IMG/VR virus record: IMGVR_UViG_3300024350_000252
Location: 1-64,000 of that record
Reading direction: 5' to 3' (one strand)
Source of the DNA: a virus
Length of the DNA: 64,000 nucleotides
This document shows, in pieces, positions 1 to 64,000 of this stretch. Position 1 is the first letter of the stretch; each line of letters begins with the position of its first letter. The position numbers and the translations under genes were made by a program. The notes beneath the pieces were generated by a model, which worked only from the letters and a program-made list of their open reading frames with translations, had not been told where the DNA came from and made no database searches.

Positions 1-120
1 AGGCACAGTGGGGTTGACTGTGTTGACACTATAGTATGACTGAAGCCGGTATGTTAAACTTGACTATTCGAGACAATCTAGCGAGTCCTCCCAGGAGGAT
101 AGTTAGGCGCCCGACTTTTA
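1..120. other. 5' edge, no gene recognised
   Basis: No tRNA and no credible coding frame is visible. The stretch contains two TTGAC words and a short GC hairpin (TCCTCC/GGAGGA around 86-99). It may be the tail of another inter-tRNA structured RNA cut by the window edge. Confidence 0.3.
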
Positions 121-199
121 TCTGTGTGTAATGTCAGCCCGGGAGACGGCCTGGTTTGGAGCCAGGAGGCCGTAGGTTCAAATCCTACCACACAGACCA
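121..199 (+). tRNA. tRNA-Pro(TGG), divergent copy
   Basis: The acceptor stem TCTGTGT/ACACAGA is perfect and CCA is encoded. The anticodon stem CCTGG/CCAGG holds loop TTTGGAG, anticodon TGG. The body is unlike the second tRNA-Pro at 7786, which looks bacterial, so the two Pro tRNAs have different origins. Confidence 0.9.
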
Positions 200-203
200 A
201 ATA

Positions 204-280
204 TGCCAGTTTAGCTGATGTGGTCATAGCGGTGGTCTGAAGAACCATTGAACTAGGTTCGATTCCTAGAGCTGGCACCA
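204..280 (+). tRNA. tRNA-Phe(GAA)
   Basis: Acceptor TGCCAGT pairs with GCTGGCA, and CCA is encoded. Anticodon loop CTGAAGA gives GAA. It lies 4 nt after tRNA-Pro. Confidence 0.93.
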
Positions 281-290
281 AATTTTTTAG

Positions 291-318
291 TTGACACGTT
301 TTTTAGATGTGCTATATT
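291..318 (+). promoter_or_regulatory. sigma70-type promoter
   Basis: TTGACA (291-296), 16-nt spacer, TATATT (313-318). It sits in the gap after tRNA-Phe and points into the next tRNA genes. Confidence 0.7.
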
Positions 319-335
319 AGTATCATAACTGGCTA

Positions 336-410
336 GGGCGTGTAGCTTAAAGGTGAAGCCGGCCGCTCATAACGGTCTTAGTGTGTGTTCGAGTCACACC
401 GCGCCCACCA
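336..410 (+). tRNA. tRNA-Met(CAT) or Ile2 (lysidine) type
   Basis: Acceptor GGGCGTG/CGCGCCC, CCA encoded, loop CTCATAA with anticodon CAT. The paired G1-C72 excludes an initiator. Elongator Met and AUA-reading Ile2 cannot be told apart by eye. Confidence 0.88.
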
Positions 411-425
411 GTTATTAAAGTTTTT

Positions 426-524
426 GCCCCTGTAGCTTAATGGTAAAGAAGCGAGCTTATACCTCGCCAAAGCACAGGCCAGATAAGCCTGAGTGTGCAG
501 GTTCGAGTCCTGCCAGGGGCACCA
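426..524 (+). tRNA. tRNA-Ile(TAT) with 29-nt variable region
   Basis: Acceptor GCCCCTG/CAGGGGC is perfect and CCA is encoded. Anticodon stem GCGAG/CTCGC carries loop CTTATAC, anticodon TAT. The T arm is normal. The region between anticodon and T arms (468-496) is 29 nt and can form its own hairpin (AGGC/GCCT). A long arm is expected for Leu, Ser or Tyr tRNAs, not Ile. Confidence 0.75.
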
Positions 525-529
525 TATGC

Positions 530-605
530 GGGCGTATAACTCAGTCGGTAGAGTAGCTGACTCTTAATCAGTTTGTCGTAGGTTCGATCCCTACTGCGCC
601 TACCA
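530..605 (+). tRNA. tRNA-Lys(CTT)
   Basis: Acceptor GGGCGTA/TGCGCCT, CCA encoded, anticodon stem GCTGA/TCAGT, loop CTCTTAA giving CTT. Confidence 0.92.
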
Positions 606-610
606 AGTAT

Positions 611-686
611 GCCGTCGTAGTGTTAGTGGCTAGCACGACTGTTTGTGGAGCAGTAGGAGTTGGATCGAAACCAACCGCCGGTACCA
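611..686 (+). tRNA. tRNA-His(GTG)
   Basis: Acceptor GCCGTCG/CGCCGGT has one mismatch at 5-68. The anticodon stem is ACTGT/GCAGT with loop TTGTGGA, anticodon GTG. The base before position 1 is T and the discriminator is A, so the G-1:C73 identity pair usual for tRNA-His is absent from the gene. Confidence 0.82.
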
Positions 687-691
687 TTTAA

Positions 692-786
692 GCACTAGCC
701 GTAAGGCCGGCGATAAGAAGGAAGCACGAGCATAGCTGTGTTTGCTTGGTCGGTGGATTGGAACGACTCACTCTTTTCACTAGTGC
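692..786 (+). ncRNA. cloverleaf-like structured RNA between tRNAs
   Basis: A perfect 7-bp closing stem (GCACTAG 692-698 with CTAGTGC 780-786) encloses smaller hairpins: GCC/GGC with a GTAA loop, AAGCA/TGCTT, and GTCG/CGAC. There is no CCA, no T-loop consensus and no readable anticodon. Size and position suggest a tRNA-derived or tRNA-like stable RNA co-transcribed with its neighbours. The structure is inferred by eye. Confidence 0.35.
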
Positions 787-791
787 CCTTT

Positions 792-869
792 GCCCCTGTG
801 GACAAATTGGTAAAGTCATCTCTCTCAAAAGGAGAAGTTCTCTCAGTTCGAATCTGAGCAGGGGTACCA
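792..869 (+). tRNA. tRNA-Leu(CAA) lacking the long variable arm
   Basis: Acceptor GCCCCTG/CAGGGGT, CCA encoded, anticodon stem TCTCT/GGAGA, loop CTCAAAA giving CAA. The variable region is only 6 nt, although bacterial Leu tRNAs carry a long arm. Confidence 0.8.
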
Positions 870-871
870 CT

Positions 872-879
872 TATAAATA
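872..879 (+). promoter_or_regulatory. T4-type late promoter TATAAATA
   Basis: This is an exact match to the T4 late box. Initiation about 6 nt downstream would fall on the ATG at 885, so the transcript would be leaderless. Confidence 0.5.
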
Positions 880-884
880 GACTG

Positions 885-2372
885 ATGAAAGGTCTTATTT
901 TTAATATTTTGGGTTCACCGACCCGAACGCTAGGCGCATATCGTATAGCTCATTGTCTCAGAGAAGAAGGTTGGGACATCGAAGTTATCGACTTCTGCGA
1001 AGTTTGGGAGTTAGATGAATTACAAGAGTTAGCAAAATCCCGGATCGACAAAGACACTGTCTTTCTAGGATTTAGTTTTCTTTTCAGCAACATGTCTGAA
1101 AGATTTGAAAACTATATCAAATGGTTGAAAGTTACTTTCCCAGATGTATTGTTGATTTCAGGAGGACAAGTAGCTGCTCAGTTTGATACTAGTTCTTTTG
1201 ATTTACATATAAAAGGTTTCGGTGAACTAGCACTGTTAGAATTCCTTAGATGGTACAAAGGCAACGGACCTAGACCGAGATTTGATTTGTTATCAAAAGG
1301 GTGTAAGCTCATAGATGCTAACAAACAGTATCCGGCATATCCAATGAAGAGTCTCATGGTCAAGTATGAAGATAGAGATTTCATAGACTCAAACGAATGG
1401 TTGACTATAGAGTTTGCTCGAGGTTGTAAATTTAAATGTGACTTCTGTAACTTTCCAATCTTAGGAGTCAAGGGCGACTATAGCAGAGATGCCGAAGACG
1501 CTAGGATACAATTACAAGACAGCTATGATAGATTCGGAGTATCCAACTATCTCGTATCAGATGAAACATTTAATGACCGAACTGAAAAGATCAGCAAGTT
1601 CGCTGATGTTGTAGAACAGCTTTCATTCCGACCTTGGTTCTCAGGATTCGTCAGGGCAGATTTATTGATATCTCGTCCTAGAGATAGAGAAGAACTGCTT
1701 AGGATGAATTTCCTAGGACAGTATTATGGTATAGAAAGTTTCAACAGAGATGCTGCCAGGATAGTTGGCAAAGGAATGGATCCTGAAAAGATCAAACAAG
1801 GGTTGATAGATATAAAAAATTATTATCATTCAAATGGTACAAAATTGTATCGAGGATCTATTAGTTTGATCATAGGGTTAGCAAAAGAAAATAGAGAAAG
1901 CCTAGACAATACTATTAGATGGTTGACAGAGAATTGGAGTGGCGAATCATTCAGTCCGTTTGTATTAGAAGTGCCTATAGGTTCGTTCGATACAAAATCT
2001 TCGATAAGTTCAAACTATCAATCATATGGTTATAGATTGATGAAAGATTCTGATGTAAAACGCAGCGCAAACTTGAATGTCGGGTATGTTAGGAGAGAAA
2101 CAGCTCTTAGTGAAGACTGTCTAAAATGGGAGCATGACGATCTTAACATAGTAGAAGCTACCCAGATACAGGATGAATGGTTAGAAGTTAGAGATAATCC
2201 TAACAATAAATTCACTGTAAACTGTTTTAGTTTAAGCGATGTCGGTAGACACTTACCTATATCTGAAAAATTAAAACTGCCTCAAAAGGCAATCGACATG
2301 AGTACAGATTGGAATCATCCAGATTTCAAAGAACTGATGGCGAATTATAAGTTCAAAAAATTATCTTTGTGA
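885..2372 (+). CDS. B12-binding-like radical SAM protein
   Basis: This is a 495-residue protein. Residues 1-140 look like a cobalamin-binding-type Rossmann domain (FLGFSFLFSN, LISGGQ, GFGELALLEF), followed by a radical SAM core with the CX3CX2C iron-sulfur motif at Cys181, Cys185 and Cys188 (CKFKCDFC). The order fits the large B12-dependent radical SAM class of methyltransferases and tailoring enzymes; the substrate is unknown. No C-terminal SPASM cysteine cluster is visible, so it is not a PqqE. A late-promoter box lies immediately upstream and there is no clear Shine-Dalgarno sequence. It is isolated between tRNA genes, which suggests insertion as a cassette. The fold is confident; the reaction is not. 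Confidence 0.85.
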   Translation: MKGLIFNILGSPTRTLGAYRIAHCLREEGWDIEVIDFCEVWELDELQELAKSRIDKDTVFLGFSFLFSNMSERFENYIKWLKVTFPDVLLISGGQVAAQFDTSSFDLHIKGFGELALLEFLRWYKGNGPRPRFDLLSKGCKLIDANKQYPAYPMKSLMVKYEDRDFIDSNEWLTIEFARGCKFKCDFCNFPILGVKGDYSRDAEDARIQLQDSYDRFGVSNYLVSDETFNDRTEKISKFADVVEQLSFRPWFSGFVRADLLISRPRDREELLRMNFLGQYYGIESFNRDAARIVGKGMDPEKIKQGLIDIKNYYHSNGTKLYRGSISLIIGLAKENRESLDNTIRWLTENWSGESFSPFVLEVPIGSFDTKSSISSNYQSYGYRLMKDSDVKRSANLNVGYVRRETALSEDCLKWEHDDLNIVEATQIQDEWLEVRDNPNNKFTVNCFSLSDVGRHLPISEKLKLPQKAIDMSTDWNHPDFKELMANYKFKKLSL

Positions 2373-2401
2373 TTGACAGCAGTCAGTTAATGTAGTACAA
2401 T
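2373..2401 (+). promoter_or_regulatory. sigma70-type promoter
   Basis: TTGACA (2373-2378), 17-nt spacer, TACAAT (2396-2401), starting right after the radical SAM stop codon. It should drive the Cys-Glu-Gly-Lys tRNA run. Confidence 0.8.
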
Positions 2402-2413
2402 AATCAAACTTAG

Positions 2414-2491
2414 GGACAGGTGCCAGAGAGGTCCAATGGAACAGTCTGCAAAACTGTAAAGCCGTGGGTTCAAATCCCACCCTGTCCTCCA
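2414..2491 (+). tRNA. tRNA-Cys(GCA)
   Basis: Acceptor GGACAGG/CCTGTCC, discriminator T, CCA encoded, anticodon stem ACAGT/ACTGT, loop CTGCAAA. Confidence 0.94.
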
Positions 2492-2518
2492 CGTTGTTTG
2501 ACAATCAAATCAGTTAAT

Positions 2519-2593
2519 GCTCCGGTCGTCTATCGGTCAGGACGCTGCCCTTTCAAGGCGGAAAGAGGGGTTCGACTCCCCTTCGGAGTACCA
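2519..2593 (+). tRNA. tRNA-Glu(TTC)
   Basis: Acceptor GCTCCGG/TCGGAGT, CCA encoded, anticodon stem CTGCC/GGCGG, loop CTTTCAA. Confidence 0.92.
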
Positions 2594-2599
2594 TTTAAT

Positions 2600-2675
2600 G
2601 CGGGCGTAGCTCAGTTGGTAGAGCATTACCTTGCCAAGGTAAATGTCGTCGGTTCGAACCCGATCGCCCGCTCCA
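2600..2675 (+). tRNA. tRNA-Gly(GCC)
   Basis: Acceptor GCGGGCG/CGCCCGC, CCA encoded, anticodon stem TTACC/GGTAA, loop TTGCCAA. Confidence 0.94.
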
Positions 2676-2698
2676 ATTTTTTAAAGGAGGAAACTATC

Positions 2699-2740
2699 AT
2701 GGGAGATGATGGTAAATCTGGTAAACGTTTGGGCCCTTAG
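2699..2740 (+). CDS. 13-residue ORF with strong RBS, overlapping tRNA-Lys
   Basis: The ATG at 2699 follows a near-perfect Shine-Dalgarno sequence (AAAGGAGG, 2683-2690) and encodes MGDDGKSGKRLGP. The reading frame runs into the acceptor stem of tRNA-Lys(TTT), and its TAG stop is made of tRNA positions. It could be a real mini-gene, a leader whose translation affects tRNA release, or the remnant of a gene replaced by the tRNA. No similarity is recognised. The RBS is the main support. Confidence 0.4.
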   Translation: MGDDGKSGKRLGP

Positions 2741-2806
2741 CTCAGTAGGTAGAGCAGCGGACTTTTAATCCGTTGGTCGTGAGTTCGAATCTCACAGGGC
2801 CCACCA
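2731..2806 (+). tRNA. tRNA-Lys(TTT)
   Basis: Acceptor GGGCCCT/AGGGCCC, CCA encoded, anticodon stem GCGGA/TCCGT, loop CTTTTAA. Confidence 0.95.
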
Positions 2807-2904
2807 TTACCATATTGAAATATACTGTAGCGGGTTCGCAAGTATGAGTCGCATTCTAAAGAGTGTCCTTGAACTGAATATAGTGTATTTCAATATGTTA
2901 ATGG
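2804..2904 (+). ncRNA. structured spacer RNA closed by long inverted repeat
   Basis: A 16-nt arm (2811-2826) pairs with 2882-2897 with one G-T pair. The pairing extends outward as CCATTA (2804-2809) with TAATGG (2899-2904). The outer pairing therefore takes in the CCA tail of tRNA-Lys and the first two bases of the next tRNA. The 55-nt interior has smaller hairpins and no open frame. Likely roles are a processing signal or a stable RNA. Confidence 0.5.
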
Positions 2905-2978
2905 CAGTATAGCATAGCGGCTAATGCGGCACCTTCATACGGTGTATATCGTAGGTTCGAGTCCTACTACTGCTACCA
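2903..2978 (+). tRNA. tRNA-Met(CAT), second copy
   Basis: Acceptor GGCAGTA/TACTGCT, CCA encoded, anticodon stem GCACC/GGTGT, loop TTCATAC with CAT. It has no initiator features. One of the two elongator-type CAT tRNAs may be the Ile2 form. Confidence 0.88.
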
Positions 2979-2987
2979 TAAAAATTC

Positions 2988-3063
2988 GGGCCAGTAGCTC
3001 ATCTGGGAGAGCGCCTCGTTTGCACCGAGGAGGTAGCGGGTTCAAGTCCTGTCTGGTCCACCA
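2988..3063 (+). tRNA. tRNA-Ala(TGC)
   Basis: Acceptor GGGCCAG/CTGGTCC, CCA encoded, anticodon stem CCTCG/CGAGG, loop TTTGCAC. Confidence 0.94.
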
Positions 3064-3069
3064 TGTTAT

Positions 3070-3144
3070 GGCTCGTTCATATAGTGGCTATTATGCCTGC
3101 CTGTCTAGCAGGACATAGGGGTTCGATTCCCCTACGAGTCGCCA
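3070..3144 (+). tRNA. tRNA-Asp(GTC)
   Basis: Acceptor GGCTCGT/ACGAGTC, discriminator G, CCA encoded, anticodon stem CCTGC/GCAGG, loop CTGTCTA. Confidence 0.94.
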
Positions 3145-3151
3145 ACTCTAT

Positions 3152-3227
3152 TCCGGAGTAGCACAGAGGTAGTTGCAGCGGACTGTTAATCCGCGTGTCG
3201 TTGGTTCGATCCCAACCTCCGGAGCCA
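3152..3227 (+). tRNA. tRNA-Asn(GTT)
   Basis: Acceptor TCCGGAG/CTCCGGA, discriminator G, CCA encoded, anticodon stem GCGGA/TCCGC, loop CTGTTAA. Confidence 0.95.
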
Positions 3228-3230
3228 AGT

Positions 3231-3445
3231 TTTGAGAGTGTCAGCAAGAGAAAGACACGCTGGTTAGGTTTCTTCGAAGGACCGACCCAGTAGAAGGTGG
3301 CGGGTTCGATGCCCGGCGGATCGGAAGATCCGTGTACAAGGTGGCGTACTATCTGGTCCGGTATCCCGAGTGACGTACCGAGTCCCGCTAGCTAATCCGG
3401 AGAAGGGTGAATGGTAGCAATAACGATGGTGCTACAACTCTCAAA
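3231..3445 (+). ncRNA. 215-nt structured RNA with closing inverted repeat
   Basis: TTTGAGAGT (3231-3239) pairs with ACTCTCAAA (3437-3445). Just outside, CCAA of tRNA-Asn (3225-3228) can pair with TTGG at the start of tRNA-Gln (3453-3456). Inside are several good hairpins: GTGTC/GACAC, a T-arm-like CGGG-TTCGATG-CCCG near 3301, and CGGATC-GGAA-GATCCG with a GNRA loop. There is no credible coding frame. This is either a stable RNA or a cluster of decayed tRNAs; no known family is recognised. Confidence 0.45.
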
Positions 3446-3453
3446 TTCATTAT

Positions 3454-3528
3454 TGGGGAATCGTCTAATCGGTAGGACACCTGACTTTGACTCAGGCAGT
3501 ATTGGTTCGAGTCCAGTTTCCCCAGCCA
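3454..3528 (+). tRNA. tRNA-Gln(TTG)
   Basis: Acceptor TGGGGAA/TTCCCCA, discriminator G, CCA encoded, anticodon stem CCTGA/TCAGG, loop CTTTGAC. Confidence 0.94.
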
Positions 3529-3529
3529 C

Positions 3530-3604
3530 ACCGGAGTAGCTCAGAGGTAGAGCAGCGGCCCGATAAGCCGTTGGTCGTTGGTTCAATTCCAACCTTCGGT
3601 ACCA
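3530..3604 (+). tRNA. tRNA-Ile(GAT) with C33
   Basis: Acceptor ACCGGAG/CTTCGGT, CCA encoded, anticodon stem GCGGC/GCCGT, loop CCGATAA giving GAT. Position 33 is C rather than the near-universal T. Only one base separates it from tRNA-Gln. Confidence 0.86.
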
Positions 3605-3612
3605 GAATACGG

Positions 3613-3641
3613 TTGACACAGTCAACAAAAGACTACATAAT
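3613..3641 (+). promoter_or_regulatory. sigma70-type promoter
   Basis: TTGACA (3613-3618), 17-nt spacer, CATAAT (3636-3641), 9 bases before tRNA-Leu(TAG). GTTGAC/GTCAAC forms a short palindrome around the -35 box. Confidence 0.65.
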
Positions 3642-3650
3642 ATAAACAAT

Positions 3651-3733
3651 GCCCCGATGGTGGAATTGGTAGACACGCTGGTCTTAGAAGCCAGTACTTC
3701 GGTGTGCGAGTTCGAGTCTCGCTTGGGGCACCA
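3651..3733 (+). tRNA. tRNA-Leu(TAG)
   Basis: Class II tRNA with acceptor GCCCCGA/TTGGGGC, CCA encoded, anticodon stem CTGGT/GCCAG, loop CTTAGAA, and a normal long variable arm. Confidence 0.95.
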
Positions 3734-3874
3734 TTAGTTAGTAGCATAGCTCGTCGGCCTACGATCAAGGCTAACCTTGTCCGAAGCGGGAAGCCTATGA
3801 TACTAGTAACTGGTCTGTGTAACAGATCAACAATAGGTAGCAAGAGGATAGTAAACTATGCTACTAACTAATGG
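3731..3874 (+). ncRNA. 144-nt structured RNA closed by a perfect 19-bp stem
   Basis: Positions 3731-3749 are perfectly complementary to 3856-3874 (19 bp). The left arm starts exactly at the CCA tail of tRNA-Leu(TAG), so folding would bury that tail. Inside are CAAGG-CTAA-CCTTG, TCTGT/ACAGA and CCTAT/ATAGG stems. There is no open frame. It could be a stable RNA, an RNase III-type processing stem or a regulator of tRNA 3' maturation. Confidence 0.55.
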
Positions 3875-3884
3875 TGAAAGTTTA

Positions 3885-3959
3885 GGGTGATTAGCTCAGT
3901 GGTAGAGCGCCTCGTTTACACCGAGGATGTCGGGAGTTCGACCCTCTCATCACCCACCA
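3885..3959 (+). tRNA. tRNA-Val(TAC)
   Basis: Acceptor GGGTGAT/ATCACCC, CCA encoded, anticodon stem CCTCG/CGAGG, loop TTTACAC. Confidence 0.95.
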
Positions 3960-3964
3960 ATTAT

Positions 3965-4054
3965 GGAAGTGTGGTCGAGTCTGGTTTATGGCAACGGTCT
4001 TGAAAACCGTCGAACCGAAAGGTTCCGTGAGTTCGAATCTCACCGCTTCCGCCA
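3965..4054 (+). tRNA. tRNA-Ser(TGA)
   Basis: Class II with acceptor GGAAGTG/CGCTTCC, discriminator G, CCA encoded, anticodon stem ACGGT/ACCGT, loop CTTGAAA, long variable arm. Confidence 0.95.
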
Positions 4055-4068
4055 TATTAAATAGTATC

Positions 4069-4857
4069 ATGAAAGCTATAAAGATACTGATCTGCGGACT
4101 GCCAGGAGCAGGTAAAACAACACTGGCTAAAGCATTACAATCTAGATTAGGTGATACCGAACACCTAGAAGCAGATGCTGTTAGAAAACGGTTTGATGAT
4201 TGGGACTTCAGTGAAGAAGGACGAATCAGGCAAAGCTTCAGGATGAAACTGCTGTCAGATGAAAGCGAAGCACGTTACGTGATCGCCGACTTCATAGCAC
4301 CTCTAGAAGCTACTAGAAAAAACTATTCAGCAGATTGGACCATTTGGGTTGACACTATCCGCGAAGGCAGATATGAAGATACCAACAAGATGTTCCAAGA
4401 ACCAGACATATATGATTTCCGTATCACTGAACAAGATGCTGAAAAATGGGCAGCGTTTATCTCTGATCATATATTGGCCGATCGCAGACGTCCTGTATGG
4501 AATAATCGCAAAGAAACTGTACAGATGTTAGGTCGTTGGCAACCATGGCATGATGGGCATCGTGCTCTATTCGAAAGAGCGTTGGCCAAGACTGGTCAAG
4601 TCTGTATCATGGTGCGTGATTGCCAAGGTTGGAATGATAGTAATCCGTTCAACTTCTACGATGTGGCTAGATTTATCAAGAGAGATCTAGATCCTTTGTA
4701 TCAAGGTCAATTCCAAATCGTGCTTGTGCCTAATATCGTGAACATCACGTATGGTAGGGATGTAGGTTACAAGATCGAACAAGAACATTTTGATCAATCT
4801 ATCACTGATATCTCTGCTACAAAGATAAGAGAATCGTTGAATATCAAGAAGGATTGA
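4069..4857 (+). CDS. APS-kinase-like / nucleotidyltransferase fusion
   Basis: This 262-residue two-domain protein likely makes an activated nucleotide, probably the sulfate donor PAPS. Residues 1-140 are a P-loop kinase of the adenylylsulfate kinase type: Walker A GLPGAGKTT at 10-18, an ADAVRKRF...FSEEGRIR stretch and an ADFIAPLEATR stretch like those in CysC. Residues 150-262 are an HxGH nucleotidyltransferase (GRWQPWHDGH at 155-164, ISATKIRES near the C terminus). The second domain resembles NMN/cytidylyltransferases more than classical ATP sulfurylase, so the adenylylation substrate is uncertain. The start at 4069 is chosen because the upstream frame lies inside tRNA-Ser. The sulfotransferase begins 1 nt after the stop. 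Confidence 0.82.
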   Translation: MKAIKILICGLPGAGKTTLAKALQSRLGDTEHLEADAVRKRFDDWDFSEEGRIRQSFRMKLLSDESEARYVIADFIAPLEATRKNYSADWTIWVDTIREGRYEDTNKMFQEPDIYDFRITEQDAEKWAAFISDHILADRRRPVWNNRKETVQMLGRWQPWHDGHRALFERALAKTGQVCIMVRDCQGWNDSNPFNFYDVARFIKRDLDPLYQGQFQIVLVPNIVNITYGRDVGYKIEQEHFDQSITDISATKIRESLNIKKD

Positions 4858-4858
4858 T

Positions 4859-5500
4859 ATGAGTAGCGTTGTTGTTACAGGTGAAAAGAACATAGCGTTC
4901 GTACACAATCCCAAAGTGGCTGGTATGAGTATCAAGAGTTGGTTGATATCTAACAGAAAGAACAGCACGTATCAAGAATTTGATCTCAAAGTAACGTTCA
5001 ATGATCTAAAAAACACAGTAGACAATTTGCCATTTAGCTTTAGCATAGTTAGAAACCCTTGGGACCGCATGGTCAGTGGTTACTATGAACTGCGTAGATG
5101 GTATGATAATCCAGGAAAAGCCAGCCAAGACAATTTAAATTTTGTCCGAGACTATTTTAATAGATCTCCGTTTCCATCTTTCGATCAGTTTATGAACGAA
5201 TTTCCACAAGACGAAATGTGGTCTGTGTTATATCCTATGCTGTCTCCATATCCTCCTACATGGCCTAAAGGTGCCGTGACACAGAAGCAGTATGTTGACG
5301 GTGTAAATTTGATATTGCGATATGAAAATATCGAAGAAGATTTCAAACAGATACAAAAGATCTATGATTGTGATGTGCCATTGCCCATGATCAATACTTC
5401 CGAAAATAATGACTATAGATCATACTACAACGATAGGACTAAAGCCATAGTAGCTGCGTTCTTCCAAGAAGACATAGACACATTCAGATACAGTTTCTAA
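4859..5500 (+). CDS. sulfotransferase (PAPS-dependent family)
   Basis: A 213-residue protein that should transfer sulfate from PAPS to an unknown acceptor. The 5'-phosphosulfate-binding stretch HNPKVAGMSIKSWL (16-29) and the 3'-phosphate-binding stretch IVRNPWDRMVSGYY (63-76) are both present, and the C-terminal YRSYYNDRT...DIDTFRY resembles carbohydrate sulfotransferases (Sulfotransfer_2 type). It is transcribed directly behind the APS-kinase fusion, which could supply its donor. Possible targets are phage or host surface glycans. Family assignment is firm; the acceptor is unknown. Confidence 0.88.
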   Translation: MSSVVVTGEKNIAFVHNPKVAGMSIKSWLISNRKNSTYQEFDLKVTFNDLKNTVDNLPFSFSIVRNPWDRMVSGYYELRRWYDNPGKASQDNLNFVRDYFNRSPFPSFDQFMNEFPQDEMWSVLYPMLSPYPPTWPKGAVTQKQYVDGVNLILRYENIEEDFKQIQKIYDCDVPLPMINTSENNDYRSYYNDRTKAIVAAFFQEDIDTFRYSF

Positions 5501-5561
5501 AATCTTATACCACGATAAGTATCATTGTTCCGCAGTGCGGTAAAAAACAAGGAGGACTATC

Positions 5562-5981
5562 ATGAGTATCATGGACTTTATCCATAAGATAGAACAAGTC
5601 AGTGAAACTGCTGCTAGAAGACTGTCTCATCGTGCTTTACACGCGGCCGCAACTGTCTATAGTGATGCTAAAGAATTAGCCGACAAGTCGGCCAAGGACG
5701 TAGACAAAGCCAAGGCCAAACTAGAAGATGCCATGAAGAAGGCATATCAACACGCCGATGCTGCCCATTCAGCCGCAGTCGACGCATATGAAAAAGCCAA
5801 TGCTGAAGCACAAAGATTGGCACAAGAAGTCGAAGACGCTGCTTTCGAAGCAGCAAATAAACTGAATGCTCTTATCAATGCTGGGTTACAACCTATTCCC
5901 GGCAAAGAAGAGAAAAAAGAAGAACCAGAACCTTATTCTAGAGCAAATGCTGTAGACAAAGATTCTGTTTCAGTGTTATAA
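5562..5981 (+). CDS. alanine-rich helical protein
   Basis: A 139-residue protein of unknown function. Residues 10-110 are almost entirely Ala, Lys, Asp and Glu in a heptad-like pattern predicting one long amphipathic helix or coiled coil. The C terminus is charged (KEEKKEEPEP). There is no signal peptide. It has a strong RBS (AAGGAGG about 7 nt before the ATG). It stands alone between the sulfotransferase and tRNA-Ser(GCT). It could be a scaffold, nucleoid-associated or structural helix protein. Confidence 0.75.
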   Translation: MSIMDFIHKIEQVSETAARRLSHRALHAAATVYSDAKELADKSAKDVDKAKAKLEDAMKKAYQHADAAHSAAVDAYEKANAEAQRLAQEVEDAAFEAANKLNALINAGLQPIPGKEEKKEEPEPYSRANAVDKDSVSVL

Positions 5982-5990
5982 TAGAACATT

Positions 5991-6082
5991 GGTGAGGTGG
6001 ATGAGAGGCTTAAATCAGCAGTTTGCTAAACTGTCGTAGGCAGAAATGTCTACCGCGGGTTCGAATCCCGCCCTCACCGCCA
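5991..6082 (+). tRNA. tRNA-Ser(GCT)
   Basis: Class II with acceptor GGTGAGG/CCTCACC, discriminator G, CCA encoded, anticodon stem GCAGT/ACTGT, loop TTGCTAA, long variable arm. Confidence 0.95.
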
Positions 6083-6105
6083 AGTTCAAATATAAGTAAG
6101 AATAC

Positions 6106-6181
6106 GCTGCTTTAGCTCAGCCGGTAGAGCAACTGCCTTGTAAGCAGTAGGTCGTCAGTTCGAATCCGACAAGCAGCACCA
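6106..6181 (+). tRNA. tRNA-Thr(TGT)
   Basis: Acceptor GCTGCTT/AAGCAGC, CCA encoded, anticodon stem ACTGC/GCAGT, loop CTTGTAA. Confidence 0.95.
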
Positions 6182-6195
6182 TAATAAGGCAATAG

Positions 6196-6813
6196 ATGAA
6201 ATACGCTTATATCAATCCAACTGTGATAGCTGTAGACGACCTGCCAGCAGATGTCTTTGCCTATCTCAAGAACATGGTAGATACAGCGCATCAAATGACT
6301 CAGTTCAACGATGCTGGAGATCAATCCATTAGCATTAGAGGCGGTCAACAGATACAGCTATTGCCTAACGACTTTGGTCAGGATGTCACTGTATTGAAAA
6401 GTTTCGTGGAACAACGATGCTATGATTACATGGATACACTGACTAGACAATCGGGTAAACCTGATCTAGTCAATCTTGAACCAGAACTTGTGAGTGCCTG
6501 GACTATCAGACAAACAGCTGGTAACTATCAGGCCTTACATACACATAACGCACATATCAGCGGCAACATCTACATAGATGTTCCAGACCTAGATCCAGGA
6601 AGTCAATCTTCAGATGCCAATCTAGAATTTAGATTTCCTGTGGTCAAGGATCCCAGCAAGTTTACTTTTATAGATCAATTGAGATTTTCTCCGCGACCCA
6701 TGATGATGGTCATGTTTCCTAGCTATCTTCCACATACAGTATACCCGTGGAATGGACAAGGACACAGAACTATTTTGGCATGGGACGTGAAATTAAAGCC
6801 AAAAATGGCTTGA
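6196..6813 (+). CDS. putative 2OG-Fe(II) oxygenase
   Basis: A 205-residue protein of the phage 2-oxoglutarate/Fe(II) oxygenase type. The double-stranded beta-helix pattern shows an HTHNAHISGNIYID segment (iron-binding HxH/D plus strand), a distal LPHTVYPW segment with the second metal histidine, and HRTILAWD providing the Arg that normally holds 2-oxoglutarate. The substrate is unknown; such enzymes hydroxylate proteins or nucleic acids. The TGA stop is embedded in the -35 box of the next promoter. It is one of four such proteins in the window. Confidence 0.75.
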   Translation: MKYAYINPTVIAVDDLPADVFAYLKNMVDTAHQMTQFNDAGDQSISIRGGQQIQLLPNDFGQDVTVLKSFVEQRCYDYMDTLTRQSGKPDLVNLEPELVSAWTIRQTAGNYQALHTHNAHISGNIYIDVPDLDPGSQSSDANLEFRFPVVKDPSKFTFIDQLRFSPRPMMMVMFPSYLPHTVYPWNGQGHRTILAWDVKLKPKMA

Positions 6814-6838
6814 CAGCATACACAAAATATCGTATTAT
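6810..6838 (+). promoter_or_regulatory. sigma70-type promoter overlapping a stop codon
   Basis: TTGACA (6810-6815) contains the TGA stop of the preceding gene. A 17-nt spacer is followed by TATTAT (6833-6838). It fires into a stretch of about 290 nt with no gene. Confidence 0.75.
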
Positions 6839-6839
6839 A

Positions 6840-7117
6840 GAGTTGTTGCGTAGGAAACTGCGCAGCCGGCGAGGTAAAGGGTAGATGAGGATAGACAATC
6901 GTTCGGCTTCATGCCGAGCTCCAATACTGGCAAACAGTCTTGAAAACTGTCCGTGCTTGTGTGTTCCGATACCAAAATAGAATGTCTGTTGATAGTCGGA
7001 AATAAGCAGGCCTCTGTGCTATGTACATTGAGGTTTGTCAAAGGCGTTATCGTTGATCCGCCCCTGTCAGTTGTCCGGTCTATTACTTGACCTTTTACCA
7101 ACCCGTTATTAATCAAA
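6840..7117 (+). ncRNA. promoter-driven non-coding region with tRNA-Ser relic
   Basis: No open frame is visible. Hairpins include GTTCGGC-TTCAT-GCCGAGC (6901-6919). Positions 6927-6951 carry a Ser(UGA)-like anticodon arm (ACAGT-CTTGAAA-ACTGT), matching the real tRNA-Ser(TGA) at 3965 in sequence around the loop, followed by a TTCCGAT...ACCA tail. Acceptor and D arms are not recognisable, so it is a decayed or rearranged tRNA or a regulatory RNA containing a tRNA arm. It may also serve as a long 5' leader of the gene at 7128. Confidence 0.4.
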
Positions 7118-7127
7118 GGAAAAAGAA

Positions 7128-7700
7128 ATGAACATCACTCTACGCAAGGCAAACGCACTACAAACAGCAATCAATGATGCTATCCGTAGCATCAAGGTCG
7201 AAACTTCGATCGAACTGAACGAATTCCAAGATGTAGCAGCAGAATTGAAAGCTGCCAATGACCAACTGTTTGCCAGCGATGCTCGTAGACAGAAGTTGCT
7301 GTTGGCTCTTTACAACATCCGCGGTCTAGTAGCCGCAGCCAACGCTACTAATGACATCGATCTCAACCTAACCAAGGCTGCGTTCATCGACAAGCGCATC
7401 GGCCAGTTGGAAGAAATGGCTAACCAAAAGCCAGTGACTGATGTCGCTGTGCTCACAGGCAAGCTGGAAAAGATCAAGAATGACAAGGGCGAACATCGTA
7501 GCCGCATTTACGGCTACAGCGATACTGTCGCTACTTCTGTGCTCAGCCAGGAACAGATCGACAAGGTCAAGGCTGAGATCTTGAATCTCAAGAAGCAGAA
7601 GCAAAAGATCAACGATTCTATCTTGGAAGCTAACATCAAGACAGAAATTCCGTTGAGCGACGATGTCGCAGAAACATTGAAAGTAGAAAATCTACTGTAA
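7128..7700 (+). CDS. conserved-looking phage protein, unknown function
   Basis: A 190-residue soluble helical protein with no family recognised. It is rich in Lys, Glu, Ala and Leu, with probable coiled-coil segments at residues 25-60 and 145-170 (KAEILNLKKQKQKINDSI). There is no signal peptide or membrane segment. The RBS is AAAGGA about 10 nt before the ATG. It is preceded by a long transcribed leader and followed within 6 nt by the initiator tRNA. Confidence 0.75.
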   Translation: MNITLRKANALQTAINDAIRSIKVETSIELNEFQDVAAELKAANDQLFASDARRQKLLLALYNIRGLVAAANATNDIDLNLTKAAFIDKRIGQLEEMANQKPVTDVAVLTGKLEKIKNDKGEHRSRIYGYSDTVATSVLSQEQIDKVKAEILNLKKQKQKINDSILEANIKTEIPLSDDVAETLKVENLL

Positions 7701-7706
7701 GTTTAT

Positions 7707-7781
7707 AGCAGGGTAGAGAAGCAGTAACTCACCAGGTTCATACCCTGGAGATCGGTGGTGCGATTCCACCCCCTGCAACCA
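7707..7781 (+). tRNA. initiator-type tRNA-fMet(CAT)
   Basis: The acceptor pairs GCAGGG with CCCTGC, but position 1-72 is an A-A mismatch, the hallmark that lets formyltransferase and IF2 recognise initiators. The anticodon stem CCAGG/CCTGG ends in two G-C pairs, and the loop is TTCATAC. The D arm and the CCTGCAACCA end align by eye with bacterial tRNA-fMet. CCA is encoded. Confidence 0.85.
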
Positions 7782-7785
7782 GTTT

Positions 7786-7862
7786 CGGAGTGTAGCGCAG
7801 CCTGGTAGCGCAACTGGTTTGGGACCAGTGGGTCGGGAGTTCGAATCTCTCCACTCCGACCA
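7786..7862 (+). tRNA. tRNA-Pro(TGG), bacterial-like copy
   Basis: Acceptor CGGAGTG/CACTCCG, CCA encoded, anticodon stem ACTGG/CCAGT, loop TTTGGGA. The D and anticodon arms are very close to enterobacterial tRNA-Pro(UGG), so recent acquisition from a bacterial host is likely. Confidence 0.95.
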
Positions 7863-7877
7863 TTTATTGAGGTATAT

Positions 7878-8225
7878 ATGAGTGACGGCGGCAAAGGTAG
7901 TAAACCAAGACCATTTAGTGTTGATCAAAAGACATTCGATAATAACTGGGATAATATCTTTAACAGAAAAAAGAAAACAGACGCAGAACTGTTTGATGAA
8001 GCTGTCATGAAAGATGAATACTACGATTTGGAGAATGAAATGCAGATGCCTGTAGAAGAAAACGCAGATGAAATTGGTAAATGTGGTTGTGGTCGCAGCC
8101 CCACTGGTAAGTGTATCGGTTGGCATGGACTGACCGAAGAAGACTATCGAGTCAAGCTAGCAGAATGGGAAGAAAAGAAACTAAGCGATCGCAAAGTCGC
8201 AGCCAGCTATATCAAAGAAGATTAA
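7878..8225 (+). CDS. phage protein with CDGSH-like cysteine motif
   Basis: A 115-residue protein of a type common in T4-like marine phages (N terminus GGKGSKPRPFSVDQ, then FDNNWDNIF). Near the C terminus a CxC...CxGxH cluster (Cys69, Cys71, Cys79, His83; CGCGRSPTGKCIGWH) resembles the iron-sulfur motif of CDGSH proteins, but the gap between the second and third Cys is shorter than in that family. It may bind Zn or 2Fe-2S. It sits between two tRNA genes. Confidence 0.75.
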   Translation: MSDGGKGSKPRPFSVDQKTFDNNWDNIFNRKKKTDAELFDEAVMKDEYYDLENEMQMPVEENADEIGKCGCGRSPTGKCIGWHGLTEEDYRVKLAEWEEKKLSDRKVAASYIKED

Positions 8226-8232
8226 TAAAAAT

Positions 8233-8308
8233 GCGGGTGTAACTCAGTTGGTAGAGTGATAGCCTTCCAAGCTATATGTCGCGAGTTCGAACCTCGTCGC
8301 CCGCTCCA
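8233..8308 (+). tRNA. tRNA-Gly(TCC)
   Basis: Acceptor GCGGGTG/CGCCCGC, CCA encoded, anticodon stem ATAGC/GCTAT, loop CTTCCAA. Confidence 0.95.
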
Positions 8309-8319
8309 GGATTTTTTCT

Positions 8320-8889
8320 ATGATACCGGTCATCGATAGTAACGACATCTTTAAGACATATGATTTCAGTTCTGTCATAACACAACAGGATGTCGATCAG
8401 GCTATTTCTAGTATCGAGCGTGTCATAGCAGATGGTAACTATTTTGAAAATAGTCCCAAGTTCCAAACCAAAGAAAACATATTCCAAAGACCAGAATCCT
8501 GTTGGTTGAAGTTTCGTATGAGCTTTATATTCAGTGTGTTCATGTATCTAGGACGTGAAGCAAAGATATCAAATATGATGGCTTGGTCATTTATGACCAA
8601 TCTACACGGTGCCGAGGATCGAGATAAACTTTGGCATCATCATCACCATAAAACAAATACTAACATGCTCAGTGGCATAATGTATCTTCATATACCCGAC
8701 GATGTTACCAATCGGGATACCTGCGGAACAGAAATGGCTCCAAACGGTCTAGAATCAGATGACAGACTGTTTATTAGACCATATAATTATACTTGGTTGA
8801 TATATCCAAGCAGGATATGGCACCGCCCGGGAATAGTACAGAGTAACAACTATAGATTCGTATTAGCAGGAGATATCGAATACAGTTAA
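8320..8889 (+). CDS. putative 2OG-Fe(II) oxygenase
   Basis: A 189-residue protein resembling phage 2OG-Fe(II) oxygenases. LWHHHHHKTNTNMLSGIMYL gives a His-rich metal site and the first core strand; LIYPSRIWHRPG gives the distal histidine; YRFVLAGDIEY gives the Arg and last strand. The run of five histidines is unusual and leaves the ligand pair ambiguous. There is no strong RBS. It lies between tRNA-Gly and tRNA-Arg. Confidence 0.65.
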   Translation: MIPVIDSNDIFKTYDFSSVITQQDVDQAISSIERVIADGNYFENSPKFQTKENIFQRPESCWLKFRMSFIFSVFMYLGREAKISNMMAWSFMTNLHGAEDRDKLWHHHHHKTNTNMLSGIMYLHIPDDVTNRDTCGTEMAPNGLESDDRLFIRPYNYTWLIYPSRIWHRPGIVQSNNYRFVLAGDIEYS

Positions 8890-8895
8890 AAACAT

Positions 8896-8973
8896 CTGCC
8901 CGTAGCTCAGCCGGATTAGAGCAACAGCCTTCTAAGCTGTGGGTCGGGGGTTCGAATCCCTCCGGGCAGGCCA
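8896..8973 (+). tRNA. tRNA-Arg(TCT)
   Basis: Acceptor CTGCCCG/CGGGCAG, discriminator G, CCA encoded, anticodon stem ACAGC/GCTGT, loop CTTCTAA. Confidence 0.94.
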
Positions 8974-8976
8974 CTA

Positions 8977-9052
8977 CTCTCCGTAGTTCAACAGGATAGA
9001 ACAAGACACTCCTAAGGTTTAGATGGCTGTTCGAGTCAGCCCGGGGAGGCCA
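8977..9052 (+). tRNA. tRNA-Arg(CCT), weak anticodon stem
   Basis: Acceptor CTCTCCG/CGGGGAG, T arm GGCTG/CAGCC, CCA encoded. Loop CTCCTAA gives CCT, but the stem AGACA/GGTTT has a G-T pair and an A-G mismatch, so it may be poorly functional. Confidence 0.75.
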
Positions 9053-9055
9053 AAT

Positions 9056-9138
9056 GCGAGCGTGGAGAAATCGGTAAACTCAGGAGACTTAAAATCTCCC
9101 GCTTCGGCTTGTGGGTTCGAGTCCCACCGCTCGCACCA
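9056..9138 (+). tRNA. tRNA-Leu(TAA)
   Basis: Class II with acceptor GCGAGCG/CGCTCGC, CCA encoded, anticodon stem GGAGA/TCTCC, loop CTTAAAA, normal variable arm. Confidence 0.95.
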
Positions 9139-9141
9139 AAG

Positions 9142-9215
9142 GCTCCTATAGTTAAGTGGTATAACACATCCTTGGTAAGGATGAATTACAAGTTCAATTC
9201 TTGTTGGGAGCACCA
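9142..9215 (+). tRNA. tRNA-Thr(GGT)
   Basis: Acceptor GCTCCTA/TGGGAGC, CCA encoded, anticodon stem CATCC/GGATG, loop TTGGTAA. Confidence 0.94.
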
Positions 9216-9228
9216 TCTTTATCTGTAT

Positions 9229-9278
9229 GTTTTTAAAGGTATTTGTCCAAAATAAGTAATAAGTTGGCCTTTAAAAAC
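9229..9278 (+). promoter_or_regulatory. 11-bp hairpin in leader of CHAP lipoprotein gene
   Basis: GTTTTTAAAGG (9229-9239) pairs with CCTTTAAAAAC (9268-9278), ending 3 nt before the GGAGG ribosome-binding site. It could stabilise the mRNA 5' end or control access to the RBS. Confidence 0.4.
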
Positions 9279-9290
9279 ATGGAGGTTATT

Positions 9291-9794
9291 ATGAGAAACA
9301 TAGCAATAGTCTGTGTTGCCCTGTTATTAGGTGGCTGTCAGACTACAACACAAGCAGCTAGACCCTACATGGAAGAAGCACATCGTATGGAGGGCATGGA
9401 TGCTAAAACTAATCGTAAAGAACTCAAGCATTATATGAATTCGGCCAGAACAGGCACCGTAGATCCTTTACATATTCCTTGGTGTGCTGGTTGGGCAAAT
9501 GCCGTATTACAGAATAATGGAGTACAAGGAACTCATAGTCTAATGGCTCGCAGTTTCTTGAAATGGGGTCATCCTACACATAATCCACAAGAAGGCGACA
9601 TCGTGGTTCTGCGTAGAGGTCGAGCCGAATGGAGTGGTCATGTGGGATTCTTCAAAGGATATGAAGTAGTCGATGGCGTCACTTATGTCAAGGTATTGGG
9701 AGGCAATACTGACAAGAGTGTCGCGATCGGATACTTTCCGACTAATTATGTCCTAGCATTTAGAGCACCAAATTATTCTCCCAAAATGAATTAG
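9291..9794 (+). CDS. CHAP-type amidohydrolase lipoprotein
   Basis: A 167-residue lipoprotein with a cell-wall hydrolase fold. The signal peptide (RNIAIVCVALLLGGC) ends in a lipobox with Cys16. The rest resembles the TIGR02594/CHAP group: catalytic Cys65 in IPWCAGW, GDIVVL, His117 in SGHVGFF and a VLGGNTDKSV strand. It would be anchored in the outer or inner membrane facing the periplasm, so it may assist lysis, act at entry, or modify peptidoglycan. The start at 9291 is preferred over an upstream in-frame ATG because GGAGG lies 6 nt before it. Its final base is the first base of tRNA-Leu(GAG). Confidence 0.8.
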   Translation: MRNIAIVCVALLLGGCQTTTQAARPYMEEAHRMEGMDAKTNRKELKHYMNSARTGTVDPLHIPWCAGWANAVLQNNGVQGTHSLMARSFLKWGHPTHNPQEGDIVVLRRGRAEWSGHVGFFKGYEVVDGVTYVKVLGGNTDKSVAIGYFPTNYVLAFRAPNYSPKMN

Positions 9795-9870
9795 CCCTGG
9801 TGGCGGAATCGGTATACGCACTACGTTGAGGTCGTAGGTTTTGCGGGTTCGAATCCCGCCTAGGGCACCA
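9794..9870 (+). tRNA. tRNA-Leu(GAG) lacking long variable arm
   Basis: Acceptor GCCCTGG/CTAGGGC, CCA encoded, Leu-type D arm, anticodon stem CTACG/CGTAG, loop TTGAGGT giving GAG. The variable region is only about 5 nt where a Leu tRNA should have a long arm. The first base overlaps the preceding stop codon. Confidence 0.82.
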
Positions 9871-9871
9871 C

Positions 9872-9900
9872 TTGACTTTTCGATCGTTTTTGTGTATAAT
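9872..9900 (+). promoter_or_regulatory. sigma70-type promoter
   Basis: TTGACT (9872-9877), 17-nt spacer, perfect TATAAT (9895-9900). It starts two bases after the CCA of tRNA-Leu(GAG) and drives the DksA-like gene. Confidence 0.85.
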
Positions 9901-9929
9901 AAACACATGTTCAATTCTTAAGGACTTTT

Positions 9930-10190
9930 ATGAATCGCGATGAGCATTTTGAGTATAACAATGAAGAAGAAGCTGAGATCGCACAGATCAACAGCTTAGT
10001 GATGAATATGAACGCAGAGAGAGCACTGCGTGACAAATTGGAAAAGCAACGTTCGCAACCTTCCGCTGAGTTCTGCGAAGGCTGTGGCGATGAAATTCCA
10101 GAACCGCGTAGATTGGCTATACCTGGTGTCACACACTGCGTATACTGCCAAGATCGAAATGAACGACTGAGCAAACTAACTGCTAAATGA
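9930..10190 (+). CDS. DksA/TraR-type zinc-finger protein
   Basis: An 86-residue protein with a helical N terminus and a C4 zinc finger (Cys49, Cys52, Cys70, Cys73; FCEGCGDEIPEPRR then GVTHCVYCQ), the signature of DksA/TraR proteins that bind the RNA polymerase secondary channel. Its length matches the short TraR class. It is the first gene after a near-consensus promoter, consistent with early expression and modulation of host transcription. Confidence 0.85.
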   Translation: MNRDEHFEYNNEEEAEIAQINSLVMNMNAERALRDKLEKQRSQPSAEFCEGCGDEIPEPRRLAIPGVTHCVYCQDRNERLSKLTAK

Positions 10191-10201
10191 AAGGGGCCGT
10201 C

Positions 10202-10651
10202 ATGGCTAGAGAACGTGCGAAATTGAGCGAAAAGGAAGAACGAATCCTGATCCAAAGTCAGTTGATGGGTCTTACTACTGCTAACATGATCCGTATCGGT
10301 AATCGCCTGCGAGCCATTGATATCGAACGCGAGCAAAAAGAACTGATCAATCGTCTGATGGAAGGACGTTCTTATAGCAAGCAGACCAATGGTTGGAAAA
10401 TCGTTGATCAAGATGGTGTGAACTATGAGTTCAACAAGATCAAACTCAAGCGCAAGACCAACTATTACGAATCAGCATGGGCTTGGGAAGTCACTATCAC
10501 TAAGCCAGGTACTAGATTCGTGCCCAAGAAATTGGAGAAAGTTTCTCGCTACAACGGCAATTACGATGATCCTCCTCAGCGTCTCTGCCCTGACAACAGC
10601 AAGGAACTATTTGGAGTATTGAAAGTTTTAAACAACGTAAGGATCTCATGA
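10202..10651 (+). CDS. hypothetical protein
   Basis: A 149-residue basic protein with no family recognised. It has a Lys/Arg/Glu-rich N-terminal helix (ARERAKLSEKEERI) and a beta-rich C-terminal half with several Trp and Tyr. The start at 10202 is chosen because AAGGGG lies just upstream; an in-frame ATG at 10187 overlapping the previous stop (ATGA) has no RBS. It is translationally coupled to the next gene by an ATGA overlap. Confidence 0.7.
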   Translation: MARERAKLSEKEERILIQSQLMGLTTANMIRIGNRLRAIDIEREQKELINRLMEGRSYSKQTNGWKIVDQDGVNYEFNKIKLKRKTNYYESAWAWEVTITKPGTRFVPKKLEKVSRYNGNYDDPPQRLCPDNSKELFGVLKVLNNVRIS

Positions 10652-10860
10652 TGAAAGTCTTAGACGTTAGGTGGTTTAGTGGTGGTCATGTGGTAGGCAT
10701 CGTTCGAGTCGATGTTCCATATGAAGGTATCAAATATTACATAGGTTCAGGAAACGGTGACGACGAAGCTGTGGATATCGAATACATCTCTGCGTATGGC
10801 GCTACATTTCCTAGCGATGTAGGAGATATTTTATTTGGAATAAAAAATGAACAAGAATAA
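10648..10860 (+). CDS. hypothetical protein, 70 residues
   Basis: A small acidic protein with predicted beta strands (KVLDVRWF, GIVRVDV) and a GSGNGDDEAVDIEYI stretch. It overlaps the preceding stop (ATGATGA) and the following mini-gene, so it is part of a coupled run. No family is recognised. Confidence 0.6.
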   Translation: MMKVLDVRWFSGGHVVGIVRVDVPYEGIKYYIGSGNGDDEAVDIEYISAYGATFPSDVGDILFGIKNEQE

Positions 10861-10939
10861 ACTGTATTGTGTGACTTGTTTTGGACCCTTCGCTCGTTTC
10901 CGGCAGAACGGTGTGTGGCACGTGAATCATAGGTGCTGA
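10847..10939 (+). CDS. 30-residue zinc-ribbon-like peptide
   Basis: The ATG at 10847 lies inside the end of the preceding gene and the frame stops at 10939, two bases before the next ATG, so it fills a gap in a coupled operon. The peptide has CVTC (Cys8, Cys11) and later His25, His28 and Cys30, enough to bind one metal. No strong RBS is visible. Confidence 0.45.
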   Translation: MNKNKLYCVTCFGPFARFRQNGVWHVNHRC

Positions 10940-10940
10940 A

Positions 10941-11156
10941 ATGACTATAGAAGATTTACAACATATTTTTCAGCCTCAGATTGACGAAGGCACAACCAAA
11001 CTCTACTATATGTTAGTAGACGCATTTACGCCTGACTCAGGTATTACTGGTACGGTGTTGCGACACGATGTAAACGATCTCGAATCTCTGTTACCCATGC
11101 TGGACTGTTTTCAATACGCTGGAACTAGAGCAAGAATGCCAAGGTTTAGAAAATGA
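10941..11156 (+). CDS. hypothetical protein, 71 residues
   Basis: Starts one base after the preceding stop. The protein is acidic at the N terminus (MTIEDLQHIF) and basic at the C terminus (ARMPRFRK), with no recognised domain. Position in a coupled run of small genes supports expression. Confidence 0.55.
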   Translation: MTIEDLQHIFQPQIDEGTTKLYYMLVDAFTPDSGITGTVLRHDVNDLESLLPMLDCFQYAGTRARMPRFRK

Positions 11157-11165
11157 CGCCAGAAT

Positions 11166-11228
11166 ATGGCGGCAGGTAGGTCGACAGCGGCACGGCTGAT
11201 TAAAGAACATTTCGGAGTTGAAGAATGA
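11166..11228 (+). CDS. 20-residue ORF coupled to phosphatase gene
   Basis: The peptide ends in IKEHFGVEE, almost the same as the end (IRKHFGVQE) of the 66-residue protein at 52140, and both stop codons overlap the next gene's ATG. In both places the codons for HFGV supply a CGGAG ribosome-binding site for the downstream gene. It may be the residue of a truncated member of that small phage family. It has no RBS of its own. Confidence 0.3.
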   Translation: MAAGRSTAARLIKEHFGVEE

Positions 11229-11788
11229 AACCGTGGATACAGAACGTAAGCCTTAGCGATGTCCGTAAGGGATTCCACATCGACGCTGGTATCAATTCTA
11301 TGTTGATCCAGATCGTAGATCCCGGTATGGAGTTTCCTACACCTTCTTATCAATTCCGCGAGGTCCATCAATTTGAATTCTTGGATGTCGAAGAAAAAGA
11401 TGAGGTCTTGGAAGAAGCCATGCGATGCTCGCATGAGCAGGCAGCTGAACTAGTACGACTGCTAGAACATGCGATGGAACAGCATATGAATGTAGTTGTC
11501 CATTGTGTAGCCGGAGTCTGTCGTTCGGGTGCTGTCTGTGAAATCGGTGTCATGATGGGCTTCCGAGACACAGAAGCTTTCCGTAGCCCTAATCTTCTAG
11601 TCAAGCATCGCATGATGAAACAGTTAGGTTGGACCTACGACGAGAATGAACCTCATACCATCAATGGTTATACTACTGATGCGGGGATCGTTCTTCCTAA
11701 GACCATAGACTGGGATACTGATAACGAAAAGGTCTTTACACTAGCGGCAGAACGTCGTGAGCGTAGACAGCGTGAAGGCGATATTTAA
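11225..11788 (+). CDS. dual-specificity / tyrosine phosphatase-like protein
   Basis: A 187-residue protein with the cysteine-phosphatase signature HCX5R (His93, Cys94, Arg100; HCVAGVCRSG) following a helix that starts with EQAAELVRLL. An upstream acidic loop could carry the general-acid Asp. It may dephosphorylate protein or nucleotide targets in the infected cell. Charged C-terminal tail (ERRERRQREG). The RBS is CGGAG at -10. A terminator follows 22 nt after the stop. Confidence 0.8.
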   Translation: MKPWIQNVSLSDVRKGFHIDAGINSMLIQIVDPGMEFPTPSYQFREVHQFEFLDVEEKDEVLEEAMRCSHEQAAELVRLLEHAMEQHMNVVVHCVAGVCRSGAVCEIGVMMGFRDTEAFRSPNLLVKHRMMKQLGWTYDENEPHTINGYTTDAGIVLPKTIDWDTDNEKVFTLAAERRERRQREGDI

Positions 11789-11809
11789 ACTGTGGCTTTT
11801 TTACAACAG

Positions 11810-11845
11810 CCCTGTAACCTATTTTGGTTGACAGGGTTTCTTTTT
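11810..11845 (+). terminator. rho-independent terminator
   Basis: CCCTGT-A-ACC pairs with GGT-TG-ACAGGG, then TTTCTTTTT. The descending arm contains TTGACA, the -35 box of the next promoter. Confidence 0.75.
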
Positions 11846-11856
11846 GGTGCTACAAT
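11828..11856 (+). promoter_or_regulatory. sigma70-type promoter inside terminator arm
   Basis: TTGACA (11828-11833), 17-nt spacer, TACAAT (11851-11856). Its -35 is part of the terminator hairpin, so one unit ends where the next begins. Confidence 0.85.
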
Positions 11857-11891
11857 AGACAAAGAATGAAAGTAAAAGAAAGAGGGCGAGT

Positions 11892-12326
11892 ATGTCAGTA
11901 TTCAAAGATTTGATCGGAAAAAGAATCAACGGAGTGTTCGTTGGTAACGAAAACTGGAGCCTTGTGTTCCGTACGACCGATGGTAAGTTCTATCGTTACG
12001 ACACTAGAAATGATTGCTGTAACAGTGTGTGGGTAAATCATATCACTGGTGTCGACTGTGTGGGTAAAGGCGACTCCTTTGACATCATCAAAGGTGCTCT
12101 TGTTATCGACACCGAAGACAAAGGATGGGGTGAGAACCGAAGCGACGACGAAGACGGTTACGAAGTCATCCAAGATGGCTTCTGGACTATCAAGACCGAC
12201 CGAGGTTATATCGATATCGAAGTTCGTAACAGCCACAATGGTTACTACGGCGGCGACATCGAGTTCCAAGAAAACGAAGGTGTTTCAGATATCGACAACT
12301 TCAAACAAGTATTAGAAGATTTTTAA
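11892..12326 (+). CDS. DUF7448-like phage protein
   Basis: A 144-residue acidic beta-rich protein resembling the small phage/host family annotated DUF7448: N terminus KDLIGKRINGVF, then a strand-turn pattern with paired cysteines (NDCCNSVWV) and a GWGENRSDDED stretch. Function unknown. It is the first gene behind a strong promoter and lies 14 nt before the phosphoesterase. Confidence 0.65.
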   Translation: MSVFKDLIGKRINGVFVGNENWSLVFRTTDGKFYRYDTRNDCCNSVWVNHITGVDCVGKGDSFDIIKGALVIDTEDKGWGENRSDDEDGYEVIQDGFWTIKTDRGYIDIEVRNSHNGYYGGDIEFQENEGVSDIDNFKQVLEDF

Positions 12327-12340
12327 GAAAGGAGGGCACA

Positions 12341-12946
12341 ATGCCTAGTGTATTTTTAGTTAGCGATACGCACTTTGGTCACGCAGGTGTGTGCCGCTTC
12401 ACACGTAACGACGGTGTTACAAAGTTGCGTCCATGGACTGATCCAGACGAAATGGATGAAGCTATGGTCAAGGCTTGGAACGAACGTGTCAAGCCCACGG
12501 ACAAGGTCTATCATTTAGGCGACGTGGTTATAAACCGCAAGGCAATGAAGACATTGGCTCGGTTGAACGGTGACAAGGTCTTGATCCGTGGTAACCACGA
12601 TATCTTCCGTGACGACGAGTACAGACAGTACTTCCGTGAGTTACGAGCATATCATGTTATGAACGGGATGATCTTAAGCCATATTCCTGTACACAGTGAC
12701 AGCTTGGGACGTTTTGGTGTTAACATTCACGGACACTTACACGCAAACCGCGTTAAGAAAGCTCGTGGCGTTGATGCTCGCACAGGAGAAATCTTGTACA
12801 GCGAGGAAAACGATGTTCGTTATCATTGCGTCTGCGTAGAACAGACTCCGGACTTTGCGCCTATATTGTTTGAAGATGTTATCAAGAACATCGAAGCAGA
12901 AGGTGGAAGTGTTGGATTTCGAAACGGCAACGGTCCGGAGATGTAA
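12341..12946 (+). CDS. calcineurin-like metallophosphoesterase
   Basis: A 201-residue protein with all metal-binding blocks of the family in order: SDTHFGH near residue 8, HLGDVV, RGNHD, LSHIPVH and HGHLH. It likely hydrolyses phosphodiester or phosphomonoester bonds on nucleotides or nucleic-acid ends. The RBS is AAAGGAGG. Its TAA shares a base with the ATG of the downstream P-loop kinase, so the two form a phosphatase-kinase pair reminiscent of end-healing enzymes. Confidence 0.9.
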   Translation: MPSVFLVSDTHFGHAGVCRFTRNDGVTKLRPWTDPDEMDEAMVKAWNERVKPTDKVYHLGDVVINRKAMKTLARLNGDKVLIRGNHDIFRDDEYRQYFRELRAYHVMNGMILSHIPVHSDSLGRFGVNIHGHLHANRVKKARGVDARTGEILYSEENDVRYHCVCVEQTPDFAPILFEDVIKNIEAEGGSVGFRNGNGPEM

Positions 12947-13410
12947 TGCCAAAATGTTATCAACTTATCGGAGTCCCAGGTAGTGGAAAATCTACCTGGG
13001 TTTCCAATCAAGAGTGGGCCAAAGATTGTAGTATTGTATCCACCGATGCATGGGTAGAAGATTACGCAAAACGAATGGGAAAAACTTATTCAGAAGTTTT
13101 TACTGAATACATGCCTGTAGCAGTAAAGCTAATGGCTGATCATGTTGTCAAATGCCGTCAAGATGGTATAGATATTATTTGGGATCAGACTAGTACTACT
13201 GTCAAAAGTCGTGCCCGAAAATTCAATATGTTGCCAGAATATGAGCATATTGCTGTAGTATTCCGTACACCCGAGCATACAGAACTCATGCGTCGGCTGA
13301 TGAGTCGACCTGGTAAAGAAATTCCCGAACACGTTATTACTAGCATGATCGACGGATGGGAAGATCCAACTGAGGAAGAAGGATTTAAAGAAATTTGGTA
13401 CGCTCAATAA
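12946..13410 (+). CDS. P-loop kinase, polynucleotide-kinase-like
   Basis: A 154-residue protein with Walker A GVPGSGKST (residues 9-17) and an STDAW segment typical of PseT-type 5'-polynucleotide kinase domains, plus a WDQTST segment and an arginine-rich lid (RRLMSRPGK). It may phosphorylate nucleic-acid 5' ends, consistent with the adjacent phosphoesterase. Other small-molecule kinases of the AAA_33 type remain possible. A strong terminator follows directly. Confidence 0.8.
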   Translation: MPKCYQLIGVPGSGKSTWVSNQEWAKDCSIVSTDAWVEDYAKRMGKTYSEVFTEYMPVAVKLMADHVVKCRQDGIDIIWDQTSTTVKSRARKFNMLPEYEHIAVVFRTPEHTELMRRLMSRPGKEIPEHVITSMIDGWEDPTEEEGFKEIWYAQ

Positions 13411-13435
13411 AAGGACCCTAGGGTCCTTTTTTTTT
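13411..13435 (+). terminator. rho-independent terminator
   Basis: AAGGACC-CTAG-GGTCCTT (13411-13428) followed by a T run. It starts right after the stop codon of the kinase gene. Confidence 0.9.
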
Positions 13436-13453
13436 GACTTTTTTTTGGAAATC

Positions 13454-13461
13454 AATAAATA
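13454..13461 (+). promoter_or_regulatory. late-type promoter box AATAAATA
   Basis: Matches the NATAAATA box seen before structural genes. It lies 24 nt before the MCD-like gene. A TATAAT word at 13466-13471 has no -35 at proper distance. Confidence 0.4.
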
Positions 13462-13485
13462 CGCATATAATCCTGGAGAAATAAA

Positions 13486-14037
13486 ATGCTGCTTGGCCTT
13501 GATGACCTCAGGTTTAATCAAGAATGGTTAGACCTTTTGAAAAATGATCCCGTACATCCCGATATACCTATACATGATCGTTTGATCGATGGTCGAACTG
13601 TGTTTGCTTTCGCACCAGAAGGCACTCCGGTAGCTATGGTCTGTGCCAAACTATCAGATCATATTAACAAATCAATGACTGATATCCTTAGCCCTAGCCA
13701 ACAGAAAATGGTAGCTATGTTCTATACCGTATTCCGTTTGCCTGGAGCAGCAGGCAGTGTCGGAGCCGATATCATCAATCAGGCTATCGCATACTGTAAA
13801 TCTCAAGGTGTAGAACAACTTTACACTCTAAGCCCAATCCCTAGCCTCAGGAAAAATTTCGTCGAAATGCCCACAGAAGAAGAAATTAGAGAATACATAC
13901 AAGCTCGTAAAGATCCTGTAGCTCGTTTCCATTTGGGCAATGGTGCTCGTTTAGCTGGTGTTAATTTCGCAGCCGATTCTAGTCCAAAACGTTTGGAAGA
14001 AAGCTGGGGGATTATGGTGAACTACGATTATTCTTAG
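13486..14037 (+). CDS. malonyl-CoA decarboxylase-like protein (GNAT catalytic domain)
   Basis: A 183-residue protein matching the C-terminal catalytic half of malonyl-CoA decarboxylase, which releases CO2 from malonyl-CoA to give acetyl-CoA. Seen directly: a VFAFAPEGTPVAMV strand pair, FYTVFRLPGAAG, the TLSPIPSLRKNF segment with Ser116, DPVARFHLGNGARL with His149, then AADSSPKRLEESWGIMVNY. Ser and His in these blocks are the known catalytic pair of the human and bacterial enzymes. The helical N-terminal domain (about 150-200 residues) is missing, so it is either a minimal enzyme or a repurposed acyl-CoA-binding domain. It stands alone after a terminator. Confidence 0.8.
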   Translation: MLLGLDDLRFNQEWLDLLKNDPVHPDIPIHDRLIDGRTVFAFAPEGTPVAMVCAKLSDHINKSMTDILSPSQQKMVAMFYTVFRLPGAAGSVGADIINQAIAYCKSQGVEQLYTLSPIPSLRKNFVEMPTEEEIREYIQARKDPVARFHLGNGARLAGVNFAADSSPKRLEESWGIMVNYDYS

Positions 14038-14080
14038 CTCGTTTTAAATTTTGGCGTGTGCTATACTAAATCATACCTCA

Positions 14081-14088
14081 GATAAATA
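14081..14088 (+). promoter_or_regulatory. late-type promoter box GATAAATA
   Basis: Same box as before tail genes at 28373, 44216 and 60992. It precedes the amidotransferase-like gene by 33 nt. Confidence 0.5.
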
Positions 14089-14121
14089 ACTTTGGACGGA
14101 GCGTCCTTGATTGGTGGATTT

Positions 14122-14766
14122 ATGCGCAAACGTATAGCTCTTTTTCTCAGCCACCCAAAATGTTCGATTCAATGCGGCAACGGCATGATCAGGGCCCTAA
14201 GCCCACATTACGATTTCAAAATTTTCAGCAAACACAGTCTAGAAGATGACTTCTTCGACGATGTCGATATAATCGCCATGCCCGGAGGCATAGGTGATTC
14301 CGACAGCTTCTTCAAACTTTTCAAAGAAAACGGTGAACGAGTCAAAGAATTTATAGACAACGGCGGATATTATTTGGGCATATGTATGGGCGCCTATTGG
14401 GCTGGCAGCAGATATTTTGATATACTAGAAGATGTAGATGCTGAACAATATATCACACGCCCAAACACAGACACAAGAAGGCCTCACCCAAAAAATATGC
14501 CCGTAGTTTGGAACGGTCAAAAAACCAATATGTATTTCTACGATGGCTGCGCACTAGTAGGCAATAGAAATAAATTCCAAACCATAGCCACATACAGCAA
14601 CGGTGATCCTATGGCTATCATACAAAATCGTATAGGAGTCATCGGGTGTCACCCTGAAAGCGAACCACACTGGTTTGAATTACAGAGCTGGATGAAAGGC
14701 AAATATCATAACGGTGTTCATCACCAATTACTGCTTGATTTTGTTGACAGGCTAACTAACAGATAG
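14122..14766 (+). CDS. class I glutamine amidotransferase-like (BPL_N type) protein
   Basis: A 214-residue protein with the nucleophile elbow GICMGAY (Cys88) and a distal GCHPES block (His177, Glu179), completing a Cys-His-Glu triad. Early MPGGIGDSD forms the oxyanion loop. The arrangement matches the amidotransferase-like domain found at the N terminus of some biotin-protein ligases (BPL_N) rather than a biosynthetic GATase. Substrate unknown. Start at 14122 (ATG, GGTGGA upstream) is preferred over an upstream TTG. Confidence 0.75.
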   Translation: MRKRIALFLSHPKCSIQCGNGMIRALSPHYDFKIFSKHSLEDDFFDDVDIIAMPGGIGDSDSFFKLFKENGERVKEFIDNGGYYLGICMGAYWAGSRYFDILEDVDAEQYITRPNTDTRRPHPKNMPVVWNGQKTNMYFYDGCALVGNRNKFQTIATYSNGDPMAIIQNRIGVIGCHPESEPHWFELQSWMKGKYHNGVHHQLLLDFVDRLTNR

Positions 14767-14800
14767 TACACTAGTCTAATAAAGTTACAAAGGTTTTATT

Positions 14801-15025
14801 ATGGACATGAATTCACTGGCTGTTTGGTTAGCCGGTTGCGTACTGTTTTCGTTAGGCGTAGTTGTTATCATGGCGGCTGTTATCGTCATTAATAATTTGA
14901 TCCACAGATTTTGGAAACCAGTTACATTTTTCTATACACAACACGGATTATTTCCTACAGTAAGATTTGTTACACAAGAAGAACTGATACAAATAGAACA
15001 GGAAAAGGAAAAGAAAAATGTCTAA
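14801..15025 (+). CDS. small membrane protein
   Basis: A 74-residue protein with one long hydrophobic segment (about residues 6-33; WLAGCVLFSLGVVVIMAAV) and a charged C-terminal tail ending EQEKEKKNV. It overlaps the next gene by 8 nt. Function unknown. Confidence 0.65.
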   Translation: MDMNSLAVWLAGCVLFSLGVVVIMAAVIVINNLIHRFWKPVTFFYTQHGLFPTVRFVTQEELIQIEQEKEKKNV

Positions 15026-15239
15026 CCTAATATGGAATTCAACACTAGACAGCATATATGATTGTGAAGTTACCAGGATCGACGAACGTACTGGTCTGCT
15101 CAAGGTAACTAATAGTGAGTCCAAGTCTGTACTTTTAGAAAAAACCGTAGGTCTCAGTTACGGTTCAATATTTGGTCCAGATGTAGAAGATGTCGCGATT
15201 TGGCAAGAACTAGCCGTCAAAGCCGTAGACAGCCAATAA
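15018..15239 (+). CDS. hypothetical protein, 73 residues
   Basis: A small acidic beta-rich protein (LIWNSTLDSIYDCEVTRID) of a type frequent in T4-like phages. No domain name can be given. It overlaps the membrane-protein gene and has an AAAAGAAAAATG start region. Confidence 0.6.
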   Translation: MSNLIWNSTLDSIYDCEVTRIDERTGLLKVTNSESKSVLLEKTVGLSYGSIFGPDVEDVAIWQELAVKAVDSQ

Positions 15240-15241
15240 TA

Positions 15242-15264
15242 CGTTATTGATTTTTTCAATAACG
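15242..15264 (+). other. hairpin after gene, no U-tract
   Basis: CGTTATTGA-TTTTT-TCAATAACG is a perfect 9-bp stem directly after a stop codon. No T run follows, so it is more likely an RNA-stabilising hairpin than a classical terminator. Confidence 0.5.
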
Positions 15265-15293
15265 CTCATAGAAATATTTTTAGAAAAAACCTA

Positions 15294-15323
15294 TTGATTT
15301 AGGTTTTTAATAGACTATATAAT
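15294..15323 (+). promoter_or_regulatory. sigma70-type promoter
   Basis: TTGATT (15294-15299), 18-nt spacer, TATAAT (15318-15323), about 50 nt before the AhpC gene, which has AAGGAG as RBS. Confidence 0.75.
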
Positions 15324-15375
15324 AACTGTATAGAGCAAAAGTTCTATCAGGTTTTAACACACACAAGGAGAAAAT

Positions 15376-15915
15376 ATGAAAACCGTTGGTAATAAACTAG
15401 ACCCATTTGTGATCACTGGCGTCAAGCCTGGTCAACCCGAAGATGCTTTCTTCGATATCACACACGAATCATTTCCAGGCAAGTGGAAAGTAATCGTGTA
15501 TTACCCAAAGGACTTTACATTCGTATGTCCTACTGAAATCGTAGCCTACGACAAATTGTCTAAAGATTTCGAAGACCGTGATGCTGTATTGCTAACTGGT
15601 TCAACAGACAATGAGTTCTGTAAGGTAGCTTGGCAGAACGCACACGAAGATCTCAAGAAGATTACTCACACACAGTTTGCTGATACACAGCGTGGCGAAA
15701 ACAGTTTGATCGAACAGCTTGGTGTATTTTATGCTCCAGCAGGTGCCGCACTTCGTGCCACTTTCATTGTTGATCCAAACAATGAGATCCAACACGTTAC
15801 TGTTAACAACTTGAACGTTGGTCGTAGCCCAGAGGAAACTCTACGTATCCTCGACGCTCTCCAAACTGGCGAGTTGTGCGCATGTAATCGTAAGGTTGGT
15901 GGCGAAACTCTTTAA
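15376..15915 (+). CDS. ahpC: AhpC-type 2-Cys peroxiredoxin
   Basis: A 179-residue peroxiredoxin that reduces hydrogen and organic peroxides in the cytoplasm. The peroxidatic Cys51 is in FTFVCPTE. The resolving region ELCACNRKVGG near the C terminus has Cys168 and Cys170, the arrangement of AhpC enzymes that are recycled by AhpD rather than AhpF. An AhpD homologue lies two genes downstream, which supports a working pair. Full length, own promoter. Confidence 0.93.
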   Translation: MKTVGNKLDPFVITGVKPGQPEDAFFDITHESFPGKWKVIVYYPKDFTFVCPTEIVAYDKLSKDFEDRDAVLLTGSTDNEFCKVAWQNAHEDLKKITHTQFADTQRGENSLIEQLGVFYAPAGAALRATFIVDPNNEIQHVTVNNLNVGRSPEETLRILDALQTGELCACNRKVGGETL

Positions 15916-15925
15916 TAGGTGAACC

Positions 15926-16333
15926 ATGCTTGAGTGTTTGATATTAGGTGACAGCATAGCAGTAGGTACTATCCAGGCTAGACCTGGTTGTGTTGAAATG
16001 GCCAAAGGTGGCATCAACAGTTGGCAATGGAACAAACAATTCAGCGATCGTCCGGCACTGGACGGAATGGAATATAAGTTTGTTGTGATCAGTCTAGGTT
16101 CGAACGATCACAAAGGTGTCAACACAGAAAAGGAAATACTTGCTATCAGAGAAAAGGTAATCGCTAAACACGTTTACTGGATCCTTCCTGCTATCAAACC
16201 AGATGTACAAGCGATCGTACAAAAGGTTGCGGGTAGGTATGGCGATACTGTCCTACCGATCCGCACTCTTTCTAAAGACGGCGTACATCCTACAGGCAAA
16301 GGTTACAAAGAAATAGCAGAGACACTAAAATGA
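15926..16333 (+). CDS. SGNH-type hydrolase
   Basis: A 135-residue protein with the SGNH/GDSL blocks: GDSIAVG near the start (nucleophile Ser), LGSNDH (Asn), and DGVHPTGKGY at the end (Asp/His). It is likely an esterase or acyl hydrolase, and is short for the family. It is sandwiched between AhpC and AhpD with a 4-nt overlap to AhpD, so co-expression is certain if the operon is transcribed. A link with peroxidised lipids is only a thought. Confidence 0.8.
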   Translation: MLECLILGDSIAVGTIQARPGCVEMAKGGINSWQWNKQFSDRPALDGMEYKFVVISLGSNDHKGVNTEKEILAIREKVIAKHVYWILPAIKPDVQAIVQKVAGRYGDTVLPIRTLSKDGVHPTGKGYKEIAETLK

Positions 16334-16845
16334 CAACATGGGTAGATCAAATCAAAGAGGCATTGCCAGATTATGCCAAAGACACTAGACTTAATCTGGA
16401 CGCGGTTATTAATCGCAGCACATTGGATCCAATCGAGGCAAACGGTTGCGCACTCGCCGCAGCCATGGCTACCGGCAATGGAAAGCTGGTTACATTCATT
16501 CAGTCTGGGATTGAAGACACTGTTGAGCGCGATGCTGCGTTGACTGCTGCCGCTATCATGGCACAGAATAACGTATGGTATCCATATGTTGAAATGGCTG
16601 ATGATGCAAACCTCAAAGGTTTGCCAGCACAGCTACGCATGAATGCTATTGCCAGCCACGGCGGTACTACCAAGGCTCGTTTTGAATCATATAGCCTTGC
16701 TGCCAGTATCGTAGGCAAATGTCATTTCTGCGTCAAGGCGCACTATGAAACACTCAAGAAGGAAGGCTACACAGTAGAACAACTTCGAGACATAGGACGC
16801 ATTGCCGCAGTAATTACATCAGTGGCAAGAGTATTAAATTCATGA
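16330..16845 (+). CDS. ahpD: AhpD-like alkylhydroperoxidase
   Basis: A 171-residue all-helical protein with the AhpD signature CX2CX3H (Cys131, Cys134, His138; CHFCVKAH) following a basic/Glu-containing helix. AhpD uses this disulfide to reduce AhpC with electrons from a lipoyl protein. It overlaps the SGNH gene and the following small gene by 4 nt each. Confidence 0.88.
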   Translation: MTTWVDQIKEALPDYAKDTRLNLDAVINRSTLDPIEANGCALAAAMATGNGKLVTFIQSGIEDTVERDAALTAAAIMAQNNVWYPYVEMADDANLKGLPAQLRMNAIASHGGTTKARFESYSLAASIVGKCHFCVKAHYETLKKEGYTVEQLRDIGRIAAVITSVARVLNS

Positions 16846-17036
16846 ATGTAAAACGTATCAGAGTCTATAAAAGCACAGGGAGAAGTCCGGACTATATAAG
16901 TGTAGGAAAAAGTTGGCCTACATATGGTCCGGGCCAGACCCCGCCTAAAGAATCTCGCACAGACGAAGACTTTCGCCTGGAGCAAGAACGAATCGCTAGA
17001 GCAATTGAACAGGCTAAGAGCGGTTTGGTAAGATAA
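16842..17036 (+). CDS. hypothetical basic protein, 64 residues
   Basis: Coupled to AhpD by an ATGA overlap. The sequence has a GKSWPTYGPGQTPPK linker and a charged helical C terminus (RLEQERIARAIEQAKSG). Unknown function. Confidence 0.55.
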   Translation: MNVKRIRVYKSTGRSPDYISVGKSWPTYGPGQTPPKESRTDEDFRLEQERIARAIEQAKSGLVR

Positions 17037-17039
17037 ATA
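17032..17039 (+). promoter_or_regulatory. late-type promoter box GATAAATA
   Basis: Overlaps the stop codon of the previous gene and precedes the outer-membrane protein gene, which also has a sigma70-type promoter right after it. Confidence 0.45.
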
Positions 17040-17040
17040 G

Positions 17041-17069
17041 TTGGACTAGATTTACAGTCACACTATAAT
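17041..17069 (+). promoter_or_regulatory. sigma70-type promoter
   Basis: TTGGAC (17041-17046), 17-nt spacer, perfect TATAAT (17064-17069). The 5' leader of about 70 nt contains an 8-bp hairpin CTATAGTC/GACTATAG (17109-17127). Confidence 0.8.
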
Positions 17070-17144
17070 ACATTACTCCATAGCAATACTGCTATGCGTG
17101 TCAATATTCTATAGTCAAGGACTATAGCAACTAGAGGAAGTAAA

Positions 17145-17822
17145 ATGAAGAAAACTTTACTACTGTCTGCGGTAGCAGTTATCGCACTGGCGTCTGCCGG
17201 TATCGCTGCTGATCTACCAAAGAAGAAGAAGACTGAGCCTGCTGCGGCTGCTCCAGTCGTATCAGCAGTGCCTACTGAAAAACCAGTACAAGTAGCCAGT
17301 GCTGATACCACTATCGCTCTTGGATTCGGAATGGAATCTAATGACGGTGTTTACGACACCGCTAACAAGTATGCCTATAAGGTAGCTGTTGAGCGTAACA
17401 TCGGCGGTGGTGCGTTTGTTGGTGGTAATTTCCAAACCAGCCAAACACAACCAAACAATGGTGCTATCAAGCAGAACATCGAAGTCATCGGCGGCTACAA
17501 GCTGCCAATGGGTCCTGTATCTGTCAAGGGAAGTTTAGGTGTCGGTGAACGTTATACCGATGGCAATAACTTTTCTTACTATGTTGCTCGTGCTGGCGCA
17601 GACTATAAGCTGACCGACTCGATCACATTGAACGCTGCTCAATATCGTTATCGTAATGCGTTCGACACTACCAACAACTATCAGAGCCACCAAATCGGCA
17701 CTGGTATGACTTTCAACTACACGCAGAATCAGGCCATCTATGCCAATGTCTACCGTAACCTAGACAGCGGTTTCAATGTCACTGACAATGGTGTAGAAAT
17801 GGGACTTAAGGTTTCTTTCTAA
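17145..17822 (+). CDS. outer-membrane beta-barrel protein
   Basis: A 225-residue exported protein. Residues 1-21 are a signal peptide cleaved near SAGIA/ADLP, followed by a Lys/Pro/Ala linker and a barrel of alternating strands rich in Gly, Tyr and Asn that ends in Phe (MGLKVSF), the usual C-terminal residue for BAM-assembled barrels. The AADLPKKKK start after cleavage resembles alphaproteobacterial outer-membrane proteins. It could block superinfection by altering the surface or supply a porin function. It has its own promoter and terminator. Confidence 0.82.
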   Translation: MKKTLLLSAVAVIALASAGIAADLPKKKKTEPAAAAPVVSAVPTEKPVQVASADTTIALGFGMESNDGVYDTANKYAYKVAVERNIGGGAFVGGNFQTSQTQPNNGAIKQNIEVIGGYKLPMGPVSVKGSLGVGERYTDGNNFSYYVARAGADYKLTDSITLNAAQYRYRNAFDTTNNYQSHQIGTGMTFNYTQNQAIYANVYRNLDSGFNVTDNGVEMGLKVSF

Positions 17823-17828
17823 TTAACT

Positions 17829-17858
17829 GAAATAGCGGCGAGAGTCGCTATTTCCTTT
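17829..17858 (+). terminator. rho-independent terminator (moderate)
   Basis: GAAATAGCG (17829-17837) and CGCTATTTC (17846-17854) form a perfect 9-bp stem followed by CTTTATAT. The U-tract is imperfect. Confidence 0.65.
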
Positions 17859-17956
17859 ATATCATTTTCATGATTTTCACTATGTTTTTGAAGTTGGTTT
17901 TCCTGTAATATTACGATACATACTGTACACAAGTATGTTTCATAAAGGAGAATATT

Positions 17957-18028
17957 ATGTGGACCAAACCAGAAGCAGTTGAAATGCGATATGGTTTCGA
18001 AATCACTATGTACGTGATGAATCGATAA
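17957..18028 (+). CDS. pqqA: PqqA-like PQQ precursor peptide
   Basis: A 23-residue peptide whose start (MWTKPE) and end (GFEITMYVMNR) match the beta/gammaproteobacterial form of PqqA, the ribosomal peptide whose Glu and Tyr side chains are cross-linked to form pyrroloquinoline quinone. The required Glu-X3-Tyr pair is intact (Glu15, Tyr19). The gene has a strong RBS (AAAGGAG, 17944-17950, 6 nt before ATG) and a strong terminator 9 nt after the stop, so it is a self-contained unit. No PqqB, C, D or E is seen in the window, so processing would rely on host enzymes. Known family PF08042; not checked by search. Confidence 0.85.
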   Translation: MWTKPEAVEMRYGFEITMYVMNR

Positions 18029-18037
18029 CCAAAAAAG

Positions 18038-18063
18038 GCCCTAAGCGATTAGGGCTTTTTTTT
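18038..18063 (+). terminator. rho-independent terminator
   Basis: GCCCTAA-GCGA-TTAGGGC followed by eight T; an A run on the left makes it potentially bidirectional. It ends the pqqA transcript. Confidence 0.93.
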
Positions 18064-18076
18064 GACTAAAATACCG

Positions 18077-18105
18077 TTGTACTTTAAATACTTTCCTGCT
18101 ATACT
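18077..18105 (+). promoter_or_regulatory. sigma70-type promoter
   Basis: TTGTAC (18077-18082), 17-nt spacer, TATACT (18100-18105), 6 nt before the tRNA-like RNA. Confidence 0.65.
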
Positions 18106-18111
18106 AAATTT

Positions 18112-18222
18112 GTGGCCGTGAGTGGAATATGGCAGACCTCCAATCCGTTGTGAAACGCATTCGGGAAAGGGACACAGGCATAGCCGCCGTCTTTGTAGGT
18201 TCGAATCCTACCGGCCACACCA
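18112..18222 (+). ncRNA. tRNA-like RNA with aberrant anticodon domain
   Basis: The acceptor stem GTGGCCG/CGGCCAC is perfect, the T arm (GTAGG-TTCGAAT-CCTAC) is canonical and CCA is encoded, so the top half is a normal tRNA. The D region (GAG...CTC) is plausible. Between them lie about 60 nt with no standard 5-bp/7-nt anticodon arm. Possible stems are AGAC/GTCT, TTGTG/CACAG and GGC/GCC. It is 111 nt long with its own promoter, far from the main cluster. It might be an intron-bearing or decayed tRNA or a tRNA mimic. tRNA-Tyr and tRNA-Trp are the two missing from the set. Confidence 0.6.
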
Positions 18223-18230
18223 ATTACTAC

Positions 18231-18238
18231 TATAAGTA
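18231..18238 (+). promoter_or_regulatory. late-like box TATAAGTA
   Basis: One base away from TATAAATA, 26 nt before the histone-like gene. Weak evidence. Confidence 0.3.
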
Positions 18239-18263
18239 GATACACATAACTTAAGGAAAAATT

Positions 18264-18455
18264 ATGTCAACAGTAAATCAAATCACAGAAGCAGTAACAG
18301 CATGGAAAGCAGAAGATGACAAGTTCACCGCAGGCAATGGTGCCGCAGGTACTCGTGCTCGCAAGGCACTAGCAGAACTTAGCAAGTTGATCAAGGCACG
18401 CCGTAACGAAATCACGGCAGAAAAGAACGCCCGCAAAGAAGCTAAGGCAAAGTAA
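18264..18455 (+). CDS. small histone-H1-like DNA-binding protein
   Basis: A 63-residue Lys/Arg/Ala-rich helical protein (GTRARKALAELSKLIKARRN) ending RKEAKAK. Composition and pattern resemble short bacterial Hc1-like and phage nucleoprotein families, suggesting binding to phage or host DNA. The RBS is AAGGAA. Function inferred from composition only. Confidence 0.65.
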   Translation: MSTVNQITEAVTAWKAEDDKFTAGNGAAGTRARKALAELSKLIKARRNEITAEKNARKEAKAK

Positions 18456-18465
18456 ACAAGACGAC

Positions 18466-18882
18466 ATGAGCACATGTTACCCAAATACTATCACAGTCGG
18501 TAGTGGTGCTACCGGTAGCACTACCTACACTACTGCTGGTGCTACTGTCGGAGGTATTACTACTATACCGATTGGAAATGTTACTATAGGTAGTGGTAAT
18601 AGCCCTTACACGTATAGTAGCGGAACAACATGGACTACTTCTCCTATCTATACCACTGGCAGTAATGGTAGTTCAATAAAGGTAACAGGCGATGCCGAGT
18701 TTGATGGCGATGTAAAAATCAAAGGTCATAGTCTGATGAAACTTTTAGAAAAGATGGAAGACCGTCTAGCTATTTTAATGGATCCTGATCCAGAGAAATT
18801 AGAAAAATTCGCAGCATTAAAAAAGGCTTACGAGAATTACAAATTGCTAGAAAAACTTTGCCAAGAAGAAAAAGATAAGTGA
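18466..18882 (+). CDS. virion protein with shared C-terminal helix
   Basis: A 138-residue protein. Residues 1-70 are Gly/Ser/Thr-rich beta sequence; a VTGDAEFDGDVKIKGHSL segment (often seen in phage tail or decoration proteins) follows; the C terminus is helical with LKKAYENYKLLEKL. The same K.AYE.Y..L..L pattern ends the proteins at 19435 and 32625. Probably structural. Confidence 0.65.
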   Translation: MSTCYPNTITVGSGATGSTTYTTAGATVGGITTIPIGNVTIGSGNSPYTYSSGTTWTTSPIYTTGSNGSSIKVTGDAEFDGDVKIKGHSLMKLLEKMEDRLAILMDPDPEKLEKFAALKKAYENYKLLEKLCQEEKDK

Positions 18883-19448
18883 TGTTATTAAGAGTCTATG
18901 ATGATCTGATACCTCAACACTTACAGGATTATCTAGAGATGATCTGTTTAGGTAAGTCAGGTGATCAGCTCATACATCCCGCAGTAGATTTTAGATGTAA
19001 GTACGAAACCACAGCAAAGGAAGATGAACGATCTTATGCTCCGCTGAGTTTCGTACACATCCTTAAATCGAGCACAGCGACTTCTACTCACATGGATAAC
19101 TTCGGTCTAGTGCCCATGGCAGTTTGCCAAGAAAATAATCTTATCATAAACAGTATACCTGTAGCAAGAGTTTTTATAACATTGCCATACGATACAGAAT
19201 TAGATCATTATGCTCCGCATGTAGATTATCCTGGTGAGCATACTGTGGTAATTTACTACGTCAACGACGCAGATGGCGATACTGTGTTCTTTGATCAATC
19301 AGGTAAAAACATCATCAAACGTGTCAGCCCAAAGAAAGGAAGAGTCGTGATCTTCGATGGCCGTATACTACACGGAGGTGGTATACCTAAGAAAGGCCCT
19401 CGTTGTATCGTAAACTACGATCTACACACTTCAAATGGAAAAAGATAA
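18879..19448 (+). CDS. putative 2OG-Fe(II) oxygenase (prolyl-hydroxylase-like)
   Basis: A 189-residue protein with the iron triad HVDYPG...ILHGG (His, Asp, distal His), a VVIYYVNDADGDTVFFDQ strand typical of prolyl-4-hydroxylase-like enzymes, and PRCIVNYDL supplying the Arg. It likely hydroxylates a protein or sugar; substrate unknown. It overlaps the genes on both sides (4 nt upstream, 14 nt downstream). Confidence 0.78.
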   Translation: MMLLRVYDDLIPQHLQDYLEMICLGKSGDQLIHPAVDFRCKYETTAKEDERSYAPLSFVHILKSSTATSTHMDNFGLVPMAVCQENNLIINSIPVARVFITLPYDTELDHYAPHVDYPGEHTVVIYYVNDADGDTVFFDQSGKNIIKRVSPKKGRVVIFDGRILHGGGIPKKGPRCIVNYDLHTSNGKR

Positions 19449-19815
19449 ACTGAGAAAATTCTGCGAACATTACGAAGTTCAAATCTTGAACGATCAGAAT
19501 CGCACACAGAGATATAGGCGTCCTAATTTTTTCGCATATCCGCTCGATGCCGATGTTATCGATATCGCTTCGGAATTTTATGAAGAAAGATTGTACACAG
19601 TACAGATTCCCGAAAGCCGTTTAAAGACTCTAGTAGAAATGGAAGAAATGTTTTTCCGTGCTAGAGAACACGGACAGGGCAAAGACATGTTCGATATGCT
19701 GATGGAAAAAGAACGTGAAGAAAGAAATTTTAGGAATACAAACGAAGCTGTCAAAAAAGCCTACGAACAGTATTCCATGCTATTGAATCTAGCAGGATAT
19801 CAAAGAAAGATATGA
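19435..19815 (+). CDS. hypothetical protein with shared C-terminal motif
   Basis: A 126-residue acidic helical protein of unknown function. It ends AVKKAYEQYSMLLNLAG, the same helix motif as in the proteins at 18466 and 32625. Overlaps with both flanking oxygenase genes argue for joint expression. Confidence 0.6.
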   Translation: MEKDKLRKFCEHYEVQILNDQNRTQRYRRPNFFAYPLDADVIDIASEFYEERLYTVQIPESRLKTLVEMEEMFFRAREHGQGKDMFDMLMEKEREERNFRNTNEAVKKAYEQYSMLLNLAGYQRKI

Positions 19816-20387
19816 CTCCACAGGCTCTTTTCCCAACAGTAGTAGCTACATCTGATTTTAGCAAAGATTTAGATATTCCTGTGCTTTTAAAAATTATAGA
19901 AAGACAAAAAACTAACCCACATAGTCTAGTCGACGAATCACCTAGTAGTTATGGTACATATATCAATGTGTTAGATGACATCAAACTAGAAGGTTTGAAA
20001 AAAAGAATACAGGTAGAAGTCGACAACTATACCGAACTGCTGGGACTTAGAAAAGTAAAGATAACTGGATCGTGGTTTAATATTCTAGGACAGGGAGGTA
20101 GAGTCAATGCTCACAGACATGAGTTGAGTGTGATATCAGGTGCCTTTTATGTCAAGGCAGATCCTGGTAGTGTTGGATTAAGATTACACAGTCCGCTGGC
20201 TCCTATGCGTATGTATGAATTCGCAGAAAAGGTGAATGACATCAACAGCAATTTTTGGGTGATGCCCTGTTACACTGGACAACTGGTTTTATTTCCTAGT
20301 TGGTTAGAACATAGCACACTTCCAAACCAAACTGAATCTAGAATAACGGTCAGTTTTAACACCAAATATATCAAAGAAATAGGTTGA
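19812..20387 (+). CDS. putative 2OG-Fe(II) oxygenase
   Basis: A 191-residue protein of the same type as the one at 6196. AHRHELSVISGAFYVK contains the HxH metal site and core strand; LFPSWLEHSTLPN the distal His; SRITVSFN the Arg. N terminus ALFPTVVATSDF is typical of the phage family (PF13759-like). The TGA stop lies inside the -35 box of the following promoter. Confidence 0.78.
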   Translation: MTPQALFPTVVATSDFSKDLDIPVLLKIIERQKTNPHSLVDESPSSYGTYINVLDDIKLEGLKKRIQVEVDNYTELLGLRKVKITGSWFNILGQGGRVNAHRHELSVISGAFYVKADPGSVGLRLHSPLAPMRMYEFAEKVNDINSNFWVMPCYTGQLVLFPSWLEHSTLPNQTESRITVSFNTKYIKEIG

Positions 20388-20412
20388 CAGTATAAGTAAT
20401 TTGCTCTATAAT
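20384..20412 (+). promoter_or_regulatory. sigma70-type promoter overlapping a stop codon
   Basis: TTGACA (20384-20389) includes the stop codon of the oxygenase gene. A 17-nt spacer is followed by TATAAT (20407-20412), a perfect match. Confidence 0.88.
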
Positions 20413-20436
20413 CTAAATTAGATAAAGGACTCAAAG

Positions 20437-21252
20437 ATGCGTAACTATTGGACCTGTTCAAAATTTGCTGATTGGCTTCGTGGTACTATGAAGCCATCTG
20501 CCGAAACTTCTAAAGGTTGGGCTACTTGGAAAAAGGAAGCCAAAGCCAAGCATCCTGTCCGCTATTGGATTGCCGAAGAAGGTCTCGATTACATCCAAGA
20601 TGTTTGGATGTTTGTTCCTGATAGGATTAATGATGTCCGCTATTATATCAACAACCGTTGGATTACTCGTACTCATTGCCTCACTGCTCATGGTCGTGAT
20701 ATCAAACCTGGTAGTTGGTGTGATGTGGGTAATCGCTTTTTGCCATGTCTCTTTAATGAACTTGTTGACTTCGTCGAAATCGAACTAGCATGGTCTAATT
20801 GTCTTTGGAGCGATGAAGCACGTAAAAAGTATAGCTATCCTTGGTGGCGTCGATGGTATCGCAACTGGCGCTGTGAAGAAGCTGCCATGGAGTATCTCAA
20901 TTGGGCCAAAACATTAACCAACGCAGAGTTTTTGGACGAAGATAAGAAGCATGAAGCTGTTCCTACAGCACAAGCAGAAGCCGCAAAGGAAATCGAAATC
21001 CTTTATAAATGGTGGAAGTACGAACGTCCACAACGTCCAGATCCATATGATGTCAGCGGTTGGTCAGCTATCTGCGAACGTCGTCGTGTAAAGTATCCCG
21101 ACGAAATTTTTCCAGAAGATGAGAACAAAAAGGAAAAAGCTGAATCTCGCAAAGCACTTGACGTATTACACAAATTAGAACGCAAATACGAACAAGAAGA
21201 TGAAGCGATGATGATCCGTTTAATTAAAATCCGTCAAAGCCTATGGACTTAA
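20437..21252 (+). CDS. conserved phage protein, Trp-rich, unknown function
   Basis: A 271-residue protein very rich in Trp, Tyr and charged residues (YWTCSKFADWLRG at the N terminus; SYPWWRRWYRNWRCEE mid-way). Proteins of this style are common in large T4-like phages without assigned role. The C-terminal third is a charged helix. First gene after a consensus promoter, so likely early. It overlaps the next gene by 10 nt. Confidence 0.75.
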   Translation: MRNYWTCSKFADWLRGTMKPSAETSKGWATWKKEAKAKHPVRYWIAEEGLDYIQDVWMFVPDRINDVRYYINNRWITRTHCLTAHGRDIKPGSWCDVGNRFLPCLFNELVDFVEIELAWSNCLWSDEARKKYSYPWWRRWYRNWRCEEAAMEYLNWAKTLTNAEFLDEDKKHEAVPTAQAEAAKEIEILYKWWKYERPQRPDPYDVSGWSAICERRRVKYPDEIFPEDENKKEKAESRKALDVLHKLERKYEQEDEAMMIRLIKIRQSLWT

Positions 21253-21434
21253 CTGAAAAGAAAAAACCTTCATTCTTCAGACTTTGGGTACATCAATTTT
21301 ATATGGCCAATTGCGAAGAACATGACGTGTTCAACGAACCAAAATTAACTATGAGCCAATATTGGCAAATGTATAAATGGTTCGTTAGAAGTAAATTCAG
21401 AGACCAACAACTAAAGGTTAGAAACAATGGATGA
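21243..21434 (+). CDS. hypothetical protein, 63 residues
   Basis: Coupled to both neighbours by overlaps. Sequence is aromatic and basic (FFRLWVHQFYMANCEEHD). No domain recognised. Confidence 0.6.
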   Translation: MDLTEKKKPSFFRLWVHQFYMANCEEHDVFNEPKLTMSQYWQMYKWFVRSKFRDQQLKVRNNG

Positions 21435-21645
21435 TAAATTAGAAAATGTCTATGTTGAATATTTGAAATTCACAGACAAAATGGCTGGAGAATATTCTGC
21501 CATGGCTATCGCAGGTGTCATGATGGCACAGGCTTTGAGCATCTATAAGACTGCGTTAAAACCAGACGAGTTTGACAGCATGGTAGAAAACATCGTAAAC
21601 TGTAAAGACAAAGTGAAAACATTCGCAGGACCTATTTTACAATGA
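21427..21645 (+). CDS. hypothetical protein, 72 residues
   Basis: A small helical protein with several Met (MAIAGVMMAQALSIYKTAL), of a type repeatedly seen in T4-like phage early regions. It overlaps neighbours by 8 and 4 nt. Confidence 0.6.
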   Translation: MDDKLENVYVEYLKFTDKMAGEYSAMAIAGVMMAQALSIYKTALKPDEFDSMVENIVNCKDKVKTFAGPILQ

Positions 21646-21893
21646 CCGAAGAAAAGAAAATGAAAGTGGAATTTGCTCCCGGTGCTTTTGATGGATTCGA
21701 AGGCACACAAGAAGAACTTGACGAGTTGATCGCAGAAGTCAAAGCCATGTTCGAAGGCAAGACTCGTGAAGAAATCGAATCTATGGGTCGTCCAATGGAT
21801 GATGACCTCTTTGATGACATGAGCGAAGAAGAACAGATTCGCCTTATGAGGTCGTTAGGATTTGATGATCTACCACCGAGGAATCTACAATGA
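21642..21893 (+). CDS. hypothetical acidic protein, 83 residues
   Basis: Highly acidic (FEGTQEELDELIAEVKAMFE; DDDLFDDMSEEEQ). Short acidic phage proteins often mimic DNA or bind host enzymes, but nothing specific is visible. Coupled by ATGA overlaps. Confidence 0.6.
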   Translation: MTEEKKMKVEFAPGAFDGFEGTQEELDELIAEVKAMFEGKTREEIESMGRPMDDDLFDDMSEEEQIRLMRSLGFDDLPPRNLQ

Positions 21894-22363
21894 AAGCACA
21901 AAAGCCAGCTGAAGGTATTTTGATCAACAGAGATTACGGTGATGCTAAAAACTACACCGTAACCTGCGAGTGCGGGGACAGCGATCATTCTCATCACATC
22001 TGGGTTGAATCCGAAGATACTGGCGTCACTGTTCATACTCATACAGAACAAACTACCGATTACTGGTCACAAAAATTAGAAACTCGTTATGATATCAATA
22101 ACGAAATCTATCAGAATATACATTGGTTCTTCGTTGGACTGTTTAATGATTGGTATCGTCGATTTAAACTAGTATGGCAAGTATTGACTAAAGGTCATAT
22201 CAAATATCAGGCTACTATCATCATGACTGAACAACAGGCATTGAACTACGCAGAAACACTTAAATCTGCTGTAGCAGATGTAAAAGAATTTAAAAAACAA
22301 AGACAATCTAAAAAGGAAAACGTTGAAGCTGTAAGAGCAGCTAGCGAACAAGATTGCGTCTGA
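21890..22363 (+). CDS. hypothetical phage protein
   Basis: A 157-residue protein. The N-terminal half is beta-rich with CECGDSDHSHHIWVE, a possible metal site of Cys and His. The C-terminal half is a lysine-rich helix. Unknown role. The start overlaps the previous stop. Confidence 0.6.
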   Translation: MKAQKPAEGILINRDYGDAKNYTVTCECGDSDHSHHIWVESEDTGVTVHTHTEQTTDYWSQKLETRYDINNEIYQNIHWFFVGLFNDWYRRFKLVWQVLTKGHIKYQATIIMTEQQALNYAETLKSAVADVKEFKKQRQSKKENVEAVRAASEQDCV

Positions 22364-22365
22364 TC

Positions 22366-22890
22366 ATGAGTGACCCAAGCAAGAGCCCGCATAGGCATAC
22401 CTTCCAAAAAGATGGTTATATCAAACGTATGGAAGAAAAGGGAGAAAAGCCTAACGAAGCTTATCTAGATTACTTCCAACAAATCTTAGAAGATCATAAG
22501 CACAAGTTTGACGATCCAGAAAGCCGTGTCAACAACATGGAATACGATCTCCTAACCACTGATTGGATTTTAGAAAAAGCTCGTGCTAGCGAAACTTATT
22601 CTCAAAATCTTTATGCTGCCATGTGTAATAATGATTTCCAAAAACTAGATGTACTGCCAATCCTAAAAGAACAGTCTTGGAGTTGCTCATGGAGGTATGC
22701 GGGCGGCATCATCGCAGACATGCGACAGCAAGGAGATTACATTGACTGGTACTGTTCTGGTATCGGTGATGGTCTGGGTAATGGTGACGAAGATGGCACA
22801 AAAGGATATGTGGCAGAAAGCGTAGTAACTGATGAAATCAAGGAGGATCTGAAAAAGCTAGGATGGGTTGTCCTAGATAACGATGACTGA
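22366..22890 (+). CDS. hypothetical phage protein
   Basis: A 174-residue acidic protein (MSDPSKSPHRHTFQ start). The central DLLTTDWILEKARASETYSQ is helical and a YIDWYCSGIGDGLGNGDEDG loop follows. The ATG at 22366 is chosen over a TTG four codons upstream. No family known. Confidence 0.6.
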   Translation: MSDPSKSPHRHTFQKDGYIKRMEEKGEKPNEAYLDYFQQILEDHKHKFDDPESRVNNMEYDLLTTDWILEKARASETYSQNLYAAMCNNDFQKLDVLPILKEQSWSCSWRYAGGIIADMRQQGDYIDWYCSGIGDGLGNGDEDGTKGYVAESVVTDEIKEDLKKLGWVVLDNDD

Positions 22891-23218
22891 TATGATTATC
22901 GACGACGGTTACAGAAAGCATGTGTTGGAAAGATTGCGAGCCAACATTAAAGCTATAAGAAATATCGCAGAAGATTCCCTAGAGGGAGAACTATTGATAG
23001 GCATTTATGCTGTAGGAGATGTCATCCAAGCTGGAAGTTTTGATGAATCTAGCGAAGTAGAATTGCTATTTCATATCGATGGTGATGGTGAAATGGACCC
23101 TTATCTCTCAGATCAACTTCAAATTGATTTGGAATTAAATCCAGTCAGTGATTTGGAAAGCATCAAAGCTATCGTTTGGAGAGGTCCTATCGAAGAAGAT
23201 ACAGTGAGGTTGTATTGA
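22883..23218 (+). CDS. hypothetical acidic protein, 111 residues
   Basis: It has a helical N terminus (YRKHVLERLRANIKAIRNIA) and an acidic beta-rich remainder (VELLFHIDGDGEMD). It overlaps the previous gene by 8 nt and the next by 4 nt. Confidence 0.6.
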   Translation: MTDMIIDDGYRKHVLERLRANIKAIRNIAEDSLEGELLIGIYAVGDVIQAGSFDESSEVELLFHIDGDGEMDPYLSDQLQIDLELNPVSDLESIKAIVWRGPIEEDTVRLY

Positions 23219-23370
23219 AATTTTGGAGACTTTGGGCTAAAGCATTAGGTGAAAAATCGGGCAAGACAGACAAAGAAGCCGATATAGTAGCCTTGATTAG
23301 GACTTTAATAATATTATGCTATATAATTACCAATGCTTTTATCATAGCAGGGGTCATACGCCATTGGTAG
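23215..23370 (+). CDS. small membrane protein with TTG start
   Basis: A 51-residue protein (LKFWRLWAKALGEKSG start, transmembrane segment near residues 23-45 with TLIILCYIITNAFII). The TTG at 23215 overlaps the previous stop (TTGA) and has GTGAGG upstream, while the open frame before it is only a shadow of the previous gene. A T4-like phage membrane peptide, role unknown. Confidence 0.6.
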   Translation: MKFWRLWAKALGEKSGKTDKEADIVALIRTLIILCYIITNAFIIAGVIRHW

Positions 23371-23373
23371 TGG

Positions 23374-23402
23374 TTGACAGCACTATCATTTGAGCATATA
23401 AT
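23374..23402 (+). promoter_or_regulatory. sigma70-type promoter
   Basis: TTGACA (23374-23379), 17-nt spacer, TATAAT (23397-23402): both boxes perfect. Confidence 0.9.
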
Positions 23403-23436
23403 AATAGTATTGTTAAACACAGCATAGGAGCAATAG

Positions 23437-24645
23437 ATGGCCGTTACTAAAGCCAAACCCAAAAAAGTTGTCGTATCAGCCGGCACACGTCGAGGTGCCA
23501 ATCCTGATCCAAAGTGGACCGATTGGGAAAAGATGACTGGCGAACAGTATCACCGTTTTCGCCGTAACGCTGTAGCCTATTACTATGCCGAATACAAGAC
23601 CGCAGATCTTCTTCCTGATCTGTATGCGTGGATGAAAGAAAACAAATACTCGTCAGAAGATATCCGTATGGCAAAAGCAGCCAATGGATTCAATCTAACA
23701 CAGGCTGCTATAATCGCTCGTTGTCTGCGTACTGGTATGCCAGACTTCAACGAGAAAGAAGCCAAGCATTGGGAAGAACTTCCAGGCACCATGGGCGAAC
23801 TTAAACCTGTAACTATTTTTCTCCGGGAGCGTATCGCAGATGCTATTGAACGCGGTCGTGACGTCAAAGAACCCGAAGAAGAAAAGAAAGAAGTTTCTAC
23901 TGCGCCTCAGCCTAGCATCCAAGATCGATTGCGTGAAGCTGCGTTTAAGATGACCGAGGAAATCGAAGATGCTCACGAAAGCTTCTTGATGGATCCTGAA
24001 GGGTTTGACCCCAAGGCTATCAAGATCGTTAACCTACTCAAGGGCAAAGAGTGTAAAGGTGCTCATGCTCGTGTGATCAAAGAAATCTATCAACGCCCGT
24101 TCGACGAAGTCGTTGAAGCTATGGCAGGCAAAGACGAGCAGCTGAAAGAAGGATATGCTTGGTTAGGCAAAAAGAATATCAAGAAGCTTCATGATTTTTA
24201 CCAAGAGATCATCAGTGCTTGTGATATGCTACAGCAAGAAGGCAAAGTCAATCGCAAGCCACGTGTCAAGAAGGCTGTGCCTAAGGACAAGTTGGTCGCT
24301 AAGATGAAGTACAAAAAGACTGACGACCAGCTCAAACTAGTGTCTATCAATCCTGCGGATATCATTGGTAGTCAAGAAGTTTGGGTGTTCAACACCAAGA
24401 CTCGCAAGTTGGGCAAATATGTAGCGGCAGCTTACAATGATCTGCGTGTCAAAGGTACGACCATCATCGGGTTCGATGAGAACAAGAGCGTACAAAAAAC
24501 TCTGCGTAAACCCGAAGAACAGTTGAAAGAGTTTAAGGCAGCAGGCAAGGTAGCACTGCGCAAGTTCTTGGAAGATATCAAGGCTGTGGACATCAAGCTC
24601 AACGGACGTATCAACGAAGACACTATCCTGCTTAAGGTAGCTTAA
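23437..24645 (+). CDS. large conserved phage protein, unknown function
   Basis: A 402-residue charged, mostly helical protein; basic at both ends, acidic in the middle (KEPEEEKKEV). Segment YHRFRRNAVAYYYAEYKTADL and a C-terminal beta part (EVWVFNTKTRKLGKYVAA) with GFDENKSVQKTLRKP. It follows a consensus promoter as a single gene, and its stop codon overlaps that of the convergent fibre gene (shared TTAA). Product likely abundant; role unknown. Confidence 0.75.
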   Translation: MAVTKAKPKKVVVSAGTRRGANPDPKWTDWEKMTGEQYHRFRRNAVAYYYAEYKTADLLPDLYAWMKENKYSSEDIRMAKAANGFNLTQAAIIARCLRTGMPDFNEKEAKHWEELPGTMGELKPVTIFLRERIADAIERGRDVKEPEEEKKEVSTAPQPSIQDRLREAAFKMTEEIEDAHESFLMDPEGFDPKAIKIVNLLKGKECKGAHARVIKEIYQRPFDEVVEAMAGKDEQLKEGYAWLGKKNIKKLHDFYQEIISACDMLQQEGKVNRKPRVKKAVPKDKLVAKMKYKKTDDQLKLVSINPADIIGSQEVWVFNTKTRKLGKYVAAAYNDLRVKGTTIIGFDENKSVQKTLRKPEEQLKEFKAAGKVALRKFLEDIKAVDIKLNGRINEDTILLKVA

Positions 24646-27600
24646 ACTGCTGAACCAGCTATGGTGCCGTTGGCATTAAACACGGTAACCATAGCTGTAC
24701 CACTAGTGGCTGCTAGAGTTATTGTACTAGCACTGACTTGACCTACAGCATTGGCTCCTACAAAACTTCCTGCCATCGCTACGTTGGCAAAACCAGAAGC
24801 AGTAGTGCTAGCTGTAATCGTGATAGCCTTAGTAGCTGCGTTAGTATTTCTTAGATAGATCCTGACTTCTCTACCGGCTGTAAGATTACTGATATTGATA
24901 GTTCTTGCTGTACCAGATGCGCTCTGGACATAAGCATAGAAAGTCGTTGTCGAAGCATCAACCGTAGCATCGGCATCAGAAGTCGAACTAGAATTGCCAT
25001 AAGTTGGTGAAACTAATGTTGGGTTTGATCCCAATACAACGTTGCCGGTACCTGTTGTTGACAACACACTGAGGGTGCCATCACCACCTGAAGTAGTTAC
25101 GATACCATTCGAAGTCAAACTACCAAGTTTCTTGTTAGTTAGACTTTCTGATCCTGCTAGTGTGGCCAATGTACCCGTAGTTGGCAGTGTTACACTTGTA
25201 GATGCTGTAGTCGTTAAGGTAAGAGCAAAATTACCAGATGTAGTTAGATTATTGGCAATATCGATATTGCCAGCTAGTTTAACTGTTCGAGCAGCATTTA
25301 CGACATCTAGTGTCAATGTCCTACCTGCGGTTAACGCTGTCGAACTAGTCGCAGCTATCGTTAGATCAAAAGCAGCACTAGTATCGCGTAAGGCAAACGT
25401 TCCTACATTCGTGATGCTAGTTGAAGTGCCGCTGATAGTAGGACTGGTTCCGAGAACAACACTACCGCTACCTGTGGTTGCTGTTACACTTAATGTACCA
25501 TCTCCGCCAGATGTAGTCACAATACCGTTTGAAGTTAGGCTTCCTAGTTTCTTGTTTGTAAGACTTTCAGATCCTGCTAGTGTGGCTAGGGTGCCAGTTG
25601 TAGGCAATGTGACGTTTGTAGTGTTTGTTGTTGTCAGTGTAAGAGCAAAGTTTCCACTAGTTGTAAGAGCGTTAGCAGTTGTTAGGTTTCCGCCTAAATC
25701 AATATTGCCGTTTAATTTAACTGTGCGGTCGGCATTAATAACGTCAACTGTTAGAGAACGTCCTGCCGTTAACGCTGTAGAACTTGTAGGAATAACTGAT
25801 AAGTCAAACGCAGCACTTGTATCTTTTACTTTTAGTGTAGTGAAACGACCTGCTGCCGCGGTCGTTACACCAATGCTCATATTATTGATTGTACCAGCTG
25901 TGGCAGGATTTACTGTCACAGTACCTGTGCCTGTGGGACTAAATGTCACATTTAAATTTGCTGGACTTGCTGTCAATGCGTTATTAACAGTTGTTGTACC
26001 TGTAGCAGCACCGATGCTTACTGTAGTGGCTGCTCCAAAGGCATTAACTGTTGTCGCTGTGGTATTCAACAGATTAAACGAAGTTTGGTCTGTGGTTATA
26101 TCACCACCTTTGACCTGTAGATCAAGGTCTACTACAAGATTGTTATTGATATTTGTCGTACCACTAGAATTTCCAATCTCTATAGTCGTTCCAACTGTAG
26201 CAAGATTAACTGTTGACGCTGCGCCAAAGGCATTGATCGTAGTAGCATCAGTGTTCAACAAATTGAATGTAAGTGCGTTAGTGGTTAGATCGCCACCTTT
26301 GATCTGTAGATCTTGGTTGATCACTACATCACTTCTAAATGTAGTTGTACCGCCAGCTGTTGAGAACGTCAATGTAGTGGCTGCGCCAAATGCCTGGACT
26401 GTTGTTGCTGTGCCATCGATTAAATTAAACGAAGTTTGGTTAGTGGTTATATCGCCACCTTTAACCTGTAGATCACCATTTATAACAACGTTGTCATTTT
26501 TGATCGTTAATGTTCCTGCTCCTCCCGACGCACCAATGTCAATCGTAGTAGCTGCGCCAAACAGGTTTCCAGTCACTGCATTAGTATTAAACACAGACAC
26601 TGTGCCTGTCGATGTTGTCGTGATAGATGGCGATGAACCATTTAGATTCAATGATGTAGCATTCGTTCCGGTAATTGTAGGATTGCCAATAGTCAGCGTT
26701 CCGCTGTTGGCTCCTATGTTAACTGCCGTAGCCGCTCCAAATAGATTACCGGTAAGAGCATTAGTATTGAATACTGAAGCAGTACCTGTGCTAGTAGTAC
26801 TGACACTAGGATTTGCTCCGTTCATATTGAACGTGCTCAGGTTAGGAGTGGTCAGTGTAGGATTGTTGATATTGAAAGTGCCTGTTGCTGCTCCCATCGT
26901 TATGGTAGTAGCAGAACCACCTATATTCAATGTAGTAGCTGTAGTATTGATCAGATTAAACGAAGTCTGATCGGTCTTTAATGTAGTAGCTCTTAGCTCT
27001 AAAGCACCTGTTCCGTTTAGATCTATAACTATATCATCATTGGAATTAGTACCTATGATGTTATTTTCAAAAATCCTTAGACCATTAGTGTCAACACGAC
27101 TGTTAAGATAGATAGTGCCGCCACTGCTGCCCAATGTCAGTGTCTGATTGTCAGTGTCGGTGGTCAACATGGTAACACCAGTTACAGGCGCAGGATTGAA
27201 TGAAACTCTTATCCTATAACTAACATTGCCAGTATTGCCAGTCCAATCAATGATTATCCTATAATTTACTGCTCCATTATAAACTTCTGAATATATGTTA
27301 CTGATTTGATAACTTTGTAAAGCCACCACACCGCTGGCGCTGTCTAGATTTGACCAAATCAATGTGCTAGGATCTTGCCTTTGTAGTACGACAGATCCTG
27401 ATACTATACTATCTAATACTTTATAAACAGCGGTATAATCTAGCATACCGTCACCGGCTGCTGTGAAGTTGATAGTAACAGTCCTAGCAGCCGACGAGCT
27501 TTGTGTTTCATCGGGACTGAGCAATAGTGGATTGCCAATGGTACCAGTACCTGTAACGTTGTCACCAGCACTGATTGTGATACCAGATAGCCCGCCGTCG

Positions 27601-28331
27601 CTGCTTTCGATATCAGCGACTACTAAATTTTTTACATAAATGGTATTGCTGGTTATGTTGCCTCTAGTAGTCACAGACTGTAGATTGTCAGTTTCTGTAA
27701 CACCGAAACTTTCGAATTTTAATTCTTGTGGGCCGCCGCGTGTGATAGAAATACCACGCACAGGAGTTATAGTGATGCTTTGATTAGCACCTGCTGTGCT
27801 GCTAAGGTTGATATCTGTAGTTGCTAAAGGAACAGTCATGCTGTATTCAGCAGAGTTAATGTTCACAGATCCTGTATCTTGATCGATACCGTTGACAAAC
27901 ATACCAGCACCTAAAGTTATGTTTAGGCTGTCTCTGACACTTTTGGCTTCCAGGGTAGATCCAACAACAGGCAGTGTAGGATGGAAAAATCTCACAGTCC
28001 TAAAGGTGTCTATATAGGCTGTATCATAAGGAAAAGTATAATCAGCTACTAGCAAATGATTCGACCCAGATCCAACTGACAGCAGATCTATAGGAACGAT
28101 TTCCCTAGCATTTTGCTCAGTGGTTGCCAGTTTAAATGTGTTGGCTGTGAGATAGATAATGTAATACTTGTGTCCGTCTACTAATCCGCCTATACTGGTT
28201 CCGCCACCGTTATAATATATAACACCTTGATAATTATTGAATCCGTGGCTGTTCTTTGTAATTACGTCTGTACCAATGTTAACCGCTGTAGCAGGGTTAA
28301 ACGTTATCGGGCTAGTTGAAATCGCTGGCAT
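24642..28331 (-). CDS. repetitive tail-fibre-like structural protein
   Basis: A 1229-residue protein on the minus strand, rich in Thr, Ala, Gly, Asn and Val. About six repeats of a FNLLNTTATTVNAFGAATTV-type strand unit occupy the middle, suggesting a long beta-solenoid shaft. Two ~140-residue repeats with TLATLAGSESLTNKKL follow. The N-terminal ~90 residues (SPITFNPATAVNI...YYNGGGTSI) recur inside the 2510-residue protein at 36675. Probable fibre or adhesin reading host surface. ATG at 28331 with AGGA upstream and an AATAAATA box on the minus strand. Confidence 0.8.
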   Translation of the reverse strand: MPAISTSPITFNPATAVNIGTDVITKNSHGFNNYQGVIYYNGGGTSIGGLVDGHKYYIIYLTANTFKLATTEQNAREIVPIDLLSVGSGSNHLLVADYTFPYDTAYIDTFRTVRFFHPTLPVVGSTLEAKSVRDSLNITLGAGMFVNGIDQDTGSVNINSAEYSMTVPLATTDINLSSTAGANQSITITPVRGISITRGGPQELKFESFGVTETDNLQSVTTRGNITSNTIYVKNLVVADIESSDGGLSGITISAGDNVTGTGTIGNPLLLSPDETQSSSAARTVTINFTAAGDGMLDYTAVYKVLDSIVSGSVVLQRQDPSTLIWSNLDSASGVVALQSYQISNIYSEVYNGAVNYRIIIDWTGNTGNVSYRIRVSFNPAPVTGVTMLTTDTDNQTLTLGSSGGTIYLNSRVDTNGLRIFENNIIGTNSNDDIVIDLNGTGALELRATTLKTDQTSFNLINTTATTLNIGGSATTITMGAATGTFNINNPTLTTPNLSTFNMNGANPSVSTTSTGTASVFNTNALTGNLFGAATAVNIGANSGTLTIGNPTITGTNATSLNLNGSSPSITTTSTGTVSVFNTNAVTGNLFGAATTIDIGASGGAGTLTIKNDNVVINGDLQVKGGDITTNQTSFNLIDGTATTVQAFGAATTLTFSTAGGTTTFRSDVVINQDLQIKGGDLTTNALTFNLLNTDATTINAFGAASTVNLATVGTTIEIGNSSGTTNINNNLVVDLDLQVKGGDITTDQTSFNLLNTTATTVNAFGAATTVSIGAATGTTTVNNALTASPANLNVTFSPTGTGTVTVNPATAGTINNMSIGVTTAAAGRFTTLKVKDTSAAFDLSVIPTSSTALTAGRSLTVDVINADRTVKLNGNIDLGGNLTTANALTTSGNFALTLTTTNTTNVTLPTTGTLATLAGSESLTNKKLGSLTSNGIVTTSGGDGTLSVTATTGSGSVVLGTSPTISGTSTSITNVGTFALRDTSAAFDLTIAATSSTALTAGRTLTLDVVNAARTVKLAGNIDIANNLTTSGNFALTLTTTASTSVTLPTTGTLATLAGSESLTNKKLGSLTSNGIVTTSGGDGTLSVLSTTGTGNVVLGSNPTLVSPTYGNSSSTSDADATVDASTTTFYAYVQSASGTARTINISNLTAGREVRIYLRNTNAATKAITITASTTASGFANVAMAGSFVGANAVGQVSASTITLAATSGTAMVTVFNANGTIAGSAV
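24990..25830 (-). repeat. two ~140-residue direct repeats within fibre gene
   Basis: Units of about 24990-25389 and 25390-25830 encode near-identical blocks starting DTSAAFDL and containing LPTTGTLATLAGSESL and TSNGIVTTSGGDGTL. The DNA copies differ at many third positions, so the duplication is old or selected at protein level. Confidence 0.75.
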
Positions 28332-28351
28332 TATCCTGTCCTTTTACCAAG

Positions 28352-28359
28352 TATTTATT
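28352..28359 (-). promoter_or_regulatory. late-type promoter box on minus strand
   Basis: The reverse complement reads AATAAATA, 21 nt upstream of the minus-strand fibre ATG, back to back with the plus-strand box at 28373. Confidence 0.5.
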
Positions 28360-28372
28360 GTTTTTGACAAAG

Positions 28373-28380
28373 GATAAATA
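28373..28380 (+). promoter_or_regulatory. late-type promoter box GATAAATA
   Basis: 9 nt upstream of the ATG at 28389; divergent with the minus-strand box, forming a bidirectional late promoter region of about 60 nt. Confidence 0.55.
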
Positions 28381-28388
28381 TTCGTACT

Positions 28389-29831
28389 ATGGAACAAACC
28401 AACATTGATCAAATACTCGGTGGCTTGGCTGATGAGCTAAAAGCCATTTCTGCTGCTAACAAAGTCACTGCGCCCGGAGAAATACTAGCTGTTATTGAAC
28501 AGAATCTAGCTAGTCTTTTCAGGAATGTACCCTACGGTTCATTGAGCGGAGACCACATAGAAGGCGGAAAAATCAAAAATTTCAGCAGCTCTGGTATAAG
28601 AGATTCTGCTACAAAAACTGTTCTGACTATCGACGACACAGGAATCAAAACTAGAAATGCCAGCATCGACAACGTTGATTCCAATCTAAATGTATCTAAA
28701 ACATTGACTGCCAACGAGCTAGTAGTAGTCAACGATCTCACAGTATCAGGCATTTTAAGAGCCAATTTAGAAGTAGACTACAAAAAAATACTCAATCAGA
28801 TTCCGCAAAGAGCCTTTACAGGCGATATGATCGCAGGCGGTACTATAAGAAACTTTGCTAGTACCGGTATACGAGATGTAGCTACTAGTCCAAAGATCGT
28901 AGTCCAAGATGATGCTGTAGCGATAGAAGCACTCAAGACTCCTTTAATCAAAGGCGATGTCGCTGTAGAAAACTCACTCACAGTCAAAGATGCCAGGATT
29001 ACTGGCACACTTACTGCTGAAGTAATTACTGTAAAAGAATTAAGAACTGATATCAGGATTGAAAGATCTACACCATTAGAATTCGTAGAGACAGCAGACA
29101 GTCCTATCATAGGAAAAGGGCTAGTTTGGAAAAGCGGTAAGAGTCCTAAACAACTGATATTAAAAGATCAAGAAACTATTTGGTCTTCACAAAATATAGA
29201 TCTAGCACAAGAACGTTCTTACATGATAGACAGTGTGTCTGTGCTGAGTGTAAAAGAACTTGGGCCCACAGTTTCCAAGAGCAGACTCAAAGAAGTCGGC
29301 AATCTTAATAAACTAACAGTGTTGGGAGATGTAAACTTCAATGATGTATTCGTTTACAATTCTGTCAGCGATAGGATTGGTATAGGCATAGAACAAGGAC
29401 ACAGCAAGCTATCTGTATTCGAGCATAATGTAGAAATCATGGTAGGCACTAAAGATCAAAGCAAGGCTGTGATCGGAACTTTTGCCAGCAATGAATTACA
29501 TCTAGTCACAGATGATACTTCAAGGATCGTGATTGACGGCTCTGGTAATACCACAGTGGGCGATGCCAATAATCCAAAACAGGTCAAGATATTTGGCAAG
29601 GTTAGTATAGGTATCAAGAATCCAGATCCTTCAGTTTCACTACATGTCGACGGACCTATCAGGATCGCAGATCGACTACAGTCATATGGTTCAGCAGCAC
29701 CTATCTATGGTACTTACAAGAAAGGTGATATTGTTTGGAATTCAGAACCTGCTATCAATCAACCCATAGGTTGGGTATGTGTAGCAGACGGTAGCCCTGG
29801 TATCTGGGCCAAGTTTGGTATGATCGGATAA
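28389..29831 (+). CDS. tail-fibre-like structural protein
   Basis: A 480-residue protein with two similar N-terminal modules (GSLSGDHIEGGKIKNFSSSG and AFTGDMIAGGTIRNFASTG, ~85 residues apart), followed by beta-repeat sequence (LTVSGILRANL, LTVKDARITGTL) and a C-terminal domain with DRIGIGIEQGHSKLSVF and a GWVCVADGSPGIWAKFG end typical of phage fibre or baseplate-distal proteins. Pairs in a divergent arrangement with the large minus-strand fibre gene. Confidence 0.78.
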   Translation: MEQTNIDQILGGLADELKAISAANKVTAPGEILAVIEQNLASLFRNVPYGSLSGDHIEGGKIKNFSSSGIRDSATKTVLTIDDTGIKTRNASIDNVDSNLNVSKTLTANELVVVNDLTVSGILRANLEVDYKKILNQIPQRAFTGDMIAGGTIRNFASTGIRDVATSPKIVVQDDAVAIEALKTPLIKGDVAVENSLTVKDARITGTLTAEVITVKELRTDIRIERSTPLEFVETADSPIIGKGLVWKSGKSPKQLILKDQETIWSSQNIDLAQERSYMIDSVSVLSVKELGPTVSKSRLKEVGNLNKLTVLGDVNFNDVFVYNSVSDRIGIGIEQGHSKLSVFEHNVEIMVGTKDQSKAVIGTFASNELHLVTDDTSRIVIDGSGNTTVGDANNPKQVKIFGKVSIGIKNPDPSVSLHVDGPIRIADRLQSYGSAAPIYGTYKKGDIVWNSEPAINQPIGWVCVADGSPGIWAKFGMIG

Positions 29832-29833
29832 AG

Positions 29834-30424
29834 ATGCCAGTCCTAGCGATAGGAAACGGTGAAAGCCGAACAAACATAGATCTAACACCGTATACTAAAA
29901 AATATCTCACAGTAGGTTGTAATGCTCTGATCAGAGACTACGATGTCGATCATCTGGTCTGTGTAGATCGAAGAATGGTCACGGAAGCAGTAGCATTAAA
30001 CAAACAATGTCGCATCTATACTAGACCAGATTGGATCGATCAATTTCAATCATATCCCCAAGTAACTACGGTACCCAAATTGCCTTATAAAGGTGATCAA
30101 AGAGCAGACGAGCCATTCCAATGGGGTAGTGGACCTTATGCTATATTGCTAGCTGCCAATCTATGTACAGACACAGTATACATGATGTCTTTTGATCTAT
30201 ATGGAAAAGTAGACAAGGTCAACAACGTGTACAAAGGTACATCCAATTATGTCAAAGACGATTCTCATGCTATAGATCCTAGTTATTGGATACATCAAAC
30301 CAAAAAAGTATTCGAAAGTTTTCCAGAGTTAACATTTGTGATAGTCAACGATGATGATTGGCCTAATCCATTAGAATGGCGACTGCCCAATGTGGAACTA
30401 ATCAGTTTTAAAGATTTCTCTTGA
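29834..30424 (+). CDS. Rossmann-like protein, possible glycan enzyme
   Basis: A 196-residue protein starting LAIGNGESRTNID and LTVGCNALIRDY, then DHLVCVDRR: a pattern like DUF115/sialyltransferase-type GT-A folds that open with a GNGxS loop. FQWGSGPYAILLAANL suggests a second nucleotide-binding loop. It lies just before QueD and two glycosyltransferases. A sugar-transfer role is inferred from context; family uncertain. Confidence 0.6.
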   Translation: MPVLAIGNGESRTNIDLTPYTKKYLTVGCNALIRDYDVDHLVCVDRRMVTEAVALNKQCRIYTRPDWIDQFQSYPQVTTVPKLPYKGDQRADEPFQWGSGPYAILLAANLCTDTVYMMSFDLYGKVDKVNNVYKGTSNYVKDDSHAIDPSYWIHQTKKVFESFPELTFVIVNDDDWPNPLEWRLPNVELISFKDFS

Positions 30425-30430
30425 CCATGT

Positions 30431-30438
30431 TATAAATA
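30431..30438 (+). promoter_or_regulatory. T4-type late promoter TATAAATA
   Basis: Exact match to the T4 late consensus, about 100 nt before queD. The leader contains a 7-bp hairpin TAACATT-ATTA-AATGTTA (30444-30461). Confidence 0.6.
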
Positions 30439-30462
30439 TCCTGTAACATTATTAAATGTTAC

Positions 30463-30501
30463 GAGGACTAAGACGCTCACCCCTCTTTAAATACTCTGCG
30501 T
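30463..30501 (+). promoter_or_regulatory. possible pseudoknot (preQ1-riboswitch-like) in queD leader
   Basis: GAGG (30463-30466) can pair with CCTC (30482-30485), and loop bases ACGC (30473-30476) with GCGT (30498-30501), giving an H-type pseudoknot. CACCCCTC followed by an A-rich TTTAAATAC stretch is reminiscent of preQ1-I. The conserved core is not matched exactly, so this is a weak candidate. Confidence 0.25.
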
Positions 30502-30538
30502 GTCATCAAACTTGCTCATTTGTTACAGGAGACTAGAG

Positions 30539-31078
30539 ATGGCAAAATATTACTCAACAAAAACTTACGGCAATGACAGAGGGCTGTCATGCTGTTTTAG
30601 ACAATGGCGTTCAACACATAGCCATTGTTCACTATTACACGGTTACTCTATCGGAATCAAACTGATTTTTGAAAGTGAAACCCTAGATGATCGCAATTGG
30701 GTCATGGACTTTGGAGGTCTAAAGGCATTCAAAGAATGGTCAGAATTTATGTTTGATCATACCTTGGTAGTCGCCCATGATGATCCTCATCTTGAAAAAT
30801 TTCAAACGCTAGCAGAATTGGGTTTGAATGATGTAGGAGGGATCTGCGATCTACGTGTAGTCGACGGAGTCGGTTGTGAAAAGTTTGCCGAATTGGCATA
30901 CAAAACAATGGACGATATCTTGAAAACGTTCCAAGCAGGTAAAGTTTGGCGTTACACTGATCATAGAAACAATTACCTAAAAGCGTTCGAACCTCGCTAT
31001 CCTGTAGGCAGCGGTGTGAGGATCAAGAGCGCAGAAGTATTCGAACACGCAGGTAATTCCGCGATCTACGAAGGTTAA
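30539..31078 (+). CDS. queD: QueD-like 6-carboxytetrahydropterin synthase
   Basis: A 179-residue member of the 6-pyruvoyltetrahydropterin synthase family, which makes the carboxypterin precursor of preQ0 and queuosine/7-deazaguanines. Visible are the catalytic Cys30 and zinc histidines in THSHCSLLHGYSIGI, VMDFGGLKAFKEW and the FDHTLVVAHDDPH block. T4-like phages use this pathway for modified DNA or tRNA; no other que gene is in the window. Start 30539 has an AGGAG RBS; an upstream in-frame ATG does not. Confidence 0.88.
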   Translation: MAKYYSTKTYGNDRGLSCCFRQWRSTHSHCSLLHGYSIGIKLIFESETLDDRNWVMDFGGLKAFKEWSEFMFDHTLVVAHDDPHLEKFQTLAELGLNDVGGICDLRVVDGVGCEKFAELAYKTMDDILKTFQAGKVWRYTDHRNNYLKAFEPRYPVGSGVRIKSAEVFEHAGNSAIYEG

Positions 31079-31080
31079 TC

Positions 31081-31779
31081 ATGCTCAATGTGATCTGTTT
31101 AAAACACGGAACCAAGTACAGTTCCGATTATGTAAACAGATTGTATAACATGATCGAGAGGCATCTAACGGTGCCTCATCGTTTTGTCTGCTTCACAGAC
31201 GATCCTTCAAATCTAAACACAGCTATCGAAATACGTATGCTGCCAGACAATCACCTACAAGGTTGGTGGTGGAAACCATATGTATTCAAAAAAGATCATT
31301 TTCCAGAAGGAGATACTTGCTTCTTTATAGATCTAGATATGGTCATTGTACGAAACATCGATCATTTGATTTCCTATAGGTCAGGAGATTTTGTAGGACT
31401 GAGAGACCCTGGTCGTGTGTTTAGGAGAGATTATCAAAAATTAGGCAGCGCAGTCATGCGTTGGCCAGCAGGAAAATTTTCTAATATATGGGATGATTTT
31501 GTAGTCAAATTTGAAACTATCTGCGCTAGACTACACGGAGATCAAGATTGGATATATGATCTACACAAAAATAACATTTACTTCTATCCAGACGAATGGA
31601 TCAAAAGTTATAAATGGGAAGTACGAACTAGGGATGAAATTTTAGGCTTCGGTAAGAATTCAAAATTTAAATTCGTATCTAATCCCAAAGTTTTAAAAGA
31701 AACTGCTGTGTTGGCCTTCCACGGGTATCCTATGGTACACGAAGTTCAAGATCCTATTATCGTAGACAATTGGAGATAG
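31081..31779 (+). CDS. glycosyltransferase (GT-A, GT8-like)
   Basis: A 232-residue GT-A fold protein: KHGTKYSSDYVNRLY start, FVCFTDD, and FFIDLDMVIV containing the DxD metal site; AFHGYP near the end carries a conserved His. Possibly glycosylates phage DNA, virion or host surface. It lies 2 nt after queD, and its 3' end overlaps the convergent gene by 34 nt. Confidence 0.82.
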   Translation: MLNVICLKHGTKYSSDYVNRLYNMIERHLTVPHRFVCFTDDPSNLNTAIEIRMLPDNHLQGWWWKPYVFKKDHFPEGDTCFFIDLDMVIVRNIDHLISYRSGDFVGLRDPGRVFRRDYQKLGSAVMRWPAGKFSNIWDDFVVKFETICARLHGDQDWIYDLHKNNIYFYPDEWIKSYKWEVRTRDEILGFGKNSKFKFVSNPKVLKETAVLAFHGYPMVHEVQDPIIVDNWR

Positions 31780-32579
31780 GGCGAAAGCAGGCTCTGAGGA
31801 ATGCCTTCTCTCATTTCATCTTCAGTCCATTCACACCAACAAATATCATTAGCCCATTGTTCTCTATCCAATCTTGGTAGATTTTCGATCAAAGAAATAT
31901 CAGTAGCAGAAACAGGTGCTGCCAAACTGCTTCTATCTACTATAGCCGGAACTCCTGCTATAACAGATTCGATACCAGGATTGCTATTATGGTTAATAAC
32001 ACAATAGGCATCCAGAAGTTCTTGTTGGAAAGGTTTAGAATCGTCAACTTCCACTCCACTAACCGCAAACTTAAATCTAGGATGTTGGCGCAACACTATA
32101 TTCCTGTCTGTATACTTTCGAACTTCTTCTATTATATTTTTGGTCCAGGTAATAGGATCAGGCTGACCTGCCCACTGTTGGCTGTGTGCGTGTTGAGAAC
32201 ATATGATTATCTTTCCGTCATTGTTCTTCCAAGGCTGTAGTTCTATTCCTAATTTCTTTCTACGTGTCGAATCTTTTGGACCTTGTACAAAATAGTGTCC
32301 TGCGTTTATGCCGTTGACTCCTATCTTCCAAGTGATATCTCTTTTCAGTCCGCCGATTTCCAAAACTACTACCGGCTTGTTTTGGGCTCTATATGAATCA
32401 AAAACAGCTTTGTTGAATCTCATACGACCATACCAAAGCACACTCCAGATAACGGCTACGTCACCGTCTCCGGAATTATAAACGACTTCGTGTCGAAATT
32501 TTTTCAAACCTCGAGCAAAGGATTCGAATATGGGCGGACTATTCATGGCCCCGAAATTGGTGTAGAGATCAAATTTCAT
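31746..32579 (-). CDS. glycosyltransferase-like protein (GT-B type)
   Basis: A 277-residue protein on the minus strand. KPVVVLEIGGLKRD, IIICSQHAHSQQW and a C-terminal INHNSNPGIESVIAGVPAIV block (the sugar-nucleotide loop of GT-B enzymes such as capsule transferases) support the call. Overlaps the convergent GT-A gene end to end. No clear promoter. Confidence 0.65.
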   Translation of the reverse strand: MKFDLYTNFGAMNSPPIFESFARGLKKFRHEVVYNSGDGDVAVIWSVLWYGRMRFNKAVFDSYRAQNKPVVVLEIGGLKRDITWKIGVNGINAGHYFVQGPKDSTRRKKLGIELQPWKNNDGKIIICSQHAHSQQWAGQPDPITWTKNIIEEVRKYTDRNIVLRQHPRFKFAVSGVEVDDSKPFQQELLDAYCVINHNSNPGIESVIAGVPAIVDRSSLAAPVSATDISLIENLPRLDREQWANDICWCEWTEDEMREGIPQSLLSPYLQLSTIIGS

Positions 32580-32589
32580 ACTGTATATA

Positions 32590-32618
32590 TTGACTTATAG
32601 CTCTGTTGATAGTATAAT
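32590..32618 (+). promoter_or_regulatory. sigma70-type promoter, leaderless geometry
   Basis: TTGACT (32590-32595), 17-nt spacer, TATAAT (32613-32618). Initiation 7 nt downstream falls on the ATG at 32625. Confidence 0.8.
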
Positions 32619-32624
32619 AAGACT

Positions 32625-33086
32625 ATGACTAAGACTATCTTCTATAAAAAAGTAGGACGCCGTTATGTTCCGGTTTCGGAATATGACAGCGAATATTTGG
32701 ATAGCTTTCCAAAAGGAAATCATTTGGTCAGTGTATATCCGGGAGGTTCTAGTCGAAGATTCAATATCAATCCAAACTACGCTGCTATGATCGCAGCAGG
32801 CCGAATTGCCGAAGATGCTATCAGTCGTGCTGTCTATCAAGCGACAGAAGTCCGACCAAAACGCAAAGCTATGACCCAGGCAGAAATAGATGCTTGGAAC
32901 AATCTTATCAAAGTATGGGGAGAAGAAGCTCGTGGCCTTGTTCACCCATCTGCTAGAGAAGTTGCTGAAGTCGGAGTCGCTGCTATGGTAGAAGAAGCTG
33001 AAAAACTTTTACAAAACGAAAGTGTTCGCAAGGCATATGAACATTTTATGCTAATGTGCGAACTTACCAAGGATAAAAATGACTAA
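32625..33086 (+). CDS. phage protein with shared C-terminal motif
   Basis: A 153-residue protein: beta-rich N terminus (IFYKKVGRRYVPVSEYD), then PGGSSRRFNINPNYAAMIAAGRI, and C-terminal VRKAYEHFMLMCELTKDK, the same helix as at 18466 and 19435. Role unknown. The mRNA may be leaderless. Confidence 0.65.
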   Translation: MTKTIFYKKVGRRYVPVSEYDSEYLDSFPKGNHLVSVYPGGSSRRFNINPNYAAMIAAGRIAEDAISRAVYQATEVRPKRKAMTQAEIDAWNNLIKVWGEEARGLVHPSAREVAEVGVAAMVEEAEKLLQNESVRKAYEHFMLMCELTKDKND

Positions 33087-33489
33087 GATTGGTTTTACTT
33101 GCTCTACGTTTGATCTGTTCCACGCAGGTCATGTGATGATGCTAGAAGAAGCTAAAACAAAATGCGATTATCTAATTGTGGGATTACAGACCGATCCCAC
33201 ACTAGATCGGCCACACAAGAATAAACCTGTACAAGGTGTATTTGAAAGGTGGGTACAGCTTAATGGCTGTAAGCATGTGGATCAGATCGTTCCATATGCT
33301 ACAGAACAAGAGCTCTACGATATCTTGAATTCTTTTCCTATTGATGTTAGAATATTAGGAGAAGAATACATAGACAAAGATTTTACTGGCAGCGGTCTAC
33401 CGATGGAATATCATTTCAATAGACGCAGGCACAGTTTTTCCACAACCGAATTAAGACAGCGTGTAGTTGACGCAGAAAGCAACAAATGA
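33079..33489 (+). CDS. TagD-like cytidylyltransferase
   Basis: A 136-residue nucleotidyltransferase with HxGH (FDLFHAGH, His15, His18), the RWVQLNGCKHVDQIV block and STTELRQR at the C terminus, as in glycerol-3-phosphate cytidylyltransferases. Likely forms a CDP-activated alcohol or sugar phosphate for the nearby glycosyltransferases. Confidence 0.85.
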   Translation: MTKIGFTCSTFDLFHAGHVMMLEEAKTKCDYLIVGLQTDPTLDRPHKNKPVQGVFERWVQLNGCKHVDQIVPYATEQELYDILNSFPIDVRILGEEYIDKDFTGSGLPMEYHFNRRRHSFSTTELRQRVVDAESNK

Positions 33490-34514
33490 CTAAACGTATA
33501 GGGTTTGCCTGTAAATGGATCGACGGTCCTAGCCAAATCGACGGCATCAAACAGAAGGACGACTGTAAGCAGTACAATACAGGTAGCACCACTGTGGCAT
33601 GGTTAAATAGACAGACGAGAGAAGTAGCAGAACAAAAGCTATGGGATCTAGCTAATGCTAATATCGAAGCTACTCGTAAACTTGTCGAACGTGTAGGAGA
33701 ATTACCCGATGAACTCCGTATGGTCCGCCTTAGCAGTGATATTCTTCCTGTCTACACTGAGCCTAGCTGGTCTTACTATTATCGTCAGCCTGATGTCCGC
33801 TTACATCTTGAAAGAGCCTTTTCGAGTGTGGGCGATCTGGGACGCAGTCGGGGGGTACGCCTTAGCTTTCACCCTGGTCAATTTTGTGTGTTGGCTAGTG
33901 ATAATGATGACGTTGTTAGTCGCTCTATAGAGGAGTTCGAATATCATGTGGACATGGCTCGCTGGATGGGATATGGCAAAACGTTTCAAGACTTTAAAAT
34001 CAATGTTCATATCGCAGGCCGACAAGGCCCAATGGGAATACGTGCTGCGTTGGCTAGGATGACTCCCGAGGCCCGTAACACGCTAACTATCGAAAATGAT
34101 GAAATGACTTGGGGCATAGAAGACAGCATCGAGCTAGTCAACGATTGTGCCCTTGTACTAGATATACATCATCATTGGGTAAACTCAGGAGAATATATCG
34201 ATGCTAATGACGACCGTGTTAAAAGGATTATTGATAGCTGGCGGGGTGCTAGCCGCCCTGTGCTTCATTACTCTGTCAGCCGTGAAGATATATTGGTTGG
34301 ACACGACATGTATACCCTTCCTGATATGGCCCAACTGCTGAGCCAAGGATACAAAAAACAAAAACTCAGAGCTCATTCTAACTTTTACTGGAATCAACCA
34401 GCAAACGAATGGGCTCTGAGTTTCCGAGACAACTTCGATATCATGTGCGAGAGCAAAGCTAAAAATCTAGCTAGTTTCGCACTATACGAAGAAGCGCAAC
34501 AGTTAGGCTGCTGA
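33486..34514 (+). CDS. uvsE: UV damage endonuclease (UvsE/UVDE)
   Basis: A 342-residue TIM-barrel nuclease that nicks DNA 5' to UV photoproducts. Family blocks: GFACKWIDG, RLSSDILPVY, RLSFHPGQF, NVHIAGRQGPM, LTIENDEM, DIHHHW and LRAHSNFYW. Typical length. It overlaps the cytidylyltransferase by 4 nt and the convergent gene by 12 nt. Provides repair of phage DNA in sunlit water (inference). Confidence 0.92.
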   Translation: MTKRIGFACKWIDGPSQIDGIKQKDDCKQYNTGSTTVAWLNRQTREVAEQKLWDLANANIEATRKLVERVGELPDELRMVRLSSDILPVYTEPSWSYYYRQPDVRLHLERAFSSVGDLGRSRGVRLSFHPGQFCVLASDNDDVVSRSIEEFEYHVDMARWMGYGKTFQDFKINVHIAGRQGPMGIRAALARMTPEARNTLTIENDEMTWGIEDSIELVNDCALVLDIHHHWVNSGEYIDANDDRVKRIIDSWRGASRPVLHYSVSREDILVGHDMYTLPDMAQLLSQGYKKQKLRAHSNFYWNQPANEWALSFRDNFDIMCESKAKNLASFALYEEAQQLGC

Positions 34515-34772
34515 TTTTGGTTTACGGCCGCGTTTAGGCGTTCCTTCTTTCTTCTGAGCAGGCTTCTTAGCAGGAGCCTTTTTCTTTGGAGTAGGAATGC
34601 TCTTTACAGCAGCTTCTGTAGCAGCTTCAGCTACGCTAACTGGTGGTTCAACTTTATATGGGGCTACTGGTGTAGAATTAGCTACAGCTACCGCAGAACT
34701 ATCTGTAGTAGGACTGCCTGCCGGTAATACAGTTGTACCAAACCCAAAAAGCTGTTTTAGAAATTTAATCAT
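34503..34772 (-). CDS. Lys/Ala/Pro-rich small protein
   Basis: An 89-residue protein: hydrophobic N terminus (IKFLKQLFGFG), Ala/Val/Pro middle, and a strongly basic tail (PTPKKKAPAKKPAQKK, KRGRKPK) like histone or nucleic-acid-binding tails. Minus strand, AAGGAG RBS 8 nt before ATG. Convergent overlap with uvsE. Confidence 0.65.
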   Translation of the reverse strand: MIKFLKQLFGFGTTVLPAGSPTTDSSAVAVANSTPVAPYKVEPPVSVAEAATEAAVKSIPTPKKKAPAKKPAQKKEGTPKRGRKPKSAA

Positions 34773-34812
34773 GTTAATCTCCTTACAGCCTATTTAGCTG
34801 GTAAATATAGTC

Positions 34813-35370
34813 ATGAAGGACATAAAGACCTATATCAATTTAATAGAAGTAGCAGACAAACAGCTCAGGCAAGAGCCACTGCCTTATAAAAGAACCGAGC
34901 TAGATCCTGTTTTGAGTGAAAAAACTCTGGATTATCATTATGGTAAGCTAGCTAAAGCCTACGTAGAACGTTACAATAAAGGTGAAGGTGATTCAGATTT
35001 TAATAAAGGCGGAGCAGTACTACATAACATTTATTTTTCACAGCTAAAGCCGCCCGGTGGTGCTAATCGCCCATTCGGTGCTAGTGAAGAACTTATAGAA
35101 AGAAAATACAAATCGTTCGACAGTTTTAAAGAAGAATTTTTAAAAACTGCTATGACTATACAGGGCAGCGGTTGGGTGTTTATGGACAGACAAGGTGAAA
35201 TAAAGACTATAAAAAATCATAATATCACCGGTGATCCTACTAGGATAGCACTGTTAGTAGATTGGTGGGAACACGCTTGGGCATTAGATTACCAAGCAGA
35301 CAAAGACAAATATATGAATAACTTTTGGCGCATAATAGATTGGGCCATAGTAAATGATAGATTACAATAA
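34813..35370 (+). CDS. sodB: Fe/Mn superoxide dismutase
   Basis: A 185-residue superoxide dismutase. Metal ligands are visible as YHYGKLAKAYV, AVLHNIYFSQLKPPGG and VDWWEHAWALDY (Asp and His). Gly-Ser-Gly-Trp-Val and the GG loop favour the Fe type. N terminus DIKTYINLIEVADKQ replaces the usual start. A late-like GTAAATA box at 34801 would give a leaderless mRNA. Detoxifies superoxide; fits with the AhpC/AhpD genes. Confidence 0.88.
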   Translation: MKDIKTYINLIEVADKQLRQEPLPYKRTELDPVLSEKTLDYHYGKLAKAYVERYNKGEGDSDFNKGGAVLHNIYFSQLKPPGGANRPFGASEELIERKYKSFDSFKEEFLKTAMTIQGSGWVFMDRQGEIKTIKNHNITGDPTRIALLVDWWEHAWALDYQADKDKYMNNFWRIIDWAIVNDRLQ

Positions 35371-35386
35371 CTAAAGGAGACCAAAC

Positions 35387-35503
35387 ATGTTAGAAACAGT
35401 ATTTTGGATTTTAGTAGGTGCATTCGTGGGCTGGCATATTCCACAGCCATCTTGGGCTAAGGCTTTGGAAGATAAAGTCAAAGGTTTTTTTATTAAGGAC
35501 TAA
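35387..35503 (+). CDS. 38-residue membrane peptide
   Basis: Starts MLETVFWILVGAFVGWHIPQ, a single transmembrane segment, then PSWAKALEDKVKGFF. The RBS AAAGGAG precedes the ATG by 7 nt. Peptides with the same GAFVGW.IPQP.WA pattern are frequent in T4-like phages. It lies 2 nt before the iscU start. Confidence 0.7.
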   Translation: MLETVFWILVGAFVGWHIPQPSWAKALEDKVKGFFIKD

Positions 35504-35505
35504 TC

Positions 35506-35925
35506 GTGGCATATAGCAACCAGGTTATTGATCATTATGAAAACCCCCGCAATGTGGGTAGTCTTGATAAGTCTGATCCTACCGTTGGTACTGGTATGGT
35601 TGGGGCACCTGCTTGCGGCGATGTGATGAAACTTCAAATAAAGGTAGATGAAAATGGAATCATCGAAGACGCAAAGTTTAAAACCTACGGGTGCGGTTCG
35701 GCGATTGCGAGTAGCTCGCTCGTTACCGAATGGCTTAAAGGTAAGACGCTCGACCAAGCGGGTACGATTAAAAATTCGGCTATCGCAGCAGAACTCGCTT
35801 TGCCCCCCGTCAAGATCCACTGCTCTATCCTCGCAGAAGATGCTATTAAATCAGCCATTGAAGATTATCGTAGAAAGCAAAGAGAAACTGAATTAAATGA
35901 TAACACTGTCGGAACTAGCAGCTGA
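35506..35925 (+). CDS. iscU: IscU-type Fe-S scaffold protein
   Basis: A 139-residue scaffold for assembling 2Fe-2S clusters. All three ligand cysteines are present (Cys37 in PACGD, Cys63 in [10 protein letters not shown], Cys106 in KIHCSIL). GTG start directly after the membrane-peptide gene. The C-terminal 10 residues overlap the iscA start. No cysteine desulfurase is seen, so host IscS must supply sulfur. Confidence 0.92.
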
Positions 35926-36217
35926 AAAAGTAAAGACACAGTTAGAACGCAGAGGCAAAGGATTGGGCATAAGAGTAGGAGTAAAAAACTCCGGATGTTC
36001 AGGTCTTGCTTATGTTTTAGAATATGTCGACACTCCAAACGAGCATGATGACGTTTGGCAAAGCAATGGTGTTAACATTTACACAGATAAGAAATCTCTA
36101 GTGTACCTGCTAGGTTTAGAAATGGATTGGATCAAAAACGGACTTAACGAAGGGTTTGATTTTAAAAACCCCAACGAAACTGCTCGCTGCGGGTGTGGGG
36201 AAAGTTTCAAAGTATAG
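35897..36217 (+). CDS. iscA: IscA/HesB-type Fe-S carrier
   Basis: A 106-residue A-type carrier with Cys34 (SGCSGLAY) and the C-terminal pair Cys98/Cys100 (CGCGESF). It takes clusters from the scaffold and passes them to apoproteins. It overlaps iscU by 29 nt, so the two are translationally coupled. Confidence 0.92.
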
Positions 36218-36218
36218 A

Positions 36219-36306
36219 ACACCTACCTTAGGACGTTATCGTTACATAGGTGTGCCCGGCTGCTGGGCGAGGATGATAGTAGGAGTCGTGCCCGAGGGCA
36301 TCCTTA
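36219..36306 (+). ncRNA. three-stem structured RNA after iscA
   Basis: ACACCTA (36219-36225)/TAGGTGT (36247-36253), GCCC/GGGC (36254-36268), and AGGATG/CATCCT (36270-36304) with inner TGCCC-GA-GGGCA form a compact fold in the gap between convergent genes. No T run. It could be a 3' UTR element, a small RNA or an elaborate end signal. No known riboswitch class matched. Confidence 0.45.
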
Positions 36307-36314
36307 AGTGAGCA

Positions 36315-36602
36315 TTAATATTTGCTAACAGGTAACAGACTGCTAGCGGGCATGTCCCATATCTTTTTCCTATCTACTCCTTTTTTCTGTGCGAAACGTT
36401 TAACATCGCACTTTGAGCAGCAATGGAAATAATTGTTACTTAGACGCCTATGGTCTATGTGTTTTAGATCTCTTTCAAATTCTTCATCACAACTGTCGCA
36501 ACGGAATACCGCCACAGTCTTTTCTCTCGTATAGACATGATCCTTACCTAGCTTGCTAGGTCTAGTGTATTCTGTGGTACGTGTCAGTTGTTTCAAGTAC
36601 AT
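36315..36602 (-). CDS. small zinc-finger protein
   Basis: A 95-residue basic protein with CDSC (FRCDSCDEEF) and CCSKC pairs about 24 residues apart, with HIDHRR between, a Zn-ribbon or degenerate HNH-like arrangement. Minus strand, alone between iscA and the fibre block. Probable nucleic-acid binder. Confidence 0.65.
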   Translation of the reverse strand: MYLKQLTRTTEYTRPSKLGKDHVYTREKTVAVFRCDSCDEEFERDLKHIDHRRLSNNYFHCCSKCDVKRFAQKKGVDRKKIWDMPASSLLPVSKY

Positions 36603-36674
36603 AAGATATTTACATTCGGCTTATAGAATTTTGGGCTAAATATTAGGAGCAAGTAGCTTTTTCCGGAGTTTATA

Positions 36675-39600
36675 ATGGCTAGACAAGAGATTAATATTGG
36701 TATCGAAGGCAATGACGGTACCGGCGACAGTATTCGTGACAGTTTTAAGAAAGTCAACGAAAATTTCACAGAACTATATGCTATTCTAGGACAAGAAGGT
36801 AAACTGTCCTTTACTGGGCTATCTGACACACCTAGCCAGATACGCCTAGCTGATTCAAATAAAATACTGGTCGTTGATGGTGTAACTGAAGAAATTGTTT
36901 TTAAAGAACTAGTAGGTGATGCTACTCTAGTTATCAACCAAGTAGATCCAGGAGTTATCCGTTTTAGTTCTCTAGCTTCTGCGTTGATCAACGATGCCAC
37001 TCCAACACTTGCTGCCAACTTAAACTCTAATTTCAAACGTCTAACAAATCTTAGTCCAGCTCAATTAGATACAGATGCTGCTACAAAAGGATATGTAGAC
37101 GGAAAATTATCTCTAGCTGGCGTAAATGCTAGAGATCCAAACACTAATGCTATTAGGACAGAATGGGGAACTATGACTGGTCCGCTGATCCTAAGCAGAA
37201 ATCCTATACAAAGCGATGATGCCAACTACAATGGGTTAATCGCTGCTACAAAATCTTATGTAGATGGCAAAACATTTACCAGTGCTAATAACATCTTTGT
37301 TGCTAAAAATGGTAGCGACAATAGAACAGATATTCCAGAAAACCAAAGAGGACGTTCTTGGTCAGCTGCCTATGCTACTGTTAGCTATGCTGCTCAAGTA
37401 GCAGAGCAGATCATTAACAGTGCTCCATTTGAACTAGGTCCTTATAGAAAGAAACTTACCTACGATTTTGGTACCAAGAATTCAACACTTTATTCGTTTG
37501 CTGCTTCTCCCTTGTCAGGAGTAGGTGCTACAGCAGTAGCAAGGATGGGCGTCGATTCTTTCACTATCCCTATCGTAGGAACTGGGTACGAACTCGGAGA
37601 TGTGTTAACGCTATCTGGAGGTACTCCTGTTATTCCAGCACAGGTGCGTGTAGAAGCCAAAGATATCACAGGCGGCATTACTCAACTTTCTATCGTAGAA
37701 GCAGGTGTCTATAGCGCATTACCTGATAATATAACCAATATCACTCTCGTAGGAGGAACCGGTAACGGTGCTAGGATATCGGCTACCTGGAAAGTCAGTA
37801 GCATCATAGTTACTAATGGAGGTAGCAATTACGGTTCTGCTTCTGCCATATTCTCAGGAGGATCTCCTACATTAGGAGCAGAAGCCACTCCTATAGAAGT
37901 AGGTGGAGTTATCAAGGATGTGAATATCGTAAGCAATGGTTCTGGATATACATCTATTCCAACTATCGATATCTATCTACCAAGAATAACCATAACTACA
38001 GAAAATCTAGGTTCCGACTTTGACAACGATCTATCAGATGGTCAACTATTACGAGGATTAACTTCAGGTGCTGTAGCTAGAATCGTTAACTTTGCTGCCG
38101 AAATAGATAATCTAGGCAACGAAATATTTGATATACAAACACTTACTGGTAATCTTCTTGTAGGAGAAGAAATAGAATACGGCCAAGCTACCAAGAACGT
38201 ACAAGTTACTATTGAAGTAGAAAGTGGTATCTATTACGAACATTTTCCTATACGTCTAGCAGCTAACGTTTCTATCAAAGGAACAGAATTTAGACGTGTC
38301 CAGATCAGACCAAAACCAGGAATCAGCAGATCCCCTTGGGCTAGATTATATTTCCGTAGAGATCCTATCATCGACGGAATCCGTGTCTCGACCACAGAAT
38401 ACGGTTATCACTATCTAACAGATCCGCTGGACTACTCAAGCACTCCCAAGAATAACGACGAAATGGATGTGTTCTTAGCCAATGACGCTGTTGTTGTACG
38501 TAACATGAGTGTTCAAGGTCACGGCGGATTCATGATGGTACTTGACCCCGAAGGTCAGATATCTGCCAAGTCACCATACATGCAAGTTGGATCAAGTTTT
38601 ACTGGCAGCACTAATGCCAAGAGATTTGCTGGTGGACAATACGTCGATGGATTCGTAGCTAACATGCCCGGTGTGCTACTAGATAAGAGCGATGACGGAT
38701 ATAAGATCACTATCGGTGGTCTTTACAGAGAACCTCAGCTACCAACATCATTTGTGTTCGGCAGTGATTTATATAGGATTACCTTAGCGACTAGAGTAGA
38801 AACACCATATTTTGGCGCTAAGACTCTGCTGGCTGCTAACAAAACATTCATACAAACAGAAACCATAGCATGGATCAATTCACCTAGTGGATTTCCTAAT
38901 CTAAACTATGACGAAGATATTTGTTATAGAGATGTAGGACTGATCGTTGATGCTGTCATGGAAGACCTTCTATATGGCGGTTATAGACATAGCTCACAAG
39001 CAGGTAGACTATATTTTTCTAGTGGTTCTACTATCATTGCCGGTCAAGTAACACAGACTGCCGCAGCTATAAGACATGCTAGAGATATCGCGATAAAATG
39101 TATCAAACAAGAACTGTTTACACCTGTGCTAGGCAGCGCAGGACAAACTACTATTCCGTCGATCACTGATGGTGCCACTGCTCAAACTATCGTTGACAAC
39201 TGTTTTGAAATCATAGCTAATATTGTTCAATACGGAGAAGCTATGTATAAGGCCAAGGCCTTGATACAGGCTAACAAAGAACTCATACAGGTAGAAACTG
39301 TTAAATTTGTCGATCAATATTATCCTTCACTAAATTATCTTAAAGACACTTGTAAGCGAGATGTTGGACTTATAGTTGATGCTATTGCTATAGACATGTT
39401 TGGAGATTTTACAGAATCTCTAAGAGCAGGATATTCTTACTACAGACAAGGAGTATTGGTATATGCGCAGGATCAAATTCCTGCCGAAACAGATGCTGTT
39501 AATTTTATAGGTTCTACTATAACCGATATTATACAGAACATCACCATAAGTCCTTTACGTAGCAAACAGACTTTCAATCCCTCATCTGCTGTTTCTATAT

Positions 39601-42600
39601 CAGCAAATACAATAACACTACCTTCGCACCCATTTACTAATGGATCTAAGGTACAATATAGCAACGGCGGTGGGTCTTCTATTACCACAGATTTTGGTAC
39701 CTTATCAACTGTAGATCCATATTATGTTTATGTGATAGATGCTGACACTATTCAACTGTTCGAATCATTTGATCTGATAGTAGCCGCAGAAAAAGGTCTT
39801 TCTACAGCATTGGCAATCAATATCACAGGATCAGGCAGTGGGTCCAGCCATACTATTCAGTTCTACCAGACTAAAGACCTAACACTATCAGGTGTAGATC
39901 TAACCAACGCTAAAGTACTAACAGGAACTAGCACAGGTACTATAGACACTGCTGTAGGTTATATTAATACTATCGCAGCAGGCGGTGATAGTACCACTGT
40001 GCCTGATATCTATCCACAATATAACTGCGTGTTAGATACTCCATATAATGCCATGGTCGGTGGTAAAGTTATCTTAAGAACACCTGGTAACAAGTCAATG
40101 TTGAACAACGACTTTACACAGGTCAATGACTTGGGCTATGGAATTTTTGCCAACAATAACGGTTTGATCGAATCTGTGTCGCTGTTTACCTATTACTGCT
40201 ACACAGCCTACTACTCACTCAACGGTGGTCAGATACGTTCAGTGGGTGGCTCATGCTGTAACGGTGTGTATGGTTTAAGGGCAGAAGGTGCTGACCCTAA
40301 TGAAGTACCAGATTCAGTCAATCTAAAATTTCCGCTAGCCCAGACAGCTACATCTTATGAAAATGCTCTACTGTCTATTAGCAATGCCAAGGGATCGTTA
40401 ACTCTTTATGTGACCAATTATTCATATCTACCTCGAAATGGCTGTGTCGTCGACATTGATCATACAGGCGATTCTGGAGCAGGAGTTACATTAGGTTGGA
40501 GAACATACAACGTAGTAGGTGTATCCACAACAGGTTTACCAACCGGTGTTGCTGCGCTTTCATTAGCTAATGTGACTAGTGCTTCGGGAGTCACTGGTAT
40601 CGCCAACGATTTGACCAGCAAATCATTGATCATAAGACAAAGCGGTGAATTGGTCATTAGTGGTAAAGATGCCATCGTAAGCACAAGACCAAGCACTGCT
40701 CTAGTATTTTCAGAATCAACTGCCAACGTTATCAGAGTAACTGCGTTTAACCCATATCTAGATGTCGGAGCAGCAGACAAAGATGTGTTAGTGACCACTA
40801 GAGACGGATTCAGTTATGTTTCGTTACCTGTCAAGAAAAATGATACAACATTTACTATACCTCCAGGTTTCGGCAATGCTGGCGATGATTATATAGCTAT
40901 CCAACCTTTAAGCACAGCTAACGCTGCGAGACTGACTTATCAAACTACAGGTTATACTGTATATCCTAGTACAACAGGAACAGGAGGACAGATATTTGGT
41001 TATCAAGACTCTATATACGAAATAACAGGATATACGCTGGTTAATACCGGTCTACCAAATGCTTATGCCAAGGTTACATTTAACAACGTCACTAATCCTA
41101 ATGCTGCTACTGCTCGAGGAACGGTCAGCGCGGTTACCAAGGCCAATCCTGCTGTAGTCACTACTACACAGGCCCACATGATGACAGACGGCAAGAAGGT
41201 CAAATTCACCGGCGTCGGTGGTATGACAGAGTTGAATTTCTCAGGTTCAAACTATTACTATATCAAGAGACAGACTAACACTGTCAATATAACTGCCACT
41301 GCTGCCGGAACTAATTATGTAACTTTAGGATCAGCAGTGTCTACACCTGCGCTGGCTACTGGACAGGCTGTGATAGTTTCTGGATCTATAGGCGGATTGG
41401 TCAGCATACAAGACTATTTCGTCCATCGTGTGATTAATTCTACAACAATCACAGTGAGCACGTACAGGATCAATGCTACGGCAACAATCGTTTCTACAGA
41501 CCCATCAAGACCTAATCAGATAGTAGTCGACGATACCAGCAAGCTATCGCTGAATCAAGCTATCATCTTCTATGGTACAGGGTTTGGCGGTATCGTTAGT
41601 GGTACTACATATTATGTTCTATCTATACCAGATACTACACATATTACGATAACTGCCACTATCAGCGGTACGACCCCAGTGACATTGACTACTGCTTCCG
41701 GATATATTTGGGGTGGTACTACTGCTACACTTAGCAACGCTACTGGTTCTGTTTCTACAGTGATCAGATCATTTGATAGTTTTGAATTGTATTCAGATAG
41801 TGCGTTAACAACCGCAGTCAACAGTACCGGATATACTACATTTACCAGCGGTGGTACTGTCAGTGCCATGGGCGGATTAACTTACAGCATCAATAACAGT
41901 GCCAGCAATGTGTCACTCAACGCAGGTATAAGAGGTGGTGCTACAGGAACTGTCACCGTTAATATTTCTACTATGAGAGCCACTAGCGTGGACTTCTTGG
42001 ATATAGGAACTGGTAGCTACGCAGACACTAACTATCCATCAGATATTTTTGGTCCGCCGGCTAACACCCCTGATGTAGCTAAACAAGTTCTAGAACAAAA
42101 CAAGGGTCGTGTGTTCTATGTAAGCACAGACCAAAACGGTACATTCAAAGTCGGTGACTTCTTCGGTGTTGATCAAGGTACAGGTAATTTGACCCTGAGC
42201 GCCAAAATCAACTTGGCTGGTATCGAAACTCTAAGATTGAAGAGCGGCGTTGAAATTAACGAGTTCTCAAACGATACAACCTTAGGTGGAACAGGACCTG
42301 CTCCATCTACTTCTACACCTACATCTAATGCTGTTAGAACCTATATCGATTCTAGACTAGGTCTATCTAACAGCGGCACCATAGTAACTACAGGTTTGGT
42401 TGGTCCGGGGTATATGGCTCTAGATGGTACATTGGGCATGAAAGGTCCTATGGACCTTAACAACAACAGAATCATAAATGTTGCTAGTCCAACATCAGCG
42501 AATGATGCTGTTCCAAGAAATTACATGAAGCTGTTGAATCTAGAGGATGGTACGACTACTGGAGCAAGCAGCGGTGACCTATTGACATTCACTGGTACTG

Positions 42601-44207
42601 CTGCCGGCTTTACAAAAGCCACTGTTACTGGTGCTATAACTCTAAACAGAAGCGGAACTACATTAACATCTACCCTTGCTTCAAATTATGTTACTGATAA
42701 CAATATAGCTTACACTGCTGCTATCGGTCAATACAAGTTAAATCTTAACACTCTAAAAGCAAAAGCTGCGGATGGTCTACAGATAACTTCTTACACCAAT
42801 CAAACAGTAGGAGCTCCTCGAGTAACACTGACAGCCACATTACACGGATTTGTTAATGGAGAAAGCGTTGTCATTTCAGGTGAGACTTCAATAACTTCTT
42901 TAAACGGTCAATGGACCGTTTACAATGTGACTACTAACACATTCGATATAGCACTAGCTATACCGTCTGGCACACTAAGTTCTACTATACGAGTAAGATC
43001 GTTCGGTCTGTTATCAGCTGCCGATTCGGCTGTGTTCACAGTTAGTGCTAACGGTTTCTTGAGCTTGAATGATTCGACTTCTACTACTAGTGGTGTTAGA
43101 TTTACCAAGCTGGCATACATCGATCCTAGTGTTTATGATGCCACTGACAATCAATCATTGTCTGGAAACAGCACAAAGGTGTTGGCAAGAAGAGCAACAC
43201 CTGCTAGTGGAACCGCTATCGGAGCTCCGGTTCCCGTTGACGCTAGAACTATCGTAGAAGACGGCGACGGTCTAAGCAGAGCAGAAGTTCCATCAGTAGG
43301 TGCTGTGGTTAGAACAGCTACTGGTACTGGCTCTGGCAAATTTAGCACAATCGGTTACAGTTCTACAACTGCTGTAGGTGGTTTGAATCTAGTACAAAGA
43401 GATGCTTCAAACGGATTTTCGGCAGGCGCTGTATCTGTTACAGGATTGACCAGTAGTGGTGAAATTACGCTGGCAGGTGGTGGATCAATTAATGCTGTCG
43501 GTTCACTTGGTATCAAGATGACTGTTAACAGCACAACATCAACTGTACTATCTCGAGTATTAGATAACGCAGGTTCTCAAGCATATTATGTTGCTCTCAG
43601 AGATGGTAACGGTAATACTGCTATAAGATTAAACACCGGTACATCGGCAGCATATCAATACAATGCTTATTATGCTACTATTCACAATTTTTGGGATGCC
43701 ACCGGTAGTAACGCAGGTACAATTAATGTTAATAATGGCGGAACATTATCAACAGGCGCAGCAGCAAATACTGGACAGATTGTCGGTAACTGGTCTATAG
43801 GTTCGGGCAGTAGATTCTCAGCCACATGGGCCGACTTAGCAGAATGGTATACAAGTGATCAAGAATACGAACCAGGTACGATAGTAGAATTTGGAGGCTC
43901 TGCCGAAGTCACTAAGAGCAGCAAAGCAGCTACTACTAGAATAGCCGGTGTGGTTTCTACTAATCCGGCTTATGTGATGAACGGAGAATGCCCAGGCACT
44001 AGAGTATGTGTCGCACTACAAGGCCGTGTGCCATGTAAGGTAGTAGGCAAAATTTCCAAAGGAGATCTCATAGTTTCTAGCCAGATTCCGGGTGTAGCTA
44101 TTTCTTCCGGCGAAGAAGCTAAACCAGGAACAATCATAGGTAAAGCCCTAGAAAATTACGACAGCGATAGAATTGGTACGATCGAAGTTGCCGTAGGCAG
44201 GTTATAA
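36675..44207 (+). CDS. giant tail-fibre/virion structural protein (2510 residues)
   Basis: Starts ARQEINIGIEGNDGTGDSIR, an N-terminal module shared with the protein at 44242 and likely used for docking to the virion. The body is a series of beta modules with repeated NGGSNYG and NGSGY loops, a duplicated RDVGLIVDAV helix unit (near residues 755 and 895), a NGGGSSI module (around residue 962) shared with the minus-strand fibre, and many TTYYVL repeats. The C terminus (DLAEWYTSDQEYEPGTIVEF...GRVPCKV) is a conserved domain seen at the ends of large cyanophage-type fibres. Probably a long side or whisker fibre. Confidence 0.85.
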   Translation: MARQEINIGIEGNDGTGDSIRDSFKKVNENFTELYAILGQEGKLSFTGLSDTPSQIRLADSNKILVVDGVTEEIVFKELVGDATLVINQVDPGVIRFSSLASALINDATPTLAANLNSNFKRLTNLSPAQLDTDAATKGYVDGKLSLAGVNARDPNTNAIRTEWGTMTGPLILSRNPIQSDDANYNGLIAATKSYVDGKTFTSANNIFVAKNGSDNRTDIPENQRGRSWSAAYATVSYAAQVAEQIINSAPFELGPYRKKLTYDFGTKNSTLYSFAASPLSGVGATAVARMGVDSFTIPIVGTGYELGDVLTLSGGTPVIPAQVRVEAKDITGGITQLSIVEAGVYSALPDNITNITLVGGTGNGARISATWKVSSIIVTNGGSNYGSASAIFSGGSPTLGAEATPIEVGGVIKDVNIVSNGSGYTSIPTIDIYLPRITITTENLGSDFDNDLSDGQLLRGLTSGAVARIVNFAAEIDNLGNEIFDIQTLTGNLLVGEEIEYGQATKNVQVTIEVESGIYYEHFPIRLAANVSIKGTEFRRVQIRPKPGISRSPWARLYFRRDPIIDGIRVSTTEYGYHYLTDPLDYSSTPKNNDEMDVFLANDAVVVRNMSVQGHGGFMMVLDPEGQISAKSPYMQVGSSFTGSTNAKRFAGGQYVDGFVANMPGVLLDKSDDGYKITIGGLYREPQLPTSFVFGSDLYRITLATRVETPYFGAKTLLAANKTFIQTETIAWINSPSGFPNLNYDEDICYRDVGLIVDAVMEDLLYGGYRHSSQAGRLYFSSGSTIIAGQVTQTAAAIRHARDIAIKCIKQELFTPVLGSAGQTTIPSITDGATAQTIVDNCFEIIANIVQYGEAMYKAKALIQANKELIQVETVKFVDQYYPSLNYLKDTCKRDVGLIVDAIAIDMFGDFTESLRAGYSYYRQGVLVYAQDQIPAETDAVNFIGSTITDIIQNITISPLRSKQTFNPSSAVSISANTITLPSHPFTNGSKVQYSNGGGSSITTDFGTLSTVDPYYVYVIDADTIQLFESFDLIVAAEKGLSTALAINITGSGSGSSHTIQFYQTKDLTLSGVDLTNAKVLTGTSTGTIDTAVGYINTIAAGGDSTTVPDIYPQYNCVLDTPYNAMVGGKVILRTPGNKSMLNNDFTQVNDLGYGIFANNNGLIESVSLFTYYCYTAYYSLNGGQIRSVGGSCCNGVYGLRAEGADPNEVPDSVNLKFPLAQTATSYENALLSISNAKGSLTLYVTNYSYLPRNGCVVDIDHTGDSGAGVTLGWRTYNVVGVSTTGLPTGVAALSLANVTSASGVTGIANDLTSKSLIIRQSGELVISGKDAIVSTRPSTALVFSESTANVIRVTAFNPYLDVGAADKDVLVTTRDGFSYVSLPVKKNDTTFTIPPGFGNAGDDYIAIQPLSTANAARLTYQTTGYTVYPSTTGTGGQIFGYQDSIYEITGYTLVNTGLPNAYAKVTFNNVTNPNAATARGTVSAVTKANPAVVTTTQAHMMTDGKKVKFTGVGGMTELNFSGSNYYYIKRQTNTVNITATAAGTNYVTLGSAVSTPALATGQAVIVSGSIGGLVSIQDYFVHRVINSTTITVSTYRINATATIVSTDPSRPNQIVVDDTSKLSLNQAIIFYGTGFGGIVSGTTYYVLSIPDTTHITITATISGTTPVTLTTASGYIWGGTTATLSNATGSVSTVIRSFDSFELYSDSALTTAVNSTGYTTFTSGGTVSAMGGLTYSINNSASNVSLNAGIRGGATGTVTVNISTMRATSVDFLDIGTGSYADTNYPSDIFGPPANTPDVAKQVLEQNKGRVFYVSTDQNGTFKVGDFFGVDQGTGNLTLSAKINLAGIETLRLKSGVEINEFSNDTTLGGTGPAPSTSTPTSNAVRTYIDSRLGLSNSGTIVTTGLVGPGYMALDGTLGMKGPMDLNNNRIINVASPTSANDAVPRNYMKLLNLEDGTTTGASSGDLLTFTGTAAGFTKATVTGAITLNRSGTTLTSTLASNYVTDNNIAYTAAIGQYKLNLNTLKAKAADGLQITSYTNQTVGAPRVTLTATLHGFVNGESVVISGETSITSLNGQWTVYNVTTNTFDIALAIPSGTLSSTIRVRSFGLLSAADSAVFTVSANGFLSLNDSTSTTSGVRFTKLAYIDPSVYDATDNQSLSGNSTKVLARRATPASGTAIGAPVPVDARTIVEDGDGLSRAEVPSVGAVVRTATGTGSGKFSTIGYSSTTAVGGLNLVQRDASNGFSAGAVSVTGLTSSGEITLAGGGSINAVGSLGIKMTVNSTTSTVLSRVLDNAGSQAYYVALRDGNGNTAIRLNTGTSAAYQYNAYYATIHNFWDATGSNAGTINVNNGGTLSTGAAANTGQIVGNWSIGSGSRFSATWADLAEWYTSDQEYEPGTIVEFGGSAEVTKSSKAATTRIAGVVSTNPAYVMNGECPGTRVCVALQGRVPCKVVGKISKGDLIVSSQIPGVAISSGEEAKPGTIIGKALENYDSDRIGTIEVAVGRL

Positions 44208-44215
44208 AAAACTAG

Positions 44216-44223
44216 GATAAATA
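44216..44223 (+). promoter_or_regulatory. late-type promoter box GATAAATA
   Basis: Between the giant fibre gene and the next structural gene, 18 nt before its ATG. Confidence 0.6.
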
Positions 44224-44241
44224 TAGGGTAAAGGTAATAAA

Positions 44242-44919
44242 ATGAGCATAACATCGATCAACATAGGTAATTTTGTCAATGACGGTCTCGGAGACGATCT
44301 TCGTGCGGCTTTCCAAAAAGTCAATGCTAATTTCGCGACTTTAGATAACCAACTGAGTGTTACTGGAAAAAACCTAGGTTCAGGTGCTAGGATCTTCAAG
44401 CAAAAGTCTAATTATAATCTCGAAATGAGATCATTAGTAGCTGGAACTAATATTAATCTTGTAGAAAATACTGATAACATCACTATTAATTCTCCTTTAC
44501 AAAACACATTTAATAGTATAGTAACTAGTAACGGTAATGTGGATGCTATCAGTCCAACTACAGAGGTTACTTTCCAGGGCGGAAACAATATTGTAATCAC
44601 TAAGTCTGGAAATACTATAGTGTTCGATGCTAACCTAGTAGCAGTCAATCTAGAAGAAGACCTAAATTTAAACGGACACAGTCTATTAGGTTTAGGTAAT
44701 ATAAACATAACAGGAAATATTACCGCTACAAATTTATTCGGTAATCTATTAGGCTACAACAGCCAAGCATTAATTTCAGGAGTATTCGATTATAACTTTG
44801 GTTCGATAACTCAAGGAAATTATATAAACGCAACAGAATTTTTATTTTCACAGCTCGATTGGGATTTTGGTACAGTAACAAGTCCAGGTACCTATGAACT
44901 CGATCTCGGAACGATTTAA
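44242..44919 (+). CDS. structural protein with fibre N-terminal module
   Basis: A 225-residue protein beginning SITSINIGNFVNDGLGDDLR and FQKVNANFATL, homologous by eye to the first ~40 residues of the 2510-residue protein. The rest is beta-rich (NLNGHSLLGLGNINITGN). Likely a short fibre or fibre adaptor. Confidence 0.72.
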   Translation: MSITSINIGNFVNDGLGDDLRAAFQKVNANFATLDNQLSVTGKNLGSGARIFKQKSNYNLEMRSLVAGTNINLVENTDNITINSPLQNTFNSIVTSNGNVDAISPTTEVTFQGGNNIVITKSGNTIVFDANLVAVNLEEDLNLNGHSLLGLGNINITGNITATNLFGNLLGYNSQALISGVFDYNFGSITQGNYINATEFLFSQLDWDFGTVTSPGTYELDLGTI

Positions 44920-44931
44920 CGGAGAAAAAGG

Positions 44932-46341
44932 ATGGCCCTAAAGATACGCAGAGGAACCAACGCAGAAAGGTTAACCATTACCCCAGCGGCAGGTGAATTA
45001 ATTTTTACGACAGATACAAAGTCGTTATACATAGGTGACGGATCTACTGTAGGTGGAAAATTTTTATCATCAGGTAGCAGCATCATCAACGATATCAACC
45101 TAAATGGTCATGATATTGTAGGTACTGGTAATATCGACATTAGTGGTAACATACATGCCAGCGGCACTATCACTGCCGATGGTGATATTACATTAGGTAA
45201 TGCGAGTACAGACAATGTGGTATTTCAAGCAGACATTAATTCAGACATAATCCCAAATACTAACAACACATACGACCTAGGTACTACCAGCAAGCGTTGG
45301 CAAAATCTTTGGGCCAATACTGTCAACGCAACCAACGTAGTGTCAAATCTACAAGGCAATGTTCACGGTGATCTAAATGGTTCTGTGTTTGCTGATGATA
45401 GTACACTTATAGTAGATGGCACCAGCGGAAAGATCTACGGTACATTTTATGGAAACTTGACTGGTGATGTTAGTGGTAACTTAACTGGTAGCAGCAATGG
45501 CACACATACTGGTCCTGTAATCGGAAACGTAACTGGCAATGTTAGCGGAAATCTAACAGGACTGTTAAAATCTACAGGCGGTCAAACTGTGATGACTACA
45601 GGAACCGATGGTACAGATGCTGCCTTCGGCGGACAGACCAGAGGCGATCATTATGGTTCTGTATTTCCAAATAATTCAGGTTTGGGAGGAGCACCATTAA
45701 TAGATGGTAACGATGTTAGTATTAATCTAAGAAATACAATCGTAGACGATGTCATTCCAAAAGTAGATGGAGTTACTAATCTAGGTTCTATAGCTTACCA
45801 AAAATTCAAAAGAGTATATCTATCAGATAGAATCAATCTCGGAGTAGAAAAAGATATAGGCGTCGTAAGACAATACGGCCTTGATATTAAAATTGACGAA
45901 AACAGCAATCACATCGTAGTTAAAAACGGTGTGTGGAACGCTTTACCTATCACGACCACATTGTCGGGTAATATCCCAGCAGGATCTAGGACCACATTTA
46001 CAGTCGACGATCCTACAAACATATTACCAGGTGCTGTATTCAGCTTACCAGGAGTAAGTGAACGAACTGTGTTGTCGGTAGTAGGCAATGTTATAACAGC
46101 TACAGAAACTTTTGCTATCAGCGCAGGTCACGGATTAAATGGTGATGAAGTTACATTCTATAATCCAGGACAGCCAACACTTACAGTAAGTTCTGTTGTC
46201 CCAACTACATCAGTAGGTTATCCAGGCAGTGTTCCCGGAATGGTCACTCTAGATAATACTTACTTCTATATCTGTAGCGGATTTTATGACGGAAGCACAA
46301 GTATTTGGTCAAGAATATCTATCCAGTCGTCAACCTTCTAA
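44932..46341 (+). CDS. tail fibre with Mtd-like N terminus
   Basis: A 469-residue protein. Residues 1-45 (LKIRRGTNAERLTITPAAGE, LIFTTDTKSLYIGDGST) match the N-terminal domain of major tropism determinant-type fibres, which trimerise and bind the baseplate. Then come repeated NLNGHDI, GNLTGDVSGNLTGS units forming a shaft, and a C-terminal globular domain. Coupled closely to neighbours. Confidence 0.8.
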   Translation: MALKIRRGTNAERLTITPAAGELIFTTDTKSLYIGDGSTVGGKFLSSGSSIINDINLNGHDIVGTGNIDISGNIHASGTITADGDITLGNASTDNVVFQADINSDIIPNTNNTYDLGTTSKRWQNLWANTVNATNVVSNLQGNVHGDLNGSVFADDSTLIVDGTSGKIYGTFYGNLTGDVSGNLTGSSNGTHTGPVIGNVTGNVSGNLTGLLKSTGGQTVMTTGTDGTDAAFGGQTRGDHYGSVFPNNSGLGGAPLIDGNDVSINLRNTIVDDVIPKVDGVTNLGSIAYQKFKRVYLSDRINLGVEKDIGVVRQYGLDIKIDENSNHIVVKNGVWNALPITTTLSGNIPAGSRTTFTVDDPTNILPGAVFSLPGVSERTVLSVVGNVITATETFAISAGHGLNGDEVTFYNPGQPTLTVSSVVPTTSVGYPGSVPGMVTLDNTYFYICSGFYDGSTSIWSRISIQSSTF

Positions 46342-46350
46342 GGAATTCGT

Positions 46351-49041
46351 ATGGCTGTAACATGGAATACTCCAGCTGGTACCTTAGGTACATTAAATGA
46401 AAGAACTAAACAAAATATAGTTCTTTCTGCCAGCTCTGGCGTATCTGCTGTCACTTATAAGCTGATATCAGGTTCATTACCTCTCGGGCTACGATTAGAA
46501 AATAATACCATAGTAGGTACTCCATTCGAAGTTAAGAAACCAATTACTTCTAGATTTGTTATCCGAGCTAGTGACAGTGTAGATAAAAAAGATAGAACAT
46601 TCGAAATAACAGTGTTAGGGGCAGATGAACCATTTTGGGTTACACCAGACGGACTTTTACCGGTAGGTCCTAATTACACATACTTTGTGCTTGATAACGA
46701 CAAAGTTGATTTCCAACTATTAGCTTTAGATCCTGACATTCCGGCAGGCGACAAAATAGAATACTACATACCATTCGACGGTGGGGAACTTCCCCCAGGT
46801 CTCACATTGTCATCAACTGGTAGGATTTCAGGTTTTACAAAACCAATTTTTGCTCTAGAAAATAAAATTTATAATTCTAACTATGACAGGAATTTATATG
46901 ATTCAGAACCATATGATCTAGGTGCTTTACCTATCAACGGTTTTGATAGTTTCGGGTTCGACGTACAGACATTTGATTACTTTGATGCTGTAATGTTTCC
47001 AAGAAAGTTGACTAGATTTTATCAATTCGTTGTAGTAGCCTCAGATGGATTACATGACGAAAGAAGAACTTTTAAAATCTATGTAGTCAGCGAAGATTTC
47101 TTGAAATCAGATAATACCATAATGCAAGTAGGAACTGGTATATTCAGAGCCGACAACACATATGTAAGAGCTCCTATATGGATCACTGAACCCGATCTAG
47201 GCACAAGACGAGCTAATAATTATGTTACTTTAAATCTAGAAGTGTTCCACCCAGATACATGGCCAGGTACAATCACTTTTAGATTAAATGATATCAATCC
47301 TCAGATAAGAGCAGAAACTCTATCTATAGTTAGAGATACCGACACATACTTAGATGTACAAATAAAACCAACCGTGGCTGGTGATTATCCTGTTCCTAAT
47401 AAAAAACAACTGATATCGGTCTATGATGTAGCCACATTTACTGATAGCACACTTGGATCATATTCTATCGACAATATCGTATATCAAGGCAATAACAAGT
47501 ATAGAATTTACGTAGATCCAAGAATAAATGGCAAGATACCCAAAGGATCTGAAATACTTTTCGGAACTCCAAGCGTGGTGCCTAAAGGCATGGTATTAGA
47601 TACGATAGAAGGAAAATTAACAGGCAAAGTACCGTATCAACCCAGAATAACAGAAACATTTGAATTCAGTGTGGTGGCTACTACTACCTATCCATCAGGA
47701 ACACAGGCCAGTAGTATTAGAACATTCACTATCAAGACTATCGGTGAGCTTGAGACGGGTATCAAATGGATATCACCTGCTGAACTTGGATCAATCAGTC
47801 CAAATAAAGATAGCCAATTAGTAATCGAAGCTGAATCATTACTAAGAAACGGTCTAGTAACTTATCAACTAGTACCCGGAAAAGGAGTTTTACCTCCAGG
47901 TCTTACTTTACTATCAACTGGCGAAATCATTGGAAAAGTTAGACAAATCGGAACATTCAATTCAACTGGTTTTATCTATGACTTAGATGGTGGCTCAGCA
48001 TCCGGTAGTGGCAACATAACCGTAGATAATGGGGACTCCTTATCAACAAATTTTCTCACTCTTGATGGCAATACGACTACGAACATTACACGCGGTTTAA
48101 CAAGATTTTATAATTATGACGGTAGTAGTGAAAGAGATTTTAATGTTACATTTGATAATACATTAACATCATTTGATAAAGAATTTACATTTGTAGTTGC
48201 TGCTAGAGATATCTACAATTATTCCAGTTCATCTAAAACTTTTAAGATAGTTGTATCAGGTATCAGTGATATAGTTTACAGCAATCTCAGTTTCAAGGTA
48301 TTACAGAAAAAAAGCAAAAGAGATCGTTGGTACACATTTATATCTGACACCACTATTTTCAATCCCGAAAAAATTTATAGATATGGGGATCCGGCATTTG
48401 GTATACAGGACAGTTTGACTATGTTAGTTTATGCCGGTATACAAAGTTCTAACATAGATATGTTTGTTGAAGCTGTCAGCAGGAATCACTATAACAAAAG
48501 ATTGAAATTCGGTGACATCAAAAAAGCTGTCGCTAAAGATCCTACGACACAAGAAATTATTTACGAAGTAGTCTATGTCGATGTAGTCGACGATCTAGTA
48601 AAAAATGGCAAGAGCATCAGTAGACAGATAAATCTTCCAGATAATATAAATCGACCTGTGAGAGTCGATGTTGATACTATCAGAGTAGACAGCAATAACT
48701 TTCTTGCTAGTGATAGAGATGTACAGACAATATGGCCAAACAGTATCAAAAATATGAGAAAACGTATCAAAAGTACAGGCCTTAATGATCGAACCTATCT
48801 GCCGCTTTGGATGAGAAGCATACAGGAATCTAGTTTCGTAGAACCTGGATGGGTTAGTGCGATGCCTATCTGCTACTGTTTACCAGGAGCAGCAGATGAC
48901 ATCATAATAAACATAAAGAATCTAAGCGATTTCGATTTTAAAACCATAGACTTTGAAGTAGATCGATATCTGATTGATTCTACCGACGGAATACTACAGG
49001 ATAAATATCTAGCATTTCCGCAACGTGGAGAAATAATATAA
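46351..49041 (+). CDS. large structural protein with Ig-like (He_PIG) domains
   Basis: An 896-residue protein with at least three putative Ig domains of the He_PIG type (SGSLPLGLRLENNTIVGTP; PPGLTLSSTGRISG; LPPGLTLLSTGEIIG), each ~90 residues and followed by a RTFEI or RTFKIYV strand. The C-terminal third is unique. Such domains decorate phage fibres and capsids and bind cell-surface carbohydrate weakly. Confidence 0.8.
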   Translation: MAVTWNTPAGTLGTLNERTKQNIVLSASSGVSAVTYKLISGSLPLGLRLENNTIVGTPFEVKKPITSRFVIRASDSVDKKDRTFEITVLGADEPFWVTPDGLLPVGPNYTYFVLDNDKVDFQLLALDPDIPAGDKIEYYIPFDGGELPPGLTLSSTGRISGFTKPIFALENKIYNSNYDRNLYDSEPYDLGALPINGFDSFGFDVQTFDYFDAVMFPRKLTRFYQFVVVASDGLHDERRTFKIYVVSEDFLKSDNTIMQVGTGIFRADNTYVRAPIWITEPDLGTRRANNYVTLNLEVFHPDTWPGTITFRLNDINPQIRAETLSIVRDTDTYLDVQIKPTVAGDYPVPNKKQLISVYDVATFTDSTLGSYSIDNIVYQGNNKYRIYVDPRINGKIPKGSEILFGTPSVVPKGMVLDTIEGKLTGKVPYQPRITETFEFSVVATTTYPSGTQASSIRTFTIKTIGELETGIKWISPAELGSISPNKDSQLVIEAESLLRNGLVTYQLVPGKGVLPPGLTLLSTGEIIGKVRQIGTFNSTGFIYDLDGGSASGSGNITVDNGDSLSTNFLTLDGNTTTNITRGLTRFYNYDGSSERDFNVTFDNTLTSFDKEFTFVVAARDIYNYSSSSKTFKIVVSGISDIVYSNLSFKVLQKKSKRDRWYTFISDTTIFNPEKIYRYGDPAFGIQDSLTMLVYAGIQSSNIDMFVEAVSRNHYNKRLKFGDIKKAVAKDPTTQEIIYEVVYVDVVDDLVKNGKSISRQINLPDNINRPVRVDVDTIRVDSNNFLASDRDVQTIWPNSIKNMRKRIKSTGLNDRTYLPLWMRSIQESSFVEPGWVSAMPICYCLPGAADDIIINIKNLSDFDFKTIDFEVDRYLIDSTDGILQDKYLAFPQRGEII

Positions 49042-49042
49042 A

Positions 49043-49618
49043 ATGGCAAGCAACATAAATTCAGCACAGATTGATGAAACTTATCCAATCGCAGGAGTAG
49101 ATAACGATACTCAAGGATTTAGAGATAATTTCAATTATACCAAGATCGGACTAGCTACAGCAGCTACCGAAATTACAGACCTACAGGCTAATACAGCTAA
49201 AATCAATGTAGACAACGATTTCAACAAAAAGGCGATCACCAATGCCGTGTTAAGAAATAATATTCACAGTTTTCTTAACCTAGGTACACGTAGCGGAGCG
49301 ATCGTTATCAACTTCGGAAATGCTGATCATCAATATGTGTCATTAAGCGGCGATGCACAGTTTACTTTCGAAGGGTTTCCTGTAGACAATTCTGTGTCAG
49401 TTATATTAGAAATTAGAGGCGACGGTACTGCTAGAACTATCACTTTCCCTACAGATGGTGTTATACCAGTATTAAAAGCCAACTTTCCTGCTAATCCTAT
49501 CACAGTGACTAGCGCAACTTCGGCTATGTTGGTAAGAGTAACTACAAGAGCCAAAAGCATAGATCCCGGTTCATTGGCTAGATGCTATTTGGTAGAATGT
49601 ATGGGCGTATTCAACTAA
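49043..49618 (+). CDS. virion structural protein
   Basis: A 191-residue protein beginning NINSAQIDETYPIAGVDNDT and then GFRDNFNYTKIGL, a start shared by many T4-like marine phage structural proteins. Beta-rich C-terminal half. It follows the Ig-domain protein by 1 nt and ends the fibre block. Confidence 0.72.
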   Translation: MASNINSAQIDETYPIAGVDNDTQGFRDNFNYTKIGLATAATEITDLQANTAKINVDNDFNKKAITNAVLRNNIHSFLNLGTRSGAIVINFGNADHQYVSLSGDAQFTFEGFPVDNSVSVILEIRGDGTARTITFPTDGVIPVLKANFPANPITVTSATSAMLVRVTTRAKSIDPGSLARCYLVECMGVFN

Positions 49619-49619
49619 T

Positions 49620-49862
49620 ATGATACATCCGTTCCAAGCCGATCTTAGCACACTCAAAGATTCGGAAGTAGAGCTGAAGTTACAAGAACTGACTAAAAAA
49701 TATTATCAAGCACAGAGATTAGGAAACCGAGATCTCTTGACACAAGTCTTAACCTTTGTTACAATATACAGAGAAGAGCTAGCTAGACGTTTGAGAAACA
49801 ATGGAACAAATGCGTCTAAAGGACTAGATAAAGACTTGGATCAATTGATTAATGTTGAATAA
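49620..49862 (+). CDS. hypothetical helical protein, 80 residues
   Basis: Helical (ELKLQELTKKYYQAQRLG, FVTIYREELARRL) with acidic C terminus. It overlaps the next gene by 11 nt. No family recognised, though its position between virion and replication genes recurs in T4-like phages. Confidence 0.6.
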   Translation: MIHPFQADLSTLKDSEVELKLQELTKKYYQAQRLGNRDLLTQVLTFVTIYREELARRLRNNGTNASKGLDKDLDQLINVE

Positions 49863-50334
49863 CGCAGACAAAGACATCATAGAAGGACTGTTAAAATACG
49901 GACCTTCTGCTCTAGAAGATTCTTTCGTCACAGACCTATCTCCCAATTTAGAAAAATATATTGAACGCTGTTTAGAAGAAAAACTAAACTATCCTATGCC
50001 AATGTCCGAATTACCAAAAGGACGCTCTTGGTTTATTCCACACAATTACCAAACAATGGATATAGAAGGATTCCTAGTCAATCAATGTCCAAAAGAAAAC
50101 TACGGACGTTTAGTCGATGAACTAGATCTATATAAAAAACATAATCTATTAGATATTTTAAAAGTATCAAAATACTTGGTCGATACTCTTAGAGCAAATA
50201 ATATAGTCTGGGGTGTGGGACGAGGTAGTGCCGTTTCTAGCTACTGTCTATATCTTATAGGACTACATAAGATAGACAGCGTTAAATACAAATTACCTAT
50301 AACAGAGTTTTTCAAAGGAGAAACAGATGGCTAA
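49852..50334 (+). CDS. DNA polymerase III alpha-like fragment
   Basis: A 160-residue protein whose C-terminal part, VWGVGRGSAVSSYCLYLIGL then KIDSVKYKLPITEFF, matches the PGRGSAAGS palm motif region of bacterial DnaE/PolC. In the polymerase the catalytic aspartates (PDFDIDF) follow directly; here the protein ends right before that point, so it cannot polymerise DNA. Helical N terminus. It may bind host polymerase partners or DNA. Confidence 0.7.
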   Translation: MLNNADKDIIEGLLKYGPSALEDSFVTDLSPNLEKYIERCLEEKLNYPMPMSELPKGRSWFIPHNYQTMDIEGFLVNQCPKENYGRLVDELDLYKKHNLLDILKVSKYLVDTLRANNIVWGVGRGSAVSSYCLYLIGLHKIDSVKYKLPITEFFKGETDG

Positions 50335-50434
50335 AAGAAATGGACAAAGAAAGGTTAAGGTAGTGGCAGCTAGAAACGCTAGACGTATCTTACAAGGACG
50401 TAAGCTACCAAAGACAAGAATTAAAAGGAGATAA
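50327..50434 (+). CDS. 35-residue highly basic peptide
   Basis: ATG at 50327 with AAAGGAG RBS, overlapping the preceding stop. Starts MAKRNGQRKVKVVAARNARR, and ends in KRR; nearly half the residues are Lys or Arg. It ends 2 nt before the next gene. Likely a nucleic-acid-binding or ribosome-associated peptide. Confidence 0.65.
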   Translation: MAKRNGQRKVKVVAARNARRILQGRKLPKTRIKRR

Positions 50435-50436
50435 TA

Positions 50437-50670
50437 ATGGGTAAAACAGTTAGAACCATGCAGGGCAGAGAAATCGACATGGAAAAACTCACCCTAGTCA
50501 ACGAACTCGTACAGGCTGTAGGCAACGCTAAAGTCAATGCCCGCGGTGACCAATTAGGTCCAGGTGGCAAGATCGTAAAGACTAGAGAAGAATTGATGGC
50601 AGAATATTACAATCGTAATCCCAGGTCAGTAAAAGCAGAAAATCCTACACCTAAGAAAGCGGAGGAATAA
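50437..50670 (+). CDS. small phage protein, 77 residues
   Basis: Starts GKTVRTMQGREIDMEKLTLV, then VGNAKVNARGDQLGPGGKIV and TREELMAEYY. Proteins with this pattern are widespread in T4-like marine phages and considered structural or assembly factors. It shares one base with the GroES-like start. Confidence 0.65.
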   Translation: MGKTVRTMQGREIDMEKLTLVNELVQAVGNAKVNARGDQLGPGGKIVKTREELMAEYYNRNPRSVKAENPTPKKAEE

Positions 50671-51062
50671 TGTCAGTAGTCAAAGGTAAATTGCGAATCC
50701 TCCGTGACAAAATCATGGTCAGTGATATGTATTTCGGTGAGCAGAAAACTGCCAGCGGCATTATTATCAAAAGTGATGACGGCAAGGTAGAAGGTATCTA
50801 TCCTCGCTGGGGTAAGGTGTTTGCCGTTGGTCCTGAACATAAAGAAGATTTCGGAGTTGGTGATTGGATCCTAGTCGAACACGGTCGTTGGACAAGAGGT
50901 ATCGAATATGATAATGGCGGTGACGAACCTGTTACTATTAGACTGGTAGAAAACAAAGCCATATTAATGTGGAGTTCTGAAAAACCAAACGACACAGTAA
51001 ATATCAACCAAGGCATCGCAGTTCCGAATGCCGTAGACGCTTATAGATTGGAAAACAAATGA
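50670..51062 (+). CDS. GroES/gp31-like co-chaperonin
   Basis: A 130-residue protein with the GroES fold pattern: LRILRDKIMV, a mobile loop with FGEQKTASGIII (the GroEL-contact IxI tripeptide), GKVFAVGP, VGDWILVEHG and ENKAILM at the roof. Larger than bacterial GroES (~97), like phage gp31. It would cap host GroEL for capsid-protein folding. Confidence 0.8.
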   Translation: MSVVKGKLRILRDKIMVSDMYFGEQKTASGIIIKSDDGKVEGIYPRWGKVFAVGPEHKEDFGVGDWILVEHGRWTRGIEYDNGGDEPVTIRLVENKAILMWSSEKPNDTVNINQGIAVPNAVDAYRLENK

Positions 51063-51433
51063 CGAATCCGTTCCGTGATCAAGAACAGTTTATGACAGCC
51101 TGTGACCAAACAGTACAGGGGTTGAATCTAGCTCAATTTCAAATGTACTGTAATCTCATAGCAGAAGAAATGGGCGAACTCAGTCAAGCTATGACTTCTG
51201 ACAACAGCGTAGAAACCTTAGACGCTTTGATCGATATCTTGGTAGTCACTATCGGTGCTATACATAGTATCGGAGCAGATGCTGAGGGTGCGTGGAAAGA
51301 AGTCATGCGCACAAACTTTGCTAAGATCGATCCAGAAACAGGCAAGGTTCGCAAGCGTGAAGACGGCAAGGTTTTAAAGCCAGAGGGATGGCAACCTCCC
51401 AACCTTAGACCTTTGTTAGTCAAACAAGCATAA
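51059..51433 (+). CDS. MazG-like nucleotide pyrophosphohydrolase
   Basis: A 124-residue all-helical NTP-PPase type protein: EEMGELSQAM and ETLDALIDILVVTIGA carry the EExxE / ExxD metal ligands; MRTNFAKIDPETGKV and REDGKVLKPEGWQPPNL are typical of the phage PRA-PH/MazG-like subgroup. It may hydrolyse dNTPs or alarmones. Its terminator contains the next promoter. Confidence 0.85.
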   Translation: MTNPFRDQEQFMTACDQTVQGLNLAQFQMYCNLIAEEMGELSQAMTSDNSVETLDALIDILVVTIGAIHSIGADAEGAWKEVMRTNFAKIDPETGKVRKREDGKVLKPEGWQPPNLRPLLVKQA

Positions 51434-51457
51434 GGGTCTTGACAGACCCTTTTTTTT
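51433..51457 (+). terminator. rho-independent terminator
   Basis: AGGGTCT-TGAC-AGACCCT followed by seven T. The loop contains TTGACA, the next -35 box. The left arm begins at the last base of the stop codon. Confidence 0.92.
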
Positions 51458-51467
51458 CCTCTATACT
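51439..51467 (+). promoter_or_regulatory. sigma70-type promoter embedded in terminator
   Basis: TTGACA (51439-51444) in the terminator loop, 17-nt spacer over the T run, TATACT (51462-51467). Start would be at the ATG 51474. Confidence 0.8.
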
Positions 51468-51473
51468 ATAATC

Positions 51474-51911
51474 ATGGCTATTCCCTTACGAGACGATTTG
51501 ATGGTACAGCAGCAGTTGCCGGCTAAGGACGAAAAGATTCGTGCTTGGCAACACATGGTTGGTGTCATCATGCTTAACCAAACTGGACGCAAGCCAGTGA
51601 AATATGTGCTACCTCTATTCTTAGAAAAATGGCCTACTCCCAAACAATTCTTGTGGGCTTCCATCGATGATGTAAAAGAAATCATCTGGCCATTAGGCAT
51701 GTACAATGTACGATTTAAAAGACTCAAACTCATGACCGCAGATTTCATGTCTTGGGATGGGGTTGATGCAAAACAATTATACGGCATTGGCAAGTACGGC
51801 AGCGATAGTTATGAAATCTTCTTTAAGAACAATTATGATGTACAACCAACTGACAAAGAACTAAAAAGGTACCTAAATGACGAGATCAGAAATTTTGACA
51901 CTGCTTGCTGA
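51474..51911 (+). CDS. HhH-GPD DNA glycosylase, MBD4-like
   Basis: A 145-residue member of the endonuclease III superfamily: VGVIMLNQTGRKPV, WPLGMYNVRFKRLKLM, helix-hairpin-helix LYGIGKYGSDSYEIFF and the catalytic Asp in QPTDKEL. No FeS-cluster cysteines. This matches the MBD4 glycosylase domain, which removes T or U opposite G. Probable base-excision repair of phage DNA. No leader, likely leaderless mRNA. Confidence 0.85.
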   Translation: MAIPLRDDLMVQQQLPAKDEKIRAWQHMVGVIMLNQTGRKPVKYVLPLFLEKWPTPKQFLWASIDDVKEIIWPLGMYNVRFKRLKLMTADFMSWDGVDAKQLYGIGKYGSDSYEIFFKNNYDVQPTDKELKRYLNDEIRNFDTAC

Positions 51912-52143
51912 AGGCGTATATACTGTTACGTTCACTAAAGTTAGCGGAGAGTTACGTTCTATGCCTTGTACGCTAAAGGCAGATCTTGTTCCGCCGCCTA
52001 AGGCAGAACAACCAGAAACACAAAAGAAAGTAAGAGAAATCAACGAAAATGTAGTAGTAGCTTTCTGTACTGATAAAAAAGAATGGCGCAGTTTTCGTGT
52101 AGCTAATGTAATAGAAATCAAACCATTTGAAGAAACAGTATGA
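51877..52143 (+). CDS. DUF2693-like SH3-fold protein
   Basis: An 88-residue protein: EGVYTVTFTKVSGELRSMPC, then a linker and EWRSFRVANVIEI. This matches small phage proteins of the DUF2693 type. Function unknown. It overlaps the glycosylase gene by 35 nt. Confidence 0.7.
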   Translation: MTRSEILTLLAEGVYTVTFTKVSGELRSMPCTLKADLVPPPKAEQPETQKKVREINENVVVAFCTDKKEWRSFRVANVIEIKPFEETV

Positions 52144-52340
52144 GCACAATACCATTATTAGAAAAACTTGCGGTACAAAGTCTCGTCGAATATAAAGGCG
52201 AATTAATCTTTAGTAAAGAAAAATTCGCCGAGTTAATCATAGAAGAATGCGCATCCTTATTTCCTATGACGTTTACTGACGAACAATATCAGCGTAGAAT
52301 AGACAAAACTATTAGAAAACATTTCGGAGTTCAAGAATGA
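52140..52340 (+). CDS. small phage protein ending HFGVQE
   Basis: A 66-residue protein: KEKFAELIIEECASLFPM and C-terminal RIDKTIRKHFGVQE, a recurrent small family in T4-like phages. The final codons supply a CGGAG RBS for the clamp loader gene. A shorter relative is seen at 11166. Confidence 0.65.
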   Translation: MSTIPLLEKLAVQSLVEYKGELIFSKEKFAELIIEECASLFPMTFTDEQYQRRIDKTIRKHFGVQE

Positions 52341-53260
52341 AAGAACTGTGGGTAGAAAAATATCGTCCTAAAACACTAGACGGTTATGTGTGGCGAGACG
52401 AACATCAAAAGAAGCAGGTAGAATCTTGGGTCAAGAGCAAGTCTATTCCGCATCTGCTACTAAGCGGAAGTCCCGGCATAGGTAAAACTACTATGGCCAA
52501 GATGTTGATACACGAAATCGGTATCGAAGAGTATGACGTGCTAGAACTAAATGCTAGTCGTCAGCGTGGTATTGACGAAGTACGTGACACTATTACTAAC
52601 TTTGTTAGCATGATGCCTTTTGGTCCATTTAAAGTCGTTCTATTAGATGAGGCGGACTTTCTAACACCGCAGGCGCAGGCATCGTTGCGTGGAGTCATGG
52701 AAGAATTCCATAATACTGCGAGATTTATACTAACCTGTAATAAACCGCACATGATCATGGATGCTATCCACAGTCGCTGTCAGACTTTCCACTTTCATAA
52801 ACTAGATCAGATGGATTTTATCACTCGCGTAGAAAACATATTGACCATGGAAAATATCAAATTTGATATTGAAGATCTAGCATCTTATGTGTCTGTAACC
52901 TATCCCGATCTTAGAAAATGTATCAATATGTTACAGCAAAACTCTACAGAAGGAGTTTTGATTAAACCAGAAAAGGGAGACTCGGGAGAAAATGATTGGC
53001 GCTTTGACATGATTGAATTATTCAAAGCAGGCAAGATAAATGATGCGAGAAAAATGCTCTGCGGCAAACTACGTGCCGAAGAAATGGAAGAAGTGTTTAC
53101 TTGGTTGTATAACAACACAGAAGTTTTCGGTGACGAAACCAAACAAGATAGCGCCATCCTTATCATTAAGCAAGGATTAGTGGATCACGGTCTGATCGTA
53201 GATCCCGAAATCAATCTGTCAGCGACACTGGTCAAACTGGCTAGGCTGACCAGTGCTTAA
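52337..53260 (+). CDS. 44: sliding clamp loader small subunit (gp44/RFC-like)
   Basis: A 307-residue AAA+ ATPase: WVEKYRPKTLDGYV, Walker A GSPGIGKTT (44-52), Walker B VLLDEAD (101-107), sensor 1 TCNKP, and the SRCQTF arginine-finger box. This is the T4 gp44 equivalent that loads the sliding clamp. Typical length. The acidic insertion KGDSGENDW is unusual. Translationally coupled to the small gene upstream. Confidence 0.93.
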   Translation: MKELWVEKYRPKTLDGYVWRDEHQKKQVESWVKSKSIPHLLLSGSPGIGKTTMAKMLIHEIGIEEYDVLELNASRQRGIDEVRDTITNFVSMMPFGPFKVVLLDEADFLTPQAQASLRGVMEEFHNTARFILTCNKPHMIMDAIHSRCQTFHFHKLDQMDFITRVENILTMENIKFDIEDLASYVSVTYPDLRKCINMLQQNSTEGVLIKPEKGDSGENDWRFDMIELFKAGKINDARKMLCGKLRAEEMEEVFTWLYNNTEVFGDETKQDSAILIIKQGLVDHGLIVDPEINLSATLVKLARLTSA

Positions 53261-53278
53261 CTGCTAGGTAATTATAGT

Positions 53279-54016
53279 TTATCTTCCCTCTGAGTCTCCG
53301 TAAATTGCTAGCACTTCTTTCACAGCGATATGTCTTTCAACATCTTCTACTGTGAAGTGAGCCGTATCTACATACTTTTGATTTTTAAAATCATCATATA
53401 ATTTTAAAAATTCTAACAGACCATTTGATGTAGGTCTGTCAGCTTGTTGTAGATCTCCTGTTACTACCATCTTGGAACCATCTCCAAGACGTGTAAGTAG
53501 CATTTTCATTTGGCTGGGCGTAGCATTTTGCATTTCATCAGCGATAATGAATGATTTCTTGAAGGTCCTTCCTCTCATATATGCCAAAGGACTGATTTCA
53601 ATCACCCCCTCTTTGACAAAGTTTTCTATTTCTTTGGCATAATAGTATTCTTCAAAAACATCAAAAATAGGTCTAGTCCAGGGCTCCATCTTTTGCTGTA
53701 GGGTACCTGGCAAGAATCCATGCTGCTCGTCCACACTAACAGCTGGACGAGTTACCACGATCTTGTCTACTTCTCCTTCCTGGAACAGTTTGACTGCCAT
53801 TTGACAGGCCAACATGGTTTTACCCGTACCCGCAGGTCCGATAGCAAATACTATGTGGTTTTGTGGATTTTGGAGTTTGAGTAGATAAGTCTCTTGATTG
53901 AGATTCTTGGGATATATTAGAACGCGATTTTTCTTTTTTGGAAGGAATTTATTTAGTTGGACTACATTATCTTGCTGGTGTAACGCTTGATTTCTAGCTT
54001 TTCTGTTTTTTCTCAA
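53279..54016 (-). CDS. phoH: PhoH-like ATPase
   Basis: A PhoH-family RNA helicase/ATPase-like protein: Walker A GPAGTGKTMLA, VTRPAV, the FLPGTLQQKM block, FIIADEMQN (Walker B) and TGDLQQAD. Minus strand. I choose a TTG start at 54016 because AGGAGG sits 7 nt upstream of it; the upstream GTG frame (to 54046) lacks an RBS. Common phage gene of uncertain role, often phosphate-linked. Confidence 0.88.
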   Translation of the reverse strand: MRKNRKARNQALHQQDNVVQLNKFLPKKKNRVLIYPKNLNQETYLLKLQNPQNHIVFAIGPAGTGKTMLACQMAVKLFQEGEVDKIVVTRPAVSVDEQHGFLPGTLQQKMEPWTRPIFDVFEEYYYAKEIENFVKEGVIEISPLAYMRGRTFKKSFIIADEMQNATPSQMKMLLTRLGDGSKMVVTGDLQQADRPTSNGLLEFLKLYDDFKNQKYVDTAHFTVEDVERHIAVKEVLAIYGDSEGR

Positions 54017-54043
54017 AGGATAGCCTCCTGTTATAGTGTTAGG

Positions 54044-54071
54044 CACGGACCTTTAGACCGTAGTGTCCGTG
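54044..54071. other. inverted repeat upstream of phoH
   Basis: CACGGAC (54044-54050) and GTCCGTG (54065-54071) form a 7-bp stem in the phoH leader region on the minus strand. Possible operator or mRNA hairpin. Confidence 0.35.
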
Positions 54072-54134
54072 TCCGAACACAAAATTATTTAAGTTCGTGC
54101 GCTCAAAATAAAGTATAAACACATTGATTTTTGA

Positions 54135-54142
54135 AATAAATA
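54135..54142 (+). promoter_or_regulatory. late-type promoter box AATAAATA
   Basis: Upstream of the structural gene at 54164, divergent from phoH. Confidence 0.5.
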
Positions 54143-54163
54143 ACTGTGAGGACTTAAAACACT

Positions 54164-54676
54164 ATGCGCGATACTAAAGATATCCTAAAAAACATACAAA
54201 ACATATATGATTCTAACAATTCATTAAACATTCTCAAGGATTTTGAGAGGGTGCTAGATGAACTAGATGTATATGTGTATGAAAACTGGTTAGACGGCGA
54301 GCTCGTCGAGGGACCTGTAGAATCCAGATATTTCGTCTCCTGTACATTTATGTGGCCAGAAAAAGAAATGCCCAATCCTAAAGGTGGACAAAGATTGTTA
54401 GAGTACGGTTGTAGAGTATTCTTCCAAGAAGACGAAGTATCAACAGTAAGAAAGATTAAATCACCCGATGACATCAGACCGGGTACAAGGAAAGGCAAGA
54501 TTGATACTAAAAAAGTTTGGTTAGTTGAAATCCGTATGCCTAAAAAATTAATGTTTGATATTGACAAAGGCTACAGCACTCTCAAGAAAAACAAAGTAAA
54601 TGACCCTATGTCTAATATTCCAGTTGCTCCGGTCAATACTAACCAACCAGTCGAAGACATTGGAGCTACACCATGA
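54164..54676 (+). CDS. T4-like virion protein, unknown role
   Basis: A 170-residue acidic protein: helical start (LKDFERVLDELDVYVYENW), then YFVSCTFMWPEKEMPNPKGG and KVWLVEIRMPKKLM. The pattern recurs in T4-like marine phages close to baseplate genes. Pro-rich tail. It overlaps the next gene by 4 nt. Confidence 0.65.
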   Translation: MRDTKDILKNIQNIYDSNNSLNILKDFERVLDELDVYVYENWLDGELVEGPVESRYFVSCTFMWPEKEMPNPKGGQRLLEYGCRVFFQEDEVSTVRKIKSPDDIRPGTRKGKIDTKKVWLVEIRMPKKLMFDIDKGYSTLKKNKVNDPMSNIPVAPVNTNQPVEDIGATP

Positions 54677-55410
54677 GACAACTACGAGAAGGTCTTAGAC
54701 CCAACGACCTAGAAGACATGGTCGTTTCTCTTTTCGAGATAGATGCTTTCCAAAGCAAAATGGGCGATGACCGTGATGTCTGTGTATTAAGTTTCCGAGT
54801 GAGGGATCGAGCACCAGCTAAAGACATGATGGAATTCATCGAAAAAGGTTTTGATTTTGTTTTAGATTCAGATGTCAGTGCCGGCGAAGATCGTTACGGG
54901 CAATATCATGTATTTGTTGAATTAAAGAGAACACCTAACTTAGCAAAACAGATAACAGAACTTGCCGACGGTATGAGAAGATTGACCGGTGTTGATAACT
55001 GGCGATTCAAATATTATAAACAGTTCAAAGCACACGATCTCAATGAAGATAATGTAAACAAAGTCGTTCCTACTAGTGCCAACGACTACGACATGATGAT
55101 GGAAAACATCCGTGTGGAAAGCATACAGAAGTTTTTTAACAAAACCTACAAAGACGAAATAGTAGTAGAAGGCAATAGAGTAACTATCACAAAACCCTTT
55201 GGTATCAAGATGAATTTTGATATTGTAGGTTTCGGAGATAAGGATTCTATCTCCAGAGATCTAAATGAAACATTAAAGATGGATACCAAGAGCACCGCAG
55301 AAGCCATGTGGTTAACTAAACTTCTTGGCGATTTTAACATCAACAAATATGGTGAATCATTTGTTTTAGAAAATGGTAACAAGGCCATGTCTATAAGGAT
55401 CGTATTCTAA
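54673..55410 (+). CDS. T4-like virion protein, unknown role
   Basis: A 245-residue protein beginning MRQLREGLRPNDLEDMVV, with FDFVLDSDVSAGEDRYGQYH and FVELKRTP. Conserved-looking phage structural or head protein; C terminus beta-rich. It overlaps neighbours at both ends. Confidence 0.65.
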   Translation: MRQLREGLRPNDLEDMVVSLFEIDAFQSKMGDDRDVCVLSFRVRDRAPAKDMMEFIEKGFDFVLDSDVSAGEDRYGQYHVFVELKRTPNLAKQITELADGMRRLTGVDNWRFKYYKQFKAHDLNEDNVNKVVPTSANDYDMMMENIRVESIQKFFNKTYKDEIVVEGNRVTITKPFGIKMNFDIVGFGDKDSISRDLNETLKMDTKSTAEAMWLTKLLGDFNINKYGESFVLENGNKAMSIRIVF

Positions 55411-55862
55411 TGTGGTGGCTTGCCTTTATTCCCGATAGCTTGTTACAATTTTTTGTACATGCTATAACAATTCTAGGACTAGCAGGAATCATTTTAGGTT
55501 CTGTTGCTAGACATATAATCTTTATCGAACACTATGGTTTAATGATAAGGATAGTAGGTGCTGTGATGTTTGTAGCTGGCGTATTTTTTGAAGGCGGCTA
55601 TGCTACTGAAATGGCATGGAGAGCTAGAGTCGAGGAATTACAAGCCAAGTTAGCCATAGCAGAACAGCAATCGGCTGATGCTAATGCTGCTCTAGAAGTA
55701 GAAAGATTGAAAAAACAAAAGGTAATAACACAAACTGTTACCGAAATACAAGAAAGAATAGTAGAGAAAGAAAAGGTTATCAATGCCGAATGTAAAATTT
55801 CAGACGAAGCTGAACAAATTTACAGACGAGCAGTAAAAGGACCAGCGGAGGAAAAGAAATGA
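55410..55862 (+). CDS. inner-membrane spanin-like protein
   Basis: A 150-residue protein with two hydrophobic segments (about residues 14-30 and 43-62) followed by a periplasmic coiled coil (VEELQAKLAIAEQQ, EIQERIVEKEKVINAE). It overlaps the o-spanin gene by 4 nt, the classic i-spanin/o-spanin layout. Connects to the outer-membrane partner to fuse membranes at lysis. Confidence 0.75.
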   Translation: MWWLAFIPDSLLQFFVHAITILGLAGIILGSVARHIIFIEHYGLMIRIVGAVMFVAGVFFEGGYATEMAWRARVEELQAKLAIAEQQSADANAALEVERLKKQKVITQTVTEIQERIVEKEKVINAECKISDEAEQIYRRAVKGPAEEKK

Positions 55863-56137
55863 AACAGATTCTAATACTTCCTGCGATCGGCCTACTGCTA
55901 ACAGGCTGTATGACTACAGCACCAGTAACTTATAAATTTCCAGATGTACCACCGGAATTGATGGTGCCAGCTGAACCTTTAAAAGATCTACCCAAAGGTA
56001 AAAAACCAGAACTAAGTGATATCTTAAAAAATGTCAACGAAAATTATGGTCATTATTATGAACTTAGAAACAAGTACAATCTTTGGATAGACTGGTACAA
56101 TCAACAGAAAAAGATACACGAGGACGCTACAAAGTAA
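55859..56137 (+). CDS. outer-membrane spanin lipoprotein
   Basis: A 92-residue lipoprotein: signal peptide and lipobox GLLLTGC with Cys17, then Pro-rich YKFPDVPPELMVPAEPLKDL and a C-terminal NENYGHYYELRNKYN helix. Typical phage o-spanin. Partner of the preceding protein. Confidence 0.85.
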   Translation: MKQILILPAIGLLLTGCMTTAPVTYKFPDVPPELMVPAEPLKDLPKGKKPELSDILKNVNENYGHYYELRNKYNLWIDWYNQQKKIHEDATK

Positions 56138-56156
56138 ATTTTTAGAGGAGCGAAAA

Positions 56157-56654
56157 ATGAGCGAAGAGTATTCAAAATTGAGCGCAAGCGAAAAGAAAAA
56201 AGAAGATTGGATGAATAGTAAATGGCGTCCTATGATGGGCTGGATGTACATGTCAGTATGTACTTTCGACTTCATGGTCGCTCCTATCCTTTGGAGTTTA
56301 GTACAGACTCTAGGACATGGTAATGTATCAACACAGTGGCAACCACTTACACTCCAAGGCGCAGGATTATTCCATGTGGCTATGGGTGCTGTGCTAGGTA
56401 TCGCTGCGTTTGGTCGTACACAGGAAAAGCTAGCAGGAGCAAATAATGGCGGAGCACCTACAATGGGTACAACCTATACACCACCACCGAGCACTCCATC
56501 ATCTAGCGGTTTCAACTCACCTGCTCCGGCAGCACCTTCATTTGGTTCACCTAGCAGTTTTGGAGCAGCACCAGCTGATACTTCGGCTCCTGCTACAGCA
56601 GCACCAGCACCAACAACAGGTATGCCTGGTAGGAGTTCATTGAGCAAAAATTAA
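56157..56654 (+). CDS. 3TM-type holin
   Basis: A 165-residue protein matching the Holin_3TMs family: KWRPMMGWMYMSVCTFDFMV (helix 1) and QPLTLQGAGLFHVAMGAVLG (helix 3), then GIAAFGRTQEK. The C terminus is a long Pro/Ser/Ala linker. With the spanin pair this forms the lysis cassette; no endolysin is adjacent. Confidence 0.82.
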   Translation: MSEEYSKLSASEKKKEDWMNSKWRPMMGWMYMSVCTFDFMVAPILWSLVQTLGHGNVSTQWQPLTLQGAGLFHVAMGAVLGIAAFGRTQEKLAGANNGGAPTMGTTYTPPPSTPSSSGFNSPAPAAPSFGSPSSFGAAPADTSAPATAAPAPTTGMPGRSSLSKN

Positions 56655-56698
56655 TCAAGATTGCTTGATCTTAATAAGGAGATCAGCTAAAATATAGT

Positions 56699-57532
56699 AT
56701 GAACTACTATAGTACATTAGGTGTTGCGCAAACCGCGTCACAAGATGAGATTAAAACTGCGTATCGTAAGCTAGCCATGAAACACCACCCAGATAGAGGT
56801 GGTGATCCTAAAAAGTTTCAGGCGATACAAGAAGCTTACGATACACTCAGTGACGACGAAAAACGCAGGCAGTATGATAATCCCAATCCGTTCAACAGCA
56901 TGGGCGGTGGCGGAAATCCTTTTAATAATATGAATCCAGATGACATATTTGGATCATTCTTTGGCAGCGGACCTTTCAGTTTCCATTTTGGTAATAGCCC
57001 TCAGCCACAACGAAACACCAACATAACAGCCGTCGTAGACATCACACTAGCAGATGTACTAACAGGCAAAAATATAGACGCACAGGTTAGTTTTAGAAAT
57101 GGTGATACTAAATTAGTATCTATCAATATACCAGCCGGTGTCGATGATGGTTCACAGATCAGATATCCAGGTATGGGTGATCATAGCATACCTCGATTTC
57201 CACCGGGTGATCTTATAGTATCTGTAAGGATAATACCACACCCTGTATGGCGAAGGGAAGGACTCGATCTAGTCTGCGATCATAGTGTAGATGTATGGGA
57301 AGCACTATTAGGATCTAGCCTCACAGTTACTACATTAGATAATAAGTCATTCACTATATCTGTTCCAGCAGGAACACAACCCGACACAGTATTAAGTTGT
57401 AGAGGCGAAGGTTTGCCTCATCCTAGGTCAGGGCATAGAGGTAACTTACTAGTTAGAATAAAAGTGATTATACCTAGGACACTTAGAGAAGATCAAAAAC
57501 TACTAGTAGAGAAATTAAAAAATGGAATTTAA
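56699..57532 (+). CDS. DnaJ/CbpA-like co-chaperone
   Basis: A 277-residue J-domain protein: HPD at residues 30-32, Gly/Phe-rich region, then two C-terminal beta domains (VVDITLADVLTGK; FPPGDLIVSVRII). No zinc finger, as in CbpA. It stimulates host DnaK. It overlaps the deformylase gene by 11 nt. Confidence 0.92.
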   Translation: MNYYSTLGVAQTASQDEIKTAYRKLAMKHHPDRGGDPKKFQAIQEAYDTLSDDEKRRQYDNPNPFNSMGGGGNPFNNMNPDDIFGSFFGSGPFSFHFGNSPQPQRNTNITAVVDITLADVLTGKNIDAQVSFRNGDTKLVSINIPAGVDDGSQIRYPGMGDHSIPRFPPGDLIVSVRIIPHPVWRREGLDLVCDHSVDVWEALLGSSLTVTTLDNKSFTISVPAGTQPDTVLSCRGEGLPHPRSGHRGNLLVRIKVIIPRTLREDQKLLVEKLKNGI

Positions 57533-58016
57533 ATTAGGTGTACACGAAAGTCTAGTTACTCCTAGTACTAACTGGGCGTTCGGCATAGATGAAGATCCCG
57601 AATATCTAGAACAGGCCATGATAGAATTCATGCTTAATAATAATGGTATCGGGCTTGCTGCTAATCAGGTTGGTATTACTAAAAGAGTATTTGTGATGGG
57701 TAGTAAAAACATAGAAGGATTCCCAGAACCCTTTGCGTTATTCAACCCAAAGATATTAGAAACTAGCCAGGAAGAAAAACTAGATCAAGAAGGTTGTCTA
57801 AGTTATCCAGGACTATATCTAATGGTCAAAAGACCTGAATGGGTCAGAGCTGAATACCAAGACAGCAAAGGTAACACACACGAAATTAAAGTAGACGGTT
57901 ATCTGGCTAAATGTTTCCAACACGAATACGATCACCTAGATGGTATATGTTTTGTTGACAAAGTCAGTAAACTGAAGTTAGACTTAGCAATGAAGAAACT
58001 AAAAAAGAGAAGGTAA
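57522..58016 (+). CDS. def: peptide deformylase
   Basis: A 164-residue metalloenzyme that removes formyl from nascent N-termini. All three motifs are present: GIGLAANQV (42-50), EGCLSYPG (Cys92) and HEYDH (His134, Glu135, His138). Common in marine T4-like phages. In this genome it coexists with a phage initiator tRNA. Start lies within the DnaJ gene end. Confidence 0.95.
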   Translation: MEFKLGVHESLVTPSTNWAFGIDEDPEYLEQAMIEFMLNNNGIGLAANQVGITKRVFVMGSKNIEGFPEPFALFNPKILETSQEEKLDQEGCLSYPGLYLMVKRPEWVRAEYQDSKGNTHEIKVDGYLAKCFQHEYDHLDGICFVDKVSKLKLDLAMKKLKKRR

Positions 58017-58017
58017 T

Positions 58018-60363
58018 ATGTTAGAACCCAGTGAAAAGTTACAAGCGATTTTTGAACGTGCTATCGGATTAGCTCAACAACTGTCACACGAATATGTGAC
58101 ATTAGAACATCTTACCTTTGCCATAATGTGCGATGATGACATGATCAAAGCACTAAAGGAATATGGAGCCAATAGTGATTTTATAAAATCTAATCTAGAA
58201 CAATTTCTTAAAAATCAACTTAATGAAATACGCACAGACCTTAAAGGTCAAAAACCCCGAAGGACTGCTAGTGTAGAACGTGTGTTAAATCGCAGTTTCA
58301 CACAAACACTGTTTAGCGGTAGACAAAAGATCGAAGTAGAAGATGTACTGATTGCGATCTTGAGTGAAAGAAAAAGTTTCGCTTTTTATTATCTAACCAA
58401 AGGCGGGATTGTCAAAGAAAAATTTATACAATATTGCCAAGGCAAATTTGAAGAAACTGACGAAGAAAACATGCCACGCAATATTCATCCATCACAGCTT
58501 GACAAGATACTTAACAACTACTGTGTAAATCTTACTCAGATGGCCAAACAAAAGAAAATCGATCCTGTCATCGGTCGTGATGAAGAAATTGAAAATATAC
58601 AATTGATTTTGGCTAGACGAACCAAGTCTAATGTACTACTGATCGGTGAACCAGGTGTTGGTAAGACTGCTATCGCAGAAGGTCTTGCTCGCAAGATCTT
58701 TGAAAAGAAAGTACCTAAGTTCCTACACGATCACTTAGTTTATACACTAGACATTTCAGCACTACTAGCAGGCAGCAAATATCGTGGCGATTTTGAAGAA
58801 CGTTGGAAAGCGGTGTTGGCAGCTTTAGAAAAGAAAGGCAAGGTGATTTTATTCATCGACGAAGCGCACATGATGAGTGGTGCCGGTGCTGCGAATGGTT
58901 CTGCTAACGATCTAGCCAATATGCTTAAACCCATGTTGACTAAAGGCACTATGAAGGTTATTGCTTCTACGACATGGGAAGAATTCCGTAAGCACTTTGA
59001 AAAGGATCGCGCATTGATGCGTAGATTCCAAAGAGTGAATGTCGACGAGCCTACACCGGAATTGACCGTCAAGATCATGAAGGGCGTTCGTAGATATTAT
59101 GAACAGCATCACAAAGTACGCATCACAGATGCTGCTATCGAAAATGCTGTTAAACTATCTATGAAATATATGCCAGAAAAGAAACTGCCAGATAAAGCTA
59201 TCGACATCATCGACTGTGCTGCTGCTAGATTTAAAATTAGACCCGATGCAGAAACAGAAGGCGATGATATCAACATCGTTGATCTAGAACAGATCATGTT
59301 TGAAGTCAGCAAAATGACCAAGATGCCGTTTGAAACTGTTTCTGAAAGAGAAAGCAACAGTCTTGTAAATCTCGAAAGCAACATGAAGAATACTGTGTTT
59401 GGTCAAGAAAAAGCTATCACTAATCTAGTAGACAAGATATTTGTAGCACAGGCAGGTATGAAGTTGCCTAACAAGCCAGTGGGCTGTTTCTTGTTCGTTG
59501 GTCCTACAGGTACAGGTAAAACAGAAACTGCCAAGAAGCTGTCTGAATCACTAGGTATTCCATTAGTTAGATTTGACATGAGCGAATACCAAGAGAAACA
59601 TGCTGTAGCAAAATTGATTGGTGCTCCTCCAGGATATGTAGGCTATGAAGATAACACAGGTCTACTTATTACTAAACTACAGGAAACACCTAACTGTGTG
59701 TTGCTGTTAGATGAAATCGAAAAGGCACATCAAGACGTTACTAACATTCTGTTACAGTTGATGGATAACGGTTTTGTTACAGGTAGCAATGGTAAGATGG
59801 CCGACGGTCGAAATACTATTTTGATCATGACATCAAACTTGGGTGCTGCTGACAACGAACAGAACACTATTGGTTTCGGAGATCTATCCAAGGACGGTGA
59901 GGACGACAAAGCAGTTAAGAAGTTCTTTGCCCCTGAATTCCGTAATAGACTCGACAGTGTTATTAAGTTTGACAAACTGTCTAAAGATACTGTACGTATT
60001 ATCGTTGACAAGTTTATGAAAGATCTTAACACACAGATCAAAGACAAGTATGTTGAGATCATTATCGACGATGATGCTAGAGATTGGTTAGCAGACCGTG
60101 GTTACAATAGCAAGATGGGTGCCAGACCGTTAGCTAGAGTTATCGATAACGAAATCAAGAGCCCGCTGAGCCGTAAGATTTTGTTCGGTGAACTTAAAGA
60201 TGGCGGAAGAGTATTTGTTAGAGTAGAAAATGACCAACTGGTATTCGAAGTAAAAAATCTAGGTGACGGTCTTACCAAGCTAGAAAAACGTGCGTTGAAG
60301 CAGCATAAGAAAGTATTAGATGGCAAACTATTCGATGACGAAGTACAAAACAACAACTCGTAG
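58018..60363 (+). CDS. clpA: ClpA-like AAA+ unfoldase
   Basis: A 781-residue two-ring Clp ATPase. N-domain with LSHEYVTLEHL (residues 20-31); D1 Walker A GEPGVGKTA (210-218) and FIDEAHMM; D2 Walker A GPTGTGKTE (495-503), LLLDEIEKAH. An IGF tripeptide in NTIGFGDL sits where ClpA has its ClpP-binding loop, so it could dock to host ClpP. No M-domain (not ClpB). Confidence 0.93.
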   Translation: MLEPSEKLQAIFERAIGLAQQLSHEYVTLEHLTFAIMCDDDMIKALKEYGANSDFIKSNLEQFLKNQLNEIRTDLKGQKPRRTASVERVLNRSFTQTLFSGRQKIEVEDVLIAILSERKSFAFYYLTKGGIVKEKFIQYCQGKFEETDEENMPRNIHPSQLDKILNNYCVNLTQMAKQKKIDPVIGRDEEIENIQLILARRTKSNVLLIGEPGVGKTAIAEGLARKIFEKKVPKFLHDHLVYTLDISALLAGSKYRGDFEERWKAVLAALEKKGKVILFIDEAHMMSGAGAANGSANDLANMLKPMLTKGTMKVIASTTWEEFRKHFEKDRALMRRFQRVNVDEPTPELTVKIMKGVRRYYEQHHKVRITDAAIENAVKLSMKYMPEKKLPDKAIDIIDCAAARFKIRPDAETEGDDINIVDLEQIMFEVSKMTKMPFETVSERESNSLVNLESNMKNTVFGQEKAITNLVDKIFVAQAGMKLPNKPVGCFLFVGPTGTGKTETAKKLSESLGIPLVRFDMSEYQEKHAVAKLIGAPPGYVGYEDNTGLLITKLQETPNCVLLLDEIEKAHQDVTNILLQLMDNGFVTGSNGKMADGRNTILIMTSNLGAADNEQNTIGFGDLSKDGEDDKAVKKFFAPEFRNRLDSVIKFDKLSKDTVRIIVDKFMKDLNTQIKDKYVEIIIDDDARDWLADRGYNSKMGARPLARVIDNEIKSPLSRKILFGELKDGGRVFVRVENDQLVFEVKNLGDGLTKLEKRALKQHKKVLDGKLFDDEVQNNNS

Positions 60364-61000
60364 TTTTTACGGTAAGTGGCTGTATAAGTCTAGCCTAAAC
60401 GTCCCCGGCGTCTCTATCATACGGTCTAGATCTCTAGATGAAGTCATACGACTGATCGGCGGGAACGTTTTCACAAAAAATAAATTTTATGCTAAGGCCA
60501 TTAATAATGCGGATGATATTTTTAAGATCATCGATTTTATAGGAAAGTATAACATCAATGAAGATTTAGCTTTTAGGTTAGAATCAGATAATATTGATTT
60601 CTATACCAACGATCCTAGTATTTTTAAAAAGATCAATGAGAAATTTTCCAGTGTATTGAGACTGTGTGTTTCACCTAAAGAAGGAACAGAATCAGTATTA
60701 TCCGATAAAAACAAAATATTGGTAAAAAAATTTCCGGATAATACATATAAGCACAGGGTTTATCTACAACCACACAAAGTGTCTAGCATGGCAGAAAAAG
60801 CCAGAATGATTAAATGGCTTAAAGAACAAGATGGTAAAATCAGGATTACTGATACAGTATCTAGATGGTTTATCACTACTAACTGGAACTGGGATCGTAG
60901 ATACGTGCTAGCCAAAGACGAACATACCTTGTTAATGCTTAAATTGCGGTGTGGCGAAGCTGTAGGGCACGTTTACGATTACGTGCTAACCGATAAATAA
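60335..61000 (+). CDS. phage protein, unknown function
   Basis: A 221-residue protein starting TKYKTTTRSFYGKWLYKSSL. C-terminal SRWFITTNWNWDRRYVLAKD and LLMLKLRCGEAVGHVYDY. Such proteins follow Clp or structural genes in T4-like marine phages. Start at 60335 chosen for match to that N terminus; ATG at 60320 is also possible. It overlaps clpA. Confidence 0.6.
   Translation: MTKYKTTTRSFYGKWLYKSSLNVPGVSIIRSRSLDEVIRLIGGNVFTKNKFYAKAINNADDIFKIIDFIGKYNINEDLAFRLESDNIDFYTNDPSIFKKINEKFSSVLRLCVSPKEGTESVLSDKNKILVKKFPDNTYKHRVYLQPHKVSSMAEKARMIKWLKEQDGKIRITDTVSRWFITTNWNWDRRYVLAKDEHTLLMLKLRCGEAVGHVYDYVLTDK
60992..60999 (+). promoter_or_regulatory. late-type promoter box GATAAATA, leaderless geometry
   Basis: Box overlaps the previous stop; the predicted start 6 nt downstream falls on the ATG at 61005. 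Confidence 0.55.
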
Positions 61001-61004
61001 TATC

Positions 61005-61349
61005 ATGCCAGCACTAAGTACAGTTTTAATTTCACAGATCCATGCTAACGGAGATTTCGTTAGCGAACCCGCACAGGGCGACGGATTTTACAATTCCGGC
61101 GACGGTTTACACACCGTACAATTTCTATTTGACAATTTCAAAGGTGCTGTATACATACAGGCTACATTAGCTGTATCACCGACAGAAAATGATTGGTTTG
61201 ATGTACAGGGCTTTGAAGACCTAGCAGCTATCGACAGTACAACACAAATAACTTCCAGATATGCTAATTTCTACGGAAATTTCGTATGGATCAGGGCAAA
61301 AGGCACACTGATCGAAGGCATGATACGCGAAATTAGATATAATCACTAA
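61005..61349 (+). CDS. virion structural protein
   Basis: A 114-residue beta-rich protein (NFKGAVYIQATLAVSPTEND, YGNFVWIRAKGT) of a type common in T4-like marine phages, probably capsid or tail decoration. Directly behind a late-promoter box without leader. Confidence 0.7.
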   Translation: MPALSTVLISQIHANGDFVSEPAQGDGFYNSGDGLHTVQFLFDNFKGAVYIQATLAVSPTENDWFDVQGFEDLAAIDSTTQITSRYANFYGNFVWIRAKGTLIEGMIREIRYNH

Positions 61350-61361
61350 CTATTCGTTTAC

Positions 61362-61369
61362 GATAAATA
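61362..61369 (+). promoter_or_regulatory. late-type promoter box GATAAATA
   Basis: 29 nt upstream of the structural gene at 61399. Confidence 0.55.
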
Positions 61370-61398
61370 TAGTATGAATTCACGGCAAGGATCATACT

Positions 61399-62547
61399 AT
61401 GAAAACATCTGATATTCAAAATACAATAAAAAAACTGTCAGTAATACAGTTCGAAACAGCATTAAATCCCAACGACCCGCAAGGCGATTACGCAGCCAAA
61501 AAACAGGCACTAGACGATCTAGCAGCAGATCCTGTTGCCAGCAGTGATCCCACAATAGCCAAAGCTATAGAACAGAGAAAAGCAGAACTAGATAAAGAAG
61601 CTGCTAGCAAAGGCGTGACCAGTCAGGACGCAGACGAAGGGTTTTCTATAGGTGACGAGTTTGGTATCAGTTTTAGTGAAGATCTAGAAATTGGCACACA
61701 TATCGTAGGATTTGCCGAAGATGGTATCGTAGTAGAATTAGATGATCAAGCCATACAGATGTTAGAAACACAGGGAGTGAGATTCCTTGAAGGCGAACTA
61801 GTTGAAGGTCTTAAAGATCCTAAAGACAATCCGTGCTGGAAAGGCTACCACCCCGTAGGCACCAAAAAGAAGAACGGCAAGACTGTACCTAACTGTGTGC
61901 CTGAAGCTGCTAATCCAGCACAACAAGCTGCGATTGCTATAGCCAAGAAGAAAGCAGGCAAGACTGAAGATTACAATCCCGAGTATGATGATGAAGCCGG
62001 AATGGCCGACAACAATCTAGAAACACTAAGACGTGCTGTAGACGGTTTAGACGATCTTATACAGACAGGCGATAACTTGCCTGAATGGTGCCAGGAAAAG
62101 ATCGCTGTAGCTAAAAATATGCTAGTAGCAGTGTGGGATTATATGGAATCAGAAGAAGCCACACATCAAGAAACAGAAGCCATGAACATGCCATTTGCTG
62201 GCGCTGCTGTTGGGCATAAAGAAGGTCCAGCCGGTCAACTGAAAGGCCGCATGAAGCGTCCGGCTAGCGCAGGAGATCTAGTAGGCGGTGAGAGCATCGA
62301 GAATGAAGCCAAGTATCATGGCAAGGAAGTTCCGCTAGGTAAAAAACTTCCCGGTGATGTTAAAAAATCTAAAGTCTATGTACGCGATCCAAAGACCGGC
62401 AACATTAAAAAAGTAAACTTTGGTGATAAGAAAATGCGTATTAAGAAATCAAATCCTGCTCGTCGTAAGTCATTTAGAGCAAGACATAATTGCGCTAATC
62501 CAGGACCACGCACTAAAGCTCGTTACTGGTCATGTAGGAGCTGGTAA
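61399..62547 (+). CDS. head-associated protein with DUF5872-like C terminus
   Basis: A 382-residue protein. The C-terminal 75 residues (GKEVPLGKKLPGDVKKSKVY, RARHNCANPGPRTKARYWSC) match the basic DUF5872-type domain; a DNPCWKGYHPVGTKKKNG motif lies mid-protein. Acidic N-terminal half with GIVVELDDQAIQMLE. Often found in T4-like phage structural regions. One base overlap with the next gene. Confidence 0.7.
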   Translation: MKTSDIQNTIKKLSVIQFETALNPNDPQGDYAAKKQALDDLAADPVASSDPTIAKAIEQRKAELDKEAASKGVTSQDADEGFSIGDEFGISFSEDLEIGTHIVGFAEDGIVVELDDQAIQMLETQGVRFLEGELVEGLKDPKDNPCWKGYHPVGTKKKNGKTVPNCVPEAANPAQQAAIAIAKKKAGKTEDYNPEYDDEAGMADNNLETLRRAVDGLDDLIQTGDNLPEWCQEKIAVAKNMLVAVWDYMESEEATHQETEAMNMPFAGAAVGHKEGPAGQLKGRMKRPASAGDLVGGESIENEAKYHGKEVPLGKKLPGDVKKSKVYVRDPKTGNIKKVNFGDKKMRIKKSNPARRKSFRARHNCANPGPRTKARYWSCRSW

Positions 62548-62888
62548 TGAGATTACAAGAGCTTTTTGCATCTCTTGAGAAAGAACAAGATCATAGACTA
62601 GATCCTGAAATAAACTATCTAGCTGATCTTAAATTTTTCATCGACAACGATAATGATATCTTGTCTAAATTTTTCTTTCCTGCTATAAAACAACATAAAG
62701 ACACTGCGTCACCAGACGACTATCATCACTATGTTGAACCCATTAAAAAGACCATAGTGATTTATTGTAAGAAACATGATCTCGATGATGTCAAAGATGA
62801 CATATTCGGTGAAGATGATATTCTAGAACTAGCTAAGAGAATGGCTCAAGAACAACATAGATATATAGACCGAGGCGATTACGAATAA
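62547..62888 (+). CDS. hypothetical protein with MRLxxLF N terminus
   Basis: A 113-residue acidic helical protein beginning MRLQELFASLEKEQ. Shares the N-terminal motif with the next two genes. Overlapping single bases with both neighbours. Perhaps a head or scaffold component. Confidence 0.6.
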   Translation: MRLQELFASLEKEQDHRLDPEINYLADLKFFIDNDNDILSKFFFPAIKQHKDTASPDDYHHYVEPIKKTIVIYCKKHDLDDVKDDIFGEDDILELAKRMAQEQHRYIDRGDYE

Positions 62889-63979
62889 TGAGACTAAAGC
62901 AGTTATGGGAAGATTCGGGAGATTCTATAGCATTCTGTTTTGGTAGAATGAATCCTCCCACGCGAGGGCATAAAGCTGTGTTTGATACACTAGCAAAAAC
63001 CAACAAGAACTATAGAATATTCATTAGCCCCGCACAAAAACCCTTAAAAAATAATCCATTAGACTTTGATACAAAAATCAAATTTATCAGAGTGATGTTT
63101 CCAGAACATGCCGCACATGTTTCAGCAGATCCTGGCCTAAACACTATCATGGCTATCGCTGCTAAACTGTACGATGAAGGTTACAGGAAAATCACATTCG
63201 TAGGTGGCAGTGATAGAGTTGGCACATTCAAAGAGCTACTAGACAAATATAATGGGGTAGAAATGCCCAACGGCATGTACAACTTTGAAGAAATAAATGT
63301 TGTTACTAGCGGAGACAGAGATCCCGATGACGAGGGACTAGCAGGAATTAGTGCTAGTGGCGCACGTGATGCTGCTAGAGCAGGAGATGTAGAAGCATTC
63401 ACTGAAATAACAGGTGCAGGCAAGTATGCCAAGCAATTATATGATGCTGTACGTTCGGGATTAAAAATCAAAGAAGAAGTTAATGAAGGTCCATTAGAAC
63501 TTAACACTAAAGATCCTGTTGTAGTTATATCTGATCCTAAGACAGGAAAGATACTAGATAAAATGAATCTGTCTGCCGCTGCTATAAAATATAGATTAGG
63601 TCCGCCAGAGAATGTCAAGCAACAATTAGCACATCAAAACTACACTACCATAGGAAACTATGTAGTACAGGCACCAATGACAGGACAAGCCGCAGAGGCA
63701 ATATTAGTAAATGATCCAGAGAAAGGTGCTCAGATCCGTCCAGACGGTGGTATGGGAACTTGGGATGAAAAATCTCTAGTATCTAACCTAAGCCGTAAAT
63801 TTGAATCTATACAAGAGTTTCTCAAATACGGTAACTACGAAAATATCGAATACGTATTATACAAAGCAGGTGCTATGGAATCTATGATAACAGCGTTAGC
63901 ACAATACAATAGATTCAAACAGAAACAAGGCAAACGCCCCATAGGCAGAGGCCGAGAAATAGATATGGGGAAATACTGA
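62888..63979 (+). CDS. nucleotidyltransferase-fold virion protein
   Basis: A 363-residue protein. Residues 13-160 form a cytidylyltransferase-like domain: FGRMNPPTRGH (a TxGH variant of HxGH), ITFVGGSDRV, and GISASGAR. C-terminal half unique, ending RGREIDMGKY. Begins MRLKQLWED. Similar proteins occur among T4-like head genes; enzymatic activity uncertain because the first His is Thr. Confidence 0.72.
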   Translation: MRLKQLWEDSGDSIAFCFGRMNPPTRGHKAVFDTLAKTNKNYRIFISPAQKPLKNNPLDFDTKIKFIRVMFPEHAAHVSADPGLNTIMAIAAKLYDEGYRKITFVGGSDRVGTFKELLDKYNGVEMPNGMYNFEEINVVTSGDRDPDDEGLAGISASGARDAARAGDVEAFTEITGAGKYAKQLYDAVRSGLKIKEEVNEGPLELNTKDPVVVISDPKTGKILDKMNLSAAAIKYRLGPPENVKQQLAHQNYTTIGNYVVQAPMTGQAAEAILVNDPEKGAQIRPDGGMGTWDEKSLVSNLSRKFESIQEFLKYGNYENIEYVLYKAGAMESMITALAQYNRFKQKQGKRPIGRGREIDMGKY

Positions 63980-64000
63980 TGCGTCTACGTGACTTATTTG
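63979..64000 (+). CDS. start of next gene (partial)
   Basis: ATGA overlap with the previous stop; seven codons visible (MRLRDLF), the same N-terminal motif as the two genes before. Cut by window end. Confidence 0.6.

Follow-up and report, generated by a model that had tools for sequence, protein, structure and literature searches.

An orphan pqqA gene in a tailed-phage genome, apparently placed behind a pqq control element of Methylophilaceae

The pqqA locus

The window analyzed here is a stretch of 64,000 nucleotides, positions 1 to 64,000 of the 238,047-base IMG/VR virus record IMGVR_UViG_3300024350_000252. Its features are listed in Table 1. The pqqA frame translates as MWTKPEAVEMRYGFEITMYVMNR*, a peptide of 23 residues, and matched both PF08042 (E 8.8e-9, 35.6 bits; curated cut-off 21.1) and the equivalog model TIGR02107 (E 1.2e-8, 34.6 bits; cut-off 20). 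The initial annotation, made from the letters alone, had called this frame PqqA, had proposed a PF08042 search as a check and had pointed to Glu15 and Tyr19. Both profiles confirmed the call, and the two residues are present in the E-X3-Y spacing. Length, W2, T3, P5, R11, G13-F14-E15, T17, M18 and Y19 are common to the window peptide, a bacterial PqqA and other phage copies. The combination E6/V8/Y12/I16 occurs in phages and is absent from the closest 80 of the 518 genome loci listed. We take the frame to be a genuine PqqA; it gave the single PF08042 match in the whole record (E 2.2e-8). The peptide had no match in PHROGs, and a search of solved structures returned chance matches only.

The record encodes a large terminase, indicating a tailed phage. 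The nearest isolate relatives of this terminase are Pseudomonas jumbo phages, e.g., PA5oct, at about 54% identity. With a terminase in the record and the gene present in nine named methylophage isolates (see below), pqqA is a host-type metabolic gene inside a true phage genome.

Table 1. Features of the window
Feature	Positions	Strand	Remarks
tRNA	426-521	+	Rfam; missed by ARAGORN
tRNA	611-683	+	Rfam; missed by ARAGORN
Radical-SAM protein	885-2372	+	within tRNA region
225-aa protein	17145-17822	+	directly 5' of pqqA
Hairpin 3' of the upstream gene, parting that gene from pqqA	17829-17854	+	MFE -16.0, z -4.9
Putative host-type pqq operator, imperfect dyad TTCATGATTTTCACTAT	17867-17883	+	host-matrix score 9.7
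Putative -10, TAATAT	17906-17911	+	22 nt after the dyad; weak, 4/6
Leader hairpin, ACATACT/AGTATGT	17918-17938	+	sequence reading; begins at inferred mRNA 5' end
Ribosome binding site, AAAGGAG	17944-17950	+	sequence reading; six bases 5' of ATG
pqqA	17957-18028	+	23 codons, stop included; PF08042 and TIGR02107 above curated cut-offs
Intrinsic terminator of pqqA	18029-18066	+	stem 18038-18055, then T8
tRNA-like element	18112-18219	+	Rfam tRNA, 29.7 bits (cut-off 29)
Histone H1-like Hc1 protein	18264-18455	+	PF07432, E 1.7e-14
Homologue of UV-endonuclease UvdE	33486-34514	+
ClpA-like ATPase	58018-60363	+	781 aa, 893.6 bits (cut-off 993)

The terminator region folds with an MFE of -17.2 kcal/mol (z -4.8), and none of 200 shuffles folded equally well. 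Since one hairpin lies upstream and the terminator hairpin downstream, pqqA is punctuated on both sides. The earlier description of a stand-alone unit with its own ribosome binding site and terminator thus holds, and the second hairpin adds to it. Across viral pqqA loci, a Shine-Dalgarno-like word was found within 20 nt 5' of the start at 140 of 146 distinct loci, and a terminator-like structure within 90 nt downstream at 66 of 146, compared with 58 of 843 other ORF ends. Both neighbors are on the opposite strand at 53 of the 127 viral loci that have neighbors on both sides. A pair similar to the ACATACT...AGTATGT leader hairpin was present in most of the related jumbo-phage contigs aligned; one lacks the pair and one differs. 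By sequence reading, the 225-aa protein encoded directly 5' of pqqA resembles a secreted small outer-membrane barrel; it matched nothing in NCBIfam, Pfam or PHROGs.

Occurrence among viruses

When the peptide was searched by tblastn against 50,697 phage records, 12 matched. Nine of these are named phages of Methylophilales or Methylophilaceae (MEP401, MEP402, MEP301, Venkman, P19250A and four Melnitz). Of the other three, one is a podovirus genome from the environment and two are contigs labeled Acinetobacter phage MD-2021a. All nine matches with a named host therefore infect Methylophilales or Methylophilaceae, a figure that counts tblastn matches and not all methylophages, as taxonomy names further ones. 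The two MD-2021a matches are not included in the phage counts. One of them, CAKLQF020000010.1, was examined; it contains a pqqA-E cluster of bacterial type and appears to be host DNA. The second contig encodes the identical peptide. A repeat search with this bacterial PqqA as the query returned the same 12 records and none further, so that no other phage record, of any host, shows pqqA at this sensitivity. The collection includes phages of other potential PQQ makers (Klebsiella, Acinetobacter and Pseudomonas).

In IMG/VR, at least 590 stretches with pqqA relatives were found. None of the seven methylophage and environmental records examined has pqqA annotated, and where a hypothetical protein overlaps the gene in those records, it is on the opposite strand. 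In P19250A, for example, the unannotated gene lies at 28085-28153 of KX815270.1.

With a requirement of two or more proteins in common, the flanks of 168 viral loci formed 21 groups, indicating many genomic contexts. This clustering leaves out antisense frames over pqqA; with them nearly everything was joined, probably due to antisense pqqA frames matching one another. Removal of duplicates, and of loci whose flanking DNA was short, left 146 of the 168 loci for the counts of Shine-Dalgarno-like words and terminators and 140 for the dyad counts below. One terminase family was matched by 15 of 36 pqqA-bearing records, and 4 of the 7 phage records miss it as well. The phage nature of many contigs consequently rests on their IMG/VR assignment, while that of the isolates is not in doubt.

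Conservation and selection

Glu15 and Tyr19 were found at 118 of 118 viral loci among the matches listed, in a scan whose pattern left both residues free. The stop was as expected at all 118 loci listed. Met stood at the aligned first position in 112, and in the other 6 an ATG lies one or two codons further upstream. The pattern of this second scan excludes frame breaks inside its own 41 bases.

Because pattern scans fix residues, selection was measured in three ways. For 69 distinct sequences from the first 80 viral loci listed, the pooled pN/pS over all codons was 0.119; on the codons left unfixed by the pattern it was 0.239. In all 28 of the pairs formed among the isolates, the environmental genome and the window, pN was lower than pS. 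When the window is set against seven other phage genomes, 9.0 to 13.0 of about 13 synonymous sites and 5.0 to 8.5 of about 53 nonsynonymous sites differ. These values indicate that purifying selection is acting on the phage pqqA coding sequence. According to the initial annotation, a frame neither conserved in related phages nor biased toward synonymous change would have spoken against its call. The bias is clear in the comparison with the seven phages, and the call is not refuted by this check, but within the phage's own lineage the gene is patchy.

Among terminase-related records, pqqA was present in 1 of the 21 searched; five of these reach 190 kb or more, and one of the five has it. The 21 are the records of at least 54.7 kb among the best 80 terminase loci (two of 54 to 56 kb were left out), and many terminase-related records are fragments. 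Such patchiness would be seen with a gene that tracks the host, and also with a dispensable one. It would be expected if a host pqqA had recently been captured together with its promoter, was functionless for the phage and was soon to be lost, and the similarity of the phage promoter to that of the host (see below) points the same way. We consider this very unlikely, however: the window has diverged from the other phages at most synonymous positions and yet the protein is kept, the Shine-Dalgarno-like word is nearly constant (140 of 146), Y12 and I16 occur in phages and in none of the closest 80 of 518 genome loci, and pqqA is present in isolates of different lineages.

Absence of the other pqq genes

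No pqqB-E genes were found near viral pqqA at 87 loci (80 among the IMG/VR matches listed plus the 7 phage records). As a positive comparison, the same search found pqqBCDE just downstream in 7 of 80 bacterial pqqA loci, and pqqB 7 kb away in one further locus of the 80. Likewise, no pqqB-E lay beside the 118 second-scan loci among the matches listed, whose contigs are partly shared with the first set. The PqqE profile gave no match at its cut-off across 36 pqqA-bearing records, with three weak matches. The initial annotation had suggested looking for pqqB, -C, -D and -E elsewhere in the phage; a search of the whole 238-kb record for PqqE found none above the cut-off. The PQQ-dehydrogenase domain PF13360 had no match at E 0.01 in this record, which may be incomplete, and none at E 0.001 in 51 pqqA-bearing viral records. 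In a 364-kb pqqA-bearing relative, a 1262-aa frame gave one PF13360 match below the cut-off.

Four Radical_SAM matches were found in the 238-kb record, two of them above the cut-off (the protein at 885-2372 and an NF033640 member). These proteins were considered as PqqE and rejected, being instead B12-binding-like, an NF033640 member and QueE-like; the fourth, weak match sits in a NodU-like frame. Their presence would suit a peptide that is the precursor of another ribosomal product and is modified by the phage's own radical-SAM protein. As all of them fall short of the cut-offs for PqqE and for peptide maturases and the peptide has the conserved residues of the PqqA family, we regard such a product as extremely improbable. 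The protein at 885-2372 has a B12-binding-like domain below the cut-off and reached no specific family.

pqqA in Methylophilaceae genomes

Among the closest 80 of 518 genome loci, selected with search patterns that favor a peptide of the window type, 71 have a Methylo- taxon in the title; the other nine are isolate KB13 and eight MAGs with higher-rank names. All 12 Methylophilaceae genomes analyzed carry 2 to 8 pqqA copies each (54 in total) and exactly one pqqE each, and four genomes of 1.2 to 1.3 Mb retain three pqqA each. In the parts of PMC4109929 that were available, 3 to 12 pqqA copies are described, with the remaining genes as one set in all but one genome. Given multiple pqqA and a single pqqE in the hosts, a phage that brings pqqA alone does as these bacteria do.

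A dyad shared with host pqq promoters

A scan for sigma-70 -35/-10 pairs gave no clear enrichment upstream of viral pqqA, either at a score of at least 9 (68 of 145, compared with 226 of 853 ORFs and 278 of 725 shuffles) or at 10.5 (8 of 145, compared with 67 of 853 other ORFs). The upstream regions were then read side by side, and a dyad was found. The alignment gave TTAATGATTTTCACTATG, located mostly 76 to 121 bases 5' of the ATG. With up to three mismatches it occurs at 35 of 140 viral pqqA loci, compared with 2 of 917 other ORFs. The palindrome CTMATGANNNTCATKAG is common to the pqqA and pqqB-E promoters of Methylophilaceae.

In the 12 genomes (about 27 Mb), CTMATGANNNTCATKAG has 18 exact sites: 15 at pqqA, 2 at pqqB-E and 1 elsewhere, the last upstream of a pentapeptide-repeat protein. 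With one mismatch allowed there are 55 sites, 26 at pqqA, 7 at pqqB-E and 22 elsewhere, compared with 6 for the reversed pattern. A site counted as at pqqB-E lies 1.5 to 3.5 kb before pqqE, and one of the seven was verified to have PqqB next to it. A site with no more than one mismatch accompanies 26 of the 54 host pqqA copies. Four of the 22 non-pqq sites were examined, and two of these fall inside unrelated genes. One one-mismatch site is located about 90 nt before a frame of the methanol/ethanol-family PQQ-dehydrogenases, a cut fragment that scored 310.8 bits against a model cut-off of 480.

A matrix was built from 47 host sites, with the threshold of 6.66 set where 1% of other viral ORFs (8 of 741) pass. 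The matrix was passed by 64 of 140 viral pqqA upstream regions, with 61 of the 64 sites at 60 to 130 bases from the ATG; in the controls, 17 of 700 shuffles passed, and the reversed matrix passed 2 of 140. A Fisher value for this enrichment overstates it, as the viral loci are partly related; the passing loci are spread over 12 of 19 flank-defined groups. Among 37 loci not used before, a few of which are contigs already in the first set, 8 passed, all at 60 to 130 nt, a rate below that of the first set. The dyad was first read in the phages and was found again at host pqqA, and the consensus and matrix were then written from host sites. Evidence more independent of these steps comes from where sites fall across the genomes, from the control ORFs and from the 37 loci.

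The dyad in the window scored 9.7, above the threshold, but has three mismatches to the host consensus. Venkman, Melnitz and the environmental podovirus also scored above the threshold, and P19250A, MEP301, MEP401 and MEP402 scored below it. In the 238-kb record, 25 places, the window dyad included, match the consensus as well or better, and in the window five places pass the matrix threshold, one of them scoring above 17867-17883. With equal or better chance matches elsewhere, the case for this dyad rests on its position and on related phages, in which a near-identical element is present. Taken together, the upstream sequences suggest that the phage pqqA apparently lies behind the control element that methylotrophs use for their own copies. 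The one Acinetobacter pqqA upstream region scored gave 4.1, under the threshold. Among the papers listed in a literature search, none dealt with a pqq operator in Methylophilaceae.

An operator-like dyad 5' of 64 of 140 viral pqqA could also point to titration: phage replication would add copies of the pqq operator that sequester the regulator of the host, and the peptide would be secondary. The coding sequence is under purifying selection, though, and MEP401, MEP402, MEP301 and P19250A keep pqqA without an operator recognizable at the matrix threshold. Titration of this kind thus appears very improbable as the main function.

Promoter geometry

In related phages, TATAAT lies at the same distance from the dyad as TAATAT does in the window. 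Among 67 viral sites, a -10 with at least five of six matches was found at 20, 21 and 22 nt past the dyad in 4, 10 and 14 cases, respectively. In the host sites, a TAnnAT -10 lies 44 bases past the dyad, with at least five of six matches in 21 of 47, and the aligned host promoters have a strong dyad near -65 and a second, degenerate dyad near -42. The spacing of 44 also occurs in some other phages (10 of 67). A -10 signal at spacing 5 was attributed to the second half-site of the dyad. With a TATAAT-like -10 about 22 nt after the dyad, the dyad center in the window's phage group comes to lie near -42, the class II activator position.

Proposed role

PqqA is the sole protein of the pathway that is consumed one-for-one per cofactor, and a phage would for this reason need to bring pqqA alone. 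We consider it likely that the phage supplies PqqA, the consumed substrate, to PQQ synthesis of the host under the host's own PQQ control. Transcription would start from a stand-alone promoter bearing the dyad of Methylophilaceae pqqA and pqqB-E. In this phage group the dyad lies some 42 bp from the inferred start, at the position used by class II activators. As the dyad is shared, a host regulator would read the phage promoter alongside the host copies. The phage would make the peptide, which PqqD/PqqE, PqqB and PqqC of the host and a protease would convert to PQQ, and the cofactor would go to the host's PQQ-dependent methanol dehydrogenases. In this way the phage pqqA probably keeps cofactor production going during infection.

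The steps observed in support of this are the gene, its family, conservation, selection, no pqqB-E nearby, the multi-copy habit of the hosts and the shared dyad. From them we infer a methylotrophic host, expression during infection, the role of an activator and a gain in PQQ. That the peptide feeds a PQQ-making host had already been proposed in the initial annotation, and the family match, the Glu and Tyr residues, the 9 of 9 methylotroph phages and the host promoter element support it well. In the available text of PMC7936290, single-gene overexpression in Gluconobacter is cited as a way to raise PQQ, most with pqqB and next with pqqA; the gain with pqqA speaks for supply of PqqA as the function, and the larger gain with pqqB speaks against it. 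The lack of a PQQ-dehydrogenase domain in the phage, the patchiness in its lineage, the imperfect dyad and weak -10 of the window and the four isolates below the matrix threshold also weigh against this reading.

A decoy would likewise need a PqqA-like peptide. As such it would occupy PqqD/PqqE or the protease and shut down PQQ synthesis, for instance to slow periplasmic methanol oxidation of the host or to exclude competitors, and the lack of pqqB-E (87 loci) and of a PQQ-dehydrogenase domain (51 records) in the viral DNA is in keeping with it. An inhibitor could, however, drop Glu15 or Tyr19, and the two are unvarying at the 118 loci listed, which is what a cross-linkable substrate would require. 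The host-type operator before many phage copies fits adding to host expression and not opposing it, and the methylotroph genomes themselves keep several pqqA copies. A decoy is therefore unlikely, and the diversion of PqqE that the initial annotation offered as its alternative found no support, as none of the 118 viral variants listed lost either residue.

If supply of PqqA is the function, it may extend beyond this phage. We give about an even chance to the view that PqqA supply is a near-general need of Methylophilaceae phages, met repeatedly in unrelated lineages by capture of the peptide gene, with the host operator either captured alongside it or re-evolved, and that these phages plug into an undescribed PQQ regulon of the host and not into promoters of their own. 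The evidence points to cofactor supply, rather than enzyme supply, as a bottleneck of methanol-fueled infection, which would bear on one-carbon cycling in marine and freshwater habitats. A gene so short is easily missed, being unannotated in the seven phage records examined and yet present in nine isolates and hundreds of contigs. It may be useful as a marker by which to recognize phages of these methylotrophs in sequence data, and it has exposed a candidate PQQ operator in Methylophilaceae.

Relation to known systems

In cyanophages, psbA and similar auxiliary metabolic genes replace a consumed part of the main energy machinery of the host. The product of pqqA differs in that it is neither an enzyme nor a reaction-centre subunit but a peptide from which a cofactor is made. 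Compared with other members of the PF08042/TIGR02107 family, the window copy scores above both cut-offs and differs in being phage-borne, orphan and flanked by hairpins. The stand-alone pqqA copies of Methylophilaceae described in the available part of PMC4109929 are likewise orphan and unlinked to pqqB-E, and they have the upstream dyad in common with the phage gene. The latter is virus-borne, and in its group one dyad is present, roughly 42 bp 5' of the inferred start, whereas the aligned host promoters combine a strong dyad near -65 with a degenerate dyad near -42.

The initial annotation knew of no described phage PQQ system. This was mistaken: in the accessible text of PMC7678222, PqqA and methanol dehydrogenase are reported for the Lake Baikal Methylophilaceae phage population VP_266, and phage-encoded PqqA is proposed as an auxiliary metabolic gene there. 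VP_266 has a phage methanol dehydrogenase, whereas the phage of the window has no PF13360 match and thus differs from the Baikal-type module. The same text states that P19250A encodes none of the listed auxiliary genes, contrary to the pqqA found at 28085-28153. In PMC13188868, as far as its text was available, pqqA is named in a list of viral genes from reservoir sediment. These two were the only papers found in the literature search for phage-encoded PqqA, within the text retrieved. PMC11118758, in the portion retrieved, concerns a bacterial PqqA family expressed beside defence systems and not a phage gene. The retrieved parts of the papers on Venkman, MEP301, MEP401 and Melnitz have no mention of PqqA and name PQQ once, as a medium component. 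Within the literature searched, three points are new: the breadth of occurrence, the orphan state of the gene and the operator it has in common with the hosts.

Other features of the window

The tRNA-like element just downstream of pqqA has readable acceptor and T arms and a CACACCA end and received no ARAGORN call. Its long middle is perhaps that of a degenerate or intron-bearing tRNA. Besides the 28 ARAGORN calls in the window, Rfam detected the two further tRNAs of Table 1. The window also encodes the Hc1 protein and the UvdE homologue, and the ClpA-like ATPase matches a PHROG of ATP-dependent proteases.
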